Shown here: piece by piece, positions 1 to 64,000 of the stretch | Layout of the letters: every line of letters starts with the position of its first letter | How positions within the stretch are numbered: position 1 is the stretch's first letter | Source: Mesotoga sp. BH458_6_3_2_1 | Lineage (GTDB): Bacteria > Thermotogota > Thermotogae > Petrotogales > Kosmotogaceae | DNA length: 64,000 bases | Assembly (NCBI RefSeq): GCF_003664995.1 | Contig: NZ_JFHL01000029.1 | Location: forward strand, 310,001 to 374,000 | Direction: 5' to 3' | Notes under the pieces: model-generated | Told to the model about the DNA's origin: nothing | The model's database searches: none | The model's input: only the letters and a program-made list of their open reading frames with translations | Translations under genes and position numbers: made by a program

Positions 1-571
1 CAGTTAGGGCGGCTAGAGCTACAAGGTGTGCCCCTGCACTAGTTCCAAAAGCTCCAATTACGGCTGGATCTATCATGAATTCAGAAGAGTGCTTTCTGGC
101 AAAACGCACAGCCGTTTTGACATCAATTATCTGGGAAGGAAACTTCCACTTCGGTGCAAGCCTGTAATCTATAGAGAAGACAATGAAGCCCGCTTTGATG
201 AGTTCGCTTACAATAACTACTCCTGGACCGCTTCTCTTATCGCCTGTAATCCAAGCACCACCGTGAACGTACAGTACGCCGGGTCTCGGCGTATCTGTAT
301 CGCTGGGAATATAAATATCCATTGTGAGAGTTTCTCCGCCAGCCCGAGAGTAAATGACATCTTCTTCGAATCTATAATCAATTAACGGGTTCCCCGAAGA
401 ATCGACTTCAAGATTCTTTAAATCGAAGCCTTCGCTGCTTCTAGAAGCCAGAAACAGCTGTTCCACTAAATCGGCAAATGCCCTGATCTCCGAAAATGGT
501 GAGACAGCCAGACCAGCAGAGTAAATGAGACAGAAGACCACAATTATAAGCGTCTTTCCAGTAGGACTCAT
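1..571 (-). CDS. alpha/beta hydrolase (esterase/lipase family), C-terminus cut by window edge
   Basis: About 190 N-terminal residues of a secreted or membrane-anchored carboxylesterase-like hydrolase are visible; the gene runs off the left edge. Residues 7-22 are a hydrophobic signal or anchor segment. The oxyanion-hole motif HGGAW is at residues 103-107 and the nucleophile elbow GTSAG at 176-180, so Ser178 is the expected catalytic serine. These two motifs in this spacing are typical of the hormone-sensitive-lipase/BD-FAE branch of alpha/beta hydrolases, which cleave short acyl esters. The Asp and His of the triad would lie beyond the window. Start is the ATG at 569-571, with a weak GGGAG about 14 bases upstream. 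Substrate cannot be told from sequence. Confidence 0.88.
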   Translation of the reverse strand, partial: MSPTGKTLIIVVFCLIYSAGLAVSPFSEIRAFADLVEQLFLASRSSEGFDLKNLEVDSSGNPLIDYRFEEDVIYSRAGGETLTMDIYIPSDTDTPRPGVLYVHGGAWITGDKRSGPGVVIVSELIKAGFIVFSIDYRLAPKWKFPSQIIDVKTAVRFARKHSSEFMIDPAVIGAFGTSAGAHLVALAALT

Positions 572-609
572 TTTTCTTAGAACGTCTCCCTGCAACGATT
601 TCTCAAATT

Positions 610-2724
610 TCAAGGAAGTATATTTATTATTCCGAGAACGATAGCCGCCAGAGATGAAATCACTGCGACCGTCAACCAGATGTTGTTCGTCCTTCTCAGT
701 GAAGCAATCTCTTGTGCCGTATCTTCTCTGGATTTATTCACAAGTTCTTCAGCGATAGCGATTATTTCTTCTCTGGAAACGACCCTTGCCTCCAAGTCCT
801 GGGATAGTGAACTGAGGTCTTTTCTGGCTTTCATAAGTTCTTCCTCAGTTGCGGACAGATCATCCTGAAGTCTCTTGATTGTCTTCAAATTGCTGTCAAT
901 TGCAGCAACTGATCCGTCGAAGTTTCCCTTCATACTATCGAGGTCTACTGAAACGGTTTCAAGAGAATCTTGAAGGAGCCCGAACGATAGACCAAGCTCT
1001 GTCAAGGAGCTCTTGAATTCAGCAAGATCGCCATAAATAGTAGTTATCTCTTCTGTGAACTCGCTACGCGTTTCTTCAAAGGCTTCTATAGATACTCCTT
1101 CAGGAGGAATCGATTCTCTCAAAGTTATCAGATCTGAGTTGAATCTTACAAAACCTCTTGAAAGGCTGTCGGCAATTTCCCGCAATTCGAGTATCTCTGT
1201 CTCGACTTCTTCCATGTTAATTGCTCCCGTTCCAAAAACGCCGACTTCTAGGTTATCAACCTTTTCCACAAGGTCTAAAATGGTATTTTCGACTGAGGAA
1301 AATGTATCACGTAGATTATCCATTCTGTCGGACAGATTTCTTGTCGTTGATTCGGAGGCAGCCAATCTTGCTCTGATTTCTTCGATATCGTACAGCGAAC
1401 TCTCGGCTGCCAACAGCCTCGCTTCAACATCTGACAGTATTTCAGTCACTGAACTCACCTTCTCCATCTGAGAAAGTGCTGTCTCCGATACGTAAACAGA
1501 AAGCTCCTTCAGCTCTGAAGAGACTTCTTCCAGTTGCTCAGTGTTAATTGCGAGGTTCTCAATATCGCTCTCGACAGACTCTTCGACAATCACCAAGCGA
1601 TTTGTCAAAGAGTCGATTTTATCGCCCAAGTTTTCTCTAAGTGATACTACCTCATCATATTGGGTAACAATTGATTCTCCGAGTTCTTCAAGTCTTTTTT
1701 CAGCCGCAGACAGTCCTGCATTAATTTCCTCGATCTTCGCAATAATTGATAAAACCTGGTCGGAATCAGCTTGTTTTCCTGCAGTCTCCTTGAGCTCTAC
1801 TACCTGGTTCTGAAGACCGAGTACTAATTCTTGAAGCCGGCTCTGAGAAGCAGCCAGTGTTTCAATTCTCGAGATCTCATCGCTCCAGTCTGCAAGAGAT
1901 GAGTAAAGACGGTCAAGAGAATCGCCAAGCTCTTCAAACTCTATCCTTCGGACGGGATTATCTACTACGGACTCTTCTAGTGCAGCAATTCGATTCTCTA
2001 TACTCAACGCGAACTCTTGCACATCAAAAGTGCCTTGATCTACCATTGCCTTATATTCTGCTAGTGCTACTTGTGTATCAAGGAAAAGAGTATTCAATCT
2101 CCTGAATTGCAGATTCAGTCCTTCGACATTGTCCTGCAAGAAGTCTAGTCTATCATTCAAGTCTGCTATACCGACAACCAGAGAATCATAATTATCCATT
2201 GCCTCCGAATCTGATGCCGAAACTGTTTCGTTGAGAGTCACCGGCGCCATTTCAACTAGTCTTCCGGGTTCAGCAGTTTTCACTCTCCATGGAAGCAGAA
2301 TCTGCTGTACTCTTATGTCCAGGAAATACTCATCTATTGGGGTTTGCGAGGTTAGGACAAGAACACCGCCGGAAGGAAGTGAGAAAGGTAGTTCTAAGGA
2401 TGTGGACAAATCTTCAACTTTGTAGATTTTAGGAGAGATCCTCTCGTTGCTTTTGGCATCGACAATCAATACGCTATTCACTTCAATATCCATGACTCTT
2501 GTAGACCGGACTATGAGTATGCCCAGCAGATTCTGGTCCTGCGCCATTTTAATTTCAGAGTCAGTAGCGGCATACGTTGGCACAAAACGTGCATCAAAGC
2601 CTGCTCCCGAGAAAGATACGAAGGCCTCGCTCCTTGATAAAAGGGTGTTTAGCAGCTCATCGTACTCTTGGGCTAACGCCAAGAATGATACAAGTAAGAT
2701 GATAATCAGAAGAACTCTCTTCAT
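610..2724 (-). CDS. large periplasmic coiled-coil protein with signal peptide and C-terminal membrane anchor
   Basis: 704 residues. A Sec signal peptide (MKRVLLIIILLVSFLALAQ) is followed by a roughly 130-residue beta-rich head, then about 500 residues of Leu/Glu/Ser-rich heptads that read as near-continuous coiled coil, and a C-terminal hydrophobic segment of about 20 residues ending at the last residue. The start is the ATG at 2722-2724: GGAGG lies 7 bases upstream, whereas a longer reading to 2793 would put that Shine-Dalgarno inside the gene. The architecture recalls Thermotoga Omp-alpha, a rod that spaces the toga from the cell body, but no SLH domain is visible here, so the match is by shape only. 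A structural spacer or envelope tether is the likely role. It sits alone, upstream of the cut esterase and probably co-transcribed with it. Confidence 0.82.
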   Translation of the reverse strand: MKRVLLIIILLVSFLALAQEYDELLNTLLSRSEAFVSFSGAGFDARFVPTYAATDSEIKMAQDQNLLGILIVRSTRVMDIEVNSVLIVDAKSNERISPKIYKVEDLSTSLELPFSLPSGGVLVLTSQTPIDEYFLDIRVQQILLPWRVKTAEPGRLVEMAPVTLNETVSASDSEAMDNYDSLVVGIADLNDRLDFLQDNVEGLNLQFRRLNTLFLDTQVALAEYKAMVDQGTFDVQEFALSIENRIAALEESVVDNPVRRIEFEELGDSLDRLYSSLADWSDEISRIETLAASQSRLQELVLGLQNQVVELKETAGKQADSDQVLSIIAKIEEINAGLSAAEKRLEELGESIVTQYDEVVSLRENLGDKIDSLTNRLVIVEESVESDIENLAINTEQLEEVSSELKELSVYVSETALSQMEKVSSVTEILSDVEARLLAAESSLYDIEEIRARLAASESTTRNLSDRMDNLRDTFSSVENTILDLVEKVDNLEVGVFGTGAINMEEVETEILELREIADSLSRGFVRFNSDLITLRESIPPEGVSIEAFEETRSEFTEEITTIYGDLAEFKSSLTELGLSFGLLQDSLETVSVDLDSMKGNFDGSVAAIDSNLKTIKRLQDDLSATEEELMKARKDLSSLSQDLEARVVSREEIIAIAEELVNKSREDTAQEIASLRRTNNIWLTVAVISSLAAIVLGIINILP

Positions 2725-3061
2725 AACCATACCTCCTGAGAGACGGGCGTTCGGCCAGAAGTTTTTCTCATTATGACCGCTGTCCCAAATCACGATTTTT
2801 CTTCACATTTCTGACCTTCCTCTACTGATAAGTATAACAATGGGAGCGACATAATTCAGCATAGAATCTGCGTGAATTCCTACAACTCTGCGAAATCCCA
2901 GATCTTTCATGGTTTTTTCGCCCAGTTCCAATGTTGGGCACTTAGATAAATCTGAACATATGAAGATCTCGGCCGGCAGCAATTCATAGATCGTCTGCAG
3001 ATTCAATGGACCGTTCTGGACTGTGATATACTGTCATTGAATTTTCTTTCGGGGTGTTACA

Positions 3062-4126
3062 TTGGCAAAGCGACCAGGTGGACTGAACTTCATTGATGAG
3101 CGGATAGTCTGGATAGATGTGGCCAGAGGCCTGTTAATGGCACTAGTGGTAATGTATCACACTCTTCCTCCGCAAATCGTTGCTAATTTCATAAATCCCG
3201 CAGCTTGTACTTTTTTCTTTCTTTCTGGATTGATATCGAAGGAAGGAAGCTTCAAAATGAACCTCTTGAAAAGATTCAAACAGTTAATGGTTCCTTACTA
3301 CACAATGGCATCGGTAAACATATTGATCTGGCTCTTTGTGAAGATGATAGTGACAAGAGAAGAGCTAAATTTCATGCTAGCCGATGTAGTCCTGAATGTT
3401 TTGACAGTTAGAACTGCCGTTGGAATGATTCCGGTAAACATTATTCCTCTGTGGTTCATTCCGGCCGTCTTTGTTATGGAGATCTATTACTCAGTTCTCA
3501 GTAAATTACGGATCCTTCCAGTAGGCATAGTGCTGGGCTTCGTGTCGATGTTCTTTCTCTACGGATCGCTCCCCTTCAAACTCGATGTTGCTCTGGCAGT
3601 CCTACCGTATTTTGCGATGGGAAAGCTTGTGAAATCTTTTGGGATATTGACACGAAGAGTTCCCGTCATTATGACAGTCGTTGCGTCTGCGTTATACTTA
3701 ATCTCTTCTGCGTTTTGTGATGAAGTATATTTGATGGAAGACTATTTTGGTTCATCGCCTTCTCTGTACATATTTGCCGCCGTGGTTGGAATAGTTGCAA
3801 TTTCCGGTATGGCTCAACTCCTGGAGAGAATCGAGCCTCTAAAGCGAATCTTTTCTCTCTTTGGGAAACGGACCCTGTTTGTTCTGGGATATCACATAGT
3901 TGCCGGCTTTCTTATTTATCCGATTTTTGATTTTCTTGGAGATCCAATTGAAATCATGGAAAGATTCTGGTATGTTTACTGGTTGATCAACATGACTGTT
4001 GTTTATCTAATGATAAGGTTCCTGCCGGAGCCCGTAATAACAATCCTGTCAGGAAGCTTTTTGGCAAAGCGGAAAGGGAATGCTCCAAAGCACGCTTTGG
4101 GAAAATGTGAAGAGAAAATCCACTGA
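3062..4126 (+). CDS. acyltransferase family 3 / fucose 4-O-acetylase-like integral membrane protein
   Basis: 354 residues with about ten hydrophobic segments. The N-terminal stretch IDVARGLLMALVVMYH matches the opening of acyltransferase-3 proteins, with the conserved R and the catalytic-type His after the first helix, and the PAACTFFFLSG region fits the family. Members transfer acetyl or other acyl groups to sugars of surface polysaccharides or glycolipids at the membrane. Start is a TTG at 3062-3064 with GGGGTG seven bases upstream. It is divergent from the coiled-coil gene and stands alone. A TATACT-like box about 35 bases upstream may be its -10 element. The acceptor is unknown; no glycosyltransferase genes lie nearby to suggest one. 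Confidence 0.85.
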   Translation: MAKRPGGLNFIDERIVWIDVARGLLMALVVMYHTLPPQIVANFINPAACTFFFLSGLISKEGSFKMNLLKRFKQLMVPYYTMASVNILIWLFVKMIVTREELNFMLADVVLNVLTVRTAVGMIPVNIIPLWFIPAVFVMEIYYSVLSKLRILPVGIVLGFVSMFFLYGSLPFKLDVALAVLPYFAMGKLVKSFGILTRRVPVIMTVVASALYLISSAFCDEVYLMEDYFGSSPSLYIFAAVVGIVAISGMAQLLERIEPLKRIFSLFGKRTLFVLGYHIVAGFLIYPIFDFLGDPIEIMERFWYVYWLINMTVVYLMIRFLPEPVITILSGSFLAKRKGNAPKHALGKCEEKIH

Positions 4127-4319
4127 AGACGAGTACAGATCTTGAGGCCCGGATTTTGCGAGCGAAGCAGTTGCTTTCGAGAATTGTTCGGTCTGCGACA
4201 CCCGTTCTTTTGCTTTCTCGCTGAAGGGGTTGAAGATTTTTGTTAGCTACTTCGCGACCCGTTAATTATCTAAAAAATGGTATTATCCTATTTGAAGAAG
4301 CTTTTGTGGAGGGATTCCT

Positions 4320-5279
4320 ATGCTTGTTTTACTTATAGTAGTAGCAGTTTTGCTCGGTTATCTTGCCTACAGGCTTATTCTAAGAGAAGGAGGCATATTT
4401 CTGGGGCCATACGAGTTCAAGTTTAGAAAAGAGCCGGGTCCTGAGGAGTTTATGCGCCGCTTGAAGGAACTGCAGCAGCGGAATCAGGATTTTGAGAGTA
4501 GGCTCGTTCTCAGCGCGGCTACTAGCAAGTTTCCAAACAACATGGAGTTCTTCAGGCTTGCAATGGACAAAATCTTCGCCGATCTGAAGAATGCGAAGAG
4601 CGAGGAAGAGGTGGAAGAGATATTTCTCAAAGGAGAAAAACTTCTTGAGGATTTTGGAGCAGCTTCCAACGCAAATTCAATACCACTTGTCACCGAGTAT
4701 TCGAAAAGACTTGTCCAGGCGCAGGAAGAGTTCTACTCTCTCAGAAAGCAAAGGGATCTTGATCTCAAACAAAGGCAGAATGAACGTAATGAAGAGATTT
4801 TGAAGGAGCTTGAGAGTATTCTGGAAGGGATCAAGGCTTCGAACGATGAGATGGCGATAAGAGATTCAATGAGCAATGCGGCAAGATTAGAGACCGGCCT
4901 CGATCTCTCCTTGTTAGATGAGACACAAAACGAAAGATATCGTGATGTGAAGAATGGGTTCTACAAAGTTGCCGAGGAAAAGGTAGAATCTCTAAGAAGC
5001 ACAAGATATGCGAGATACAATAGAAAGGCAATTGAGAGATTGAAGAAGCTGCTCGACGATTTTTCTGAAAATGAGAAAGATCTGTCTAGAAGTGGAAGCT
5101 CTCTTCCAATGATTCTGAAGGAGAAGATCGGTTCATTGAATACCTCTTACTTCGATGGCCCTACGATGCAATATTTCAACTACGTATACGGCTATATCTT
5201 CTCTCTCATAGATGAAGATCTGAAGTTTGAAGTGACGAAAGTAATGACAGAAACCGACAAGGATACTTTAGATATATGA
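4320..5279 (+). CDS. membrane-anchored helical protein of unknown function
   Basis: 319 residues, not recognised. An N-terminal transmembrane helix (residues 1-20) is followed by a charged, mostly helical body with several predicted coiled-coil stretches (about 40-65 and 135-165) and no cysteine motifs or enzymatic signatures. This topology fits a cytoplasmic domain tethered to the inner membrane. The ATG has GGAGGG seven bases upstream. Its stop overlaps the start of the next gene in an ATGA arrangement, so the two are translationally coupled and probably work together. Confidence 0.8.
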   Translation: MLVLLIVVAVLLGYLAYRLILREGGIFLGPYEFKFRKEPGPEEFMRRLKELQQRNQDFESRLVLSAATSKFPNNMEFFRLAMDKIFADLKNAKSEEEVEEIFLKGEKLLEDFGAASNANSIPLVTEYSKRLVQAQEEFYSLRKQRDLDLKQRQNERNEEILKELESILEGIKASNDEMAIRDSMSNAARLETGLDLSLLDETQNERYRDVKNGFYKVAEEKVESLRSTRYARYNRKAIERLKKLLDDFSENEKDLSRSGSSLPMILKEKIGSLNTSYFDGPTMQYFNYVYGYIFSLIDEDLKFEVTKVMTETDKDTLDI

Positions 5280-5749
5280 GTGACGGGAGGGAAATTCTAG
5301 TCAGAAAACCAGCTATCCAGCTTTTTTCGGGTTCTGAGCTGAAGAAGAGAGATTACATTGGTGAGGAGAACAATCTGAAAAGAGCTCTTGAAGTTTTCGA
5401 TAGCTCACTTCCTTCCCGAAGAGCATCGGAGTATTCGGTTGAAAGCTTGGTTTCGCTGAGTAGTATAAAGAAGACATACGAGAATTTGGAGATGAATCTT
5501 GAGAGTCAGAAGAAAAGAGTAAAGCCCCACAGTGTTGTAATGAAGGAGGATGCAGTAACCCCTGTTGAGATAATTCTTAAGGAAACTCCTCTCAAGCAGT
5601 GGTATACCACCGGAAAGACTCTTGGAAGCTTGGCTTCAATTGGCGCGAAAGTCGCCCTTCAATTGCTTAAGAACAAGAAGGACGAGAAAACTTTCAAGAA
5701 ACTGCGTCTTCTTGAGATAGAGATTGTCTACCGGAAACTGGAAGAATAA
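5276..5749 (+). CDS. small protein of unknown function coupled to the upstream membrane protein
   Basis: 157 residues, mostly charged and helical, not recognised. One moderately hydrophobic stretch (TTGKTLGSLASIGAKVALQLL, about residues 111-131) could be an amphipathic or membrane-associated helix. The start codon overlaps the preceding stop in ATGA, so expression depends on the upstream gene. The gene ends two bases before the stop of the convergent regulator gene on the other strand, with no terminator between, so read-through antisense to the regulator is possible. Confidence 0.72.
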   Translation: MSDGREILVRKPAIQLFSGSELKKRDYIGEENNLKRALEVFDSSLPSRRASEYSVESLVSLSSIKKTYENLEMNLESQKKRVKPHSVVMKEDAVTPVEIILKETPLKQWYTTGKTLGSLASIGAKVALQLLKNKKDEKTFKKLRLLEIEIVYRKLEE

Positions 5750-5751
5750 TT

Positions 5752-6849
5752 CTAGCTTTCCACATCTTTCAGAAGGTCTTCAAGTGCTTTTCCGACTTCG
5801 CGTCGCACGGCTCCTTTGTCAAGAGAAAAATTCAACATTTGATTCATCCTCTCGACTCGAACCATTCCCGCTTTTCGAAGAATCGCTGTGTGTTCCCCGA
5901 TTTCGTAATTTGAAAGGTTCAGTGCTCTGGCAAGTTCATTTCCCGAGGATTTTCCGGCAGAAAGGTGCCTTATAATGGCAAGTCTCTTTTCGTGAGCCAA
6001 GGCCTCAAAAGTGTCAGCAGTCATCTCCAGCTTATCCTTAGAAACTGACATAACTTCTTTGAAGCGAAATCCCACTGTGTACATGTCTTCATTGACGAAA
6101 GGGATCGATGCGTTCGAGACCAAAAATTCCGAGAAGTAGCTGGGGCATATAACCGTTCTCTTAAGCTCTTCGTAGCGCGTGTAGTCGATGTTCTTTATCA
6201 GCAACATGAGAAATCTCTCACCTGACTGCCTTATTTCCTTTTTCAACTCACTTGCAGTTCTCAATAGAAGCTTCTCGATCCTGGTTTCTAGAGCTGAAAA
6301 AGCATTCTCGTAGAACCACTCGAGTAGATATAGAAAGTCCTCCTTAGTTCTTGATGGGTCTGAAAGCATTTCAAAGAGAATTGCCTTTCGTTCTGTCGAG
6401 AAAGACATATCACTCGAGACAAAGAGCAGCAATTCTTTGTCGTTGTTCATAATCTTTTCAAAGGTATTCATATCGATCGTTCCCTTGCGGGGTCCATAGC
6501 CCGAGTATATAAAATGAATCAAGAGAACTCTTTCAGGCATCTCCTTTATATGTTCAATCAATTGTTTCGCATTTTCGAGATTGCTGTGCGTTATATCCGG
6601 AAGGAGACACATTCCGAAGAAGGTTTCCCAATCAAAAAACTCCTCGAGTTTCTGAACAATGTCAGAGGTAAGAATACCTCTCGTTTCCCTAATCCAGTTC
6701 TGAATATCTTTATCTTGCTCAAAATCACCCTTATCGAGTGAGGACTTGAGATGCTCGAGAAATCGGTCGTTGTTATTCAGCCTGAAAAGGCCGTGAAGAA
6801 GGTCGCAAGCCGTGCTTCGGCAAACCTCCACTTTATCTATCCATTTCAT
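5752..6849 (-). CDS. ArsR-family winged-helix transcriptional regulator with long N-terminal domain
   Basis: 365 residues. The last ~88 residues (about 278-365) form a typical ArsR-like winged helix: FEALAHEKRLAIIRHLS opens helix 1, NELARALNLSNYEIGEHTAIL supplies the recognition helix region, and the wing precedes a C-terminal helix. The first 275 residues are an all-helical domain without metal-binding cysteine clusters, probably for ligand sensing or dimerisation. Start is placed at the ATG at 6849, nine bases after GGAGG; a longer reading to 6909 lacks a ribosome site. It is divergently placed relative to nothing nearby and lies 135 bases downstream of the ZIP transporter gene, so metal regulation is possible but not shown. 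Confidence 0.82.
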   Translation of the reverse strand: MKWIDKVEVCRSTACDLLHGLFRLNNNDRFLEHLKSSLDKGDFEQDKDIQNWIRETRGILTSDIVQKLEEFFDWETFFGMCLLPDITHSNLENAKQLIEHIKEMPERVLLIHFIYSGYGPRKGTIDMNTFEKIMNNDKELLLFVSSDMSFSTERKAILFEMLSDPSRTKEDFLYLLEWFYENAFSALETRIEKLLLRTASELKKEIRQSGERFLMLLIKNIDYTRYEELKRTVICPSYFSEFLVSNASIPFVNEDMYTVGFRFKEVMSVSKDKLEMTADTFEALAHEKRLAIIRHLSAGKSSGNELARALNLSNYEIGEHTAILRKAGMVRVERMNQMLNFSLDKGAVRREVGKALEDLLKDVES

Positions 6850-6983
6850 AACATCGCACCTCCAGAGAACATAATTCAACGGAATTATTGTATCACCTGC
6901 GGGACTCATACAACAGTCATTATACAGCGTTCAATGGACTCCACTCTCGGAAACGGAAACATGTCTAGTAGTCTCTCGCAGAA

Positions 6984-7778
6984 CTAGAGTAATAGCAGAC
7001 TGACTGCCATTAATGCCATCCCCGCAATAAGCCCGGAAATTGATAGGTGGTGCTCTCCATACTTCTCTGCCGAAGGAAGAAGTTCATCCAGCGATATGTA
7101 AACCATGATGCCGGCGACACCGGCGAATACAACTCCAAAAGCCATTTCGTTGAAAAGAGTATTGATCAAAGCGAATCCTATCAGTGCACCGGCCGGTTCT
7201 GCAAGACCGGAAAGGAAAGAATAGATGAATGCCTTCTTTCTGCTTCCGGTTGCTTGATAGATCGGAACTGCCACAGCGATACCTTCGGGAACGTTATGAA
7301 TTGCAATTGCTATTGCTATGGGAATTCCAAGTGAAGGATCCTTCATCGCCGCAAGAAATGTGGCAAGTCCTTCTGGAAAGTTATGCACTGCAATGGCAAA
7401 TGCTGTGAAGACACCCATTCTCATTAGGCTTCTGTTCATCTGTTGCATTTCATTTACGTCTCTCATTTCATGAGGGTTTTCTGCGGAAGGTACGAGAAAG
7501 TCAATCAGCGCGATTAAGCCTATGCCTCCAAAGAAAGCAATTACATTGATCCAGTCACTTAGACCATTTCCAATCGCCTCTTGGAGTGATTCTCTGCTTT
7601 TGACAAAGATCTCCACAAAGGAAACATATATCATTATGCCAGCAGAGAAGCCCAGGGAGACCGAAAGAAATCTGGTATTGGTCTTCTTTGTGAGTATGGC
7701 CAGAATGCTTCCCACGCCAGTCGATAGTCCGGCAAAGATTGTTAGAAATAGCGCAGGCCAGAAGTTCACTAGTTCCAT
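6984..7778 (-). CDS. zupT: ZIP-family divalent metal transporter (ZupT-like)
   Basis: 264 residues with eight predicted membrane helices. The paired metal-binding motifs HNFPEG and HNVPEG in helices 4 and 5 are the hallmark of GufA/ZupT-type ZIP transporters, which import zinc and other divalent cations. A short polar loop with Glu/His/Met residues ([14 protein letters not shown]) lies between helices 3 and 4, a common place for metal capture. Start is the ATG at 7776-7778, six bases after GGGGAGG. The gene stands alone, between the 2-oxoacid oxidoreductase operon terminator and the ArsR-type regulator. Metal specificity cannot be read from sequence. Confidence 0.92.
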
Positions 7779-7873
7779 TGCAATCCTCCCCAAATCTCTT
7801 TGAAAGATAAATTGCTTCTTGGATTTGCAGATTAATCCGTATTCGCAGATCAGTCACTTGAAAACGATCAAAA

Positions 7874-7900
7874 GAGACGCGCCTCAGGCGCGTCTCAATC
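7874..7900 (-). terminator. intrinsic terminator of the 2-oxoacid oxidoreductase operon
   Basis: A perfect 10-bp stem, GAGACGCGCC at 7874-7883 pairing with GGCGCGTCTC at 7887-7896, has a three-base loop. Read on the minus strand it is followed by TTTTGATCGTTTT. It lies 14 bases past the stop of the gamma-subunit gene, which fits rho-independent termination of the operon. Confidence 0.85.
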
Positions 7901-7909
7901 TCTTTTGGG

Positions 7910-8449
7910 TTACCTTACCGATTTCATTCCCTCTTCAACTGCCTGAATGTTCAGATCTAGGAGAGATGCTTTTCGACCGGTTAACTTCTTCTCCAGAGCC
8001 TTGCGTACTCCTTCCATGGTCACAGTACCAGTCTTTTCGAGATATGCGCCCAAAACCACCATGTTGGCAACCTTGAGATTCCCCAGCTTCTCTGCAATCG
8101 AATTTGCATCTATCTTGACAACGGAAATATCATTTCTAGTAGTTTCTCTGTCAACAACAGAAGTGTTTATGACCATCACACCACTGGGTTGAATCTCTCT
8201 CTCGAATTTTATCAGAGAAGGTATGTTCATTACAATCAGTTCGTTCGGTGCATTTGTAATCGGTGACCCAATAGGCTCATCGCTCACGACTACTGTGCAG
8301 TTGGCAGTTCCTCCCCGCATTTCCGGTCCGTATGAGGGAAGCCAGGTAGTGTGCTTGTTGTCAAACATTCCAGCCGTTGCTAGGATCTGTCCGATCAACA
8401 TGACTCCCTGTCCACCAAATCCCGCAACTACTAAGAGATGCTCACTCAT
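7910..8449 (-). CDS. 2-oxoacid:ferredoxin oxidoreductase, gamma subunit
   Basis: 179 residues, the usual size of the separate gamma chain in four-subunit enzymes. The N-terminal motif AGFGGQGV and the [16 protein letters not shown] region are diagnostic. The gamma domain contributes to CoA binding and subunit contacts in the oxidative decarboxylation of a 2-oxoacid to acyl-CoA with ferredoxin as acceptor. Its start overlaps the beta-subunit stop by four bases. It is the last gene of the operon, followed by a strong terminator. The family includes pyruvate, 2-oxoisovalerate, 2-oxoglutarate and indolepyruvate enzymes; operon context favours branched-chain 2-oxoacids. Confidence 0.93.
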
Positions 8450-9198
8450 TTGATATCACCGACCTTGTCGACAAATACCCCAATCGGATACTCTTTCTTC
8501 ATGTTTTCATTTAGCCAGTTGATTGATTCCACTGGGTTGAGCCCCCAGTTTGTCGGACAGGTCGAAAGAACCTCAACCAATGAAAAGCCCAGCCCTTTTT
8601 GCTGTGCGACAAAGGCCTTCTTTATTGAAGCCTTTGCCTTCCTGACTTCCTGGGGAGAACTCACAGCCACTCTTTCCAGATAGACGATTCCGGCGGTTTC
8701 CTTCAACAGTTCTGAAACGTGAATCGGGAACCCTTCTGTCTCCGCTTTTCTCCCATACGGAGAAGTAGTGGTTTTCATTCCGAGCAAGGTGGTTGGTGCC
8801 ATCTGGCCGCCTGTCATACCGTAGATCGCATTGTTGACAAAGATCGTAGTGATCTTCTCGCCTCTGTTTGCGGCGTGAATGATTTCGGCAGTTCCAATGG
8901 CGGCAAGATCGCCGTCACCTTGATATGTGAATACTATCCTGTCTGGCATTGCTCTCTTCATTCCCGTGGCGACGGCCGGCGCTCTTCCATGAGGTGCAAC
9001 AGTTCCGTCAACATCAAAGAATTCATACGCAAAGACCGAACATCCAACGGGAGCAACCATTAGAGTCTTACCCTGAATCTCCAGTTCGTCTATTACTTCT
9101 GCTACAAGTCTATGAATAATACCGTGGTGACAGCCTGGACAGTATGAGAATTCATTTTTCGCAAGTGATTTAGGTCTCTTGTAAGTTGCTTGTGACAT
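8446..9198 (-). CDS. 2-oxoacid:ferredoxin oxidoreductase, beta subunit (thiamine diphosphate-binding)
   Basis: 250 residues. The N-terminal YCPGCHHG motif, the GDGD at the thiamine/Mg site and the downstream [11 protein letters not shown] are the conserved TPP-binding elements of KorB/VorA-type beta chains. This subunit carries the cofactor that decarboxylates the 2-oxoacid. It has no extra 4Fe-4S cysteines like those of single-chain pyruvate enzymes, so the clusters come from the separate ferredoxin-like subunit at 10277. The start follows the alpha stop by nine bases, and the end overlaps the gamma start. Confidence 0.94.
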
Positions 9199-9207
9199 TT
9201 AATCACC

Positions 9208-10266
9208 TCATCCTATAAGTCTGACGAGTTCTCTTAGGACTTCGTCTGGTGTTGGAACCATTCCTCCGGTTCTCCCGTAGAAATGAACAGGTAACGCTCC
9301 TTCGACCGAGAGGCGGACATCTTCCACCATCTGGCCGGTCGACATTTCCACATCGAGACAGAACTTCATTCCCTTTGAGGCGGCCTTCAGTTCGGCATAT
9401 GGAAATGGCCACAGGGATATTGGTCTGAACAGCCCTACTTTGATTCCCTGTTTCCTTGCCATTTTCACTACGCTGCCAAGAATTCTACCCATCGTACCGT
9501 ATCCTACAAGAACATACTCAGCATCTTCAAGGTCACTTGTCTCAAATCGGACTTCCTTTGCTTTTATCTCTTCATAGCCCTTGTGTAAAACGATATTCAT
9601 CTCTTCGAGGTTCACCGGATCGATGTCGAAAGAAGTTACTTTGTGAGGTTCACGGCCCTCCGTTCCTCTCAGGGCCCAGCCCGCGTGATCATTGATCCCC
9701 TCGAGTTGGACGAAATCGGGAAAGACAACGGGTTCCATCATCTGTCCAAGCATTCCGTCTGCGAGCATCATTACCGGCACTCTGTAAGTGTCAGCAAGAT
9801 TGAAGGCGCTTTCCATGAGATCAACCGCTTCCTGAATGCTTCCTGGAGCTAGAACGATCATGTGATAATCTCCATGCCCTCCGCCTTTTGTCGACTGGAA
9901 GTAGTCGCTCTGTGCAGGCTGGATATCTCCAAGTCCAGGTCCACCTCTAACTACATTCACGAATACCGTAGGAAGCCTTGCACCTGCTATGTAAGAGACT
10001 CCTTCTTGCATTAGGCTGAAACCCGGACTAGACGTCGAAGTCATCACTCTGTGACCCGTGCACGCGGCCCCGTAAACCATGTTAACCGCGGCCACCTCGC
10101 TCTCTGACTGAAGAAAGACGCCGCTTATCTCCGGCATTCTTCTCGCCATATATTCAGTGAATTCTGACTGAGGAGTAATGGGATAACCAAAATAAAGTCT
10201 GCAGCCGGCCCTTACAGCAGCCTCCGCCATTGCTTCATTTCCCTTAACCATCATCTTTTCGGCCAT
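9208..10266 (-). CDS. 2-oxoacid:ferredoxin oxidoreductase, alpha subunit
   Basis: 352 residues. The YPITPQSE motif near residue 30 is the signature substrate-binding segment of KorA/VorB alpha chains, and the C-terminal part carries the transketolase C-like fold (LVGYGTMGRI). Alpha and beta together form the active site. At 352 residues it has the length of VOR/KOR alpha chains, not of the pyruvate enzyme fused to gamma. The gene starts ten bases after the ferredoxin-subunit stop. Context (aminotransferase, phosphate butyryltransferase, butyrate kinases) points to 2-oxoisovalerate, 2-oxoisocaproate and similar acids, but 2-oxoglutarate cannot be excluded by sequence alone. Confidence 0.94.
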   Translation of the reverse strand: MAEKMMVKGNEAMAEAAVRAGCRLYFGYPITPQSEFTEYMARRMPEISGVFLQSESEVAAVNMVYGAACTGHRVMTSTSSPGFSLMQEGVSYIAGARLPTVFVNVVRGGPGLGDIQPAQSDYFQSTKGGGHGDYHMIVLAPGSIQEAVDLMESAFNLADTYRVPVMMLADGMLGQMMEPVVFPDFVQLEGINDHAGWALRGTEGREPHKVTSFDIDPVNLEEMNIVLHKGYEEIKAKEVRFETSDLEDAEYVLVGYGTMGRILGSVVKMARKQGIKVGLFRPISLWPFPYAELKAASKGMKFCLDVEMSTGQMVEDVRLSVEGALPVHFYGRTGGMVPTPDEVLRELVRLIG

Positions 10267-10276
10267 GGTCTCCCTC

Positions 10277-10501
10277 CTATACCTCTACCGTTTCTTTGTA
10301 GACGGTTATGGCTGTATCAGGACACATCATGTAGCAAAAGCCGCATCCGATACAGTTGTCGGGATCATGTTGTTGGGCGGGACGATAGCCCTTGCTGTTG
10401 AACTTGTCCGAGAAGCTAAGCACTTTCTTCGGGCAGAAGTTGATACATAGACCGCAGCCTTTGCACCGCTCTTCGTCGATTTTCACGAAGTTTCTACTCA
10501 T
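10277..10501 (-). CDS. 2-oxoacid:ferredoxin oxidoreductase, delta subunit (2x4Fe-4S ferredoxin)
   Basis: 74 residues carrying two classical CxxCxxCxxxCP motifs: the first uses Cys13, 16, 19 and 23, the second starts at NCIGCGFC. Such a small ferredoxin beside alpha/beta/gamma genes is the delta chain that passes electrons from the TPP intermediate to free ferredoxin. Its start overlaps the end of the P-loop ATPase gene by eight bases. Reduced ferredoxin made here is a natural substrate for the Rnf complex encoded at 55-60 kb (inference). Confidence 0.95.
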   Translation of the reverse strand: MSRNFVKIDEERCKGCGLCINFCPKKVLSFSDKFNSKGYRPAQQHDPDNCIGCGFCYMMCPDTAITVYKETVEV

Positions 10502-11168
10502 TTTCTACCTCCCATGGATTCATCATATATTTCTTCATTTCGAGTTTATCAAAGATACCATTCCCATTTTCCAATCCATTCATGACAGCCGTGAATGCTA
10601 CTGGTGTTGAGACTCGCTCCGAAACTAGTTTCAAAAATTCCTCGCCCTTCTGAATCACTTCTGTTGTCGTCTCAGAACCGATATTTGAGTTATTCACAAG
10701 GTAATCGATTTTCATTCTCGAAGTTTCCTGGAGTCTTAGGAAGTGAAGGGCGGCGTTTTCAACGGTGTCATTGAACGGCCTGAAGGGATTCAAAACATAG
10801 TATGTCTCACACTTCTCTTTTGGTAGTCTTGTGCTCAGTGAAGAAAGAACGATTGCACCGTCATCATTTCCTCCAACGTCAAGCACTACCCTGAAATCTG
10901 GATTCTCTACATAACCGAAGACTTCGGCAGGAATTATCGGCAAATCGGCGTGAGATAACTTTCCTTTGGGGGCGATGATCTTGATGCCAAACTCCGCAAA
11001 GGACTCTCTCATATCTCGAGATCGATAATATGGACTTATAGTATCAATGTCTGCAAGGGCGACGCGTTCTCCGTTTTTGGCAAGCAATCTGGATACATTA
11101 AGAGCTATTTCGGTCTTGCCGCTGCCGAACATTCCCATGAAGATCAGAATCTTCTTCGAAAAGTTCAT
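10494..11168 (-). CDS. P-loop ATP-binding protein of unknown role in the 2-oxoacid fermentation operon
   Basis: 224 residues. A normal Walker A motif, GMFGSGKT, is at residues 12-19; ADIDTISPYYRSRD follows the next strand and LDVGGNDDGA looks like a Walker B/switch region, placing it among MinD/ParA/CobQ-like or related G3E-type P-loop proteins. No membrane segment or metal-binding cysteines are seen. The start overlaps the butyrate kinase stop and the end overlaps the ferredoxin subunit, so it is a true member of the operon. Possible jobs are cofactor insertion or enzyme assembly, but nothing in the sequence decides this. Confidence 0.85.
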   Translation of the reverse strand: MNFSKKILIFMGMFGSGKTEIALNVSRLLAKNGERVALADIDTISPYYRSRDMRESFAEFGIKIIAPKGKLSHADLPIIPAEVFGYVENPDFRVVLDVGGNDDGAIVLSSLSTRLPKEKCETYYVLNPFRPFNDTVENAALHFLRLQETSRMKIDYLVNNSNIGSETTTEVIQKGEEFLKLVSERVSTPVAFTAVMNGLENGNGIFDKLEMKKYMMNPWEVENE

Positions 11169-12250
11169 TCTGCTCTCCTATACTCTTTTGCCTTCTCGAT
11201 TCCTTCAAGAATTCTAGAGCAGGCCATTGCCAGAGATAATTCTTCATTGCCGCCAGGAACTACACTGATGGGAGCAATGAAGGAAAGTTTTTCGGTAAGC
11301 CACGGAACCATAAATCTGCTGTCGTGAGCTATACCACCAGTAATAATTATGGAATCGACATCGCCGCTGAGAACGGCTGCCATTCTTCCTGCCCACTTCA
11401 CAATCTGGTACGCCATTGCCCTATAGGCAGTCTCCGCTTTTTTGTCTCCATCAACTATGGCCTGCTGGACTTTTTGACAGTCGCTTGTTCCCGTGTAAGC
11501 CATTAGCCCGCCATTTCCCTTTATCAGTTTCTTGACTTCATTTTTCGAGTATTTTTCTGAGTAACAGAGCTTTATCAGGCCGGTTATCGGTAGCGTGCCT
11601 GCTCTCTCCGGACTGAAAGGTCCGTCACCATTGAGAGCGTTATTTACGTCGACAACTCTGCCTCTTCTGTGAGCTCCAATCGAAATTCCTCCGCCCATGT
11701 GAACGACAATGAAGTTCATATCTTCATACTTCTTCCCGTATCTCGCAGCCACCTCTCTTGTCACTGCCTTCTGATTAAGGGCGTGAAAGATGGATCTTCG
11801 TGTGTAGTCTGGATGGCCAGAGAGCTTCGCAACAGGATCCATTTCGTCCACCACTACTGGATCTGCAATATAAGCGGGAATTTCCTTTCCACTTTCCAGT
11901 GAAAGTTCCTTGGCAAGTATCGCTCCCAAATTTGACGCGTGTTCTCCATACTTTGCAGATCTTAGATCTTCTATCATGTCATCGTTTACAACGTATGTGC
12001 CACCTTCGAGAGGTCTAAGCATTCCCCCCCGTCCAATGATTGCATCGATCTCTGTCAGGGGATGGCCTGCTGATTCCAGAAAACTGATAATCAGTGCTTT
12101 TCTGAACGCGCGCTGTTCGTAAAGTGAAGCGAATTTACCCAACTCGTGAGGTGAGTGTCGAATCGTGTGTTCTCCAGTTACTTCAGAGTCTTTGAAGAGC
12201 GCAAGTTTTGTTGAGGTTGATCCAGGATTTATCACAAGTATGACAGACAT
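11165..12250 (-). CDS. buk: butyrate kinase (copy 1)
   Basis: 361 residues from the ATG at 12248-12250. The opening INPGSTSTKLALF, the GRGG/LRPLEGG region, the HMGGG phosphate motif and the late TGGIAH motif are those of butyrate/branched-chain carboxylate kinases of the ASKHA fold. The enzyme converts acyl phosphate plus ADP to the free acid plus ATP. The start overlaps the ptb stop within ATATGATG; an AGGAG lies seven bases before it. A longer reading to 12373 would run through ptb and has no ribosome site. Paralogous to the kinase at 13146-14201 but clearly diverged. Confidence 0.95.
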   Translation of the reverse strand: MSVILVINPGSTSTKLALFKDSEVTGEHTIRHSPHELGKFASLYEQRAFRKALIISFLESAGHPLTEIDAIIGRGGMLRPLEGGTYVVNDDMIEDLRSAKYGEHASNLGAILAKELSLESGKEIPAYIADPVVVDEMDPVAKLSGHPDYTRRSIFHALNQKAVTREVAARYGKKYEDMNFIVVHMGGGISIGAHRRGRVVDVNNALNGDGPFSPERAGTLPITGLIKLCYSEKYSKNEVKKLIKGNGGLMAYTGTSDCQKVQQAIVDGDKKAETAYRAMAYQIVKWAGRMAAVLSGDVDSIIITGGIAHDSRFMVPWLTEKLSFIAPISVVPGGNEELSLAMACSRILEGIEKAKEYRRAE

Positions 12251-13149
12251 CATATCACTCCTGAAAGAAGAACGTTCAGAGCTATCGACTGCAATTTCGT
12301 ACTTGCCGAATCGGCTCTGGAAGTCAGTATTATCGGAATCCTTCCTCCAACAACTGCACTTGCCAGCTGACAATCAGAGAGAAATGCCATTGCTTTGTAG
12401 AAGATGTTGCCCGCTTCGATGTCAGGCATTATAAGTATATCTGCATCGCCTGCGACAGTACTGGAAATCCCTTTGTGCTTCGCAGCTTCTAATGAGATAG
12501 CGTTATCAAGAGCGAGTGGCCCATCTACTTCAACGGCCCCCAGCTGGCCTCTTCTTGCCATCTGGGAAAGAATGGCAGCATCTGTTGTTGCTGGCATCTT
12601 CGAGTTTACAACCTCGATTGCAGCCAGCACTGCGATTTTCGGTTTTTCAATTTCCAAAGCCCTTGCAACTGCAGTGGAATTGATAATTGAATCAGCTTTT
12701 TGACCAATATCTGGAGCTATTACCATCCCGGCGTCTGCAACAAGAATCAGTTTGTGGTACTTCTTGATCTCGAAGACGGTGACGAGATTCATTGTTCTTC
12801 CGGTCCTGAGACCATATTCATCCTTCAGAAAGACGCTCAGGAGTTCTCCCGTTTTCACATTGCCTTTCATGAGAATGTCAGCGTTCTTAAGTGAAACCGC
12901 CTCTACAGCCTTCTGAATCGATTCGCTCTTCGTGGAGCAGTCTACAATTGAAAACTTCTCTGAAAAGTCCAGCTCGCTAATAATTTCCTCTATCTTACCT
13001 TGCGAACCAAAAAGAATGAAAGACGCTATTCCTTCTTGTGCCGCCTCTTTAGCCGCCGAAAGCACAACGGGGTCGTCAGCGGCCGCAATTGCTATCACCT
13101 TCGGGTTGCTCTTGGCGCGGCAGACCAGTTGTGAAAGACTTGAGATCAT
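12250..13149 (-). CDS. ptb: phosphate butyryltransferase
   Basis: 299 residues, the usual length of Ptb. It matches the phosphate acetyl/butyryl transferase fold: an N-terminal VIAIAAADDPVVL strand-loop, the ADILMKGNVKTG segment typical of Ptb, and the C-terminal ADILIMPDIEAGN and GGRIPIILTSRADS motifs. The enzyme swaps CoA for phosphate on butyryl-CoA or branched acyl-CoA. It lies between two butyrate kinases with overlapping stops and starts on both sides, a clear translationally coupled trio. The longer C-terminal signature separates it from phosphate acetyltransferase. Confidence 0.95.
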   Translation of the reverse strand: MISSLSQLVCRAKSNPKVIAIAAADDPVVLSAAKEAAQEGIASFILFGSQGKIEEIISELDFSEKFSIVDCSTKSESIQKAVEAVSLKNADILMKGNVKTGELLSVFLKDEYGLRTGRTMNLVTVFEIKKYHKLILVADAGMVIAPDIGQKADSIINSTAVARALEIEKPKIAVLAAIEVVNSKMPATTDAAILSQMARRGQLGAVEVDGPLALDNAISLEAAKHKGISSTVAGDADILIMPDIEAGNIFYKAMAFLSDCQLASAVVGGRIPIILTSRADSASTKLQSIALNVLLSGVI

Positions 13150-14201
13150 GAAGCCACCTCCGCACTAAACTCTCTTACCTTTTCTGCACCTTCAAGGACT
13201 CTCTGTGCACCAAGTGCGAGAGACAACAATTCGTTCTCACCAGGTTCAATAACGACCAGAGCGAACTTTCCAACAAAGCTCTTAATTTTTTCAACAAGGT
13301 CAGCGTTATAAGCCATGCCTCCCGTAAGAACAATAGCATCAATTGAACCTCCACCCAGAGCAACCATGCCGCCGATTTCTTTGCTGATTTGGTAAACCAT
13401 TGCATCGACTACCATTGCTGCATAAGGATCAGTATCTGCCATTTCTAATGCCTTTCTCAGGTCATCTGTGCCCAGATATGCTCTCAGTCCTCCGGACTTC
13501 AAATATCGGTCAATAAGCTGTTTCTCCGTATATTCGCCGCTGAAACACTTCTCTACCAAATCTCCTACGGGAAGTTCTCCGGTTCTGGTCGGGCTAAAAG
13601 GTCCTTCATCGGTCGCGTTATTTACGTCAACCATCTTACCTCTCAGTTGCAGCCCTACAGAAATGCCTCCGCCAAGGTGAGCAATTACCAGGTTAAGGTT
13701 TTCAACGTTTCTTCCAAGATCAGCGGCAATCTGTCTTGCGGCAGCCTTCATGTTAAGAGCATGTAATCTGGAAATCCTTGGCAATTGCGGAAGACCGGAC
13801 AGCCGAGCTTCTTCACAAAACTCGTCAATTGAAATAGGATCCGTTATGAATACGGGGATCTTTCCTTCGGAAAGAAGCAATCCTATCGGTGCCGCAAGAT
13901 TGGAAGGGTGATCGACCTCTGTGTGATGCAAAAGAAAATCAACCATCTTCTCATTTACCCTGTAGGTACCGCTTTCAAGAGGGGGAAGAATTCCTCCTCT
14001 ACAGGCAATCGCATCGAAATCAAACTGAACGTCACGGTCTCTAAGAAAGGAGAGGATTTCCTCTGCCCTCTCTCTTATAGCATCTTCAGGATTCTTCTGC
14101 GATGTGGAATGTTGGATCGAGCCTTTCGTCTCCTCATGCTCGTTGTTAAAGACAGCGATTTTCGTCGAAGTAGATCCGGGATTTATTGCTAAGATTCTCA
14201 T
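13146..14201 (-). CDS. buk: butyrate kinase (copy 2)
   Basis: 351 residues. Same family as copy 1: LAINPGSTSTKIAVF at the start, CRGG/LPPLESG, HLGGGISVG and LTGGMAYN. It is the first kinase in the operon, directly after the aminotransferase (12-base gap), and its stop overlaps the ptb start. Two kinases of one family in one operon suggest different chain-length or branched-chain preferences, or a heteromeric or back-up arrangement; the sequence does not settle which. ATP is formed from acyl phosphate at the end of the pathway. Confidence 0.95.
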   Translation of the reverse strand: MRILAINPGSTSTKIAVFNNEHEETKGSIQHSTSQKNPEDAIRERAEEILSFLRDRDVQFDFDAIACRGGILPPLESGTYRVNEKMVDFLLHHTEVDHPSNLAAPIGLLLSEGKIPVFITDPISIDEFCEEARLSGLPQLPRISRLHALNMKAAARQIAADLGRNVENLNLVIAHLGGGISVGLQLRGKMVDVNNATDEGPFSPTRTGELPVGDLVEKCFSGEYTEKQLIDRYLKSGGLRAYLGTDDLRKALEMADTDPYAAMVVDAMVYQISKEIGGMVALGGGSIDAIVLTGGMAYNADLVEKIKSFVGKFALVVIEPGENELLSLALGAQRVLEGAEKVREFSAEVAS

Positions 14202-14213
14202 TTTCTCACTCCC

Positions 14214-15443
14214 TCAGAGGATATTCTTCTCTTTGCCATACTCCACAACGATCTTCTTCAGCCTTCGTACTCCTTCTATGATATCCTCTCTGGGAGGAAG
14301 ACAGAAGGATAGGCGCATCGAGTTCTTGCATGTGTTGTCCAGCGAGAAGGCCTCTCCTGGAACAAAAAGCACATTCTCGGCCTTGCCCATTTCCAGCATT
14401 TCTCCAGTATTGAAGCTCTCGGGAAGAGTGAACCAAATGAAAAGGCCTCCGTCAGGTTTGGTCCAATGGAATCCCTTCATGTCTCCGAAATTCTTCTCGA
14501 GCTCGGCAAGCATAAGGTCCCTCTTGTCCCTGTAGAGAGCTATCGTTGGTTTAAGCTGTGCAAGCAAATCATGCCTCTGAAGATATCTAGCCGCGATTCT
14601 CTGTGTGAGACTGGGAGTGCAGAGGTCCGAGGCTTGTTTAGCCATTACCATTTTCCTTATTATGGTCTTGTTCCCAATAACGATTCCTAACCTCAGCCCT
14701 GGGGAGAGGATCTTGCTGAATGTCCTCAGAAGTAAGACCCGATTCTGACCTCCGATTTTGAATATTGGATCTATTGGATCGCCTTCGTACCTAAGGTCAC
14801 CATAGGGATCATCCTCAACGATCAGAACATCGTACTTCTCAGCGATTTCGACTAGCCTCTTTCTCTTTTCCAGCGATATTGTAACGCCGCCCGGGTTGTG
14901 AAAGTTAGAGATAACGTATATGAATTTTACCTTATTGATCTCCCCTCTTAAAGCAATCTCTTCCAATCTGTTTTCAACCTCATCAAGGTCAATCCCGTCT
15001 TCTCGAAGGTCCATGTAGACATAGCCGTTTGATCGCAATGCGAAGGCGCTTGCGGCTCCAAGATAAACAGGTTTTGATACTAAGTATAGACTATCGTCGT
15101 CGAGGAAGATCTTGCCTACAAGATCCAGTGCGCTCTGGGAACCGACTGTGACAAGCAGATTGTCGACATCGAGACCTTCTATCCCACTTTCCCGTTTCAG
15201 AAGAGATATATACTCTTCCCTCAGTATCGGATCACCTTCGGTTGAGCCATACTGAAGAGTAAATCTGTACTCCTTCTCCAGGACTTCTTTCGATATTTCG
15301 GCCATTTCAAAACGTGGAAATGTATCTGGATCGGGAACACCTCCACCAAAAGAAATCATTCCCGGCTTCGAAGTCACCTTAAGCAGTTCCCTGATGATGT
15401 TCGACTTCATTCTGAGTGCGATCTTCGAAAACTTTTCTGTCAC
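14214..15443 (-). CDS. PLP-dependent aminotransferase, class I/II (LysN/AAT-like)
   Basis: 409 residues from a GTG with GGGGGTG nine bases upstream. The PLP lysine is Lys244 in TFSKILSPGLRLG; NPGG is at 183-186 and the cofactor-binding Asp in VEDDPYGDLRYEG near 211. This signature belongs to the branch holding 2-aminoadipate, leucine and aromatic aminotransferases with broad specificity. As first gene of the operon it would convert amino acids (leucine, isoleucine, valine or aromatic) into 2-oxoacids, which the oxidoreductase then turns into acyl-CoA. The specificity is inferred from context. The promoter should lie in the 236 bases upstream. Confidence 0.93.
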   Translation of the reverse strand: MTEKFSKIALRMKSNIIRELLKVTSKPGMISFGGGVPDPDTFPRFEMAEISKEVLEKEYRFTLQYGSTEGDPILREEYISLLKRESGIEGLDVDNLLVTVGSQSALDLVGKIFLDDDSLYLVSKPVYLGAASAFALRSNGYVYMDLREDGIDLDEVENRLEEIALRGEINKVKFIYVISNFHNPGGVTISLEKRKRLVEIAEKYDVLIVEDDPYGDLRYEGDPIDPIFKIGGQNRVLLLRTFSKILSPGLRLGIVIGNKTIIRKMVMAKQASDLCTPSLTQRIAARYLQRHDLLAQLKPTIALYRDKRDLMLAELEKNFGDMKGFHWTKPDGGLFIWFTLPESFNTGEMLEMGKAENVLFVPGEAFSLDNTCKNSMRLSFCLPPREDIIEGVRRLKKIVVEYGKEKNIL

Positions 15444-15588
15444 GATTTACACCCCCTGGTTTTTATCATAGTATTCATCACATCAACTTAATAAGCAATA
15501 TCATGCCAGGAGATCATAATTGTGTAAATCACTCATTGAAAGCCAAATACAGAAGCTTTGGTGCTTTGGGATTCCCGTCGGTGAACGC

Positions 15589-15617
15589 TTTTGCATGCAA
15601 AAAACTGCATTCATGCA
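15589..15617. promoter_or_regulatory. pair of TGCAT-type palindromes upstream of the amino-acid fermentation operon
   Basis: TTTTGCATGCAAAA (15589-15602) is a perfect 14-base palindrome. Just beyond it TGCATTCATGCA (15606-15617) repeats the same half-sites with a two-base spacer. They lie about 146-174 bases before the aminotransferase start, in the only gap between that operon and malic enzyme. Two copies of one half-site arrangement suggest an operator for a dimeric regulator. No regulator can be named. The first palindrome could also serve as a weak AT-rich hairpin behind malic enzyme. Confidence 0.4.
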
Positions 15618-15679
15618 ATAGTGTGCACGATGAAGTCGATCTTTCCATCCGCAGGAACGTTATTTCGGAAACAAGACTT

Positions 15680-16903
15680 TCAGATTTTCTTGAATCCTCT
15701 TTCTATCAATTGCTCAAGGTTTACTTCACCTGAGAGCCTCGAACACCCCGAATCAATAGAAGCTCTTCCAACGGCTAGTGCAACCTTCTTTGCGATTCCC
15801 GGCTCGAACGGCCTCGGCAAAATGTAGTCCCTGGAAAGCTTTTCTTCAGGCACAGCCGAAGCAAGGGCGTCAGTTGCTGCCAGCTTCATAGATTCGTTTA
15901 TCTCTCTTGATCTTGTGTCAAGAGCACCTCTGAATATTCCCGGAAATGCTAGAACATTGTTTATCTGGTTTGGGAAGTCTGATCTGCCGGTTGCGACAAT
16001 TGATGCACCTGCGCTTCGGGCAAGATCTGGCATAATCTCCGGTACGGGATTGGCCAGAGCGAATATGATCGGTTCGGGAGCCATTTTGCGCACCATTTCA
16101 GGTGAAAGAAGCCCGGCGACAGAAGTTCCAATGAAGAGATCGGCTCCCTTCACTGCTTCCTCAAGATTTCCACTGAGATTATCTGGATTAATTTCCTTTA
16201 CGATCTCAGAATGAAACTCATTTAGGAGAGTAGATGGCTGATTCCTGTTTAGTATTCCATTTCTATCGACTGCAACAATATTTCTTGCACCTGCCGCCAG
16301 TAGCATTTTGATTGTTGCGCCTCCGGCTGCGCCAACGCCGACAGTCGCTATCTTTAGATTCTCAATCTTCTTTCCAACAATCTTCAGGGCGTTTCTCAAT
16401 GCGGCAACGGCAACTATCGCCGCCCCGTGCTGATCGTCATGAAAAACGGGAATATTGAGCATCTTCTGAAGTTCGCTTTCAATGAAGAAGCATTTTGGTG
16501 AGGAGATATCTTCAAGGTTAATACCTCCAAAGGTTGGAGCGATTGCTCTCACGAATGAGACGATTTCCTCAGGACTATGGATGTCAATACAGAGCGGGAA
16601 GGCATCAACATTCGCGAATTCCTTGAACAGAACGGCTTTTCCCTCCATAACAGGAAGTCCTGCTTCTGGGCCAATATCGCCAAGACCAAGAACCGCCGTT
16701 CCATCTGAAACTACCGCGACGTAATTCCATTTGTTTGTGTAATCATAAGCAAGTTCTTTATCGCTCTCAATTACTCTGCACACATCGGCCACTCCCGGAG
16801 TGTATGCAAGCGAAAGGGCCTCCATGCTATCCACTCTAACCTTACTTCTTACTTCTAGCTTCCCCCTGAGATCCTTGTGAAGTTTCAATGCCTTTTCGTT
16901 CAC
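15680..16903 (-). CDS. NAD(P)-dependent malic enzyme (malate dehydrogenase, oxaloacetate-decarboxylating)
   Basis: 407 residues, the short bacterial type. SLAYTPGVADVC carries the catalytic tyrosine, EGKAVLFKEFANVDAFPLC the lysine region, and FHDDQHGAA the metal-binding acids. GVGAAGGATIKML is the dinucleotide-binding loop. The enzyme makes pyruvate, CO2 and NAD(P)H from malate. No C-terminal phosphotransacetylase-like domain is present. GTG start with AAGGTGAT upstream. It follows the fumarase genes by four bases, so fumarate could flow to malate and then pyruvate within one transcript. Confidence 0.95.
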   Translation of the reverse strand: MNEKALKLHKDLRGKLEVRSKVRVDSMEALSLAYTPGVADVCRVIESDKELAYDYTNKWNYVAVVSDGTAVLGLGDIGPEAGLPVMEGKAVLFKEFANVDAFPLCIDIHSPEEIVSFVRAIAPTFGGINLEDISSPKCFFIESELQKMLNIPVFHDDQHGAAIVAVAALRNALKIVGKKIENLKIATVGVGAAGGATIKMLLAAGARNIVAVDRNGILNRNQPSTLLNEFHSEIVKEINPDNLSGNLEEAVKGADLFIGTSVAGLLSPEMVRKMAPEPIIFALANPVPEIMPDLARSAGASIVATGRSDFPNQINNVLAFPGIFRGALDTRSREINESMKLAATDALASAVPEEKLSRDYILPRPFEPGIAKKVALAVGRASIDSGCSRLSGEVNLEQLIERGFKKI

Positions 16904-16907
16904 ACAA

Positions 16908-17408
16908 TCACCTTCTATTCAAAGTAAAAAGATCCGAACCGTTAACATCCGTTGCAACAATCAACGGAAAGTCTCTGACATCGATCTCGAAAATTGCTTC
17001 TGTGCCCAGATCTTCGTAAGCGATGGTCCTCAGAGACTCTATTCTTTGCGCAAGCGAAGCGGCCGCTCCGCTTGGAGCGATCAAGTAGACTCTTCTATAT
17101 TTTTTACACAGATTCGCTGCCGGAACCGATCTCTCGCCCTTGCCTATAGTTGCTAGAACGCCCTTTTCGAAAAGCATTTTCAAGAAACCATCCATCCTTA
17201 GTGAAGTGGTTGGACCGATCGCTCCACAGCTTTCTTTAACTAGCTTGGCCGGACCGGCATAGAACACTATTGCTTCATTAAGCTCTACAGGAAGAGTTTT
17301 ACCTCCTTCGTACAACTTCTTGAGGCGCATTTGAGCTGCGTCTCTCATTACTATGAGTCTGCCTGTGAAGCTGAGTTCTTGACCGGGGGACAAATCATCT
17401 ATCTTCAA
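16908..17408 (-). CDS. fumarate hydratase class I, beta subunit (C-terminal domain)
   Basis: 166 residues matching the C-terminal half of iron-sulfur fumarases. The SCGAIGPTTSLRMDGF segment is the conserved active-site loop, and the protein ends in the compact fold that closes over the substrate. It works with the alpha chain encoded immediately upstream (14-base overlap). Together they interconvert fumarate and malate. L-tartrate dehydratase has the same two-chain build; the neighbouring malic enzyme favours fumarase. Confidence 0.93.
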   Translation of the reverse strand: MKIDDLSPGQELSFTGRLIVMRDAAQMRLKKLYEGGKTLPVELNEAIVFYAGPAKLVKESCGAIGPTTSLRMDGFLKMLFEKGVLATIGKGERSVPAANLCKKYRRVYLIAPSGAAASLAQRIESLRTIAYEDLGTEAIFEIDVRDFPLIVATDVNGSDLFTLNRR

Positions 17409-18216
17409 AGGTGACTACCCCCTTTCTACAGAGATAGCAATCAATAGCCAGTGAAACTGGAAGAATCGCAATATGACAGGGCGCAGTCTCAATGCTCACC
17501 GAGTAAGCGGTTATTCCCTCTCCCAGTCCTTGATAACCGATATGTAGAGAATTGATCTCATTCAAAAGCTTCTCCTCAAGAAAGGCGTAGCCAACGTCAG
17601 GATTCCTCGAATCTAACTCTCTAGTCAGAGCAAACTTGGCAAGGAGCATAGACTTTTCTGAGCTTCCCCCGATGCCTATTCCCACTCTGAGCGGAGGACA
17701 ACCCCTGGCTCCTCCTTCAGAAATTGAACTGACAATTATCTCAATGAACTCTTCTTGCGATGTTGTCGGGTTGAGCATGAACAGTCTTGAGAGATTCTCA
17801 CTGCCACCGCCTTTCACGAGGAAACGTATCTCTAATTCTCTTCCGGAAACCATGAAAGTATGCACTACCGAAGGTGTATTGTCTCCAGTGTTTTCCCTGT
17901 GTATTAGGGGGTCCCTCACAACTGAATATCGGTAGGGGTTTGTTGAATACGCTCTCCTGACAGCCATATTGAGGGTATCTGATATGGGCTCCTCAAGAGA
18001 TATCTCCTGACCGATGAAGACAAAAAATTCAATGAACCCTGTGTCCTGGCACAGAGGAAGCTTCAGCTTTTCTGCAAGTATTGAGTTTTCGTTTAGAACA
18101 GATGAGAAGGGACCATCGTAGAGGTATAGAGAAGATTTGATCTTATCATCCATTATTGTGTTTGCCTCTACTAATGCGGTCTCGACCTTTCCCACTATTG
18201 AAGATGCTTTTATCAA
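17395..18216 (-). CDS. fumarate hydratase class I, alpha subunit (4Fe-4S)
   Basis: 273 residues. LCQDTGF contains the first cluster cysteine, GARGCPPLRVGIGIGG the second, and ETAPCHIAILPVSL the third, as in the N-terminal half of class I fumarases. It binds the oxygen-sensitive 4Fe-4S cluster that activates fumarate or malate. Start is a TTG at 18216 with GAGGTGAC upstream. It is the first gene of a fumarase-malic enzyme unit. As with the beta chain, tartrate dehydratase is the alternative reading. Confidence 0.93.
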   Translation of the reverse strand: MIKASSIVGKVETALVEANTIMDDKIKSSLYLYDGPFSSVLNENSILAEKLKLPLCQDTGFIEFFVFIGQEISLEEPISDTLNMAVRRAYSTNPYRYSVVRDPLIHRENTGDNTPSVVHTFMVSGRELEIRFLVKGGGSENLSRLFMLNPTTSQEEFIEIIVSSISEGGARGCPPLRVGIGIGGSSEKSMLLAKFALTRELDSRNPDVGYAFLEEKLLNEINSLHIGYQGLGEGITAYSVSIETAPCHIAILPVSLAIDCYLCRKGVVTFEDR

Positions 18217-18499
18217 GAAGTCACCTCATTATCTGAAAAAGCTAATGACTAGCCATGTCATATTCATTTATAACACTTTGCACATCCGATTGCCCCAATA
18301 ATCCATTTCTCCATTATCGGAAGCATGAAAAACATTAGCTTCTCAGCTGGAGACGAAAACTCAGAACCGAAAAAAGAGAGATAATGTGGAAGAATCTTAG
18401 ATGGAACGCTGAGTTGGGTTTTTCCAGTTAGATGCAGCGGCTCTTAAGGATTCACTAATCAGATTCCTCAGCTCTTAAGAAATAAACAAGCTGAAAAGC
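18217..18499. other. intergenic region between divergent fumarase and peroxidase genes
   Basis: No open reading frame or tRNA was recognised. A direct repeat of GCTCTTAAG about 35 bases apart (around 18429 and 18470) is the only visible structure. The region should hold the fumarase promoter on the minus strand; no consensus pair stands out. Confidence 0.5.
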
Positions 18500-18534
18500 T
18501 TCCATAGTACAACTAAATAGTGTACAATACTATT
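18500..18534 (+). promoter_or_regulatory. probable OhrR operator overlapping the glutathione peroxidase promoter
   Basis: Two inverted repeats lie back to back: TAGT-ACA-ACTA (18505-18515) and AATAGT-7-ACTATT (18516-18534). A likely -10 box, TACAAT (18523-18528), lies inside the second repeat, with a weak -35 TTCCAT 17 bases before. OhrR-type MarR regulators bind such AT-rich dyads and block the promoter until oxidised, and an OhrR gene is the second gene of this operon. Operator assignment is inference from position and symmetry. Confidence 0.6.
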
Positions 18535-18546
18535 GGAGGTGAAATA

Positions 18547-19026
18547 ATGAGTATTTATGATTTTCAACTGACTACGATTGACGGATGGAATAAATCAATG
18601 GAAGACTTCAAAGGAAAGGTATTGTTGTTGGTGAACACTGCAAGTAAATGCGGATTCACTCCGCAGTATGACGGTCTGCAGCAAATATTTGAAGAGTTCA
18701 AAGATAGAGATTTCGTTGTGCTAGGGTTCCCTTCTAATGATTTTCTCTTTCAAGAACCCGGCAGTGATGAAGATATAAAGGCTTTTTGCAGTACGAACTT
18801 CAACATTACATTTCCGTTGTTTTCGAAGATTCACGTGAAGGGAAAGGATATCCATCCACTTTATGAGTTTCTTACTTCAGGTGCCGGGAAGAAGGAGTAT
18901 TCGGGAAAAGTGAAGTGGAACTTTACTAAGTTCTTGATTAACAGAGAGGGCGAGATAATTGGAAGATTTGAGCCAAAGGAGGAACCCGAGTCATTTCGTT
19001 CGGCAATTGAGGAGGCGGTTATGTGA
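18547..19026 (+). CDS. glutathione peroxidase-like thiol peroxidase
   Basis: 159 residues from the ATG at 18547 (GGAGG seven bases upstream). NTASKCGFTPQY places the peroxidatic Cys at residue 35, so this is a cysteine and not a selenocysteine enzyme. AFCSTNFNITFP supplies a second, resolving-type cysteine, and KVKWNFTKFLI the active-site Trp/Asn. Bacterial members usually take electrons from thioredoxin. It would reduce organic hydroperoxides and H2O2. It is the first gene of an operon with an OhrR repressor, which fits peroxide-induced expression. Confidence 0.93.
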   Translation: MSIYDFQLTTIDGWNKSMEDFKGKVLLLVNTASKCGFTPQYDGLQQIFEEFKDRDFVVLGFPSNDFLFQEPGSDEDIKAFCSTNFNITFPLFSKIHVKGKDIHPLYEFLTSGAGKKEYSGKVKWNFTKFLINREGEIIGRFEPKEEPESFRSAIEEAVM

Positions 19027-19508
19027 GCAAGAAAGAAGAGGCTGCAATCCCAAGAGGGGAAGAACTCCTTAAGCTGGACAATCAGCTTTGTTTTGCTTTG
19101 TACTCCAGCTCAAGGGGTGTCACAAGGCTTTACAGACCGTTGCTTTCGGAATTAGGCATAACCTACCCCCAATACTTGGCAATGCTTGTTCTCTGGGAGA
19201 AGGAGCCCCTTACTGTAAAAGAACTCGGTGAAAGACTGTTTCTTGATTCCGGAACCCTGACTCCTTTGCTGAAGAGAATGGAGAAGCAGGGCCTCCTAAA
19301 GAGAGAAAGGTCTCAGGGTGATGAAAGGCAGGTGCTGATAAATCTAACCGAAGAAGGAAGAAAGCTTAAGGACAAGGCACTGGCTATTCCGCTGAAAATT
19401 GCCGATCAGGTAAATATCTCTCAAAGCGAGTTCATTTCTCTCTTGACATCTCTGAAAAAGCTGATGAGGAAGATTGATATGGGCGGCTCGAACAACTCCT
19501 TCGTATAG
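19023..19508 (+). CDS. ohrR: OhrR-type MarR-family organic peroxide sensor/repressor
   Basis: 161 residues from a GTG that overlaps the peroxidase stop. LDNQLCFALYSSSR with Cys23 is the diagnostic redox centre of OhrR, followed by YRPLL, LGITYPQYLAMLVLWE and the winged helix (TVKELGERLFLDSGTLTPLLKRMEKQGL). Cys23 is the only cysteine, so it is the one-cysteine (Bacillus subtilis-like) type, which is inactivated by mixed disulfide or overoxidation. It probably controls its own operon through the dyad at 18505-18534. Confidence 0.93.
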   Translation: MSKKEEAAIPRGEELLKLDNQLCFALYSSSRGVTRLYRPLLSELGITYPQYLAMLVLWEKEPLTVKELGERLFLDSGTLTPLLKRMEKQGLLKRERSQGDERQVLINLTEEGRKLKDKALAIPLKIADQVNISQSEFISLLTSLKKLMRKIDMGGSNNSFV

Positions 19509-19522
19509 TTGACGCAGGACAA

Positions 19523-20254
19523 ATGACAGTATTACAGTTCGTAATAATATATGTCGCGGGTGCCGTGGCTGGTTTTATGAATGTTATGGCGGGAGGGGGC
19601 TCAATGGTCACTCTCCCGGTACTTATGTGGATAGGATTGCCACCTGCTGTTGCCAATGCAACTAATAGACTGGGAGTGATATTTGAAAGCGGTATAGGAG
19701 TAAAGACCTTTCGATCCGAGGGAATGAGGTTTGAAAAGTCCACACTTCCGGCGATAGTGGCTGCTACGATAGGTTCAGTGATAGGTTCTATGTTTGTCTC
19801 GACAATACCCAAGGATGCACTGGAGAAAGTGATCGCAGTAGCGCTTCTTGTAGTTGTTATGATTATGTTACTGAAACCGACGCCGCTCACTTTTTCCAGA
19901 CCCTCTAGAGTCCTCTCAACTCTGATCTTTCTTGGAGTGGGCTTCTACGGCGGATTTTTGCAGGCGGGAGTTGGCTTCTTCCTGATTGGAGCACTTACCT
20001 TTTCGTACGGTTTTGATCTTGTGAGGACGAATTTCACGAAGATTCTCATTGTCTTCATCTACACGGTTTTTGCCCTGGTTATCTTCATCCTTAATGGGAT
20101 GATATACTGGATTCCCGGCCTGGTTCTCGCAGCAGGAAATGTTGTCGGGGCTTATTTTGCTGCCAGGTTATCGATAAGAAAGGGAAGCGGTTTTGTGAAA
20201 TGGATTTTGCTGATAATTGTGGTCGCTAACGCCATTAAGTATCTCTTCTTCTAG
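19523..20254 (+). CDS. TauE/SafE-family membrane transporter (sulfite exporter family)
   Basis: 243 residues with seven to eight predicted helices. GFMNVMAGGGSMVTLPVLMWIGLPPAVANATNR matches the first TauE repeat in register, including the GGGS and NATNR elements, and the second repeat begins at GFYGGFLQAGVGFFLIG. Family members move organic or inorganic anions such as sulfite, sulfoacetate or taurine breakdown products. An AGGA lies six bases before the ATG. The gene starts 14 bases after ohrR and may share its transcript, but has no obvious peroxide role. Confidence 0.88.
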   Translation: MTVLQFVIIYVAGAVAGFMNVMAGGGSMVTLPVLMWIGLPPAVANATNRLGVIFESGIGVKTFRSEGMRFEKSTLPAIVAATIGSVIGSMFVSTIPKDALEKVIAVALLVVVMIMLLKPTPLTFSRPSRVLSTLIFLGVGFYGGFLQAGVGFFLIGALTFSYGFDLVRTNFTKILIVFIYTVFALVIFILNGMIYWIPGLVLAAGNVVGAYFAARLSIRKGSGFVKWILLIIVVANAIKYLFF

Positions 20255-20260
20255 AGGAGT

Positions 20261-20980
20261 GTGACAGATTTTCCGATGAGAGAGCTTCTGAGTCTTCTGA
20301 AGAGAACAGGTTGCCTGACCGATCCCAGACTGGAGTCGGCCCTAATGGAACTTGACAGGAGGGATTTCGTCTCACCCGAAGTAGCGGATGAGGCTTACTC
20401 CGACAGAGCTCTACTAAGTCTTGCAAGCTCAGGGGAAATTTGCTCCACTTCTACTCAGCCATCCCTCTTGATAAGCATGATAGAAGAATTGAAACTGCAC
20501 GAAGACAACAAGGTCCTTGATCTTGGGACGGGAACCGGCTTCTGCGCGTGTCTGCTTGGAAAAATGCTGACAATGGGAAGCGCAGTCTCAGTGGAGACCT
20601 CCAGAACGGTTGCATCTATTGCCTCGGAAAATCTGCGACGCTACCGCGTGAACAACGTGCAGATAGTGATCGGTGACGGCAGATGTGGTTTCAAAGAAGA
20701 AGCTCCGTACGATGCTATGATCTCTACAGTAGCCTTTCCGGGAATAACCGTAGAGCTGTTCAGTCAAATGAAGATCGGAGCGAGATCCATCGTCCCGATA
20801 CACAGAAGCTACATGAACACGCCCGTTTTCTTATTCGAAAAAACCGGTGAAGTAACTTTGAGAGCTGAGATAAGAACAGGAGCGGTCTTCATGGTAGTGG
20901 AAGACTCCAAACCGGACCCCCTTTACAGTGATAACAAGTTCTCACTTGAGCTTCGAGAGGGGAAATTTCGAAGGCTCTAG
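20261..20980 (+). CDS. protein-L-isoaspartate O-methyltransferase-like SAM-dependent methyltransferase
   Basis: 239 residues. An N-terminal PCMT-like segment (MELDRRDFVSP) and the SQP-type loop TSTQPSLLISMIEEL are followed by the SAM motif LDLGTGTGFCACLLG and the acidic residue of VSVETS. The family repairs isoaspartyl residues in aged proteins. The C-terminal part deviates from standard PCMT, so another acceptor is possible. Start taken as the GTG at 20261, only one base after GAGGAGT; an ATG at 20276 is the alternative. The stop is one base from the convergent M20 gene. Confidence 0.82.
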   Translation: MTDFPMRELLSLLKRTGCLTDPRLESALMELDRRDFVSPEVADEAYSDRALLSLASSGEICSTSTQPSLLISMIEELKLHEDNKVLDLGTGTGFCACLLGKMLTMGSAVSVETSRTVASIASENLRRYRVNNVQIVIGDGRCGFKEEAPYDAMISTVAFPGITVELFSQMKIGARSIVPIHRSYMNTPVFLFEKTGEVTLRAEIRTGAVFMVVEDSKPDPLYSDNKFSLELREGKFRRL

Positions 20981-20981
20981 C

Positions 20982-22043
20982 TCAGCTGTTGGCAACCTTC
21001 CAGAAAACCTCAACGCCCTTCTCAATAACGGAGTCAGCAGGCAAAAACCTTGAATTATGTAGTCCATGCTGTTCTCCTCTTCCTGTACCCAACCAGAAAA
21101 GTACCGAAGGGTATTTCATAGCGATCACCCCAAAATCCTCCCCCACGTATTTCATCTCTACCGGATTCACATCGACCAGGGCGCACAGTTTATCGTAGAG
21201 ATTTCTGTCTACATGAACCTGTGGATACTTAGAACCAATTTCCTGAGAGAACTTCAGACCTCTCTTAGTAGCGACTTCTATCCCAAGTTCTTCGAGTTCC
21301 ATGATTGCCTCTTCTGAAAGCTCAAAAGCTTTAGTTCTTACGGTCCCTGAAAGAGTGCAGGAATCTGCCACCACATTTCTAACCCTGCCCCCCTGTATGA
21401 GTCCAAATCTCAGTACGGAATCTCCTCTATCAACCGAATAGACCCTTTGAAGAAAATCCATAGCTCCCTCAATTGCGTCTCTTCCCTGCTTATAGAAAGC
21501 AACATGTGCCGACCTTCCCTCAAAAGTGCAATCCACTTCGAAGGCCGACGCAAAGAGGACGCCGGCTCTTGTGTAAACAGACCCTTCAGGAAATTCATCA
21601 TTCACATGAAGTGCCCAGGCCTCGGTTATTTCATATTGCTCCAATTTTGGTAAGCATTTCGTGGCACCGCCTCCGCCTTCTTCGGCCGGCTGGAAAAGAA
21701 AGAGAAAATTTCTGTTAAGATCGCTTGTTACTATTCTTTCTATAAGTCCAATGAGAATTGTCATATGAACATCATGGCCGCAAGCATGCATAAAACCTTC
21801 ATGTGCAGATTTGAACGGGGCATCTGTCTCTTCGAAAACAGGAAGAGCATCCATATCGGCTCGAAATAGAACGAAAGGGCCTTCAACCTTTTTCCATTTC
21901 GCCAGGATTCCGGTGCCCGCAACCTTTTCGTAGGAGACAGATAATCGATCCAGGAAACTCATAATGTAGGCTTGAGTCTTGAACTCATTGAATCCAATCT
22001 CCGGAATCTCATGTAAGTCATGCCTAATTCTCGCTAAATCCAT
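20982..22043 (-). CDS. M20-family metal-dependent amidohydrolase (hippurate hydrolase/N-acyl amino acid deacylase type)
   Basis: 353 residues from the ATG at 22043, eight bases after GGAGG; the longer reading to 22106 lacks a ribosome site. DLHEIPEIGFNEFKT, FRADMDALPV, MHACGHDVHM and the FQPAEEGGGG glutamate segment are the M20D signature with its two metal ligand sets; a lid domain lies in between. Such enzymes remove acyl groups from N-acyl amino acids or hydrolyse small amides. No neighbour points to the substrate. Confidence 0.92.
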   Translation of the reverse strand: MDLARIRHDLHEIPEIGFNEFKTQAYIMSFLDRLSVSYEKVAGTGILAKWKKVEGPFVLFRADMDALPVFEETDAPFKSAHEGFMHACGHDVHMTILIGLIERIVTSDLNRNFLFLFQPAEEGGGGATKCLPKLEQYEITEAWALHVNDEFPEGSVYTRAGVLFASAFEVDCTFEGRSAHVAFYKQGRDAIEGAMDFLQRVYSVDRGDSVLRFGLIQGGRVRNVVADSCTLSGTVRTKAFELSEEAIMELEELGIEVATKRGLKFSQEIGSKYPQVHVDRNLYDKLCALVDVNPVEMKYVGEDFGVIAMKYPSVLFWLGTGRGEQHGLHNSRFLPADSVIEKGVEVFWKVANS

Positions 22044-22185
22044 GTCTTCCTCCTCTAACGGCTCCTTCATAGGAACGAAGAACAGCTCAGGTTCTTCAAC
22101 TTTCACAACCTGCCAGCTGCAGCTATGAATTATCTCTTGGCGAACCCCATTCAGCAGCTCTCTAGTTGATTTATTATAAACAAAA

Positions 22186-22203
22186 AGGCGCCTAAAGGCG
22201 CCT
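22186..22203 (-). terminator. intrinsic terminator behind the secreted 187-residue protein gene
   Basis: AGGCGCCT at 22186-22193 and again at 22196-22203 is self-complementary, giving an eight-base stem with a minimal loop. On the minus strand it is followed by TTTTTG. It lies 18 bases past the stop of the gene at 22221. Confidence 0.82.
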
Positions 22204-22220
22204 CTTGATCGAATTCTTAA

Positions 22221-22784
22221 TCAATTGATGGCATAATCCCAAAGAGTTATTGTAGTAGAGTCATCTGCATAATCGTCGCCCATGTAGGTTTCAAGAGCGA
22301 AAGGAATGTTTGGATCAATTATCCAGTACATCGACAACTCTCCGTCCTCATTGTACAAAGCGACTTTTGTTCCAGTATACGTTCCATTCTTTCCTTCTAC
22401 TGAATACAGTCCCTCGTACTTGAGAGTACCGAATCCGTATAGTTTTGTGTTCATCTGCTCTTCCAGGTCAATTGCATCATAAATGAAAGATAGCATCGGA
22501 TTCAGGAAGATGTACATCATCATCGAGAACTGCTGACCGAACATCATATCTGAGGTGAGCTCAGTGTCAAGGGGTAGAAAGTAGGTAGTATCGTAATTCA
22601 GGATAAAATGGTTTTCATCGCGATCGATCGTTACCCCGTATATCATTTCCTTCTGCTCTCCATTCTCGAAGTACGAAATTTTGTTATAGACGTACTCCAC
22701 GGTAGAGTAATCCTGCAGAGGCACCCAAGATGCAAAAACGCTCGCCGCCAGAACCAATACTAGAATAACAGCAACTTTCTTCAC
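22221..22784 (-). CDS. secreted protein of unknown function
   Basis: 187 residues from a GTG with GGAGGTGA upstream. A clear Sec signal peptide (VKKVAVILVLVLAASVFA) is followed by a beta-rich mature domain with many aromatic and acidic residues and no cysteine, metal or catalytic motif. It is not recognised; the fold may resemble outer-membrane lipoprotein-sorting or LolA-like beta sandwiches, but that is a guess. It has its own promoter (TTGACT-19-TATAAT) and terminator, so it is a single-gene unit. Confidence 0.8.
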   Translation of the reverse strand: MKKVAVILVLVLAASVFASWVPLQDYSTVEYVYNKISYFENGEQKEMIYGVTIDRDENHFILNYDTTYFLPLDTELTSDMMFGQQFSMMMYIFLNPMLSFIYDAIDLEEQMNTKLYGFGTLKYEGLYSVEGKNGTYTGTKVALYNEDGELSMYWIIDPNIPFALETYMGDDYADDSTTITLWDYAIN

Positions 22785-22812
22785 ATTATCACCTCCAAAA
22801 CTTGGTACCAAC

Positions 22813-22843
22813 ATTATACAACTTTCTTGGCGAATAAAGTCAA
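22813..22843 (-). promoter_or_regulatory. sigma-70-type promoter of the secreted protein gene
   Basis: On the minus strand TTGACT (22843-22838) and TATAAT (22818-22813) are separated by 19 bases, 28 bases before the GTG start. The -10 is perfect; the spacer is slightly long. Confidence 0.65.
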
Positions 22844-22875
22844 ATGAACGAGAGAACAATGTAGTCTGGATTGGT

Positions 22876-22881
22876 TATAAT
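22876..22881 (+). promoter_or_regulatory. -10 box of the SDR gene
   Basis: A perfect TATAAT at 22876-22881 lies 17 bases before the TTG start at 22899. No strong -35 is seen. It overlaps the apparent upstream start at 22881, which argues against that start. Confidence 0.5.
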
Positions 22882-22898
22882 TGGCCGAGGTGATCATT

Positions 22899-23648
22899 TT
22901 GAAGAGAGCACTAGTTACCGGAGCTTCATCGGGAATCGGCGAGGTTTTTTCTTATGAGCTTGCAAAGCGTGGGTATGAAACGATCATTGTAGCCAGAAGA
23001 TTAGAAAGATTGCAGACGATTTCCGATCAAATTGAGAGAGATCTGGGAGTCAGATCTATTCCGTTGAAAGGTGATTTGACGAATGAAAACGACCTGGTCG
23101 AGGTTTCGAAACTGCTGAAAGACGTAGATCTTCTCATAAACAACGCAGGGTTCGGATTGATAGGTCCCTTTGAGGATATTGAAGCAGATAGAGAAATGCA
23201 GATGATCAAGTTGAATATTGGTGCTCTTTACTTCTTGACGAAGAAATATGCTCTCATACGCAACAGCATTGGCGGAGGAATAATAAACGTTGCTTCTACT
23301 GCCGCTTACTTGCCTGTGCCCGGAATGGCGGTTTATGCTGCTACAAAGGCCTTTGTACTTAGCTTAAGCGAAGCCGTCAGCGAAGAACTACAACCCAAGG
23401 GCTTCAAAGTGATGGTTCTGTCTCCTGGACCTACAAGAACAGAGTTTTTCGATGTCGCTTCGGGAGGAAGGAGGCAGTTGCCGGGATCGATGTCTCCTGA
23501 AGAAGTTGTGAAAAGTGCACTGGATGCATTTGAAAAAGGAAAGAGAAGCGTGGTAAGCGGGCTGATCAACAAAATAATCGCTTCCGGGTCAAGGCTGGTG
23601 CCCAGGGCAGTTGCTTTGAAAGCGGCCAGGAGGGCGTTTGAGGATTAG
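22899..23648 (+). CDS. short-chain dehydrogenase/reductase (classical SDR)
   Basis: 249 residues from the TTG at 22899, preceded by GAGGTGAT. TGASSGIG is the NAD(P)-binding glycine motif, NNAGFG the stabilising motif, and YAATKAF the catalytic Tyr-Lys pair with the serine in NVASTAAY. The basic RRLER after the second strand suggests NADP preference. The C-terminal half resembles the DltE/YqjQ-type SDRs. Substrate unknown; single-gene unit with its own promoter. Confidence 0.92.
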   Translation: MKRALVTGASSGIGEVFSYELAKRGYETIIVARRLERLQTISDQIERDLGVRSIPLKGDLTNENDLVEVSKLLKDVDLLINNAGFGLIGPFEDIEADREMQMIKLNIGALYFLTKKYALIRNSIGGGIINVASTAAYLPVPGMAVYAATKAFVLSLSEAVSEELQPKGFKVMVLSPGPTRTEFFDVASGGRRQLPGSMSPEEVVKSALDAFEKGKRSVVSGLINKIIASGSRLVPRAVALKAARRAFED

Positions 23649-23915
23649 GTAAAAACATTCACTCTTATGAAGAATAGACATGTAACCTTCACGATTGGCC
23701 GTTTATAAGGATTGAGACCATCTTGGCCGTTCATTCATATTCGAGGAAACACTGAGAAATATATCTAAGTTGCCAGGCTTCGATAGTTGCTTCATCTTAA
23801 GATTAATTCTGCATATCACCAGGACTCTAAGCGAACTATAAGCAAGGATTCTCAGGAAACTCTAAGAATGAGAGGTTAATATTTCATCGAGATCCAAATA
23901 ATGGAGGTATCGAAT

Positions 23916-24479
23916 ATGAAGAGAGTATTTTCAGCAGTATTAATGGTTCTCATTATTGGTTCAATGTCACTGGCCAGCGGCTCAATGACTGAGGAAGATG
24001 GAATTGCATTCATGAGAGAAGAAGAAAAGCTAGCTCACGATGTCTATACCGTACTCTATGAAATATGGGGATTGAATGTCTTCGGTAACATTGCTAGAAG
24101 TGAACAGACTCATACAGAAGCAGTTCTTTCTCTGATCGGTGATTTTGGCATGGTAGATCCAGTAGGTGAAAATGAAATTGGAGTCTTCACTAATTCAACG
24201 CTTCAGGAGCTTTATGATGAACTCATCGAGAGTGGAAGCAAGTCTCTTCTGGATGCGGTGAAAGTTGGTCTTCTAATAGAAGAGATAGATATTAAGGACC
24301 TGGAAGAATTGCTTGAGGGAGACATCGACTCGAGAACTGCGAGGGTATACGAAAATCTGCTTAGAGGTTCTGAGAACCACCTAAGGGCATTCCTCAGACA
24401 GTATGAGAGACTCGCTGGAAGCTATACGCCTGAAGTACTCGATGTTGAGAGGTTCAACGAGATAGCATCTGGCAGATAG
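23916..24479 (+). CDS. secreted DUF2202 (ferritin-like) protein
   Basis: 187 residues from the ATG at 23916 (GGAGG upstream). A signal peptide of about 20 residues ends near SLASG. The mature part matches DUF2202: EEEKLAHDVYTVLYE, RSEQTHTEAVLSLI and GSENHLRAFLRQYE give the paired Glu/His sets of a ferritin-like four-helix bundle, which would bind two metal ions. Its biochemical role is not established; metal storage or an oxygen or peroxide role is plausible. It has a terminator directly downstream. Confidence 0.9.
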   Translation: MKRVFSAVLMVLIIGSMSLASGSMTEEDGIAFMREEEKLAHDVYTVLYEIWGLNVFGNIARSEQTHTEAVLSLIGDFGMVDPVGENEIGVFTNSTLQELYDELIESGSKSLLDAVKVGLLIEEIDIKDLEELLEGDIDSRTARVYENLLRGSENHLRAFLRQYERLAGSYTPEVLDVERFNEIASGR

Positions 24480-24502
24480 ACTTTACAGTAATTCAGATCA
24501 TT

Positions 24503-24528
24503 GGGCGGACATTCCGCCCTTTCTTTTT
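24503..24528 (+). terminator. intrinsic terminator behind the DUF2202 gene
   Basis: GGGCGGA at 24503-24509 pairs with TCCGCCC at 24513-24519 across a three-base loop and is followed by TTTCTTTTT. It lies 23 bases past the stop codon. Confidence 0.9.
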
Positions 24529-24610
24529 GGAATTAGTTATTCTGTGGCCTTTAGAAACTTTCTTTCCACCAAGATCGTTTCAAGTAATTAGATGACATCC
24601 TAACCGACCA

Positions 24611-24638
24611 TTGCTCAGGACTCGTAATGACCTATAAT
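24611..24638 (+). promoter_or_regulatory. sigma-70-type promoter of the DegV-family gene
   Basis: TTGCTC (24611-24616) and a perfect TATAAT (24633-24638) are 16 bases apart and lie about 30 bases before the GTG start. Confidence 0.6.
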
Positions 24639-24668
24639 CTTATTATATGAAAGTAGAGGAGGGATACG

Positions 24669-25493
24669 GTGGTCAGGATAGTAACGGACAGCTCATGTGA
24701 TCTACCGGTTGAAACGTTAAAGAAGTATGGTATTCCCTTTGCCTCTCTCAACATTTCTGTAGATGATATGACTTTCAAGGAAGATATCGACATTACTCCA
24801 GAGGAGTTCTGGCGATTAATGGGCAAATCCCGTGAACTTCCGAAGACATCTCAGCCTTCGCCGGCCGATTTTGCAGGAATCTTTGAGGATATTCAGAAGA
24901 TGGGCGAAATTCCACTATGTATTACGATATCATCGAAGCTCAGCGGTACCTATCAATCAGCGGTCCTTGGTGCCGAAATGAGCGGAGGCAAGGCGATCGT
25001 GTTCGATTCTCTTGCAGGTTCGATTTCGCATGGCATCCAGGTGCTGATGGCCGCCAGAATGGCTGAATCGGGTGCTAAGTTGGGCGAAATAGTCGAAGCG
25101 CTTGAAGAGTACAGAAAAAACGTGAAGATAATCATCCCTCTTGCGACAGTGGAGAATATCGTCAAAGGTGGCCGTCTGAGCAAATTTCAAGGGAGCCTGG
25201 TCAACATATTGAATATGAAGATTATCCTGCACGGTATAAATGGCGAAGTGAAGCTCCTTAAGAAGGTAAGAGGAAGCAGGAGATTTAGAGAAGCAATAAT
25301 TGAGTTGATAGCTGATGCCTCAAAATCCGGAAAGAAGATTTTTGGCATTACACACGTCAATAATCTCGAAGAGGCTGAATTCTTTGCATCTGAAATAAGA
25401 AAACGCGTGCTAGATTCGGAAGTCATAATTGGAAAGATGGGTCCTGCAATTGCCACATACGCTGGAGAGGGTGGACTTATATTGGCGCTCTAA
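24669..25493 (+). CDS. DegV-family fatty-acid-binding protein
   Basis: 274 residues from a GTG with AGGAGG seven bases before. VTDSSCDLPVE at the start, TSQPSPADF, TISSKLSGTYQSA and the C-terminal GPAIATYAGEGGL are the DegV signatures. DegV proteins bind a single fatty acid chain; in Firmicutes the FakB members present it to a kinase, FakA, for phosphorylation and use in phospholipids. No fakA-like gene is in this window. Single-gene unit. Confidence 0.94.
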   Translation: MVRIVTDSSCDLPVETLKKYGIPFASLNISVDDMTFKEDIDITPEEFWRLMGKSRELPKTSQPSPADFAGIFEDIQKMGEIPLCITISSKLSGTYQSAVLGAEMSGGKAIVFDSLAGSISHGIQVLMAARMAESGAKLGEIVEALEEYRKNVKIIIPLATVENIVKGGRLSKFQGSLVNILNMKIILHGINGEVKLLKKVRGSRRFREAIIELIADASKSGKKIFGITHVNNLEEAEFFASEIRKRVLDSEVIIGKMGPAIATYAGEGGLILAL

Positions 25494-26297
25494 ACTCACA
25501 ATTTAGAGTAACCAATAAGGCCCAGAAAACTTGAGATTACAGGTTGCCGGTTGAAGCGACAGAAGAACAAGATATTGAATCAAGCTGGAATACGAAGAAT
25601 TCAGAGCTGGGGAAGACCGCGCTTGGATGCAATACCGATTCGCAGCGAAGCATTCTCTGTTGAAGGACTGCGACCATACTTTTGGTCGTGAATGACGTAG
25701 AATCTGGTTCCTAAAACTATTTTATCTTGAGGAAGAATCAGACTTCCATTCTTTCAGTGAACTGTCATGTTTCCATCTAGGATCAGACGAACTAACTCAT
25801 GTGTAGGATTACGAATCAGCCCCCGCAACTCTGAAGACAGAAGCTAACAAGCAACTCGAGGGTCAATCAACGATTCTCACAATTGCAGCACCATACCCAG
25901 GATGCTCTTGGCACCCTTATTTGTTCTGTTGAAAGTCTTCGAAGGAGGATCGAATATCTCTCGTTCCAATAAGTTCAGTACTAGCAAATAGCATTTCTTC
26001 AAAGGCACTACCAGAAAACTTCTTGGAAGATAAACAGATCAAACCAAAACTATGCCAGGCTCTAAAAAAAAGAGCGTCATATTCGTCTATAGTTGATTAG
26101 GAACATCTTTGTCTGTTTCCTCTGGCCGTATCGGGAGGACAACTGATCATTAATGAACAGCTCTTGTTACATCTCTTCCTGTCAAAAGGCATACGAAACT
26201 CTCTACAACGCTCCTCCTAATCGTCACGAAATACAGAATTCTCGTCTTCGAAAGGTAAATTCAGCTTTCTCCCTCACTAATACCTAACTGAATATTC
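25494..26297. other. 800-base gap without recognisable genes
   Basis: No frame longer than about 60 codons is open on either strand, and no tRNA or riboswitch was recognised. A short hairpin CGACCA-TACTTT-TGGTCG lies near 25668-25685, and a run of eight A at 26066-26073. The base composition resembles the rest of the genome. It could be a decayed gene or a region carrying small RNAs; the sequence alone does not tell. Confidence 0.5.
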
Positions 26298-28091
26298 CTA
26301 GCGCAAATACTTGTCAAGAAAGGTGAGCATCGCATTTGCACCTCTTATCCTATTTGCTTTCTTCTTGAAGCCATGTCCTTCATCTTCGAACACTACATAT
26401 TCAACGGGAACATCATTTCTCTTAAGACTCTCAACGATCTCGTCTGATTCCACCTTCAATACTCTTGGATCATTTACACCCTGAAGAACCAGGAGTGGTC
26501 TTTCAATCTTTTCGGCGTGAAAGAGGGGGGAAATGCTCTTGAGGTATTCCTCCTCTTCAAAGGGATTTCCAATCTTCGTGTATAAGAGGTCTTTGATAGC
26601 TTTCCACCAGGCAGGCACTTCTTTGAGAGTTCTCACCCAGTTCGAGACACCAAAAAAATCCGTACCCACCTTGAACTCCTTCGGCCTGAAAGCAAGTGCA
26701 GCTAGAACCATAAATCCGCCGTAACTTCCACCATTTATTCCGATTCTCTCTTCGTCGATGAAATCGAGAGCGGCCAAATACTTAGCGGCGGCCACGCAAT
26801 CATCCAAATCTGCTTCTCCGTGCTTGTGATCCGCTGCTTTGAAGAAGCTCTTTCCGTAGCCGGAGCTTCCTCTGTTATTGACTGCATAAATAGCATATCC
26901 ATGATTTGCAATGAACTGAATCTCAGGACTGTATCTTGGCAGAGACTGACCTCCCGGTCCTCCGTGAACCCATACAATTGCAGGTGCTTTCTCGTTTGGC
27001 GGAACATTTCTTGGTGGATAGAAGATCCCAGGCACTTGGAGGCCGTCGTATGAAATGAAACGGAGTACCTTTGCTTCAGAGAGGTCATTGCTGTTCACTT
27101 CATCGCTCATGGAATCAGTGAGCTGCTCTGTCTCCTTCGTCTCGAAATCGATCGCAAAGATATTGGGAGAGGAGGTTGCTGAGTCACAAAGATAGTACAG
27201 GAAGCGGCTATCCTTGCTGAAGCATTGATCGTAGACGACTCCACCCGTCTCCACGGGAGGCATCTTAGGGGAATTGTCTTTTGTATCGATTATATGGAGT
27301 TCGGAAAAACCGTCTCTATTTACGATAAGCACGGCACTTTTCCCGTTTTCCGATATCCTCCCGGCGATTATGTCCCAACTGAAGGCAAGAATCTCTTCAC
27401 GCTCTTTGCTTTCAATATCCGTCACCCAGAGTGTCATGAATTCCCCTTCAATGTCCGATAGACAGTATAGCTTCGACGAGTCTCTTGAGAAGAAGACAGG
27501 TTTGAAATTGGCTTCTCCTTGATGGGGAGACAGAAGTGTTGTTTCCCCGCTTAGCAAGTCGTGGAGATATACATTTGAGTTGTTTGCAGTCTCGGGCTTA
27601 TGAAGGGCGAGAAACCTTTCATCGTTCGAAATTGGACCCAGTTCATACAAGTCTTTATTCTCGAAGACCAGCTCACTTGCTAGATCGGCCTTATCAAACC
27701 GATAAAGGTCGAATCTACTTCTATCGATCTTGTTCGAGTAGTAGTAAACCCTATTGCCAACGGAGACGTGAAATCCTGACTTGGTCTTTTCGAAAGGAGT
27801 CAGATCCTTGATTTCCTCTTTACTTCCGAGATAGAGATGATGTAGTTCATCGCCTCCCTTGTCCATTGCAAAAATGAAGCTTCCATCTTCGTAGACGTGA
27901 GATACCAATGCGTTTTCACTGAGTGATGTTATCTGCCTGTGTTTTCCCTTCTCCTTATCTAGTTCAAAGATATTGTAGTTGCCCGTTTTGTCTGACGAGT
28001 AAAGAATTCTTTTGGAATCGGGAGATACCGCGAATGATGCAATGGTCTCATTCTCCATAAGTTCTTCAATCGAGTACTTCTTCTCAGTCAT
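26298..28091 (-). CDS. S9-family serine peptidase (acylaminoacyl-peptidase/prolyl oligopeptidase type)
   Basis: 597 residues. The first ~330 residues form a WD40-like beta-propeller with TolB-type repeats (SPDSKRILYSSDKTGNYNIF). The C-terminal alpha/beta hydrolase starts near VWVHGGPGGQ and has the nucleophile GGSYGG with Ser at about 455, the acid in GVNDPRV and the His in DEGHGF. It has no signal peptide, so it acts in the cytoplasm on short peptides, which fits amino-acid fermentation elsewhere in the window. ATG with AAGGAGG seven bases upstream; single gene. Confidence 0.95.
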   Translation of the reverse strand: MTEKKYSIEELMENETIASFAVSPDSKRILYSSDKTGNYNIFELDKEKGKHRQITSLSENALVSHVYEDGSFIFAMDKGGDELHHLYLGSKEEIKDLTPFEKTKSGFHVSVGNRVYYYSNKIDRSRFDLYRFDKADLASELVFENKDLYELGPISNDERFLALHKPETANNSNVYLHDLLSGETTLLSPHQGEANFKPVFFSRDSSKLYCLSDIEGEFMTLWVTDIESKEREEILAFSWDIIAGRISENGKSAVLIVNRDGFSELHIIDTKDNSPKMPPVETGGVVYDQCFSKDSRFLYYLCDSATSSPNIFAIDFETKETEQLTDSMSDEVNSNDLSEAKVLRFISYDGLQVPGIFYPPRNVPPNEKAPAIVWVHGGPGGQSLPRYSPEIQFIANHGYAIYAVNNRGSSGYGKSFFKAADHKHGEADLDDCVAAAKYLAALDFIDEERIGINGGSYGGFMVLAALAFRPKEFKVGTDFFGVSNWVRTLKEVPAWWKAIKDLLYTKIGNPFEEEEYLKSISPLFHAEKIERPLLVLQGVNDPRVLKVESDEIVESLKRNDVPVEYVVFEDEGHGFKKKANRIRGANAMLTFLDKYLR

Positions 28092-28395
28092 TTAATTCCT
28101 CCTTGAATGTTCTACAGCGAAAAAACAGCGAATTGTGATAGGGCATAGCTGTATGGTCCAACGGTGTGTTGGGTTTCCTTATTGCAATCATATAACAAGT
28201 AGCCGTCAGTTGGGCATATCCCTGACGGATGACCTTGTTCCACTCAAATCTTGCAACTCGCATTTGACCCTTCCGTAAGAAAGGAAGGGTTCTTACTCTA
28301 AAACGAAGCGCGATATTACTGGAATGTTAAAAATGGAGTCTGTCACCAAAGAGAGGGTTGCTTTTCAAACGCGATTCTCGGTAACAACGCATAAC
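28092..28395. other. intergenic region between divergent peptidase and DUF4097 genes
   Basis: No open frame was recognised. It contains a hairpin CCGTCAG/CTGACGG (28203-28209 with 28222-28228) and an interleaved inverted repeat at 28267-28296 (listed separately). The plus-strand promoter lies downstream of both, so these structures belong to the peptidase leader, to a separate small RNA, or act as DNA sites. Confidence 0.5.
28267..28296. repeat. interleaved inverted repeat with two mutually exclusive hairpins
   Basis: ACCCTTCC (28267-28274) pairs with GGAAGGGT (28283-28290). The bases in its loop, GTAAGAA (28275-28281), pair equally well with TTCTTAC (28290-28296). The two stems cannot form together. 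This is the arrangement of an attenuator or switch, but no reading frame or T-run that would complete one was found. Confidence 0.55.
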
Positions 28396-28424
28396 TTGAA
28401 AACTCTTTAATTTAGTGATATATT
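28396..28424 (+). promoter_or_regulatory. sigma-70-type promoter of the DUF4097 gene
   Basis: TTGAAA (28396-28401) and TATATT (28419-28424) are exactly 17 bases apart and lie 43 bases before the ATG at 28468. Confidence 0.7.
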
Positions 28425-28467
28425 GTCGAGAGCTGACTGGCCGCGATGTACGAATGGGAGTGATGTT

Positions 28468-29553
28468 ATGAGGAAAACTAACAGAAGGAGAGGTCTGGCG
28501 CTTGCGGGACTTCTGCTAGGAATAGGGGTCCTTTTGATTGGTGCAGCAGTGATAATCCGTCCTGAAATTCTGGGATTCAGCTTTAGTTCTGGCTGGTCAT
28601 TCAATGGAGTGAAGTTCAACGAAGACTTCTCAGAGACAGTCACCGAGAAAATAAACTCATTGGAAATCGACAGCCAGAACGGAAAGGTCGAAGTAGTGGG
28701 CTGGAATAGAGATTATGTTGAAATCAAGGTAGAGCGGTCAATTAGAGTTGCAGACGAAAATCTCAAAGAAGAGTATCTCGAAAAGACTAGACCGGTCATC
28801 AATGCAATGGATGGAAAACTTACTGTAATTGTTCCCAAACTATCTCAAACAAACGAATTCAGGGGGCAGGCAACAACAATTTATCTGAGTGTTCCGTCGG
28901 AAACGGTGGAAGATATCACAGTGAATACCAGCAACGGCGCAATGGTTTTCAGATCACTCAATGCCTCAATAAGAGGCAGAAGCAGCAATGGAGGTTTGGA
29001 GCTTATCTCCGTCTCGGGAAGCATAACGCTTGAAACCTCTAATTCGCCCATTTTTGTCGAAGAGTGTGCCGGGGTCATGGAACTCAAATCCACCAACGGT
29101 GCTTTTGAAGCAAGTGGAATATCAGGAACCTTCATCATAGAGACAAGCAATGCTCCGATAACAATCAAAAAGGGAACTATCAATATTTCGGCAAATTCCA
29201 CGAACGGAGCAATTACAGTCACTGAGAGCACACTCTTTGGCAGCGGAAATTACTTAAAAACCTCCAACGCAAGAATACTGTGCGACGCTCTTCTGCCCGA
29301 AACAGGTGTTTTCGAAATAATGACCACTAACGGACAAGTGAACCTCTTGGTAGATGATTCTCTGAAAGCTGAGTTTGACGCATCGACAACAAATGGCAGT
29401 GTGAACCTGAAGGATCTTATGGTAGCCGTAATCAGCTCAACTTCTACAAGTATGAAGGGTAATCTCAATGGCGGCAACGGCCTCCTCATCACTCTGAAGA
29501 CAAGTAATTCCAACATTTCAATCCAGAATCGCAAGAAAGAGAATTCGATCTAG
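28468..29553 (+). CDS. DUF4097 beta-strand-repeat membrane protein
   Basis: 361 residues from the ATG at 28468 (GGGAG seven bases upstream); a longer frame to 28423 would overlap the -10 box. A basic N-terminus and one transmembrane helix (about residues 10-32) precede a long chain of short beta repeats in which TSNGA/STNGA/TSNAP motifs recur about every 20 residues, the pattern of DUF4097/DUF4098 putative adhesin-like solenoids. It should be membrane-anchored with the solenoid outside. Function is not established. A weak stem-loop follows. Confidence 0.88.
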   Translation: MRKTNRRRGLALAGLLLGIGVLLIGAAVIIRPEILGFSFSSGWSFNGVKFNEDFSETVTEKINSLEIDSQNGKVEVVGWNRDYVEIKVERSIRVADENLKEEYLEKTRPVINAMDGKLTVIVPKLSQTNEFRGQATTIYLSVPSETVEDITVNTSNGAMVFRSLNASIRGRSSNGGLELISVSGSITLETSNSPIFVEECAGVMELKSTNGAFEASGISGTFIIETSNAPITIKKGTINISANSTNGAITVTESTLFGSGNYLKTSNARILCDALLPETGVFEIMTTNGQVNLLVDDSLKAEFDASTTNGSVNLKDLMVAVISSTSTSMKGNLNGGNGLLITLKTSNSNISIQNRKKENSI

Positions 29554-29558
29554 AGTCA

Positions 29559-29586
29559 AATTGCAGTCGGATTCTCTCCTGCAATT
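29559..29586 (+). terminator. possible weak terminator behind the DUF4097 gene
   Basis: AATTGCAG (29559-29566) and CTGCAATT (29579-29586) form an eight-base stem with a 12-base loop six bases after the stop. The T-run behind it is poor, so termination is uncertain. Confidence 0.4.
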
Positions 29587-29615
29587 CTTGGAAAGCATTA
29601 TCAATGAATGATAGT

Positions 29616-30014
29616 TTATTCTGGTTTTATGATTTTCAGATGATCATTCAGCGAGTTGTCACTGTAAGTGTACAACTGAGTCAGTCCCTTCTCCTGAATA
29701 GCTCCAACAAGTACACTTTCCGAAAAGGCCAGATCCGTGCTTTCGTAGACGCTGAAAACTTGCTTAGTGAATTTAGCAGAGCCGACGGTAACTCCTTTAA
29801 GAGCAAAAAGATCTCTAAAGAGCGCAATAATCTCATCTTTTTTTGCAACTCTTTCTTCCAAGACACCAGCCAATTTCCACAAAACAACGAATGGGAGGAA
29901 AATCTGTTCCTCTTTTCTTGCCGCTCTTGCGAACAAGCGTTCACATTTTACCGCTTCTTGAGGAGGATTGTTTGTCAGAAAAGTCATTAGTACCGTCTCA
30001 TCTACTGCTTTCAC
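29616..30014 (-). CDS. vapC: PIN-domain VapC-like toxin with altered active site
   Basis: 132 residues from a GTG that overlaps the antitoxin gene by 17 bases. The PIN fold can be followed: VDETVL with Asp5, PPQEAVKCERLFARA, FLPFVVLWKLAGVLEE, then FSESVLVGAI. In active VapC the second motif has Glu where this protein has Lys (VLWKLAGVL in place of VLxELxWVL), the third has Asp where Glu stands (FSES in place of FADA), and the last TFD-type acid reads TYSD. At least one of the four metal-binding acids is lost, so RNase activity is doubtful. Confidence 0.8.
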   Translation of the reverse strand: MKAVDETVLMTFLTNNPPQEAVKCERLFARAARKEEQIFLPFVVLWKLAGVLEERVAKKDEIIALFRDLFALKGVTVGSAKFTKQVFSVYESTDLAFSESVLVGAIQEKGLTQLYTYSDNSLNDHLKIIKPE

Positions 30015-30198
30015 TTCTGCGATCCCTTCCTAAGAACCCCCTTAAGTTCTCAAAGCCCCTCTTTGGTACAAGTACAATCTCACCGTTTCGAAGCTCTACA
30101 CTTAGACGGGTTCCTTTCTTCAATCCTAATCTTCTCCTGATCACTACTGGTAAAGTAAGCTGCCCCTTGCTTGATAAGCTAGTATCCAAAAGAATCAC
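29998..30198 (-). CDS. vapB: AbrB/MazE-type antitoxin (VapB-like)
   Basis: 66 residues. SSKGQLTLPVVIRRRLGLKKGTRLSVEL is a typical swapped-hairpin AbrB DNA-binding domain, and the C-terminal FENLRGFLGRDRR is the toxin-binding tail. Start is the GTG at 30198 or the TTG three codons later, which is better spaced from GAGGTGAT. It overlaps the toxin gene, the usual layout for a pair that represses its own promoter. The antitoxin looks intact even though the toxin active site does not. Confidence 0.82.
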   Translation of the reverse strand: MILLDTSLSSKGQLTLPVVIRRRLGLKKGTRLSVELRNGEIVLVPKRGFENLRGFLGRDRRSESSR

Positions 30199-30633
30199 CT
30201 CACCCTTTTCCTTACTTAATGTAAATAGCTCTCATATTCTTACTTTGCCTATGTTGTTCCGTAAGTATGAATTCAATTAAGAACTCTAACTATCTGTACT
30301 TATTTTTGTTGCATTAAGGTCATAAGAATTATAACTCATTGACCGCCGAATTTGGAAACGAATGATTTGTAAGTTTCAGAATTAACATTGGCCTTCACGC
30401 TTGAATCAAGCATTTGTTAAGAACCACCGCTAATAGCAATTAGGGAGCAAATAGCAGCTATAAACATACCGAATGGAATTCACCAACCTAATGTATTCCT
30501 CATAGTGAAAGGGATATAGAGCTTAGAGTTTCCTTACCCGGTTTTGATCTGATCGATTGACGATGATAGTATTTATAATGTGGGAATTGTGTTATTACCT
30601 TAACAATGTGTTTTCGATGTCTGGAGGTCTTAT
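30199..30633. other. AT-rich intergenic region between vapBC and the lipoprotein cluster
   Basis: No open frame or RNA gene was recognised. It must hold the vapB promoter on the minus strand and the promoter of the lipoprotein cluster on the plus strand; a TATAAT at 30574-30579, 54 bases before the first ATG, is the likeliest -10, without a clear -35. The higher A+T content than the neighbours fits a recently assembled junction. Confidence 0.5.
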
Positions 30634-31230
30634 ATGCGAATCAAACTTCTTTCTGTTCTGATACTTCTTTCGATTTTCTTGTTTATATCCTGTTGCAAGA
30701 CGACAAGCGTGTTGTTGATTAAATCCCTACCGTTTTCTGAAGTTGAGGTTTTCATAGACGGAGGTGGCGTAACGACACCCTATCTTCTGTCAGTCCAAGA
30801 AAACGAAATGAAGGAAATCTCGGTTGAACCGGTGCATTTGCTAGACACTTGCAGCTGGATTGAAGGAGTTGATACAAAAGCGATTTTTTTGGAGTGGTCA
30901 GGGCTTGTCTCGAGCAGTGCAACGACTGTCGAGTTGGAAATCAAAAACGGAAGCGAGCTCATCGCAATACTTGATTTCGAAAACAGACTTGAGTATGTCG
31001 AGAACTTTGGAGAGGAAGACATTTCAAGAGATGATCTGTCTGGATGGTTTTCTGCAGGAGAGTGCATAGAACTGACGGCCGAATCCTACGAAGGTTACTC
31101 TTTTGCTGGATGGGAAGTACAGACCGAAAAAATGTTGGAGACCGGATTGAGCAGTACTCCTTTGATCGTTATCACAATGGAAACTCCGGTACTGTTAAGA
31201 GCTGTCTACAATGAGGAGGGTGAAATATGA
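30634..31230 (+). CDS. small lipoprotein, paralogue of the N-terminus of the next gene
   Basis: 198 residues. Signal peptide and lipobox LFIS-C put the lipidated Cys at residue 20. The mature chain has an FSEVEVFIDGGGVTTPY segment and ends in a GYSFAGWEVQTEK stretch, the GYxFxGW pattern of InlB-like (Flg_new) beta repeats. The same order (VEFHIDGAKQHTPF ... GMEFSHWSVE) occurs in the first ~190 residues of the next protein, so the two arose by duplication. Ribosome site TGGAGG. The stop overlaps the next start in ATGA. Function unknown; outer-envelope display is likely. Confidence 0.85.
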   Translation: MRIKLLSVLILLSIFLFISCCKTTSVLLIKSLPFSEVEVFIDGGGVTTPYLLSVQENEMKEISVEPVHLLDTCSWIEGVDTKAIFLEWSGLVSSSATTVELEIKNGSELIAILDFENRLEYVENFGEEDISRDDLSGWFSAGECIELTAESYEGYSFAGWEVQTEKMLETGLSSTPLIVITMETPVLLRAVYNEEGEI

Positions 31231-34200
31231 AGAAGACATTCATCCTCTTACTCTTGGTGGGTATGTCGTTCCTCTTCACTTCCTGCTTCGTGAAGAACTC
31301 AATGATTTGTCTGACCTCAGAACCGGTTGATTCAGTTGAGTTCCACATTGATGGTGCCAAACAGCACACTCCCTTCTCAGCCATAGTGAAGGAGAGACAG
31401 AGAGTAAGCCTGGAAATCGAAGAAGTTCAGATGCATGATCTCAATCTACAAATCGAGGGATATGATGCTGAATACTACTTTGTCTCATGGAGCGATAATT
31501 CTACGGAGACTTCAAGAACGATTGAGATAAAGAAAGGTGAACCAACTGAAATAGGAATAGAAATCTCTGCAAGTTTCAAGGTAGCTGCCTTCGCAATCAC
31601 GGAAGGCTCAACTTTCACGCAAGAGTTCTACACAGAATGGCATCAATATGGAGAAGAAATCCTGATCAGCGCGCCAGAGCTATCTGGAATGGAGTTTTCG
31701 CACTGGTCTGTTGAGCTTTCAGATAGATTTCTCCCAGCAGAGTGTACACCCTCTATTAGAATCGGTGTATATTCGCCAGTTCTGCTTCACGCAATTTACA
31801 TTACGAAGAAAACAGTTAAGATAAACACGCTTCCAAACCCTGCGGATGGGGGTATAACGTCTGGCGATGGTATCTATAGTGAGGGAGAAAGTGTGACCAT
31901 CGCTGCAACTCCTTCGGATGGCTACAGATTTGTAAACTGGACTCTTGAAGATGTGCCGGTCTCTGAAGAAAAATACTTCACTTTTGAAGCAACAGAAGAT
32001 GCGACCTACATTGCTAACTTCACTCACAAGATCTACACGATAACTGCTTCACATACAGAAGGGGGAACCATAAGTCCTTCAGGTGTTGTTCTTGTTACTC
32101 ACGGGGCGAGTCAGACTTTTCTCATTCAACCGGAGGAAGATTATTTCATATCTGATGTTCTGGTAGACAGCGACTCGGCGGGACCCAGAGATACATACAT
32201 ATTTGAAAACATCACTTCGAATCATACAATTCGCGCTATTTTCAGTCAGACACCAGTTGTTACCTATAGCGTGAAGTTCATTGTTTCAGACAAAGCGGGT
32301 TTACTAGAAAACGCATCCGTCACTTTCAATGGCGAGACAATCTCGACAGATGCAAATGGTGAAGCCCTCTTTGCGGGAGTGGCGCAAGGAAAGAGCAAAC
32401 CTTATTCAGTTTCCAGGACAGGCTATGTGTCCGCTCAGGGAACCATAGATATTGAGAACGAGGATAAGACAGTAGAAGTGAAGCTCAATAGACAGAAATA
32501 CTCAGTCAGTTTATCGGCAAGTCCTCAGAATGCCGGTGCACTTTCGGGAGAGGGAGTTTATGAATATGGCGACAGTGTGACCGTAGTAGCAACCCCAAAC
32601 GAAGGTTGGAACTTCATTAACTGGACTGAAAATGGAGGACAGGTTAGCAACAGCGCCGTATTTTCATTCATAATAGGATCCGACAGGGATCTAGTGGCTA
32701 ACTTCTCGAAAACCTCATACACGATAGTGGCTACGGCAGGAAGCGGAGGAAGCATCTCTCCGTCGGGCAACGTCGTCGTCGAACACGGAGCGAGCAAAAG
32801 TTTCACCATAACTCCAGACTCGGGATACGAGATAGACGATGTGCTTGTGGATGGTTCATCTATCGGTAAGGTGTCAAGCTACACCTTCAACAACGTGACT
32901 TCCAACCACACGATCGAAGCTACCTTCAAGAAGAAAACATACACGATAGTGGCTACGGCAGGAAGCGGAGGAAGCATCTCTCCGTCGGGCAACGTCGTCG
33001 TTGAACACGGAGCTAGCAAGAGCTTCACCATAACTCCAGACTCGGGATACTTCATTTCCGATGTGCTTGTCGATGGTGAATCCATCGGACCTAAAACAGG
33101 CTACACTTTCCAGAACATAACCTCCAGCCATACTATCCACGCCCTCTTTGAAGAGACACCGCCTCCCGTGTTCAATGTCACGTTCGTGGTATCGAGTGAA
33201 TCGGCTCCCGTTTCAGGAGCGACCGTCTCGTTCAACGGTGAACAGCTCGCTACCGGTATCGATGGAACGGTAACATTCACCGGGGTAATACCGGGCAACG
33301 ACAAACCTTACACGGTTTCAAAGACTGGTTATCAGAGCAAGTCGGGTTTCGTCGATGTTATTGATCGGGACGTTACCGTAAACGTCGAACTGTCCAGGGG
33401 CAGCTACACGATAGTGGCGACTGCAGGAAGCGGGGGAAGCATCTCTCCGTCGGGCAACGTCGTCGTTGAACACGGATCGAGCAAGAGCTTCACCATAACT
33501 CCTGACTCGGGATGCGAGATAGACGATGTGCTTGTGGACGGTTCATCCGTCGGTAAGGTATCCAGCTACACCTTCGACAGTGTGACCTCCGACCACACGA
33601 TCGAAGCTGCCTTCAAGAAGAAAACATACACGATAGTGGCGACTGCAGGAAGCGGGGGAAGCATCTCTCCATCTGGCAATGTCGTCGTCGAACACGGAGC
33701 AAGCGAGAGCTTCACCATAACTCCAGACTCGGGATACGAGATAGACGATGTTTTTGTAGATGGTTCATCTGTCGGCAAGGTGTCCAGCTACACATTCGGC
33801 AACGTGACTTCAGACCACAATATCTCTGCGCTTTTCGGAAGAATCCTCTCAAATGATGCCGATCTTGAAGACCTTGTTGTGTCTCCTGGTTTGCTCAATC
33901 CCATTTTCAACAAAGATATCGAAACGTACAACGTGAATGTATCACATGACACAACAGAGCTCACAATTACTGCAACTCTCTCGGATACAAAAGCATCGAT
34001 GACAATAAACGAAGAGGTAGCAGAAAGCGGTACAGGCAAGACAATTACACTAAATGCCGCGGGGCAAAGCACGACCATAACGATAGAAGTGACTGCGGAA
34101 GACGGAACGAAGAAGACATATACGATAACTGTAAACAGGGCACCTGTTCCTGGAGATGGAACTCTAATCATAAAGAGTGAGACTGTTGCTTCAGGAACCT

Positions 34201-34604
34201 ATGTATGGATCACTGTTGCCGCAAGAGATCTACCCGCGATAAAGGGAATGACAATTGTCTTGGAGTTTGATCCAGACTTCTTTGTTAAAGAACCACAATA
34301 TACCGTCCAGTACTTAACACCGATAAAGGAATCGGGGCCGGTTACCGTCTGGAGCGACAAGATTCCTGACAATGAATACTTGCTGGATCTCAACTTCGGT
34401 TTGAAAACTGCCGCGTCTGTTGTTGAAGAGACAGAAATTCTCAGAATAATGATGGAGACAAAGCCAGTCAGTGGAAGCACTGCTCTTTCATTTGCTGAGT
34501 ACACAGCAACTACTGGAGTGCATGTTAAAACAGTTGTTCTTGACGGCGATATAAAACCTATTGAGAATATCTCGTTGATTGACGGAAATATTGTAGTTCA
34601 GTAG
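31227..34604 (+). CDS. large multidomain lipoprotein: InlB-like repeats, cadherin-like and cohesin-like domains
   Basis: 1125 residues. Lipobox LFTS-C at Cys20. Order: N-terminal domain shared with the previous gene (22-195); a divergent InlB-type repeat (about 196-268, ending GYRFVNW...YIANF); a first TIxAxxxxGGxISPSG unit (269-345); a carboxypeptidase-regulatory-like domain (346-424); another InlB-type repeat (425-496); TIVATAGSGGSISPSG units at 497, 571, 726 and 800, with a second regulatory-like domain at 649-725; a cadherin-like beta-sandwich (LSNDADLEDLVVSPG, 874-975); and a C-terminal cohesin-like domain (976-1125, VWITVAARDLPAIKGMTIVLEFDP). No enzyme motif. It reads as an adhesive or scaffolding surface protein. 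The cohesin call rests on pattern only. Confidence 0.85.
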   Translation: MKKTFILLLLVGMSFLFTSCFVKNSMICLTSEPVDSVEFHIDGAKQHTPFSAIVKERQRVSLEIEEVQMHDLNLQIEGYDAEYYFVSWSDNSTETSRTIEIKKGEPTEIGIEISASFKVAAFAITEGSTFTQEFYTEWHQYGEEILISAPELSGMEFSHWSVELSDRFLPAECTPSIRIGVYSPVLLHAIYITKKTVKINTLPNPADGGITSGDGIYSEGESVTIAATPSDGYRFVNWTLEDVPVSEEKYFTFEATEDATYIANFTHKIYTITASHTEGGTISPSGVVLVTHGASQTFLIQPEEDYFISDVLVDSDSAGPRDTYIFENITSNHTIRAIFSQTPVVTYSVKFIVSDKAGLLENASVTFNGETISTDANGEALFAGVAQGKSKPYSVSRTGYVSAQGTIDIENEDKTVEVKLNRQKYSVSLSASPQNAGALSGEGVYEYGDSVTVVATPNEGWNFINWTENGGQVSNSAVFSFIIGSDRDLVANFSKTSYTIVATAGSGGSISPSGNVVVEHGASKSFTITPDSGYEIDDVLVDGSSIGKVSSYTFNNVTSNHTIEATFKKKTYTIVATAGSGGSISPSGNVVVEHGASKSFTITPDSGYFISDVLVDGESIGPKTGYTFQNITSSHTIHALFEETPPPVFNVTFVVSSESAPVSGATVSFNGEQLATGIDGTVTFTGVIPGNDKPYTVSKTGYQSKSGFVDVIDRDVTVNVELSRGSYTIVATAGSGGSISPSGNVVVEHGSSKSFTITPDSGCEIDDVLVDGSSVGKVSSYTFDSVTSDHTIEAAFKKKTYTIVATAGSGGSISPSGNVVVEHGASESFTITPDSGYEIDDVFVDGSSVGKVSSYTFGNVTSDHNISALFGRILSNDADLEDLVVSPGLLNPIFNKDIETYNVNVSHDTTELTITATLSDTKASMTINEEVAESGTGKTITLNAAGQSTTITIEVTAEDGTKKTYTITVNRAPVPGDGTLIIKSETVASGTYVWITVAARDLPAIKGMTIVLEFDPDFFVKEPQYTVQYLTPIKESGPVTVWSDKIPDNEYLLDLNFGLKTAASVVEETEILRIMMETKPVSGSTALSFAEYTATTGVHVKTVVLDGDIKPIENISLIDGNIVVQ
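32718..33839 (+). repeat. four near-identical 222-base intragenic repeats
   Basis: Units begin at 32718, 32940, 33405 and 33627 and each encodes about 74 residues starting YTIVATAGSGG. The first two and the last two pairs are exactly 222 bases apart; between units 2 and 3 a different 77-residue domain is inserted. Long blocks are identical at DNA level including third positions, which means recent duplication or gene conversion, not only protein-level constraint. Confidence 0.88.
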
Positions 34605-34717
34605 GCGAGACTTCTGAACCAGTGGCCACTTGGAGAAATGAATGGTTTCGGATAATTCTCAACTGGAAGTACATTGATACTCTAATCTTCAAGCTCAATA
34701 AAAAGGAGGAAAGATGA

Positions 34718-36097
34718 ATGAAAATGAGAAATTGCGTGCTACTGATTATCCTTGCTACAATGTTGCTGCTCTCCAGTGCATGTGTCCACCATGACTCTTT
34801 CAAGTATGAAACTGAAGACGCAGTCTTCCTGGTGGAAAACGGTTTGATTGAAGTGGTGGCCAGAAGGAATCTCTACGGACTCGACATCTATCTTGAGGCA
34901 GAAGTCGAACCCGAGGACGTGGATACACAAACTCCATTGAAGGTAATAGTCCCTTATGAAAAGGGAACTGTGATAGCCATAGCAGAAGGCAGAAATGGGT
35001 TCAAGAAGGGAGAAACGATAGCAAGAATCGCAGGAGATTTCACTTCACCAGCAGATCTCGGCATAGTTACCGAGAGCGTGTTGAAGAACACAGAATTTGT
35101 CTCTCAGTCTAGCGCACCTGTCAACGGAGTTTACGTTCAGGACACGTGGGTTCAACCTGAAGGGGCAGGGTTCTTTATTATTGGAGCCCGAAACGTTTTG
35201 GACGAACCTATCGCGGGATTTGATCTCGTTGTGGGATTTGATAACTCAACCATTGAGATCACCGCCGTTACAAGCCTCAAACCTGGCCTGACGGAAATTC
35301 AGTCAGACATCACCGACACTAACGCCAATGGAAAACTGGAACTGGCTCTGGCATATGAGAGAAACTCGGAACTAACAATTGGTGCAACGCCGGTAAATCT
35401 CTACAAGGTCTTCTATAATGTGAAAACCGGCATAACATATGCCAATTCAGAAATCAGTTTTGATTCTTCGGAGTTCACCTGGCTTGATTCAAGTCAATCC
35501 TGGTTGCCAATAAAGGAGACTGTCGATGCTACTTCCGGTTTCATTACTGTTGGCGACCCGGTGCTTCTTGGAGATTTCGACCTAAATGACACTGTGAATG
35601 TACAGGATCTTCCGCTTTTTGCAGAGCACTATAGAGAGATCTACGATGTCGGTACTGATCCCGAAAATCCTCTCTCTTTCTTCGATATTGGTCCCGCAAC
35701 CAGATTCTACGGAAATGACTGGGCAGAAATATTCTCAAAAGCAAACAAAGACGGGAATATCGATATCGTTGATCTTGTCGTGCTTGCACAGAATTACTAC
35801 TTCTCCAGACCTGCAAATCACACCACATTTGTGAAGAATATCAACGAGCTCAATGCAGCAATTGATGGTGATGCAGATCTGATAGTCCTTGGTGCGAATA
35901 TCACTGGAAGCCCATCAGTGATAGAAAGAATAGTCGATGTAAATCTCAATGGATATACGCTCACAGGAGATCTTAGCGTTAATATTCCTGCAGGTATCTC
36001 AGGTAATATGACAATCTTTGACGGCACAATTGAGGGTTCGTTCAACTTCACGGGTCCTGATGTCACGCTATTCAACTATGCAACCATAATTCCATAG
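34718..36097 (+). CDS. lipoprotein with cohesin-like and dockerin-like modules
   Basis: 459 residues from the ATG at 34718 (GGAGG eight bases before). Lipobox SSA-C at Cys22. After a ~100-residue beta domain comes a cohesin-like region (GVYVQDTWV ... IAGFDLVVGFDNSTIEI), then a dockerin-like pair of calcium loops: DFDLNDTVNVQD (about 286-297) and KANKDGNIDIVD (about 340-351), each followed by a helix (LPLFAEHY, LVVLAQNY). A 95-residue tail resembles the first turns of the beta-helix in the next gene. It is a shortened paralogue of that protein. Having both cohesin and dockerin on one chain allows self-association, by inference. Confidence 0.85.
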   Translation: MKMRNCVLLIILATMLLLSSACVHHDSFKYETEDAVFLVENGLIEVVARRNLYGLDIYLEAEVEPEDVDTQTPLKVIVPYEKGTVIAIAEGRNGFKKGETIARIAGDFTSPADLGIVTESVLKNTEFVSQSSAPVNGVYVQDTWVQPEGAGFFIIGARNVLDEPIAGFDLVVGFDNSTIEITAVTSLKPGLTEIQSDITDTNANGKLELALAYERNSELTIGATPVNLYKVFYNVKTGITYANSEISFDSSEFTWLDSSQSWLPIKETVDATSGFITVGDPVLLGDFDLNDTVNVQDLPLFAEHYREIYDVGTDPENPLSFFDIGPATRFYGNDWAEIFSKANKDGNIDIVDLVVLAQNYYFSRPANHTTFVKNINELNAAIDGDADLIVLGANITGSPSVIERIVDVNLNGYTLTGDLSVNIPAGISGNMTIFDGTIEGSFNFTGPDVTLFNYATIIP

Positions 36098-36164
36098 AGT
36101 TGTGTGTAAACCCTGCTGAAAGGGAAGGTCAACACAAATTGATTGAAAAGGGAGGAAAGGGTTT

Positions 36165-39100
36165 ATGAGGAAGCTTGCGTATATTGTTTTCATGGCAATG
36201 ATGATCGCGCTGCTTGCATCTGGTTGCTTCAAGATGGCACCCACAGCTCAGCTTGAAACTGAAGAAGCGATCTTCATTCTTAAGAATGGATCAATTGAAG
36301 TGAAGGCTGCAAAAGAGCTCTCAGGGCTTGAAGTGTTTCTGAAGGCCAGAGTCGAAGAGAGTGAAGTCAGCGCAAAAGGAACATGTGCCATCGTGAAACA
36401 GTTTGAAGATGGTACATATATTGCCACGGCGATTGGTGGAAAGTTCAAATCAGGCGAAACGGTAATGACCATCAGGGGAGGCTTCACAGATCTAAAGAAG
36501 CTTTCTATAGAAACGATGGGAGTGGAGCTTGAGGAAGAATACGGACCGCAGTCACAGGTTCCTAAAGATGGAGTCTATGTACAGGATACATGGGTTTCGT
36601 CTAACGTATCAGGAAACAAACTAGCAATCGGTGCGAAGAACCTTAACATCGTAGACTACTCTGATACTCCGATTAACGGATTCAGCTTTGTCGTGAAATA
36701 TGACCCAGCAGACATAGAGATTACTGGGGTCACAAACAGAGTCTCGGGAGCAAGTATAAGTGAGATTGATTACAGTTCCACTGGTGTAATCAACGTGTAT
36801 GCTGGTTATCCTGATAAAAGCGGTGTTTTTATTGTGGCTCCAACAGAGCTTTTGGAAATCACATTCAATTCTAAAGACGTAAAAACAGTTTCTCAGGTAA
36901 CTCTCGAAAACGTTCAGGTCACAGTCTTCGATTCCAATTCAGAATGGAATCCCGTTTACATTTCGGCTGTTGGTACAGGTGGCTTTATTACTATAGGAGA
37001 TCCCAAACTCCTGGGTGATTTCAATCTTGACGGCATAGTGGGAACGGCAGATCTTGGGGAGTTCGCAACATATTACAGGGAAACCTACACAGTTATTACA
37101 GATCTGCTAGCCTATTACGACATTGGCCCTGCTAAGAAGGCCTACGGCGGAGCTTGGGAAGATATCTACACAGAAGCGAAGCCTGATCTTGATGTGGATC
37201 TACTTGATCTAGTTATCATGGCACAGAACTGGGCAGTACCAAAACCGACAGACTTCAACTATGTCAAGACTCTCGATGAGCTTAACGCTGCTATTGCCAG
37301 TGATAGTTTTACTTCGATAGTTTTCGGCTCTGACATTTCGGGAACCCCCAATGTTGTAGGAAGGTTGGTTGACATCAACCTCAACGGCTACACACTGACA
37401 GGTGATTTGAACTTCGATATGAATGAGTCAGGCACGATAAACCTCTATGCAGGCGAAATTGAAGGCGATCTCACAGTCAACGCGCCGAATGCAACGTTCA
37501 ACAACTATGCAGATGTAACTGGTGAGGTAACTATCAATGGCGTTTCAGCAGGAACGTGGAATGAATACTTCTGCGAGAACAATCTTGTCTGGAACGCTGA
37601 AAATTCTACATTGTACGTTTATTGCGGAGCAGAAGGAATTACGTTCAATGCAAGCGCCTCAAGGGTCGTTTTTGACGGTCCTGCAATAGTCACGGGTGGG
37701 CATTTCATCGAGTATGCTATCATTGCTCCCGGAACGAATGTCACATTTGACACTCCTCCACAACACGTCGAAATTCTAGACGGCACCATATGGAACTCAA
37801 GAACCGGATCATTCTATTCCACTATCCAGGCAGCAATTGATGAGGCAGATTCAGGCGATACGATCTTCGTGGGAGCCGGGACATATGCTGAACAACTGGT
37901 GATAGAGAAACCGCTGACTTTAGAAGGTCCAAACGCCGGAACTCATGGCTTCAGTGATAATAGAGTTCCAGAAGCCAAATTGGTATTCCCGGATGATCCT
38001 GTCTATTTTGACAGTCCTCTCGAAGATGTGATAACAGAATGGAGGGTATTGGTAGAAATAGGGTCTGAAAATGTCACTGTTGATGGATTCAGTTTTAGCA
38101 ATGAAGGATTGTTCAGTGAAATCAAGTATATGGGAGGAGTTTTCTCATATAAGGGTAGTCTAAAAGTCACTAACAATTCCTTCGAGGGATTCACGACTGC
38201 AATTAAAACGGATATCCCAATAGACACCGTATACATTGAAAACGTGGAAATCAGCTACAATTATGTTCACGATAACGTCAGATGGACAAACTCGAGTATA
38301 TACATCCAGGGAGCCGGAGCGGATGTGTTTGAAAATGTTACGAAAAATGTTGGAAATTCGATTCAAATTCAGCCATACTCCAATTCTGGAACTGGATCGG
38401 TGCACGATAATGAATTCGAATCATGGTTATTAGGTATCTGGCACAATTACGCCATGAAAGGTTCAGGCACATGGACTATCACTAACAACAAGCTAACTGC
38501 TGCCTCTTACCCAACAGTGGTGGAACCTAAAAATTGGCGTGGAATAGAAGTTCAAACATTCGGATCTTCAAAATCAGGAGATGCTCCGAGAGTCGAATTC
38601 AGGGATAATACCATTGACGCTGCCAAAATCATTGATGAATACAGATTCGATACTGTTATTGGTATTAGAATGTCTTCGCCTGTTTCTGATGATGCGGTAG
38701 CTGTGTTCGAAAACAACGCTTTCATTAATGTAAGAACAGGAGCCCTCAGATTGGATGGCACTCTGAATCTCGGAACGGTCCTATCTAGCAATACCTTCCC
38801 CGAAGGATTTGCTGTAAATGAAGTGGGAGACATGATCGGCAAGTTCAAAGTTACGAACACCACAAAGAAAAAGGGTTACGACACTATCCAGGCGGCAATT
38901 AATGCGGCTGATGCAGGAGATGTGATTGAGGTTTCCGAAGGTGCTCACACGATCGATTCCCAGATAAACATCAACAAGGCCATAACCCTCCGGGGTGTCG
39001 TCACAAACGAAGAGTGGAAAACGAAGCTCCAGGTTAGTGGTTCCGGTTATCGCCTTAGCGTTTCTGCAAGTGCAACGATCGAGAACTTTGAGATTGAGAA

Positions 39101-41366
39101 GACCGATAAGACAGGGGTTCAAAACATAATCGGTATTTTTGCTTCTGAGGTGTCAATAAAGTCAAACAAGATTTATGGACGCTATGAGTTAGGTGACGGT
39201 GAAGTAAGTCGTGCCATGGAAATCTCAGGAGGCCTTACAGATGTCCTTATCGAAAACAATGAGATCTATTCGCTAAGGCAACCCGCATATATCAATCCGA
39301 ATACTACTGGAAGCATTAAAGACAATCATGTGTACCTTACACGAGGATGGGTAATTGACGGAGCACTGATGACTTTCAATGGAAATACCTGGGGAACTGG
39401 CGATGATGCCAATGCCACCGATATTGCACTTCTCATAGAGACTACTCTAGGTGAGCCTTATGATGACCTTGAGGCATTGAAGAGCGCCAATAACAACGCC
39501 AGTATCGAAGACCAGAGAGTTAATCCTGACAGTATTTACGTAAATGCTAGTTCGGCTAAGAGCGAGGGTAGTCCTACTTATCCGTTCAAGACGATAGCTG
39601 AAGGGCTGAATGCCGTCAACGAAAATGGAACTATTTACGTTGCTGAAGGAACCTACAATGAGAATGTGATAATCAACAAGCAAGGTATCAAGCTAATCGG
39701 CGAAGGTTACGAAGATCCTTCCTGCACCAAAATCAATGGAGCAATTGCAGTAACTGAAGCTAATGTAGAGATCTCCGGATTCATGATATCTGGCGGCGGG
39801 GTGGCCTACAGCAACGCAAAGGCCGGTATATACATAGTAGGCGGTACTACGGGACATAAGATTAACGGCAACAAATTGGTCGGAAGCGGAAACGATCCAG
39901 CAGACGGTCCTGGTATTCTCTTTGGCTATAACGCAAGCAATGTAGAAATCAGTTCAAACGTCATTATTAGCTGGTATCAAGGTATGTATATCAACCCTTC
40001 CAGTAATATTGTCATAGAAGAAAATACTCTTGAATCAAACTATGTGGGTATCGGTTCCGATGGCCTAAATGACGTGTCTATTGTTCGAAACCAGTTCAAA
40101 AACAACGAAGTTGAAGATTGGGGCTCGAGTAATGTTGGTGTAGATGTCAGTGCACAATACAACACATTTATCCATGGAGAAGGCAGCAACTGCATGGCAG
40201 TGGCCCACTATTCAGGGAACATGATCAATGCTACATGCAACTGGTGGGGTTCAATCGATCCTGTGGTCATCGCTGGTAAAGTGAGGGGTCTGGTAAACTG
40301 GTCGCCATTCTGGACTACTGCTGTAGGACCTTGCGGTGGATATGCTCCTGTTAGAAACATCACCACTGGTCTTCCTTACACGACAATCCAGGCTGCCTTT
40401 GATGATCTCTACGCTCTCGATAAGCCTGCTGAACCTACACCCTACACGATTGAGGTGAAAGAGGGAACGTACGATGAGCAACTGCTCATAACACAGCAAG
40501 AGAACAAGAATATCGTGCTTCGGGCAGTAGATGGAGACGAAGTTGTTCTTAGGAGAACTGTGATAATCAATGGTAAAGGCAGGCACGATGGTGAAGAATC
40601 TTTGACAATCAGTGGGTTTGAATTCACTTATGATGATGAAGGCTTTGAAGGCGGTAAAGATTTCATAGTAACAACAGACCCAAGCGCAGTGACAAACGGA
40701 TACGCTCACAACGTCACTATAGAAAACTGCTCCTTTTCTGGTAATCCTGCTGATCTGAGTTTCGTTGCGATAAGGAACCCTAAAGCGGGTTATGACTTCA
40801 TAATAAGTGATTGCCAGGGATATTATTTGCACAGTCTAGTGCAATTTGCGAGTGCAGTTACAGGCGCCAAGATTGATAATTGTACACTTGTTGATTGCAA
40901 GAGCGGGCTTAATCTAAATGCCTCCACCAATGTTCAGGTTAATAAACTTTGGTTTGAAGGTCCTGGCTACGGGATTCGAGCCGGTCAGTCAACCGGGACC
41001 CCAGCCGATACTACTCTGAATATTGCCAATAGTGTACTGATTGGTACTTCTGTATGCACAGTAGATCAGCTGGGAGATCCTGATACTGCTCTAGTTCTTC
41101 GTGGTGACGCTCCGAAAAACGTAACGATTTCGCAGTCAGTAATCATGAACACCAATTCGGAAAGCTACGCAATCGCTAACGTAAATAGTCTTAATGCTGG
41201 GAGTTATTCTCTAACAATCTCAGGAAACTACTGGGGAGAGACTGACTACAGTTCTGGTCTCCTTGGCGAGCTAGGTAGTGCGCAAGTTACTTGTGAAAAT
41301 TACTATAAAACTGCAACTTATACAACAGTTCCGCCCGTTCTAAGTAACTTGGTCAATATACCTTGA
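36165..41366 (+). CDS. giant lipoprotein: cohesin-like, dockerin-like and four right-handed beta-helix modules
   Basis: 1733 residues. Lipobox ASG-C at Cys21, ribosome site GGAGG. The first ~360 residues match the preceding protein in domain order: beta domain, cohesin-like domain (126-283), and dockerin-like loops DFNLDGIVGTAD (about 284) and a second near 341 (DLDVDLLD). Then come four right-handed beta-helix modules, each opening with a YxTIQAAI or similar helix-strand: about 550 (YSTIQAAIDEA), 904 (YDTIQAAINAA), 1138 (YPFKTIAEGLN) and 1403 (YTTIQAAFDDL), each followed by GTY-type turns and Asn ladders. Such solenoids occur in polysaccharide lyases and in adhesins. No lyase catalytic set could be recognised, so binding or hydrolysis of polysaccharide remains open. 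Confidence 0.87.
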   Translation: MRKLAYIVFMAMMIALLASGCFKMAPTAQLETEEAIFILKNGSIEVKAAKELSGLEVFLKARVEESEVSAKGTCAIVKQFEDGTYIATAIGGKFKSGETVMTIRGGFTDLKKLSIETMGVELEEEYGPQSQVPKDGVYVQDTWVSSNVSGNKLAIGAKNLNIVDYSDTPINGFSFVVKYDPADIEITGVTNRVSGASISEIDYSSTGVINVYAGYPDKSGVFIVAPTELLEITFNSKDVKTVSQVTLENVQVTVFDSNSEWNPVYISAVGTGGFITIGDPKLLGDFNLDGIVGTADLGEFATYYRETYTVITDLLAYYDIGPAKKAYGGAWEDIYTEAKPDLDVDLLDLVIMAQNWAVPKPTDFNYVKTLDELNAAIASDSFTSIVFGSDISGTPNVVGRLVDINLNGYTLTGDLNFDMNESGTINLYAGEIEGDLTVNAPNATFNNYADVTGEVTINGVSAGTWNEYFCENNLVWNAENSTLYVYCGAEGITFNASASRVVFDGPAIVTGGHFIEYAIIAPGTNVTFDTPPQHVEILDGTIWNSRTGSFYSTIQAAIDEADSGDTIFVGAGTYAEQLVIEKPLTLEGPNAGTHGFSDNRVPEAKLVFPDDPVYFDSPLEDVITEWRVLVEIGSENVTVDGFSFSNEGLFSEIKYMGGVFSYKGSLKVTNNSFEGFTTAIKTDIPIDTVYIENVEISYNYVHDNVRWTNSSIYIQGAGADVFENVTKNVGNSIQIQPYSNSGTGSVHDNEFESWLLGIWHNYAMKGSGTWTITNNKLTAASYPTVVEPKNWRGIEVQTFGSSKSGDAPRVEFRDNTIDAAKIIDEYRFDTVIGIRMSSPVSDDAVAVFENNAFINVRTGALRLDGTLNLGTVLSSNTFPEGFAVNEVGDMIGKFKVTNTTKKKGYDTIQAAINAADAGDVIEVSEGAHTIDSQININKAITLRGVVTNEEWKTKLQVSGSGYRLSVSASATIENFEIEKTDKTGVQNIIGIFASEVSIKSNKIYGRYELGDGEVSRAMEISGGLTDVLIENNEIYSLRQPAYINPNTTGSIKDNHVYLTRGWVIDGALMTFNGNTWGTGDDANATDIALLIETTLGEPYDDLEALKSANNNASIEDQRVNPDSIYVNASSAKSEGSPTYPFKTIAEGLNAVNENGTIYVAEGTYNENVIINKQGIKLIGEGYEDPSCTKINGAIAVTEANVEISGFMISGGGVAYSNAKAGIYIVGGTTGHKINGNKLVGSGNDPADGPGILFGYNASNVEISSNVIISWYQGMYINPSSNIVIEENTLESNYVGIGSDGLNDVSIVRNQFKNNEVEDWGSSNVGVDVSAQYNTFIHGEGSNCMAVAHYSGNMINATCNWWGSIDPVVIAGKVRGLVNWSPFWTTAVGPCGGYAPVRNITTGLPYTTIQAAFDDLYALDKPAEPTPYTIEVKEGTYDEQLLITQQENKNIVLRAVDGDEVVLRRTVIINGKGRHDGEESLTISGFEFTYDDEGFEGGKDFIVTTDPSAVTNGYAHNVTIENCSFSGNPADLSFVAIRNPKAGYDFIISDCQGYYLHSLVQFASAVTGAKIDNCTLVDCKSGLNLNASTNVQVNKLWFEGPGYGIRAGQSTGTPADTTLNIANSVLIGTSVCTVDQLGDPDTALVLRGDAPKNVTISQSVIMNTNSESYAIANVNSLNAGSYSLTISGNYWGETDYSSGLLGELGSAQVTCENYYKTATYTTVPPVLSNLVNIP

Positions 41367-41785
41367 GCTACTTGAAGATATCGCGGACATAACTAAAACA
41401 GTCTGCGAATAGAAGAGCAATCGACCTTGCGAATACTTCTTGCAGTCACTTCACAAGGTCGATTTTTGATTATTTGAGATTCCAGACAAATGAATTTACC
41501 TTAGAAAAAACTGTCTTCTGCTGAAACATGATCCAAACCAAAACCGGATCAAAACAACAGGATTCAGTAGGGACGAAATTTTCAGTTATCATGCAACTCT
41601 GTGTTGAAGCGTTTCAGATGGATCTTCTGAGTAAATATATTCATCTATAGTGTAGACTTCTGTACGAGCTCATTAGTCTTGTTATTACGGAATCTCATGA
41701 GACGATCTATGCTCGTTACGTTCGAGGTATAGATCTCTGGTTGTAGGCTGTTTGACGAAAGTTGTTCATCCGAGGATTGGATGAT
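41367..41785. other. intergenic region between convergent lipoprotein and nucleotidase genes
   Basis: No open frame was recognised. It holds the plus-strand terminator (41421-41467) at its left and the minus-strand terminator (from 41791) at its right. The 300 bases in between are moderately AT-rich without visible structure. Confidence 0.5.
41421..41467 (+). terminator. terminator of the lipoprotein cluster
   Basis: TCGACCTTG (41421-41429) pairs with CAAGGTCGA (41454-41462), followed by TTTTTG. The loop is long (24 bases) but the nine-base stem and T-run fit intrinsic termination. Confidence 0.7.
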
Positions 41786-41817
41786 TGAAAAAACCGGAGG
41801 TCTGGGACCCCCGGTTT
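41786..41817 (-). terminator. terminator of the nucleotidase gene
   Basis: AAACCGG (41791-41797) pairs with CCGGTTT (41811-41817), extended inward by GGTC/GACC. On the minus strand it runs into TTTTTTCAAT. It lies 14 bases past the stop. Confidence 0.78.
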
Positions 41818-41831
41818 GAATACATCAGGAC

Positions 41832-43622
41832 CTAATTGGCAACTGCCTGAGGGACGTTCTCTGCGATCTCTATGAGATCTACTTCGAAGAGTCGGTCTGC
41901 GATGTATTTTATTCCCTTGATTCCGAGCTCGTCTATGAGAGAGGCCGCTTCCTGATTGGATGTGAAGGTAATTCTCCCGGCCGATTCGAAAGGAGCAATA
42001 GACCAGTTATACGATGGTGTGGGAGTGATCGTGCCCTGTTCAATTATGTAGTCGATGATCACGCTTCGATTCTCGACCGTCGATGAAAGGACAATATCCG
42101 CGTCGATGAGATGATAACCGCCGCCACCTGCGCGGTAGTTATTGGTCACGACGAGGAACTCCATATCATCTTCGACCTCTTCACCCTCATAGGTGAGATT
42201 CACAATTCTCTGACCTACCGGGTTTCGGACATCTATCTGATAGTCTATTCCTTCGATTACATCGAAGTTATACGATGAGAAACGAGCCAGGAGGTTCTGA
42301 TCCTCAGTACTGTTTGGATCAATTTGGTTGAAATTCTCGGCGCACTTTTCCAGCCAACCCTTGAGTTCGATTCCGTTCACTTTCACAACGTGCAGTGTGT
42401 TCGAGTAGATGTAGATGTCTGCTGCATTCATTATTTTGACGTCTCCAGCTTCGACACTGGTGTTGGTTCTGAATGGCGCTGCGGCTGAAAGCAGTGGCAT
42501 CCCTTCAAATTCAGTTCCCTTGAAATACTCACTTGCATACCAGAGCTGGGCTTCGTTGACGAGCTGAGTGACTTCGTTATCGATTACTCTGCTGAAGTAT
42601 CCCTTGATCGGTACGGTTGTCGCTCCAACCGGGGCCATTACATAATCAATGGTTGCTTCGTGCTGTTCTTTGACTGCTTCCACTATCTCCGGAGCAGCTT
42701 CGACTTCTTCATCGACATGCCAGAGCTGTGGGCATGAAGAGAATATCTCCCACTCTCCATCACGGTTCAGAAGATGGAAATGTATCAGACCTAAGGAGCT
42801 TCCCCAGCTTCCTGCCATTGTCACCGGGACTGCATCTATTGTGTCGGCAATTCTCCCGTGGCTGTGACCCATGATGATGGCGTCTATTCCTTCAACGTTT
42901 TCGAGCATTGCTTCAGCGTCTGAACTTCCCTGGTGAAGGGATACTATCACTAGATCGACGCCCTCTTCGCGTAGTTTAGGGACATACTTGGCAGCGGCGT
43001 CCACTATAGGTTCAGCATAGACTTTTCCTTCAAGGAGGACTCTGTCCCACATCATAATTTCCGGAGGAAGAAAGGCTATAACACCAATCTTGATTGGAAT
43101 TCCGTCGACTTCTCTTTCCAGTATCACATAGGGGTCATACCTGAGCTCTTGCGTCTCTTCGTTGTAAAGATTTGCCGAGATCATTGGGAAGTCAGCAGAA
43201 GCGATGGAGAGATCCAGATACTCGAGGCCGAAATTGAATTCGTGATTTCCAATTCCAACTACGTCATAGTCCATTATATTCATTGCTTTGATTATCGAGG
43301 GAGTATCTCCCAATTTGATTGGATCTATTCGCGCTTCACGCTCTGCGAGAACGCTTCCTTGAATAGCATCTCCCGTGTCGATCAAAATAGTGTTATTGTA
43401 CAGCTCCCTTGCCATCTTGATGAGAGTGAAAGTTTTGGCAGCGCCGTAATCACTCACTTCTTCTACAGTCAGGTAATCGTAAGGCATAACATAGCCGTGA
43501 AGGTCCGTAGTTCCCATAATCACGAGTTCATGAATCGAGGTCTTTCCGAAAACCATTGCGGGGATCAGCGTAGCGAGAATCAGGACGATGACAACTGCAG
43601 GAATTCTTTTTTTCCAGTTCAA
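41832..43622 (-). CDS. secreted 2',3'-cyclic-nucleotide phosphodiesterase/5'-nucleotidase (CpdB/YfkN type)
   Basis: 596 residues from the TTG at 43622, eight bases after GGAGG. A hydrophobic signal segment (VVIVLILATLIPAMVFG) precedes the metallophosphatase domain: GTTDLHGY, LIDTGDAIQGS, GIGNHEFNFG, GHSHGR are the two-metal ligands. TTDLHG and PYDY at this spacing mark the CpdB branch acting on 2',3'-cyclic nucleotides. The C-terminal 5'-nucleotidase domain runs from about residue 350. It would recover phosphate and nucleosides outside the membrane. Related to the nucleotidase at 60450 but of a different sub-branch. Confidence 0.93.
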   Translation of the reverse strand: MNWKKRIPAVVIVLILATLIPAMVFGKTSIHELVIMGTTDLHGYVMPYDYLTVEEVSDYGAAKTFTLIKMARELYNNTILIDTGDAIQGSVLAEREARIDPIKLGDTPSIIKAMNIMDYDVVGIGNHEFNFGLEYLDLSIASADFPMISANLYNEETQELRYDPYVILEREVDGIPIKIGVIAFLPPEIMMWDRVLLEGKVYAEPIVDAAAKYVPKLREEGVDLVIVSLHQGSSDAEAMLENVEGIDAIIMGHSHGRIADTIDAVPVTMAGSWGSSLGLIHFHLLNRDGEWEIFSSCPQLWHVDEEVEAAPEIVEAVKEQHEATIDYVMAPVGATTVPIKGYFSRVIDNEVTQLVNEAQLWYASEYFKGTEFEGMPLLSAAAPFRTNTSVEAGDVKIMNAADIYIYSNTLHVVKVNGIELKGWLEKCAENFNQIDPNSTEDQNLLARFSSYNFDVIEGIDYQIDVRNPVGQRIVNLTYEGEEVEDDMEFLVVTNNYRAGGGGYHLIDADIVLSSTVENRSVIIDYIIEQGTITPTPSYNWSIAPFESAGRITFTSNQEAASLIDELGIKGIKYIADRLFEVDLIEIAENVPQAVAN

Positions 43623-43897
43623 TAGCTCCACCTCCAATTAGGTTGGCCAGCACTGTTGTCTGCCGGATGAATGATTGCCCCCTGACCGTGAGAATGCCTT
43701 ACCGAAGATAATCGAGGATTTCAAAGAATGTTTCGAAACAGTATTATCTTACAATAATCAGATGGACTCATTGAGAAAGAAAAGGCACATCTCAGTAACT
43801 CGAAGTAGGCTGTCTAATTAAGCGAGAAACGGAAGAGCCGGGTCTGGCAAGAGCAGGATTGATTCTGGGAAGAACATCCCAGGAAGTGATGCTATAA

Positions 43898-43934
43898 AAC
43901 ACTAGACGCAAGGTGCCGTGGAACGTCGGCGGTC
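43898..43934 (+). repeat. 37-base direct repeat, copy A
   Basis: Starts AACACTAGACGCAAGG and ends GTCGGCGGTC. It differs from copy B (44075-44111) at two of 37 positions. Confidence 0.85.
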
Positions 43935-44074
43935 GCAATGCCGGCAAAGATCATGCCGGGACGCAATGCACTGAGGAGCATCAGTGGACGCAAGGCTGCC
44001 TTCGGCAGGAGGCATTATCAGGTCCACCGTCAACGGTTCTCCGTCCTCCGAGATTAAGAGTGATTCTACTGTAG

Positions 44075-44111
44075 AACACAAGACGCAATGTGCCGTGGAA
44101 CGTCGGCGGTC
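44075..44111 (+). repeat. 37-base direct repeat, copy B
   Basis: Starts AACACAAGACGCAATG and ends GTCGGCGGTC, 177 bases after copy A. Confidence 0.85.
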
Positions 44112-44840
44112 TCAGGGCTGCAAAAAAACATGCCAGTCTGCTGCGCTGGCCAGTTCCGCTTCGCGGGCTAGGAGCCGCTGAACGCTTAAGAACGAAACCC
44201 CGCTGGTCGCTGTAAAAACCGAGAAAGAGCACGTCGGAGACGTTCGCTTCGCTCACGAGAAGATGAGAGCGAAAATAGGGACTGACAATTCTCCTCATGT
44301 CCCATTTTTCGCGTAAAAGGCAGAGATTCCAACCAGGACCTTTTTCGGGCGAACGGCCGTTCGCCCCTACAAGAGAACTGCACAGTCATCTTAAATTGTC
44401 ATCGCGTAGCGCCTGCCCTGAAAAGATTCTGTTCAGGGAAACTGCACGGGATCTCGCATCTAGAAGCTGCTTTAAGCTGTGAAAGGCAGTTGCAAATTGC
44501 CAGCTCCATTTTGAAAGCCAAAAACCAGAAGAGAGTTTCCGATGAGTGCTGTTTTTCATGACTGGTTGGAGTCCAAACGCTCTTGAATCATCACCTTGCC
44601 CAAGAACGAAGAACAGATCTTCGCTCTGGAACCAAGAACGGGTTTTCTTCGGAGAACGGAGAACCGTTCAACGGTCAACCAGTTTCTTTTGCTCTTACGA
44701 ACCAGCAACCCCCGACCTCCGACCCCGGCCTTTTTTACGAAGCCCAGATCCTTAACAGGAGCATTTCAGATGACAAAATAAGTTCGTTCTGATCAGATAA
44801 CTTTAATTCTGCATCACTTCTTCTGTTGTTGCCCCCAACC

Positions 44841-45015
44841 CGCTAACCCCGACCCCGATCGTTCTCAAAGCCCAGATCCCGTATAGGAGCATTACGGGAT
44901 GACGGCCTAAGTTAATCAGAAAGCATCACATTCTGTCATTCTGACAATGCTCCTAGTCAGAATCTCGATCTTCTCGTACGGGAAACTGTGGGGGACAGAC
45001 AGTTCGTCGGAGAAC
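44841..45015 (+). repeat. ~175-base direct repeat, copy A
   Basis: The last 105 bases (44911-45015) differ from copy B at only two positions. The unit contains two perfect hairpins: ATCCCGTA/TACGGGAT (44876-44883 with 44893-44900) and ATTCTGAC/GTCAGAAT (44938-44945 with 44956-44963). Confidence 0.88.
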
Positions 45016-45095
45016 CAAGAACAGGTTTTTTATTCGGAAAACGGAGAACCGCTCAACGGTCAACGAGTTTCTTTTGCTCTTACGAACCCGCAACC

Positions 45096-45271
45096 TGCTA
45101 ACCCCGACCCCGATCGTTCTCAAAGCCCAGATCCCGCATAGAATCACTACGGGATGACGGCCTTAGGTTAATCAGAAAGCATCACACTCTGTCATTCTGA
45201 CAATGCTCCTAGTCAGAATCTCGATCTTCTCGTACGGGAAACTGTGGAGGACAGACAGTTCGTCGGAGAAC
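45096..45271 (+). repeat. ~175-base direct repeat, copy B
   Basis: Follows copy A with a 255-256-base period. The first hairpin is partly changed (ATCCCG/CGGGAT remain), the second is kept. Confidence 0.88.
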
Positions 45272-45358
45272 GGAGAACCGCTCAACGGTCAACCAGTTCC
45301 TTTGCTCTTCCAACCTCTGACCCTGACCCCTAACCTCGGTTACGTTACATCCCGGTAG

Positions 45359-46873
45359 CTATCCCCAGAGATCAGTGTGGTAGTTTTCTTTCTTAAGTCT
45401 AAATTTGATCTGAAAGTCGACAACTTCCTGCCACATCAGTGCACTTGTTGTCGATATGAAGCTTACCATTTCATTCGCAATCCCGAAGACCGGTTCAATG
45501 CTTTTCTCAATACTAGAGTTCTTTATTAGGTCGTAATCTAGCCTGTAGTCTCCGATAATCGCGTGATCTTCATACATAGTCGCAACAACTTTTTTCTCAT
45601 TATATATGACCTCATCCTTTATGGGAAAGGACAGCCCCATGCTTCCCGGCATGATTTTGTCATGTATTTGAATGACTTCATTCACAGTTGGCTTTGTCCA
45701 GCTTTTCCCACAGGAAGAGCAGGAAAAGCCGCTTCTGAATCCTTTGATTGAGGATATGGCTCCGCAGCTAGGACAGCGCCATATCAGCTTTTCGATGTGC
45801 TTGTAGTTCCGGTAAGGGAGTTTGAATGTGGGATCCTCCTTGCCCAGAAAATCCATAACCTTTTCTTCGAGCTGAGGATCATCGGCTTCAACGGGATTTC
45901 CGAATTCAATAGTGGAAGTACCGATAGAGAATATCTTCGACCATCTTGGCCAAAGTCTCTGAACTCCGAAGAACTTGACTGGAATTATGGGAATCTTCAA
46001 CATTCTGAACAGCTTCCAGATCTCTCTTTTTGTATGAAGAGGCCTGCCGTCCCACGATCTTGCTGCCTCCGGTGCAATTCCGAGAGGAACTCCCTGCTTA
46101 ATTGTCGCGAGCATCTGCCTGATCGCCGAAGTATCTACGGCATATCTTCTGACCGGGATTACGCTCAACCAACCCAGTAATCCTAATCTGTCAACATAAA
46201 TGGCTGTGCCCACGAATCTTATATATCGCCACGTGGAATAAAAGATCAGTGGACCATCAAAGTGGGTTTGATGCGCCAGAGCAATTACGAATGGACGCCT
46301 CTGCCTAAGCACTTTCGAGTTCTTTACTTTCGAAGGCAGAACAAAGAGGATAACGAGCTTTACAACGAAGGAAGCGACGATAAACTGCCACGGGACTGAT
46401 CTGGACTTGTCAAAGGAAATTCGCCTTCTCGGATCAGGAAACATGAATGGTATCTCTTCTTTATACTCTTTGTAGCCATCGATGTTTTTTATTGCGAGCC
46501 TTTCCTGGAGAAGAGAATGCAGCACAACTGCTGCGCCGATAGCCACAACGTAAAGCAGTCTCCAGTAATCTCCACAGAGAATGCCGAGGCCAAAGATAAA
46601 GGCTATGAATCCTGCACTGAATGGATGGCGGACAAATCTGTACGGCCCGCTCTGAACAGTTGTTTCGGGACCGAAGAAAAAGGTCGGAAGTCTTCCCGAC
46701 CAGTAATACAAGACCAAAGCGGAGTAGATCGACAGAAAAAGAGATCCGGCAATTATTACGGAGCCGAAAATCCTCATACCCAATGCCGCCGAAAACGGAG
46801 CGCCTGCGTAAAGCAGAACTGGAATTAAAATCCATGTTATCGCCAGTTCAACGATCGAAAAGACTAGTTTCAT
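45359..46873 (-). CDS. three-domain membrane protein: methyltransferase-like (ICMT/PEMT) + PlsC acyltransferase + zinc ribbon
   Basis: 504 residues. Residues 1-148 have four hydrophobic helices and the ICMT/PEMT motif GPYRFVRHP (76-84) with a late Glu-rich KEYKEEIPFMFPD, the SAM-binding fold of isoprenylcysteine/phospholipid methyltransferases. Residues 155-345 are a PlsC-type acyltransferase with HQTHFD (201-206, the HX4D motif) and PEAAR (268-272) in the EGTR position. Residues 367-388 hold a zinc ribbon with Cys367/370 and Cys385/388. A lipid-modifying role at the membrane is likely. The fusion is unusual; each part is separately well known. The start overlaps the histidine kinase stop. 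Confidence 0.85.
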   Translation of the reverse strand: MKLVFSIVELAITWILIPVLLYAGAPFSAALGMRIFGSVIIAGSLFLSIYSALVLYYWSGRLPTFFFGPETTVQSGPYRFVRHPFSAGFIAFIFGLGILCGDYWRLLYVVAIGAAVVLHSLLQERLAIKNIDGYKEYKEEIPFMFPDPRRRISFDKSRSVPWQFIVASFVVKLVILFVLPSKVKNSKVLRQRRPFVIALAHQTHFDGPLIFYSTWRYIRFVGTAIYVDRLGLLGWLSVIPVRRYAVDTSAIRQMLATIKQGVPLGIAPEAARSWDGRPLHTKREIWKLFRMLKIPIIPVKFFGVQRLWPRWSKIFSIGTSTIEFGNPVEADDPQLEEKVMDFLGKEDPTFKLPYRNYKHIEKLIWRCPSCGAISSIKGFRSGFSCSSCGKSWTKPTVNEVIQIHDKIMPGSMGLSFPIKDEVIYNEKKVVATMYEDHAIIGDYRLDYDLIKNSSIEKSIEPVFGIANEMVSFISTTSALMWQEVVDFQIKFRLKKENYHTDLWG

Positions 46874-48147
46874 CTCAATCCCCCCACTTTGAACACTGAT
46901 CCTCCATTTGTGCAGTTATCGGCACCGATTGACAGCCCTAAGACCTTGCAGATCTTGCTCGCAATGGATAGGCCTAACCCATGTCCTTGACCGCCTCTAG
47001 AGGAATCGCTTCTGTAAAATCGGTCAAATATCTTGTCTATTTCGTCCTTCTCGATACCCTTTCCATAGTCCCTAACACTTAGCACGCCATTTGACCAAAC
47101 GATCTCAATAGGTCCACCTTTTCCGAATTTAAGAGCGTTTTCGACAAGAACCTTGAGAACGATCTTCAGTAGAACTCTATCTGAACTGATGTCAGTATCC
47201 GCCACATCAATTCTGAAGTCATTTGACTCCGCAGAATTTATGCTGCCAACCAGCTCGTCCACCAATTCTCTGATGTTGAAAGTAGTGGTGTTCAGCTCAA
47301 TACTTGGTTGTGAGAGGAATAGAAGGGATTCAGTGATTGTCATCATTTTGTCTGCAGTGTCTGAAATGCTATCGGCAGCCTCCTTTACGACCTCGGGATC
47401 GCTAGAGCCCCAGCGCTTGATCAGTCTTGAGAATCCGAGTATCGCAGTGAGCGGAGACCGAATTTCATGTGCAATATCTGAAGAGAACTGTTCCTGCCTG
47501 CTGTATCCATCTTCTATCCTGTCCAGAGCCTTATTGAGAGATTCTTTCAGTTCAGCAAGCTCGCTAGTTTTCGGCTCAGTCTCGACTCGCCTGGAAAGAT
47601 CATCCATAGTAATTTCTTTGAGCAAACGCGAAGTGTCTTTTATTGGCCTGGAAACCCTGTCTCCAAGAAAGAAACCGCCAACTACCGATAGTGCGACTCC
47701 TACAAGAAGCGAGAGAAGGAGTGTGGTAGCCAGACTCTCAAGAAAGAAATCAAGATCGTCCATCCTTGCTCCCAGGACGACTTTCTCAGTTCCGTTCCAG
47801 AAACCGTAAAGAAGGTAGGAACTCCCCTCTATTCTTGTTCTCACGTAGCCTTCTACATCGGGAACCGAGACAAGTTCTGAGGGATTCTGAACTACCGTTT
47901 CATCGATTTTTACGTAGAACTCCGTGGACCCCCTCCCTATCGACATTCTGCCCATGCCATAACCAAATCCCTTTCCCATAGGGGAATCCATGAATATATT
48001 TCTCATCTCTGAAGAGTAATTTCTGATGAAGACGTTCTCAGAAACAGCATACACGAAGAGAGCCGATGCACAGAGGATGAACACTACAAGCACCACCGAA
48101 TAGATGGCTACCTGTGTTGAAGTTGAGAGTTTCCGTCTAGCGGACAA
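46870..48147 (-). CDS. sensor histidine kinase (HAMP, two transmembrane helices)
   Basis: 425 residues from a TTG at 48147 with AGGGG about ten bases before; a longer reading to 48195 would overlap the regulator further. Order: first helix (~10-33), extracytoplasmic sensor of ~110 residues, second helix (~145-165), HAMP, dimerisation helix with the phosphate-accepting His in SSDIAHEIRSPL, and an ATPase domain with DYGKGIE and GHGLGLSIA. It pairs with the response regulator upstream. The sensor domain carries GMGRMSIGRGS and no known binding motif, so the signal is unknown. Confidence 0.92.
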   Translation of the reverse strand: MSARRKLSTSTQVAIYSVVLVVFILCASALFVYAVSENVFIRNYSSEMRNIFMDSPMGKGFGYGMGRMSIGRGSTEFYVKIDETVVQNPSELVSVPDVEGYVRTRIEGSSYLLYGFWNGTEKVVLGARMDDLDFFLESLATTLLLSLLVGVALSVVGGFFLGDRVSRPIKDTSRLLKEITMDDLSRRVETEPKTSELAELKESLNKALDRIEDGYSRQEQFSSDIAHEIRSPLTAILGFSRLIKRWGSSDPEVVKEAADSISDTADKMMTITESLLFLSQPSIELNTTTFNIRELVDELVGSINSAESNDFRIDVADTDISSDRVLLKIVLKVLVENALKFGKGGPIEIVWSNGVLSVRDYGKGIEKDEIDKIFDRFYRSDSSRGGQGHGLGLSIASKICKVLGLSIGADNCTNGGSVFKVGGLR

Positions 48148-48799
48148 CGTAGCCCGATCCCCTGACGGTCTTGATTCTTTCACCGGTCTTTCCAAGTTTC
48201 TTTCGCAGGTAGTTGATGTAAACTTCTACAACGTTAGGGTTGCCCCAGTCCTCACTGCCCCAAACCTTTTCCAGTAATCTCTCTTTCGACATTACAATGC
48301 CTGCATTAGAAAGTAAAGCGGCCAGAAGGTCGAATTCGGTTCGACTTAGTTGAAGAGGTTCTCCGCTGACGGAGGCCTCACGAGACTGAAGGTCGAGCAT
48401 GAGTTCGTGGTAGCTGATTCTCTCCACTTTCCCCTTTCTCCTTAGGACAGCTTCTATTCTTGCCAAAAGCTCTTCAATAACAAAGGGTTTTGGCAGATAA
48501 TCATCAGCACCGCTCTTCAATCCGCGTACCCGGTCCTTCACTTCGCCTCTTGCAGTTAGCATTATTACAGGCAGGTCTGTCGAAATATATTCTCTGATTT
48601 CCTCAAGCACGGCGAAACCATCGATTCCCGGCAGCATGACATCAAGAATCAAGAGATCCGGAAGTTCATTTTCCAAATACTTCAAAGCTTCATTTCCGTT
48701 GCTCAAGACTTCTATTTCATATCCCTCGTGACCCAACTCCATTCGGAGAAGTTTCGCAATGTGTATATCGTCCTCAACAGCCAAAATCCTCCCAATCAA
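48137..48799 (-). CDS. OmpR/PhoB-family response regulator
   Basis: 220 residues from a TTG that overlaps the DMT-transporter stop; AGGAG precedes it. The receiver domain has the acid pair VEDD, the phosphorylated Asp in LLILDVMLPGIDG and the Lys in PKPF. The C-terminal winged helix ends VRGSGYVVR, typical of OmpR-type DNA binding. It would be phosphorylated by the kinase encoded next. Targets are not identifiable here. Confidence 0.94.
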   Translation of the reverse strand: MIGRILAVEDDIHIAKLLRMELGHEGYEIEVLSNGNEALKYLENELPDLLILDVMLPGIDGFAVLEEIREYISTDLPVIMLTARGEVKDRVRGLKSGADDYLPKPFVIEELLARIEAVLRRKGKVERISYHELMLDLQSREASVSGEPLQLSRTEFDLLAALLSNAGIVMSKERLLEKVWGSEDWGNPNVVEVYINYLRKKLGKTGERIKTVRGSGYVVR

Positions 48800-49674
48800 T
48801 TCTTCACACTCCTATCTCTCATGATAAAGGAAGAGGTTCCTCCAAATATCATTCCTGCCGTCATAAACAAAAGACCGAGCACTTCCATTTTACCTGGAAT
48901 CTCTTTCAGCAATATCATTGCGAAGAACAGTGCAAAGGCCGGCTCGCCGACATAGATCAGTGAGGCACCAACGGAACCGAGAAATCTCTGGTACTTCAAT
49001 TGTACTGTAACAGCGAAAATCGTGGCAAAAACTGCCGAGAATAATGCAACGAAGATTATTGATCCATTAACGAAGACTTCGCCCTTGACAAATGGGATCA
49101 GCATTGAATTGACAAGAACGACAACCACAAACTGAGGCACGAGAAGCTCCATTTCCTTCACTTCTTCTCTTTCGGTGAAATATGAAATAAGGACAACATG
49201 TAGAGCAAAAGATATTGCACAGAAGGTTGTAAGCAAGTCGCCGAAATTGAATCCAGCCTCGGGTGTTGTCAAGAAGTAAAGTCCCACAAGGGAGATACCA
49301 AGAGCAAGAATTTGATATTTGCTAGGGACGCGCCTCTCGACAATAGGGCCGATAATTGCAACGAGTCCCACGTACAGTGCGGTAATGAAAGCACTCTTCG
49401 ATGCAGTAGTGTAAACCAGTCCCCAAGTTTGAAATACATAACCTCCGGAAAGGAAAAGCCCTAGAATAAGACCCTGGTAGAGGCTCTTATTTGTGAGTTT
49501 CAGACCTAGCTTCTTCCTCAGAGGAACCAGGACAATCAAGGCAATCGAAAACCGAAGAGTATTATAGAATACTGGAGAAAGACCTTCCAGTATGTTTTTC
49601 TGTACCGGAAAGGTCATTCCCCAGAAAATTACTACCAGTAATAAATTGACATATGCCTTCGACTTCTGCTTCAT
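48796..49674 (-). CDS. EamA/DMT-family transporter
   Basis: 292 residues with ten predicted helices in two EamA repeats. VVIFWGMTFPVQKNIL opens the first repeat, and the second ends with EPAFALFFAMILLKEIPG, the PLxxAL-like motif in its usual place. The family exports or exchanges amino acids, nucleotides or sugars; specificity is unknown. Weak ribosome site; lies between the PEGA gene and the two-component system in one transcript. Confidence 0.92.
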   Translation of the reverse strand: MKQKSKAYVNLLLVVIFWGMTFPVQKNILEGLSPVFYNTLRFSIALIVLVPLRKKLGLKLTNKSLYQGLILGLFLSGGYVFQTWGLVYTTASKSAFITALYVGLVAIIGPIVERRVPSKYQILALGISLVGLYFLTTPEAGFNFGDLLTTFCAISFALHVVLISYFTEREEVKEMELLVPQFVVVVLVNSMLIPFVKGEVFVNGSIIFVALFSAVFATIFAVTVQLKYQRFLGSVGASLIYVGEPAFALFFAMILLKEIPGKMEVLGLLFMTAGMIFGGTSSFIMRDRSVKN

Positions 49675-49705
49675 CTAAGAGATACGTTCCCCTCTCGGGA
49701 CACTC

Positions 49706-50779
49706 TTAGTTGGAAACGCCAAGAACTATTGCAATGACAATTCCTGCGACCAGAACACCGATTATCGAGAAGAGAATTATGTTGTCCGTTTGCTTCTCCT
49801 CTTCGGTCTTTTCGGTGAGCCTTAGATCGACTGAAGTCGCCATGTCTCTGTTGACATAGACGTTTTGCTTTGCGTCGTGGTAGCCCCATTTTGAGACAGT
49901 CACAGTATGGCTTCCGACCTTTTCAAAGTCTCTGTAGGGTGTATCGCCAGCATATTGTCCATCGACATAAACCTGGCCGTTGGGAATCGATGTTACTTCT
50001 AGATAACCGTAAATGTAGTTAGGCAACAGAGAGAACTGGAAATCGCTCGAACCAGGTTGTACGTTAATGGTCGAAGGACCGTAAACAAGATTTCTGTCTG
50101 TGTATAAATAGACTGTGTGAGTCCCGGTTTCCAGAGTCGTTGTTACCGGCGACTTTCCCATGAAGATTCCATCGACGTATACGTTAGCATCGTTTCTGTC
50201 TGCCCTGATTGTTGTCCTTACAGTAAAAGGCACATAGCTATTATAGAAGTATGTGTAACCCATTCCCCAGCTCGTGGTGAACACGGGATCAATTACAACA
50301 GAAAGGTTGTTTATGTTCTGGCTTAAGTAAGGGAAAGGGTATCTGTCAAACAAGGAGAACACGTTTCCAAGAAAGTTCAGCGGAGAAGAAGAAGCGACAA
50401 CCACGATTGTTTCTCTTCCTCTTTGAGACTGGATCTGCAGATTGTACTTTGTCGTTGCCTTATCGGTCGGCAAAGTATAGGTCCTTCCTCCCTGAACGTA
50501 ATTGTCCTGGTCGTAGACATTGGGGAAGAGCACTTGAATCTGCCCTGACGGATCGATGTCTAGAACGGCTACATACGCGCTTCTGTCGACAGAGAAAGAT
50601 AGTCCCAGAGATTCACCGCCATAGTAAGTTGATCCCATCCCTTTGTTCAAACTCACGTTCACGTTGATACTTGCTCCCGGTCTGCTCATGAACATCAGTC
50701 CCTGAGGATCGTACGAAACCGAGGTGGCAAATACGGAGACACTTAGAATTACGATTGCAAGAAGCAAAACTCTTTTCAC
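49706..50779 (-). CDS. DUF4384/PEGA-domain envelope protein with C-terminal anchor
   Basis: 357 residues from a GTG with GGAGGG upstream. Signal peptide (VKRVLLLAIVILSVSVFA), a DUF4384-like domain (about 25-135, LSFSVDRSAYVAVLDIDPSGQIQVLFPN), then two PEGA domains (about 190-255, VYVDGIFMGKSPVTT; and 255-315, VYVDGQYAGDTPY), and a final transmembrane helix. PEGA repeats occur in bacterial envelope and surface-layer proteins. It fits a periplasmic or toga-associated structural protein. Confidence 0.9.
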   Translation of the reverse strand: MKRVLLLAIVILSVSVFATSVSYDPQGLMFMSRPGASINVNVSLNKGMGSTYYGGESLGLSFSVDRSAYVAVLDIDPSGQIQVLFPNVYDQDNYVQGGRTYTLPTDKATTKYNLQIQSQRGRETIVVVASSSPLNFLGNVFSLFDRYPFPYLSQNINNLSVVIDPVFTTSWGMGYTYFYNSYVPFTVRTTIRADRNDANVYVDGIFMGKSPVTTTLETGTHTVYLYTDRNLVYGPSTINVQPGSSDFQFSLLPNYIYGYLEVTSIPNGQVYVDGQYAGDTPYRDFEKVGSHTVTVSKWGYHDAKQNVYVNRDMATSVDLRLTEKTEEEKQTDNIILFSIIGVLVAGIVIAIVLGVSN

Positions 50780-50791
50780 GCTAATCCCTCC

Positions 50792-51724
50792 TCACTTCCT
50801 AAGGCTTTCTACTGCACTGGCTATAATACCTACTGACCTATAGAGTCCCTCAATCTCTTTTTCTGAAAGACCGATTCTCAAAACTCTTTCTACGCCATTT
50901 CGACCAAGAATTGTGGGAACACTGAAAGGTACGTCTCTCAATCCTTCAAATTCCTCGTGAACCGATGACACGGTGAGAACAGAGCGCTGATTGTTCAGAA
51001 TAGTTGAAAGTACTTTAGACACAGCCAGTCCGATTCCGTAGTAAGTAGAACCTTTCTTCTCAATTATTCTATAGGCAGCATTCTTGGTCTGTTCAAACAA
51101 CTTCTCGAAGAGACTGCCACTACAATTTCTATTGCAGCTGCTGCAGAAATCACTAAGCGGAATGCCTGCAATATCTGCGTTCGACCAGTTGACTATCTCG
51201 CTATCGCCGTGCTCACCCATTACATATGCATGAACGTTTCTGGGGTCAAGCTCGCAGTGATCGGCTATACTCTGTCTGAGCCTTGCCGTATCCAGAGTAG
51301 TCCCCGAACCTATTACCCTGTTTCTCGGGAAGCCTGACGTCTTCCACGCAACCCATGTGAGCACGTCCACCGGATTTGACACCACAAGGATAACAGGCTC
51401 CTTGCTGAATGAAAGAGATTCTTTAACCGCATTTTCGACAATCTCAGAATTGTCCCTCAATAGCTGCAGGCGACTCTCGCCCTCCTTTTGAGGCCTTCCG
51501 GCGGTAATAACCACAACATCGGAATCTGCCGACACATCGTAATTTCCACCGGAGATTGTCACCGGTCTCACATACGCGTTTCCATGACTTAGGTCCATAG
51601 CCTGACCCACCGCAAGTTCTGTATTTATATCAACAAGCGCTATCTCTCTTGCGATGCCTTTTATCATTGTCGCATATGCAATTGACGAACCTACCATTCC
51701 GGCTCCAATTATTGTGACTTTCAT
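50792..51724 (-). CDS. ldh: L-lactate dehydrogenase
   Basis: 310 residues. [12 protein letters not shown] is the NAD-binding loop, [15 protein letters not shown] the substrate loop with Gln at the position that marks lactate over malate enzymes, and GEHGDSE the catalytic His. It interconverts pyruvate and lactate with NADH. The start overlaps the ispG stop. Position at the end of an rnf/isoprenoid operon is unusual but the distance leaves no room for another promoter between. Confidence 0.95.
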
Positions 51725-52764
51725 CTATCACCTCCCGACAAGAGTTCATCAAACCAATGTCGGAATCTAGCTTCGAGGTTCTCGCCTCCCACTTTCTCCA
51801 CGATCTCGCCTCTGACGAATATGACTCCGCCCGAGGCCGTTCCAGCGATCCCAATGTCTGCCTCACTACCCTCGCCAATTCCGTTAACTACACAGCCCAT
51901 TACCGCAACCGAAAGGTCGGCATCTACATTTCCTACCCAGTTCTTGACTTTTCTGGCAAGAGCTTCAACATCTATTTCAGTTCTTGCACAGGTTGGACAG
52001 GAGATAACATTGACACCCCTTCTCAGCCCCAGCGACTTGAGAACGCTCAATCCAACCTCTATTTCCTGAACCGGGTCACCCGACATCGATACTCTTATGG
52101 TGTCTCCAATGCCTTTAAGCAAGAGTGTGCCAATACCAATAGAAGACTTCACGGTTGAATCAAGCCCAAAACCCGCCTCTGTAACACCAAGGTGAAGCGG
52201 ATAGTCGGTCTTCTCGTACAGGTATTCATTCGCACTCACAGTCTCTGATACCGATGAAGACTTAAGAGAAATCACAATGTCCTCGAATCCTGCGCCCTCG
52301 AGGATTCTTACCTGAGCAAGAGCGCTTTCTGCAAGAGCGACTGGTCTATCATATGCACTGAAATTTCTATCAAGGGAACCGGAATTCGCACCGACTCTGA
52401 TCGGAACACCATATTCTCGAGCAACTTTGACCGTCTCTATGACTTTCCATTCCTGTCCGATGTTCCCTGGGTTTATCCGCACTTTCGCAGCACCGTTTCT
52501 TATCGATTCAATGGCAAGCCTGTGATCAAAGTGAATGTCTGCAATCACAGGTATTCTGCTCAATGAAGAGATTTCTTTAAGAGCTTCCGCGGATTCCTGA
52601 TCGGGAACTGAGACCCTGACAAGGTCGCAACCGGCATTCGTAAGCTTCTGAATCTGGTCTACAGTGGCAGAGATGTTTGAAGTCTTGGTGTTTGTCATTG
52701 ATTGAACCGTGACTGGATTTCCTCCGCCAATCAGCACGAAGCCGACTTGAACTGCCTTGCTCAT
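51721..52764 (-). CDS. ispG: 4-hydroxy-3-methylbut-2-en-1-yl diphosphate synthase
   Basis: 347 residues from the ATG at 52764, which overlaps the rseP stop in [17 protein letters not shown] opens the protein, and the three cluster cysteines appear in [11 protein letters not shown] and MGCVVNG, followed by [14 protein letters not shown]. It reduces methylerythritol cyclodiphosphate using a 4Fe-4S cluster and reduced ferredoxin or flavodoxin, the penultimate step of the non-mevalonate isoprenoid route. Bacterial type without the plant insert. Confidence 0.96.
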
Positions 52765-54272
52765 AGCCACCTACCTATGTCAATGAATGTTATGTAAATC
52801 ATGAAACCCATCAGTATCATAAACCCAATTACGTTTATCAAGCCTTCAATCTTCGGATCTAGTCTCCTTCTGGTTATCATCTCGAGTAATGCCAAAAGCA
52901 TCCTGCCCCCGTCAAGTGCTGGAAAGGGTATCAGATTTATCACTCCAAGGTTCAATGAAATGAATCCAGCAAAAAAGAGTACAATTCTCAGACCTAGACT
53001 CACAGCTTGATCTACTATTGTCACTAGTCCTATTGGGCCGGTAAACTCGTTGATATTTGCCCCACCAGTGAAGAGACTACCGACAACCTTAACCATAGTG
53101 AACAGCAGGTTGTTTGCCCACTGAATACCCAGACCTACCGCCTCGAAAGCGCTGTCGGGATACCAATAGTCGCTACCCTGAGCGAAAGCCCCTGCTTCAC
53201 CGACGAGGGCAATCATCTCGTTCTTGCTCACAGTTAATTCAATTGTCTGACCTTCGCGTTCTATGGAAACAACGAATTCCTCTGGAAAGCCATGCTTTGC
53301 CAAGGTAGTTTCCTTGCCGGTTAACTGAATGAGCAGCTCGTTTGATTTCAAGGAGAGTAGCTGACTCATGGTCGTTAGATCATAACTTGTATCGGTCTTC
53401 ATCCCATTGACCGCTAGCAGGAGATCGCCCTCCCTGAACTGACCAAAATCGTTTGCCAATAAGGGTTTGAAATTTGCATAGTATATTCCCATCGCGTAGC
53501 GTTCCTCTGTTGGCGAATAAGTCAGGAGCGTGCCAGCGAGGGTCGTTCCATCAGAAAAACCAAGTCTTACAGTGCTTTCGGGTGAAAGCACACCGGCATA
53601 TCCAACGTAGTCTCCGTTAAAGGCTGCGCCGTTGATAGAGGACAGGACTTCACCGGGTTCACCCGTAGTGTTGCCGATGACAATGAAGGCCTCCTGGGGA
53701 AGCAATTCGGGCAGAAGAGTGACTTCAACTTCTTTACCATCCCTAAGCACAACAAGATCTATCCTATCGCCTGCTGCAACAGCTTCACTGAGCCTGGTGT
53801 TGTCTATTAAAGTCTTTCCATTTACATTGACTATTCTGTCACCGGGCATCATTCCGGATATCGCAGCGGGCGAGCCGGGCTCGACTTTGTCGATTCTTAC
53901 TTCCTGAAAACCCCAAACCACGGCAACGAGGGAGAGCAACAAAAAACCCAGAAGTAAAGAGAAAGCCGGGCCTGAAAAATAGATGATGAATCGCTGCCAG
54001 GCCGGTTTATTCTGAATCTGCTCATTAGCGGGAACGGAAGAATCTATGTTGTCGAGATCCTCTCCAGCAGGTCTAACATAGCCGCCAATTGGGAATGCAT
54101 TTATTCTAAAAGTAGTATTCTTTCCCTTCTTCGACCACAGTTTGGGACCCATTCCAATAGCAAATTCAATCACTCTCACTCCGAAAAGCCTGGAAAATAG
54201 GTAATGCCCCAATTCATGCACCACAACTATCCCCGTCAGAATGAGAAGAAAATATATTATTGACAATACCAT
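52761..54272 (-). CDS. rseP: site-2-type intramembrane metalloprotease
   Basis: 503 residues, longer than the usual ~340-450. HELGH at 19-23 binds zinc with the later acid in [15 protein letters not shown] domain starts near [23 protein letters not shown], and the ~210 residues before the last helices are longer than in most relatives, probably with a second PDZ-like domain. It cuts membrane-spanning anti-sigma factors or remnant signal peptides. The dxr-rseP-ispG order is common in bacteria. Confidence 0.94.
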
Positions 54273-55393
54273 CTATTCACCTCTTCTTTTGCCCGTCTTC
54301 TTGCAAAGCCGTCAATCTCGATTATTTGACTGTAATCGGTCGGGTTTTGATCATCGGTACCTGCGACCGTCCTTTCAATTATATTGTAAATGCTCCCAAA
54401 AGGTATCCTACCCTTCACGAAAGCATCGACTGCTATTTCATCTGCTGCATTGTAAGCGATCTGCTTGCTGACAGTTCCACAAATCTCTCTCGCAAGGGTG
54501 AGAGCGGGAAATCTATCTTGCTGCAGTTCCTCCAGAACAATTGGAATGCCGACTATCCTCTCTTCTCCTAAAAGATCATGGCGCGCAGGATAAGTCAGAG
54601 AATACGAAATCGGAATTCGCATGTCCGGGCGACCCACATGGAGTTTCACAACGCCATCATTGTACACAACACCGGCATGAACAAAGCTGTTTCTACATAT
54701 GTAAGTATCTATTTCACTCGACTCGAAGCCAAAGAGATATTTCGCTTCAATGACTTCAAGTCCTTTGTTTACCATTGAAGCGCTATCAACGGTTATCCTG
54801 TTTCCCATCGACCAAACAGGGTGCTTCATGACATCTTCAGGGCTTGCCTGGTGAATCTTTTCTTTCGGCCAATCTCGTAGGGCACCGCCAGATGCGGTTA
54901 TTATGATTCTCTCTGGACGAACAGTACCGTCAAGAAGCTGAAAAAGGCCGCTGTGCTCCGAGTCGACAGGGATCAGTTCAACTTCTTCTCTAGCACATTT
55001 TTTAAGAAGCAGGTTTCCTCCACACACGATAGACTCTTTGTTCGCAAGACATAGTCTGCTGCTGACTTCAGCCGCCCTAAGGCTGAATCTCAGTCCTGCC
55101 GCTCCGCTAACGGCAAGCAGCACATAATCGGGTCGTGACTTCTCGAGCATTGTTTCGATTCCCTCTTCGCCGTGGAAAAATGTTGTTCCTGGAAAGGAAT
55201 CGACTAGATTTTCGTTTCTTTCAAGAGCGGCGGCGAATTTGGGATGGTATTTCGAAAGTTGCTTAGAGAAAGAGGAGAAATTGTGGCCACAGGAAATGGC
55301 CACAATTTCGATTTGTTCAATCTTATCTACTATTTCGAGTGTCTGTGATCCTATAGATCCAGTAGAACCAAGAACAGCCAACCGCTTTTTCAT
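54257..55393 (-). CDS. dxr: 1-deoxy-D-xylulose 5-phosphate reductoisomerase
   Basis: 378 residues. LGSTGSIGSQTLEIV is the NADPH loop, LANKESIVCGG the conserved linker, and PVDSEHSGLFQ with SGGALRDWP the substrate/metal site. It makes methylerythritol phosphate, the committed step of isoprenoid synthesis. The 16-base overlap with rseP and the four-base overlap with rnfB tie it to the same transcript. Confidence 0.96.
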   Translation of the reverse strand: MKKRLAVLGSTGSIGSQTLEIVDKIEQIEIVAISCGHNFSSFSKQLSKYHPKFAAALERNENLVDSFPGTTFFHGEEGIETMLEKSRPDYVLLAVSGAAGLRFSLRAAEVSSRLCLANKESIVCGGNLLLKKCAREEVELIPVDSEHSGLFQLLDGTVRPERIIITASGGALRDWPKEKIHQASPEDVMKHPVWSMGNRITVDSASMVNKGLEVIEAKYLFGFESSEIDTYICRNSFVHAGVVYNDGVVKLHVGRPDMRIPISYSLTYPARHDLLGEERIVGIPIVLEELQQDRFPALTLAREICGTVSKQIAYNAADEIAVDAFVKGRIPFGSIYNIIERTVAGTDDQNPTDYSQIIEIDGFARRRAKEEVNRWYCQ

Positions 55394-56082
55394 GACTCAA
55401 ACTTCTTCTTTATCTCAGCTGGTTCTCCAGAAGTATCTTCAATTATCTTTTGAATCTCTGATTGAGAAAGTTCCATAATCTTTGCGACCTTTTCGGGCAC
55501 GTTCTGTCTCTTTCCCGGTACGCATTTATCTGCGTTCTCTTCCTTGCCGGCAACCTTCAGGGCAAAGGCAGCACATCCTGGAGAACCACATACACCACAG
55601 TTTATATTGGGCAGAACGGCAAAGACCACAGTTGCTCTGGGATTCTCCTTGAGCTTGTCCCTGTAGCTTTCGATTTCTTCTTGGGTTGGCCTTTTGGGCT
55701 TGGGCGGTGCTGCTTTCACTTCCCTTCCGGATGTGGCGATCAGTTTTTCCAGTGTCTTTTCCGCATCTTCCTCTGTCTCTTCAAAGAGAGCGGTGAGTTT
55801 GTCGACGTCCGTCTCCATTATTAGCTTCAGTTTTTCGGGAACGCCGGACCGCTTGCCGGGAACACACCCGTCCAGCGGGGCTTTTTCTTCGGCAATAGCC
55901 TTTGCAAAAGCCGAGCAACCGGGGAAACCACAGGCGCCACAGTTAACGCCTGGTAAAGAAGCTTCGATGAGCGTGATTCTTGGATCCTTCTTGACTGCAA
56001 ACTTCGCGGAGGCGAAAGCTAGAAAGACACCTGCTCCTATGCCCAGTACTGCCATAAACAGAACTGAATAGACTACTGTCAT
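55390..56082 (-). CDS. rnfB: Rnf complex subunit B, atypical: two Fes (4Fe-4S) domains and no ferredoxin domains
   Basis: 230 residues from the ATG at 56082 (GAGG eight bases upstream). One N-terminal helix anchors it in the membrane. Then two copies of the same cysteine pattern follow: NCGACGFPGC...GC (Cys48, 51, 56 and 73) and NCGVCGSPGC...KC (Cys162, 165, 170 and 187), each with a PGKR tail. No CxxCxxCxxxCP ferredoxin motif is present, whereas usual RnfB has one Fes domain plus several ferredoxin clusters. It follows rnfA by ten bases. RnfB is the presumed ferredoxin-docking subunit. Confidence 0.88.
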   Translation of the reverse strand: MTVVYSVLFMAVLGIGAGVFLAFASAKFAVKKDPRITLIEASLPGVNCGACGFPGCSAFAKAIAEEKAPLDGCVPGKRSGVPEKLKLIMETDVDKLTALFEETEEDAEKTLEKLIATSGREVKAAPPKPKRPTQEEIESYRDKLKENPRATVVFAVLPNINCGVCGSPGCAAFALKVAGKEENADKCVPGKRQNVPEKVAKIMELSQSEIQKIIEDTSGEPAEIKKKFES

Positions 56083-56092
56083 ACACATCGCC

Positions 56093-56674
56093 TCACAGTT
56101 TTACTAGGCCTTGAAAACCCATGAAGGCCATCGAGAGTAAACCGGCAGTAATCAGTGCAATGGCAGTTCCTCTGAAAGGTTCGGGAATTTCGGAAAGTTC
56201 CATCCTCTCTCTAATCGTTGAAAAAAGAATGAGGGCCAGAGCAAAGCCAAGTCCAGCACCTGCAGAATTCACTATCGTCTCGAGCAGCGTGTAGTTCTGC
56301 TGAACATTGAGTAGTGCAAGACCGAGAATCGCACAATTTGTCGTGATGAGGGGGAGAAATATTCCAAGTGCATCGTAAAGCGCGGGACTTGTCTTCTTCA
56401 GAAAGATCTCGACAAACTGCACCAGTGTTGCAATAATTAGAATGAACACGATAGTTCTCAAAAAGGGAATGCTGAGCATATCGAGAAGAATGTTCAGAAG
56501 CCATGTGATAATCGAGGCCATGATCATGACGAATGTAACGGCTATGCTCATTCCTACCGCAGTATCAATCTTCTTGGAGACACCTAGGAAAGGACAGATT
56601 CCGAGAAATCTCGAAAGCACGAAATTGTTTATAAGAATCGCTGAAAGAAATATAAAAACCAGTCTAGTAGCCAT
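56093..56674 (-). CDS. rnfA: Rnf complex subunit A
   Basis: 193 residues with six membrane helices. The opening LINNFVLSRFLGICPFLG carries the Cys that shares the membrane 2Fe-2S cluster with RnfE. Related to NqrE. It helps move electrons across the membrane in the ion-pumping ferredoxin:NAD oxidoreductase. Placed between rnfE (13 bases) and rnfB. Confidence 0.95.
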   Translation of the reverse strand: MATRLVFIFLSAILINNFVLSRFLGICPFLGVSKKIDTAVGMSIAVTFVMIMASIITWLLNILLDMLSIPFLRTIVFILIIATLVQFVEIFLKKTSPALYDALGIFLPLITTNCAILGLALLNVQQNYTLLETIVNSAGAGLGFALALILFSTIRERMELSEIPEPFRGTAIALITAGLLSMAFMGFQGLVKL

Positions 56675-56687
56675 CAGTCACCCCTCC

Positions 56688-57302
56688 TCATTTTGCTGCC
56701 TTTTTAGCTTTGCTGCGCCTTATTCCCAGATAATTGAAGAAAGCGGCGAGCATGCCCAGAGCAATGAATGCACCTGGAGGGAGTATCATAGCGAACATTT
56801 TAACGTCGGAAAGATGGTAATTGAAAATAGATCCGTTTCCGAGAAATTCTCTTACAGAACCGAGCAACACTAGGGAAGCAGTAAAACCCAACCCCATGCC
56901 AAGACCATCCAAGAAAGATCTTAGGACATTGTTCTTGGAAGCATAGGCCTCTGCTCTTCCAAGGATTATGCAGTTCACAACAATAAGTGGAATGAATAGG
57001 CCCAGAGTCTTCCATAGATCGTAAACGAAACCGTGCATCAACATGTCAATCATTGTGACAAAGGAAGCGATTATGACAATATATGCGGGAATTCTTATCT
57101 TGTCGGGAATGAGCTTCCTGACAAGGGAGATCGTGATGTTCGACATTGCCAGAACCGCAGTCGTTGCGAGTCCCATCCCCAATCCATTCTCGGCGCTTGT
57201 TGTTGTAGCAAGAGTAGGACACATGCCAAGAACCTGAATGAAGATCGGGTTCTGCTTCAAGATTCCATTTGTGAGAACCGAGAACTTCGATTCAGCCATC
57301 AT
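56688..57302 (-). CDS. rnfE: Rnf complex subunit E
   Basis: 204 residues with six helices, homologous to RnfA. The conserved NPIFIQVLGMCPTLATT holds the matching cluster cysteine. The C-terminus is basic and cytoplasmic. The start overlaps the rnfG stop. Confidence 0.95.
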   Translation of the reverse strand: MMAESKFSVLTNGILKQNPIFIQVLGMCPTLATTTSAENGLGMGLATTAVLAMSNITISLVRKLIPDKIRIPAYIVIIASFVTMIDMLMHGFVYDLWKTLGLFIPLIVVNCIILGRAEAYASKNNVLRSFLDGLGMGLGFTASLVLLGSVREFLGNGSIFNYHLSDVKMFAMILPPGAFIALGMLAAFFNYLGIRRSKAKKAAK

Positions 57303-58021
57303 CTAACACCTGCCTTTTCCAGGAACTCTGAGATAGCATTGAGCGAGAATGCAACGGCTCTCGGAGTTATCGTTGCCCCGGTCATCACATCGCTTACGGT
57401 GACTATCCCGTCTTCCCTCTTTCTAATGTCTATTTGATCTCCGATAGGGGTTACTCCTGCATCTTTGTCAACTTTTATGCTCTTCTGGAGTCCTTGACTG
57501 TCGATCGGATAAAACCTCTTCTGTACACTGTCGTTTGCGATGTTGGCTCCGAGGCCCGGAGTCTCTTGTGAGTATTCAAGAACCTTAATCCCATTCAGAT
57601 GTACTCCATCCGAGTCCTTTACGAAGGCCGCCATCGACTTGACATCGCCGCCGTAACCGACTGCTATGCCGATAGCCACAAAAACCTCGCTGCCATCATC
57701 TTTCAAGAACTTGTATGCAGGGCTTTCTACTCTTCCCTGAGAGTCGACAGCCTGATAGATTATTCCTTCTGAAGCGGTGAATCCCTCTGGGAACCATTCA
57801 AACTCTGCGAGTTCGCTTGCGGTTTCGGGGATACTCTCTTCAGCGATCAGAAGTTCTCCCGAATCCGCATCGGTAAGAACATTTCGAATAGCGGCGAGTT
57901 TTGCGCCAAGTTCCGCGTTTGCGATCGGCTCTTCAACAATGGTGTAGACCACAGAAAGGACTAAAGCCGCGATTATAGTAATAACCATCAGAGTAATGCC
58001 GGTCTTTAAGTAATCACGCAT
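57299..58021 (-). CDS. rnfG: Rnf complex subunit G (covalent FMN)
   Basis: 240 residues with one N-terminal helix and an extracytoplasmic flavin domain. The flavinylation motif TGAT (Thr217) in DVMTGATITPRAV carries FMN by a phosphodiester bond. The start overlaps rnfD by eight bases. Order C-D-G-E-A-B is standard for the complex. Confidence 0.95.
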   Translation of the reverse strand: MRDYLKTGITLMVITIIAALVLSVVYTIVEEPIANAELGAKLAAIRNVLTDADSGELLIAEESIPETASELAEFEWFPEGFTASEGIIYQAVDSQGRVESPAYKFLKDDGSEVFVAIGIAVGYGGDVKSMAAFVKDSDGVHLNGIKVLEYSQETPGLGANIANDSVQKRFYPIDSQGLQKSIKVDKDAGVTPIGDQIDIRKREDGIVTVSDVMTGATITPRAVAFSLNAISEFLEKAGVR

Positions 58022-58964
58022 TGCTCTTCACCTTCTTTGGTTTCCCGAATATCTTGGGCTTGGTTCCCATATCTATGAGCGGCACGAATGCGTTCATGAT
58101 AAGAATCGCAAATGATACGCCTTCCGGATAGCCACCAAACAATCTAATTATCATGGTAACAACCCCACAGCCAACTCCAAAGACCAGATGCCCCTTGATC
58201 GACATTGGACTAGTTACCATGTCAGTAGCCATGAATAGAGCTCCCAACATCAGACCGCCTCCAAAAATGTGGTACAGCGGCGAGCCAAAACCGGGATTTG
58301 CGGCGTAGAAGATTGCCGCCATTATTGCAACAGTTCCTACGTATGCAATAGGTATGAAGGGTGAAACTCTTCTTCTCAGTAGCAACCATCCAAAACCGAG
58401 AAGAAGCAACAGCGCGCTCACCTCTCCTATGGAGCCGGGAATAGTTCCCAGGAACATCTCTTGCAAAGAGAAGACTCTTGGTGCTCCCTGTTTAAGAATA
58501 GCCATTGGAGTGGCGGTGGTCTGCATGTCAAAAGGACTGAACCATGTTGTCATTTGAACGGGGAACGAGATTAGAAGAAAGACCCTTCCGACTAGTGCGG
58601 GATTGAAGAAATTCTTTCCTAGACCACCAAAGACCGACTTCGCAATTACAATTGCGACGAAGATACCTATCAGGGCCTGCCACCAAACAACAGCAACTGA
58701 AAGATTCAGTGCAAGCAACAGTCCTGTGACCGAACCGCTAAGGTCAGGTTTGAAGGTCTTCTTGTGCCTCACGAATCTCATTACAAAGAAGTCGAGAGCC
58801 TCCGCGCCGACTGTACAGACAAGTATCAGTATGAGTGCTTTCAAGCCGAACGAGACAACGGCCCAAACTGCTGCAGGAGAAAGTGCGATCAGAACATCCA
58901 GCATTATCTTCCTAACATTATCTTCAGATCGCAAGTGAGGTGCTGCCATCATTGACAGTTTCAC
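58014..58964 (-). CDS. rnfD: Rnf complex subunit D (membrane flavoprotein)
   Basis: 316 residues with about ten helices. The TATP segment (150-153) in MQTTATPMAIL is the expected FMN-threonine site of RnfD/NqrB. The core helices form part of the ion channel. The start overlaps the rnfC stop. Confidence 0.95.
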   Translation of the reverse strand: MKLSMMAAPHLRSEDNVRKIMLDVLIALSPAAVWAVVSFGLKALILILVCTVGAEALDFFVMRFVRHKKTFKPDLSGSVTGLLLALNLSVAVVWWQALIGIFVAIVIAKSVFGGLGKNFFNPALVGRVFLLISFPVQMTTWFSPFDMQTTATPMAILKQGAPRVFSLQEMFLGTIPGSIGEVSALLLLLGFGWLLLRRRVSPFIPIAYVGTVAIMAAIFYAANPGFGSPLYHIFGGGLMLGALFMATDMVTSPMSIKGHLVFGVGCGVVTMIIRLFGGYPEGVSFAILIMNAFVPLIDMGTKPKIFGKPKKVKSNA

Positions 58965-60280
58965 TTCTTCGCACCTCCCTTCAGACTTCGATAGACCCTT
59001 TTATGCAGTTTGAAATTCTTGACCAGATCGATATTGGCCGGACAGGCAAAGGAACAACTCCCACATTCTATGCAGTCCATCAGGCCATTTTCCACTTGTG
59101 CATCGTACAACCTATTTGTTCCGTAGAGGTTTAGTAGAAAAGGTTGGAGATTCATGGGACAGACGAATGTACATTTGCCGCATCTGATACAAGGGAACTC
59201 TTCAAGAGGTTCGCTCTTAAGCAACAGAGTGATTCCAGAAGTGCCTTTCACAGTGGGAACGTCTGTCTTCGGAACCGTGATTCCCATCATGGGGCCACCG
59301 AATAGGGCTCTCTCAACTGTTTCTTGGGCTCCTCCCCCATGACCAATTAGCTCTTCTGCCATGACTCCGATTCTTGAGACGACGTTTAGGGGTTTTCTAA
59401 TACCCTCTCCGGTTATCGTAACTCCTCTTTCGACGAGAGGATGTCCAAGCTCAACGGCTTCATAGATAGCATAGGCAGTGCCTATGTTATCAACCACGAC
59501 TCCCACATCCAAAGGAAGCCCGCCCGAAGGAACCTTTCGCTTCGTCAGGGCATAGATGAGTTGCTTCTCAGCACCCTGTGGATACTTGGTTTTCAGTGTC
59601 TTCACCTGTATCGATGTCGACTTAGTGGCCTCTTTCATCCTTTCTATGGCCTTTGGCTTATTATCTTCAATGCCAATAATCGCATCTTTCACTTTGAGAG
59701 CTCTCATAATCGCAAGAACCCCTCTGACCAATCCCTCGGAACGTTCAAGCATGTACCTGTAATCTATCGTCAGATAAGGTTCACACTCTGCTCCATTAAT
59801 AACGAGAAGATCAATCTTCTTTTCCTTAGGCGGGGAAAGCTTGACGCTTGTTGGAAACATTGCTCCACCAAGCCCAACGATGCCCGCATCCTTTATCCTT
59901 TGGACGATTTCTTCCGGTTCAAACTGATCGTAGGGTTTAGCAGGTTGGAGTAACTCCCATTCATCGTCACCGGATCTCTCAATAACTATCGCGTCGTCCG
60001 GCTTCGAAAGCGTTGGATGGAAATATTTCGCGATTTCCTTGACTTCGCCTGTCAGAGGAGAATGAAGATTCGCAGAAATAAAACCTCCGGACTCAGCTAT
60101 CAGTTGACCGGTCTTGACCCTGTCACCAACATCAACAACAGGTTTGGCTGGAATACCGGCGTGGTTCGCAAGAAATACATAAACCCTTTCTGGAAGTGGA
60201 AGAACGCTCAGATGAGAATCCTGAGACAGTTCCTTTTTCTCCGGCGGGTGCACCCCTCCTCTGAAGGTAGGCAACCTCAT
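58961..60280 (-). CDS. rnfC: Rnf complex subunit C (NADH-binding, 2x4Fe-4S)
   Basis: 439 residues. FRGGVHPPEKKEL opens the protein; the NAD/FMN region spans about 125-215 (GLGGAMFPTSVKL). Two 4Fe-4S motifs, CIRCGKCTFVCP and CIECGSCSFACP, lie at the C-terminus. It reduces NAD with electrons from the membrane part. First gene of the operon; AGAGGTGAT lies before the ATG. A clear promoter was not found in the 110 bases upstream. Confidence 0.96.
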   Translation of the reverse strand: MRLPTFRGGVHPPEKKELSQDSHLSVLPLPERVYVFLANHAGIPAKPVVDVGDRVKTGQLIAESGGFISANLHSPLTGEVKEIAKYFHPTLSKPDDAIVIERSGDDEWELLQPAKPYDQFEPEEIVQRIKDAGIVGLGGAMFPTSVKLSPPKEKKIDLLVINGAECEPYLTIDYRYMLERSEGLVRGVLAIMRALKVKDAIIGIEDNKPKAIERMKEATKSTSIQVKTLKTKYPQGAEKQLIYALTKRKVPSGGLPLDVGVVVDNIGTAYAIYEAVELGHPLVERGVTITGEGIRKPLNVVSRIGVMAEELIGHGGGAQETVERALFGGPMMGITVPKTDVPTVKGTSGITLLLKSEPLEEFPCIRCGKCTFVCPMNLQPFLLNLYGTNRLYDAQVENGLMDCIECGSCSFACPANIDLVKNFKLHKRVYRSLKGGAKK

Positions 60281-60389
60281 TTAGTTATCACCTCTCAACC
60301 TTAATCAATAGATGTTTGCCTTTCTGGGATCCCGAATAACAAGAAAGTAACTACGACTTCAAACGAGTTCGTGAATTTGTCAAAACAAA

Positions 60390-60415
60390 AGGAGCGGATC
60401 GCTCCGCTCCTATTA
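60390..60415 (-). terminator. intrinsic terminator of the glg-nucleotidase operon
   Basis: AGGAGCGGA (60390-60398) and TCCGCTCCT (60403-60411) form a nine-base stem with a four-base loop, followed on the minus strand by TTTTG. It lies 38 bases past the nucleotidase stop. Confidence 0.85.
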
Positions 60416-60449
60416 TATTACATTGTTTGAGTCTTAACGAAAATTAAAA

Positions 60450-61907
60450 CTATTTCCTGGTGATTCTACCGCTGTCCTGATAACCTGTTATCGGGCTGAT
60501 CTCTCCAACGAACTCAACCACTACATCGGCCAGCACGAATCCCGTGTCGTAACCAGAGAGTCCAGCAAGGGCCTCATAACCATCACCGCCGGAGGCAAGA
60601 TAGTTATTTGTAGCTACCTTGTAAACCTTATTGTCATCAATGGGTGCTCCGTTCACAAGAATATCCTTGGCCTCACCATTCTCTATTACATAAGTTACTC
60701 CACTTACCTGAGGCATGGCGCCCTGACCAGCTTCACGAGTCGCAGTGAACTGAAGAACTTCCCTAAGAGATGTTCCAGGTACGTCTACAACGTACAGAGT
60801 GTTTCCAAATGGGAGTACTGTAAGAATGTCACGGTATGTGATTGGACCAGCCTCTATGGATGCTCTGATTCCTCCCGAGTTGCTTATCGCTATATTTGCT
60901 CCGGACTTCCAAACCATTGCATCGCAGATCAAGTAGCCGAGGTTTGTATCCTGAGCCCTGACTACCCCTCTGTCGCCCTCGAGTTTTATCGTCGTTTCTC
61001 CTACAACGATATTGAGAGCCTCCCCGCCGGCCTTCTTGAAGTAATCCAGAACAGTGGCTACGGCGAAATCAGGTTCGATCTCTTCGGCGATAACAGGGAG
61101 ATTCCTGAAGGAAACGAAGATAACCGTACCATCAACGATTTCGAGTTCAAGCTTGCCGAGATTCTTTGCCCATTCTCCTGCAGATACTATTATTGTCTCG
61201 TTTATTATCTCAGGTCTTTCATAGAAAGTATGGCTGTGGCCGTCGACTATAACGTCAATTCCGTCAACTGCTTTTGCAAGCTCCCAGGAATTAGGGCCGA
61301 CAAGAACGGGGTTGCTTCCCATGTGGGTGAGCGCAATTATTACGTCTGCCTGAGCTTCAAGCTCGGGAATGATCTCCTTTGCTACTTCTATTACGTCCTT
61401 CCACTCGTAATCCTTAGCGTAGAGGTACTCAAGAATCTCTGTTTCCTGAGCGGTGAAGCCGACGATGGCGACCTTTATTCCAGCGACTTCCTTGATTACG
61501 TATTCCTGGAAAGCGGGTTCTCCATCTTTATAGATGTTTGCGCTGAGGAACGGGAAGTTGGCAATTTCCATCTGTTTTGCGAGTACGGATGCATCGTTGT
61601 CAAATTCGTGGTTACCGATTGCCATTGCTTCAAGCTTCATAAGATTGAGAGCAACTATATCGGGAGCCGCATCCTGCAGATCTGATTCAGGAACACCTGT
61701 ATTAATATCCCCGGCATGCAGGAATATGGTGTTGGGATTCTCTGCCCGCACCTGATTTATCAGTGTAGCTACAGCCGCGAGCCCACCGTACTCACCTTCA
61801 GGCCAGATGTGACCATGTGTGTCGTTGATATGAACAATCGTTAGTCTCTGGGCCATGACAAAAACTGCCATAACCAAGAGAAGGGTAATCAGAAGAACTT
61901 TTTTCAT
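60450..61907 (-). CDS. secreted 5'-nucleotidase (UshA type)
   Basis: 485 residues from the ATG at 61907, seven bases after GGAGG. A signal peptide ends near VFVMAQ. VHINDTHGH, FLHAGDINTG, IGNHEFDND, THMGSN and GHSHTF are the metal ligands, and the C-terminal domain has SNSGGIRASI and the YRDILTVLPFGN substrate loop. NDTHG marks the UshA/5'-nucleotidase branch. It releases nucleosides and phosphate outside the membrane. It closes the glgD-glgC transcript. Confidence 0.94.
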   Translation of the reverse strand: MKKVLLITLLLVMAVFVMAQRLTIVHINDTHGHIWPEGEYGGLAAVATLINQVRAENPNTIFLHAGDINTGVPESDLQDAAPDIVALNLMKLEAMAIGNHEFDNDASVLAKQMEIANFPFLSANIYKDGEPAFQEYVIKEVAGIKVAIVGFTAQETEILEYLYAKDYEWKDVIEVAKEIIPELEAQADVIIALTHMGSNPVLVGPNSWELAKAVDGIDVIVDGHSHTFYERPEIINETIIVSAGEWAKNLGKLELEIVDGTVIFVSFRNLPVIAEEIEPDFAVATVLDYFKKAGGEALNIVVGETTIKLEGDRGVVRAQDTNLGYLICDAMVWKSGANIAISNSGGIRASIEAGPITYRDILTVLPFGNTLYVVDVPGTSLREVLQFTATREAGQGAMPQVSGVTYVIENGEAKDILVNGAPIDDNKVYKVATNNYLASGGDGYEALAGLSGYDTGFVLADVVVEFVGEISPITGYQDSGRITRK

Positions 61908-61919
61908 ACTCATACCTCC

Positions 61920-62270
61920 TTATGGAATATCGGTGATTTCTCCAATTAGCTCGAAATCGAAGTACCTATCTCCTTCACTTATATGGTAATTGATTATCTC
62001 TATTTCTGCGCAGTTTGAAAAGACAGTTCTCGAACTTTTCTCAATCTGCAGCCCGTTTGCTTTCGTTCCTTCTGGTTCGGCTAAGTAAAGCGATTTCACA
62101 GTAAGAGCTAGTCTGAAATACCATGAACTCAGTCGCCTTGCAGCCATAATTGTTTCTAGTGGAGCCAGGGATGTCACTATCGTAGTACAGATTATCAAAA
62201 TTGCAATTAGTAGCGTGAAAGAAGCTACTCCCTTACCCTTTGGGCGAGATGGTCTTACCTCCGGCCACAT
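61920..62270 (-). CDS. small single-helix protein of unknown function
   Basis: 116 residues. A basic stretch (RPSRPKGKG) precedes one transmembrane helix ([20 protein letters not shown]), followed by a ~75-residue outside domain rich in polar residues. The layout resembles a type IV pilin-like or pseudopilin minor subunit, but the usual Glu5 is missing and no prepilin peptidase is nearby. Its start lies 38 bases inside the end of glgC, with an AGGAGG 12 bases before; it ends 12 bases before the nucleotidase. Function unknown. Confidence 0.65.
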
Positions 62271-63501
62271 CTCCCGTGAAATCCTCCTCTCTCACATGAT
62301 TGAGAATCGCACAGTTTTTTCCTATCTTGGTGTTTTGGGGAACAACGACATCAGATCCGACAACCACAATTCCCGAATCGTAAATGTGAGGTTGTGATTC
62401 GTGTGGGACCTCATCGCCGTGTCCAATTACGACTCCGTCTTTCACAATCGTTCCCTCTCCTACAATGCCCTTTTCTATTACTACGTCATTGCCGATTTTC
62501 GAGTTAGTCATGATTACGGAATCCTTAACTGTTGATCCCTCACCTATTTGAACTCCCTGGAAAATGACTGAGTTTTCCACTCTTCCATATATCTCCGCTC
62601 CCTCGTTTATCAAAGAATTTCTTACGTGAGAACTGGTTCCGACATATGCGGGCAGATACTCCTCAGTCTGAGTATAGAATCTCCAGGAGGGATCGTGAAG
62701 ATTCAGTGGCGGTATCGGTCGAGTAAGCTCGATGTTGGCTTCCCAGAGTGATTCGATGGTTCCTACATCTCTCCAGTAACCCTCGAAAACGAAAGCGAAC
62801 AATCTCCCAGCATTGTCTTCGACGATTTTCGGCAGAATATTCTTTCCGAAGTCGTTGTCGCTTTCTTGGTCTTGCTCGTCCTGGATAAGTCTTTCCCGAA
62901 GGAATTTCCAGTCGAAGATGTAGATTCCCAGGGAAGCAAGATCTGACTTGGGCTGTTTCGGTTTCTCCTGGAAGTCGACTATCTTGTTTTCGAAATCCGT
63001 TATCATCATTCCGAACCTGTGGGCCTCGGACAGCGGAACACGCATGCAAGCAACCGTTCCCGTCGCTCCCTTTGAGAGGTGATAGTCTATCATCTCGTTG
63101 TAGTCCATGGAGTAGATATGATCACCGGAAAGAATAACCACGAGTTCTGGGTCGAAATCATCTACGAAATCGATGTTCTGAAAGACGGCATTCGCAGTTC
63201 CTTTGTACCAGTTTGAGTCTCCCTGAGCTATAAAGGGAGGTAGGATTACAACCCCACCGTCCTTTCTGTCAAGATCCCACGGACGACCTATTCCAATGTG
63301 TCTGGCGAGAATGTGGGGCCTGTATTGAGTAAGTACGCCGACTGCGTAGATTCCCGAGTTGACGCAGTTACTCAATGCAAAGTCAATAATCCTGTATTTG
63401 CCACCGAAGGGGACTGCGGGCTTCGCCACCTCATCAGTAAGCAACCCAAGTCTGGTCCCTTGCCCTCCAGCTAGTATCAATGCAACAACTTTCTTGGCCA
63501 T
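62233..63501 (-). CDS. glgC: glucose-1-phosphate adenylyltransferase
   Basis: 422 residues. [15 protein letters not shown] is the nucleotide loop, [15 protein letters not shown] the regulatory/substrate site, [11 protein letters not shown] the metal acid site and FQEKPKQP the conserved lysine. The C-terminal third is a left-handed beta-helix ([17 protein letters not shown]). It makes ADP-glucose for glycogen. Pairs with the glgD-type subunit immediately upstream. Confidence 0.96.
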
Positions 63502-63515
63502 ACAATCACCCCGTC

Positions 63516-64000
63516 TTAAATTACGCCGTGTTTTTCGATTACTGTGGGCTCTTCATTTTCACCAACGAAACTTCTTCCCAATCTAACGGTACAGTACTTG
63601 TCCATTATCACATTTTCTATGTGTGCCCCTTCTTCAACAAGGCAGCCCTCAAGAAGAACAGAATTCTTTACTGTCGCTCCGGCCATAACCCTAGTATCCC
63701 TGAACAAGACCGAATCTTCTATCTTTCCCCCTATTACGCACCCGTCGGCAATAACCGAGTTATTCATGGAGGCAGTTCCGGTAATTTTGGGAGGTGGAAG
63801 ATCCTTCAACTTAGTAAAGACTCTTCCGTTTTCGTAGAAAAGCTCTCTCCTTATCTTGGGATCGAGAATGTCGAGGTTCGTTCGAAAATAACATCTCTTA
63901 CTCTGCTTTATGTCGCGCCAGTAACCGTTGTATCTGTACTCTCTTACATTCAGAGAAGACAGGTTTGGAGAAATCACACCCTTCACGAGCTCGTTCTCTC
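63516..64000 (-). CDS. glgD: glucose-1-phosphate adenylyltransferase-like GlgD subunit, N-terminus outside window
   Basis: Visible are the last ~160 residues. [19 protein letters not shown] and the hexapeptide repeats ([19 protein letters not shown]) match the C-terminal part of GlgD, the regulatory partner of GlgC. The frame stays open to the right edge, so the GTG at 63986 is internal. The gap to glgC is 14 bases, hence one transcript. Confidence 0.9.

Follow-up and report, generated by a model that had tools for sequence, protein, structure and literature searches.

Two Fes domains and no ferredoxin domains in the RnfB of Mesotoga and other Kosmotogaceae

The rnf operon and the layout of its RnfB

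The window analysed here, a 64,000-nucleotide stretch of a Mesotoga sp. BH458_6_3_2_1 contig, contains an rnfCDGEAB operon for a respiratory complex that pumps sodium. The last gene, rnfB, codes for the subunit through which electrons enter and encodes two Fes domains (D1 and D2) (Table 1). RnfB and the rnfCDGEA subunits all score above the cut-offs of their own families, and the gene order is conserved across Kosmotogaceae. Membership of RnfB in TIGR01944 is indicated by its score above the curated cut-off, by a transmembrane helix followed by a Fes domain, and by the presence of rnfCDGEA alongside. An alternative upstream ATG at 56088 would extend the protein by two residues to 232 aa; the start at 56082 is the better one, and with it all eight cysteines of RnfB fall in the two Fes sets, as C2 is present only with the first ATG. 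RnfC carries two 4Fe-4S motifs (Fer4 families, residues 363-418), which belong to the NAD side of the complex and are distinct from the clusters missing from RnfB.

Table 1. Genes of the rnfCDGEAB operon and parts of RnfB, in window positions.
Feature	Position	Strand	Basis
rnfC	58961..60280	minus	TIGR01945, 555.3 bits
rnfD	58014..58964	minus	TIGR01946, 337.2 bits
rnfG	57299..58021	minus	TIGR01947, 115.1 bits
rnfE	56688..57302	minus	TIGR01948, 283.3 bits
rnfA	56093..56674	minus	TIGR01943, 280.4 bits
rnfB	55390..56082	minus	230 aa, terminal gene of rnfCDGEAB; TIGR01944, 110.5 bits (cut-off 68.7)
RnfB N-terminal transmembrane helix, residues 3-30	55999..56082	minus	model helix H3-30; aligned with RnfB structures
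RnfB first Fes domain (D1), residues 45-77 (C50, C53, C58, C75)	55858..55956	minus	PF04060; aligned with 9eri_B
RnfB D1 three-helix tail, residues 78-120	55729..55857	minus	model; homologous to Petrotogaceae RnfB tail
RnfB proline- and lysine-rich linker, residues 121-135	55684..55728	minus	model and composition
RnfB second Fes domain (D2), residues 159-191 (C164, C167, C172, C189)	55516..55614	minus	PF04060; model
RnfB D2 three-helix tail, residues 192-232	55393..55515	minus	homologous to Petrotogaceae RnfB tail

The initial annotation had described duplicated Fes domains and no ferredoxin-type clusters in this RnfB, and both observations were borne out. Pfam assigned two PF04060 stretches to the protein (whole-protein E 4e-25), each with a complete set of four cysteines, and found no Fer4 family match; the sequence likewise contains no CxxCxxCxxxC motif. 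In a whole-genome search with PF04060, only the D1 and D2 sites matched (56.8 and 44.7 bits, cut-off 23), and since these sole two matches both exceed the cut-off, the double Fes is not a product of chance. D2 bears the motif CGxCGxPGCAAFA and has the Fes fold; modelled alone, it reached a pLDDT of 92, and both tails were modelled as three short helices. Judged by its alignment with the RnfBs of 7zc6, 8ahx and 9eri, D1 is the counterpart of the membrane-docking B8 domain of Acetobacterium woodii RnfB.

A frameshift or hidden C-terminal ferredoxin domain, considered as a source of the missing clusters, was ruled out: the rnfB frame is intact and matches in length in 16 genomes, and the rnfB stop and the dxr start share four bases (55390-55393), so that no C-terminal part can have been cut off or hidden. 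Neither does a nearby gene restore the clusters. There is no ferredoxin gene within the rnf operon, and the "operon ferredoxin subunit" to which the initial annotation referred does not exist; the window's nearest ferredoxin-like open reading frame (10277-10501) is part of a 2-oxoacid:ferredoxin oxidoreductase-like operon (7910-10501, named by eye). This operon includes a 74-aa two-cluster ferredoxin-like subunit and adjoins butyrate kinase- and phosphotransacetylase-like genes, also named by eye.

Two further observations concern the genomic setting. In Kosmotogaceae loci, dxr-rseP follows directly after rnfCDGEAB (51721-60280 in the window), followed by ispG where the stretch extends far enough; the loci compared from Petrotogaceae and from other Thermotogota showed no such linkage. 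A second cluster of the Rnf/Nqr type, nqrBCDEF with NqrF, lies in the same genome (L153:3976-7884, contig C2); its nqrD and nqrF score above cut-off. A search of the whole genome yielded no nqrA, with RnfC as the sole match. A 2014 survey reported no nqr in Thermotogae (PMC4014512), and an extra RnfA/NqrE pair is present in many Thermotogota.

Distribution of single- and double-Fes RnfBs

Of 103 Thermotogota genomes searched in six frames, 99 contained PF04060. Both Fes domains occurred in one frame of 231-240 codons in 16 Kosmotogaceae genomes, which are all those in which rnfB was found; the remaining member of the family (G009, 78% complete) gave no PF04060 match. In all 83 other Thermotogota with PF04060, RnfB was encoded by a short frame with one Fes, and a profile built on the double form aligned there through its first half only. 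Among the genomes surveyed, the second Fes in RnfB is thus restricted to Kosmotogaceae, and ferredoxin domains are absent from RnfB throughout the phylum. The possibility raised in the initial annotation, that all Thermotogae RnfBs share this form, is therefore true of the missing ferredoxin domains and untrue of the second Fes.

Loss of the ferredoxin domains is ordinary in Thermotogota and has been published for Thermotoga maritima, whose RnfB of 10.56 kDa has one predicted cluster and no ferredoxin clusters (PMC7414866). The Mesotoga protein resembles it in combining a transmembrane helix with Fes, in lacking ferredoxin clusters, in its rnfCDGEAB order and in having an external ferredoxin donor (PMC7414866), whereas T. 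maritima RnfB has one Fes and no three-helix tail. Petrotogaceae RnfBs (L017-L030) share the transmembrane helix, the Fes, the same three-helix tail and the lack of a ferredoxin domain, but they contain one Fes-tail unit where Mesotoga RnfB contains two. The polyferredoxin RnfBs of A. woodii, C. tetanomorphum and A. vinelandii (9eri, 7zc6, 8ahx) share the transmembrane helix and the membrane-side Fes (B8); on the C-terminal side they add two to seven more 4Fe-4S clusters in ferredoxin folds, where Mesotoga has a second Fes instead. Because it has neither a Fer4 family nor a CxxCxxCxxxC motif, we did not file the protein with the polyferredoxin type of A. woodii, nor does it fall in the single-Fes class of T. 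maritima, as it lacks a ferredoxin domain yet has two Fes domains.

We found no double-Fes RnfB outside Kosmotogaceae among the best 80 loci from 84,980 species, in which the only examples (L033 and L034) were both from that family. In a non-exhaustive sample of 190 distant genomes, ~74 of them with a match, none of the matches listed spanned D1 and D2. The double-Fes RnfB is a lineage-specific variant of a known subunit and, as far as we searched, the duplication is undescribed; no paper naming both RnfB and Mesotoga was found in the open-licence literature.

The reduced form also extends beyond Thermotogota: short Fes-only RnfBs lacking ferredoxin clusters were observed in Acholeplasmatales, in a Clostridiales MAG and in Spirochaetes/Brevinematales (L042, L044, L046, L053, L058, L079, L100). 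A Fes-only rnfB is detached from rnfCDGEA in Thermosipho-type genomes and in one genus of Petrotogaceae (L136:6820-7194; L141:6698-6997; L124, L127, L140, L036). By eye, its neighbours place it downstream of feoAB in one case, and in another it precedes dprA. An orphan RnfB without Rnf in Thermosipho/Fervidobacterium-type genomes was considered and rejected, as rnfA sits elsewhere in the genome. Separately, a permease-like membrane protein of ~245-260 aa with a lone C-terminal Fes domain is conserved in Thermotogota (L129:81-815; L130, L143, L144, L163).

Origin and divergence of D2

Petrotogaceae RnfB consists of a transmembrane helix, a Fes and a tail of ~37 residues that is absent from the other Thermotogota compared, and Kosmotogaceae RnfB carries a Petrotogaceae-like tail behind each Fes. 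A profile of the Petrotogaceae tail scored the D2 tails at 9.6-43 bits, compared to a top score of 15.4 bits among 3172 shuffled decoys that were scored, and 13 of the 16 D2 tails scored above every decoy. In a tree of full units, D2 formed one clade (100/100) within Petrotogales-type units, on a long stem branch (0.98). A tree of the core, from a short alignment of 52 columns, also separated D2 and every other Rnf unit from the non-Rnf domains (100/100), but grouping D2 with non-Rnf Fes domains of the corrinoid iron-sulfur protein (CFeSP) type on the same columns was not rejected (AU p of 0.39). Since the core alone leaves kinship with CFeSP-type domains open, the case for duplication rests on the tail and the full-unit tree. 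The AU value would suit an acquisition of D2 by fusion, with either CFeSP or the permease-linked FeS family as its source, an origin that we regard as highly improbable: the best core tree unites D2 with the Rnf units, and D2 is followed by a tail homologous to that of Petrotogaceae RnfB, with no such tail seen in the non-Rnf proteins compared. On these sequence comparisons, D2 originated by internal tandem duplication of the soluble unit of Fes and three-helix tail that Petrotogaceae has once, and the duplication most likely arose once, in the ancestor of Kosmotogaceae.

The second copy has been both preserved and altered. Its four cysteines are invariant in all 16 genomes, which span five genera, and between close relatives D2 shows dN of ~0.05 versus dS of ~0.73 (0.02 versus 0.37 for D1); by these substitution rates, purifying selection on D2 is strong. 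Within a single protein, D1 and D2 share 26-46% identity. CxxCG is followed by F or Y in every one of the 62 first Fes domains compared, D1 included, and in 57 of 57 ferredoxin-containing RnfBs, a set that partly overlaps the 62; D2 instead has S, A, H or E at this position in 15 of 16 sequences, and AAFA after the third cysteine in 16 of 16. The loss of the aromatic residue and the gain of AAFA suggest that D2 probably does not dock on RnfA/E in the manner of D1. D2 seems to have been freed from the RnfA/E interface and to be bound by another one.

Candidate electron paths

To our knowledge, external ferredoxin is the electron source of all Rnf complexes. The initial annotation had concluded that electron entry into this Rnf must differ; the domain that would relay electrons from a docked ferredoxin is indeed missing, but the donor is a general one and the loss extends across the phylum. 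Direct docking of ferredoxin, also proposed there, is plausible and not special to this gene, as the purified Fes-only Rnf of T. maritima oxidises free clostridial ferredoxin (PMC7414866).

The charge of the domains bears on where ferredoxin could dock. Mean net charge in Kosmotogaceae is +2.4 for D2 versus +1.7 for D1; D2 and the linker are net positive on average, and in Mesotoga-type sequences the soluble part of RnfB as a whole is close to neutral. Outside Thermotogota, the Fes cores of Fes-only RnfBs average +1.1 compared to -2.0 in ferredoxin-containing RnfBs (p=0.0004, a comparison that ignores kinship and thermal adaptation), as expected for a Fes part in direct contact with an acidic ferredoxin. 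The genome encodes a Thermotoga-type ferredoxin of ~61 aa with a net charge of about -7; its gene shares a contig with rnfB, at a distance of ~131 kb.

We give about even chances to a reading in which D2, carried on a flexible arm, serves as a relay with one cluster and replaces the lost ferredoxin domains, with electrons passing from ferredoxin to D2, then to D1 and on to RnfA/E. The acidic free ferredoxin would dock on D2 or its linker and reduce D2; D2, predicted to bear a cluster, would hand the electron to D1; and D1, like the B8 domain, would swing to the [2Fe-2S] cluster of RnfA/E. In A. woodii, B8 (RnfB residues 30-100) inserts between RnfA and RnfE and reduces this membrane cluster (PMC11889175). 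We propose, somewhat more tentatively, that Kosmotogaceae may have replaced a lost polyferredoxin arm by copying the docking Fes into a ferredoxin receiver, yielding a two-cluster Fes-Fes relay. Electron entry through such a relay, if true, would possibly be a design undescribed for Rnf. Because the T. maritima enzyme works without D2, D2 is dispensable for ferredoxin oxidation as such.

That same T. maritima enzyme, functioning with one cluster, would also suit a D2 that is a structural or stability element and whose cluster, if any, plays no part in electron transfer; with four ligands invariant over five genera and a low dN/dS, this is very unlikely. Both domains might alternatively act as interchangeable heads of one arm, each taking electrons from ferredoxin and docking on RnfA/E, giving faster turnover with no chain between them. 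D1 and D2 do share the same unit and fold, a flexible linker and all ligands, but the strong divergence of D2 (its long stem branch and low identity to D1) and its lack of the aromatic residue present in every docking Fes examined make such an arrangement quite improbable.

The likeness of D2 to CFeSP raises a further alternative. The D2 model and the Fes domain of CFeSP superpose at 0.7 Å across 35-38 columns, with a Z of 7-9 for 54-57 residues, and the top four Foldseek matches of the whole RnfB model were CFeSP Fes domains, with no E below 0.001. The CFeSP N-terminal Fes domain (4djd, 4c1n, 2ycl, 9fzy) shares the Fes fold and a similar CxxCGxPxCxAFA motif, but it is part of a different protein and pathway and has neither the transmembrane helix nor the Petrotogales tail. 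For D2 alone, the match to CFeSP gamma (4e-10) was almost as good as that to RnfB (9e-12), and this, together with the invariant AAFA, is consistent with D2 being a docking module for a non-ferredoxin partner, an oxidoreductase or hydrogenase served by its cluster, with the CFeSP-like motif as the new interface. We consider this unlikely, as Kosmotogaceae rnf operons have gained no partner gene. The NQR-like second complex was rejected as the partner, because Kosmotoga-type genomes without it keep D2.

RnfB arms in the Rnf structures so far are large, mobile and poorly resolved. The Fes-only RnfBs of Thermotogota and the Fes-Fes RnfBs of Kosmotogaceae represent natural minimal versions of this arm, and comparing one-Fes, two-Fes and polyferredoxin RnfBs would reveal what the arm is for. 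If D2 does act as a relay, its duplication would illustrate how cheaply a relay can be added to an old pump.
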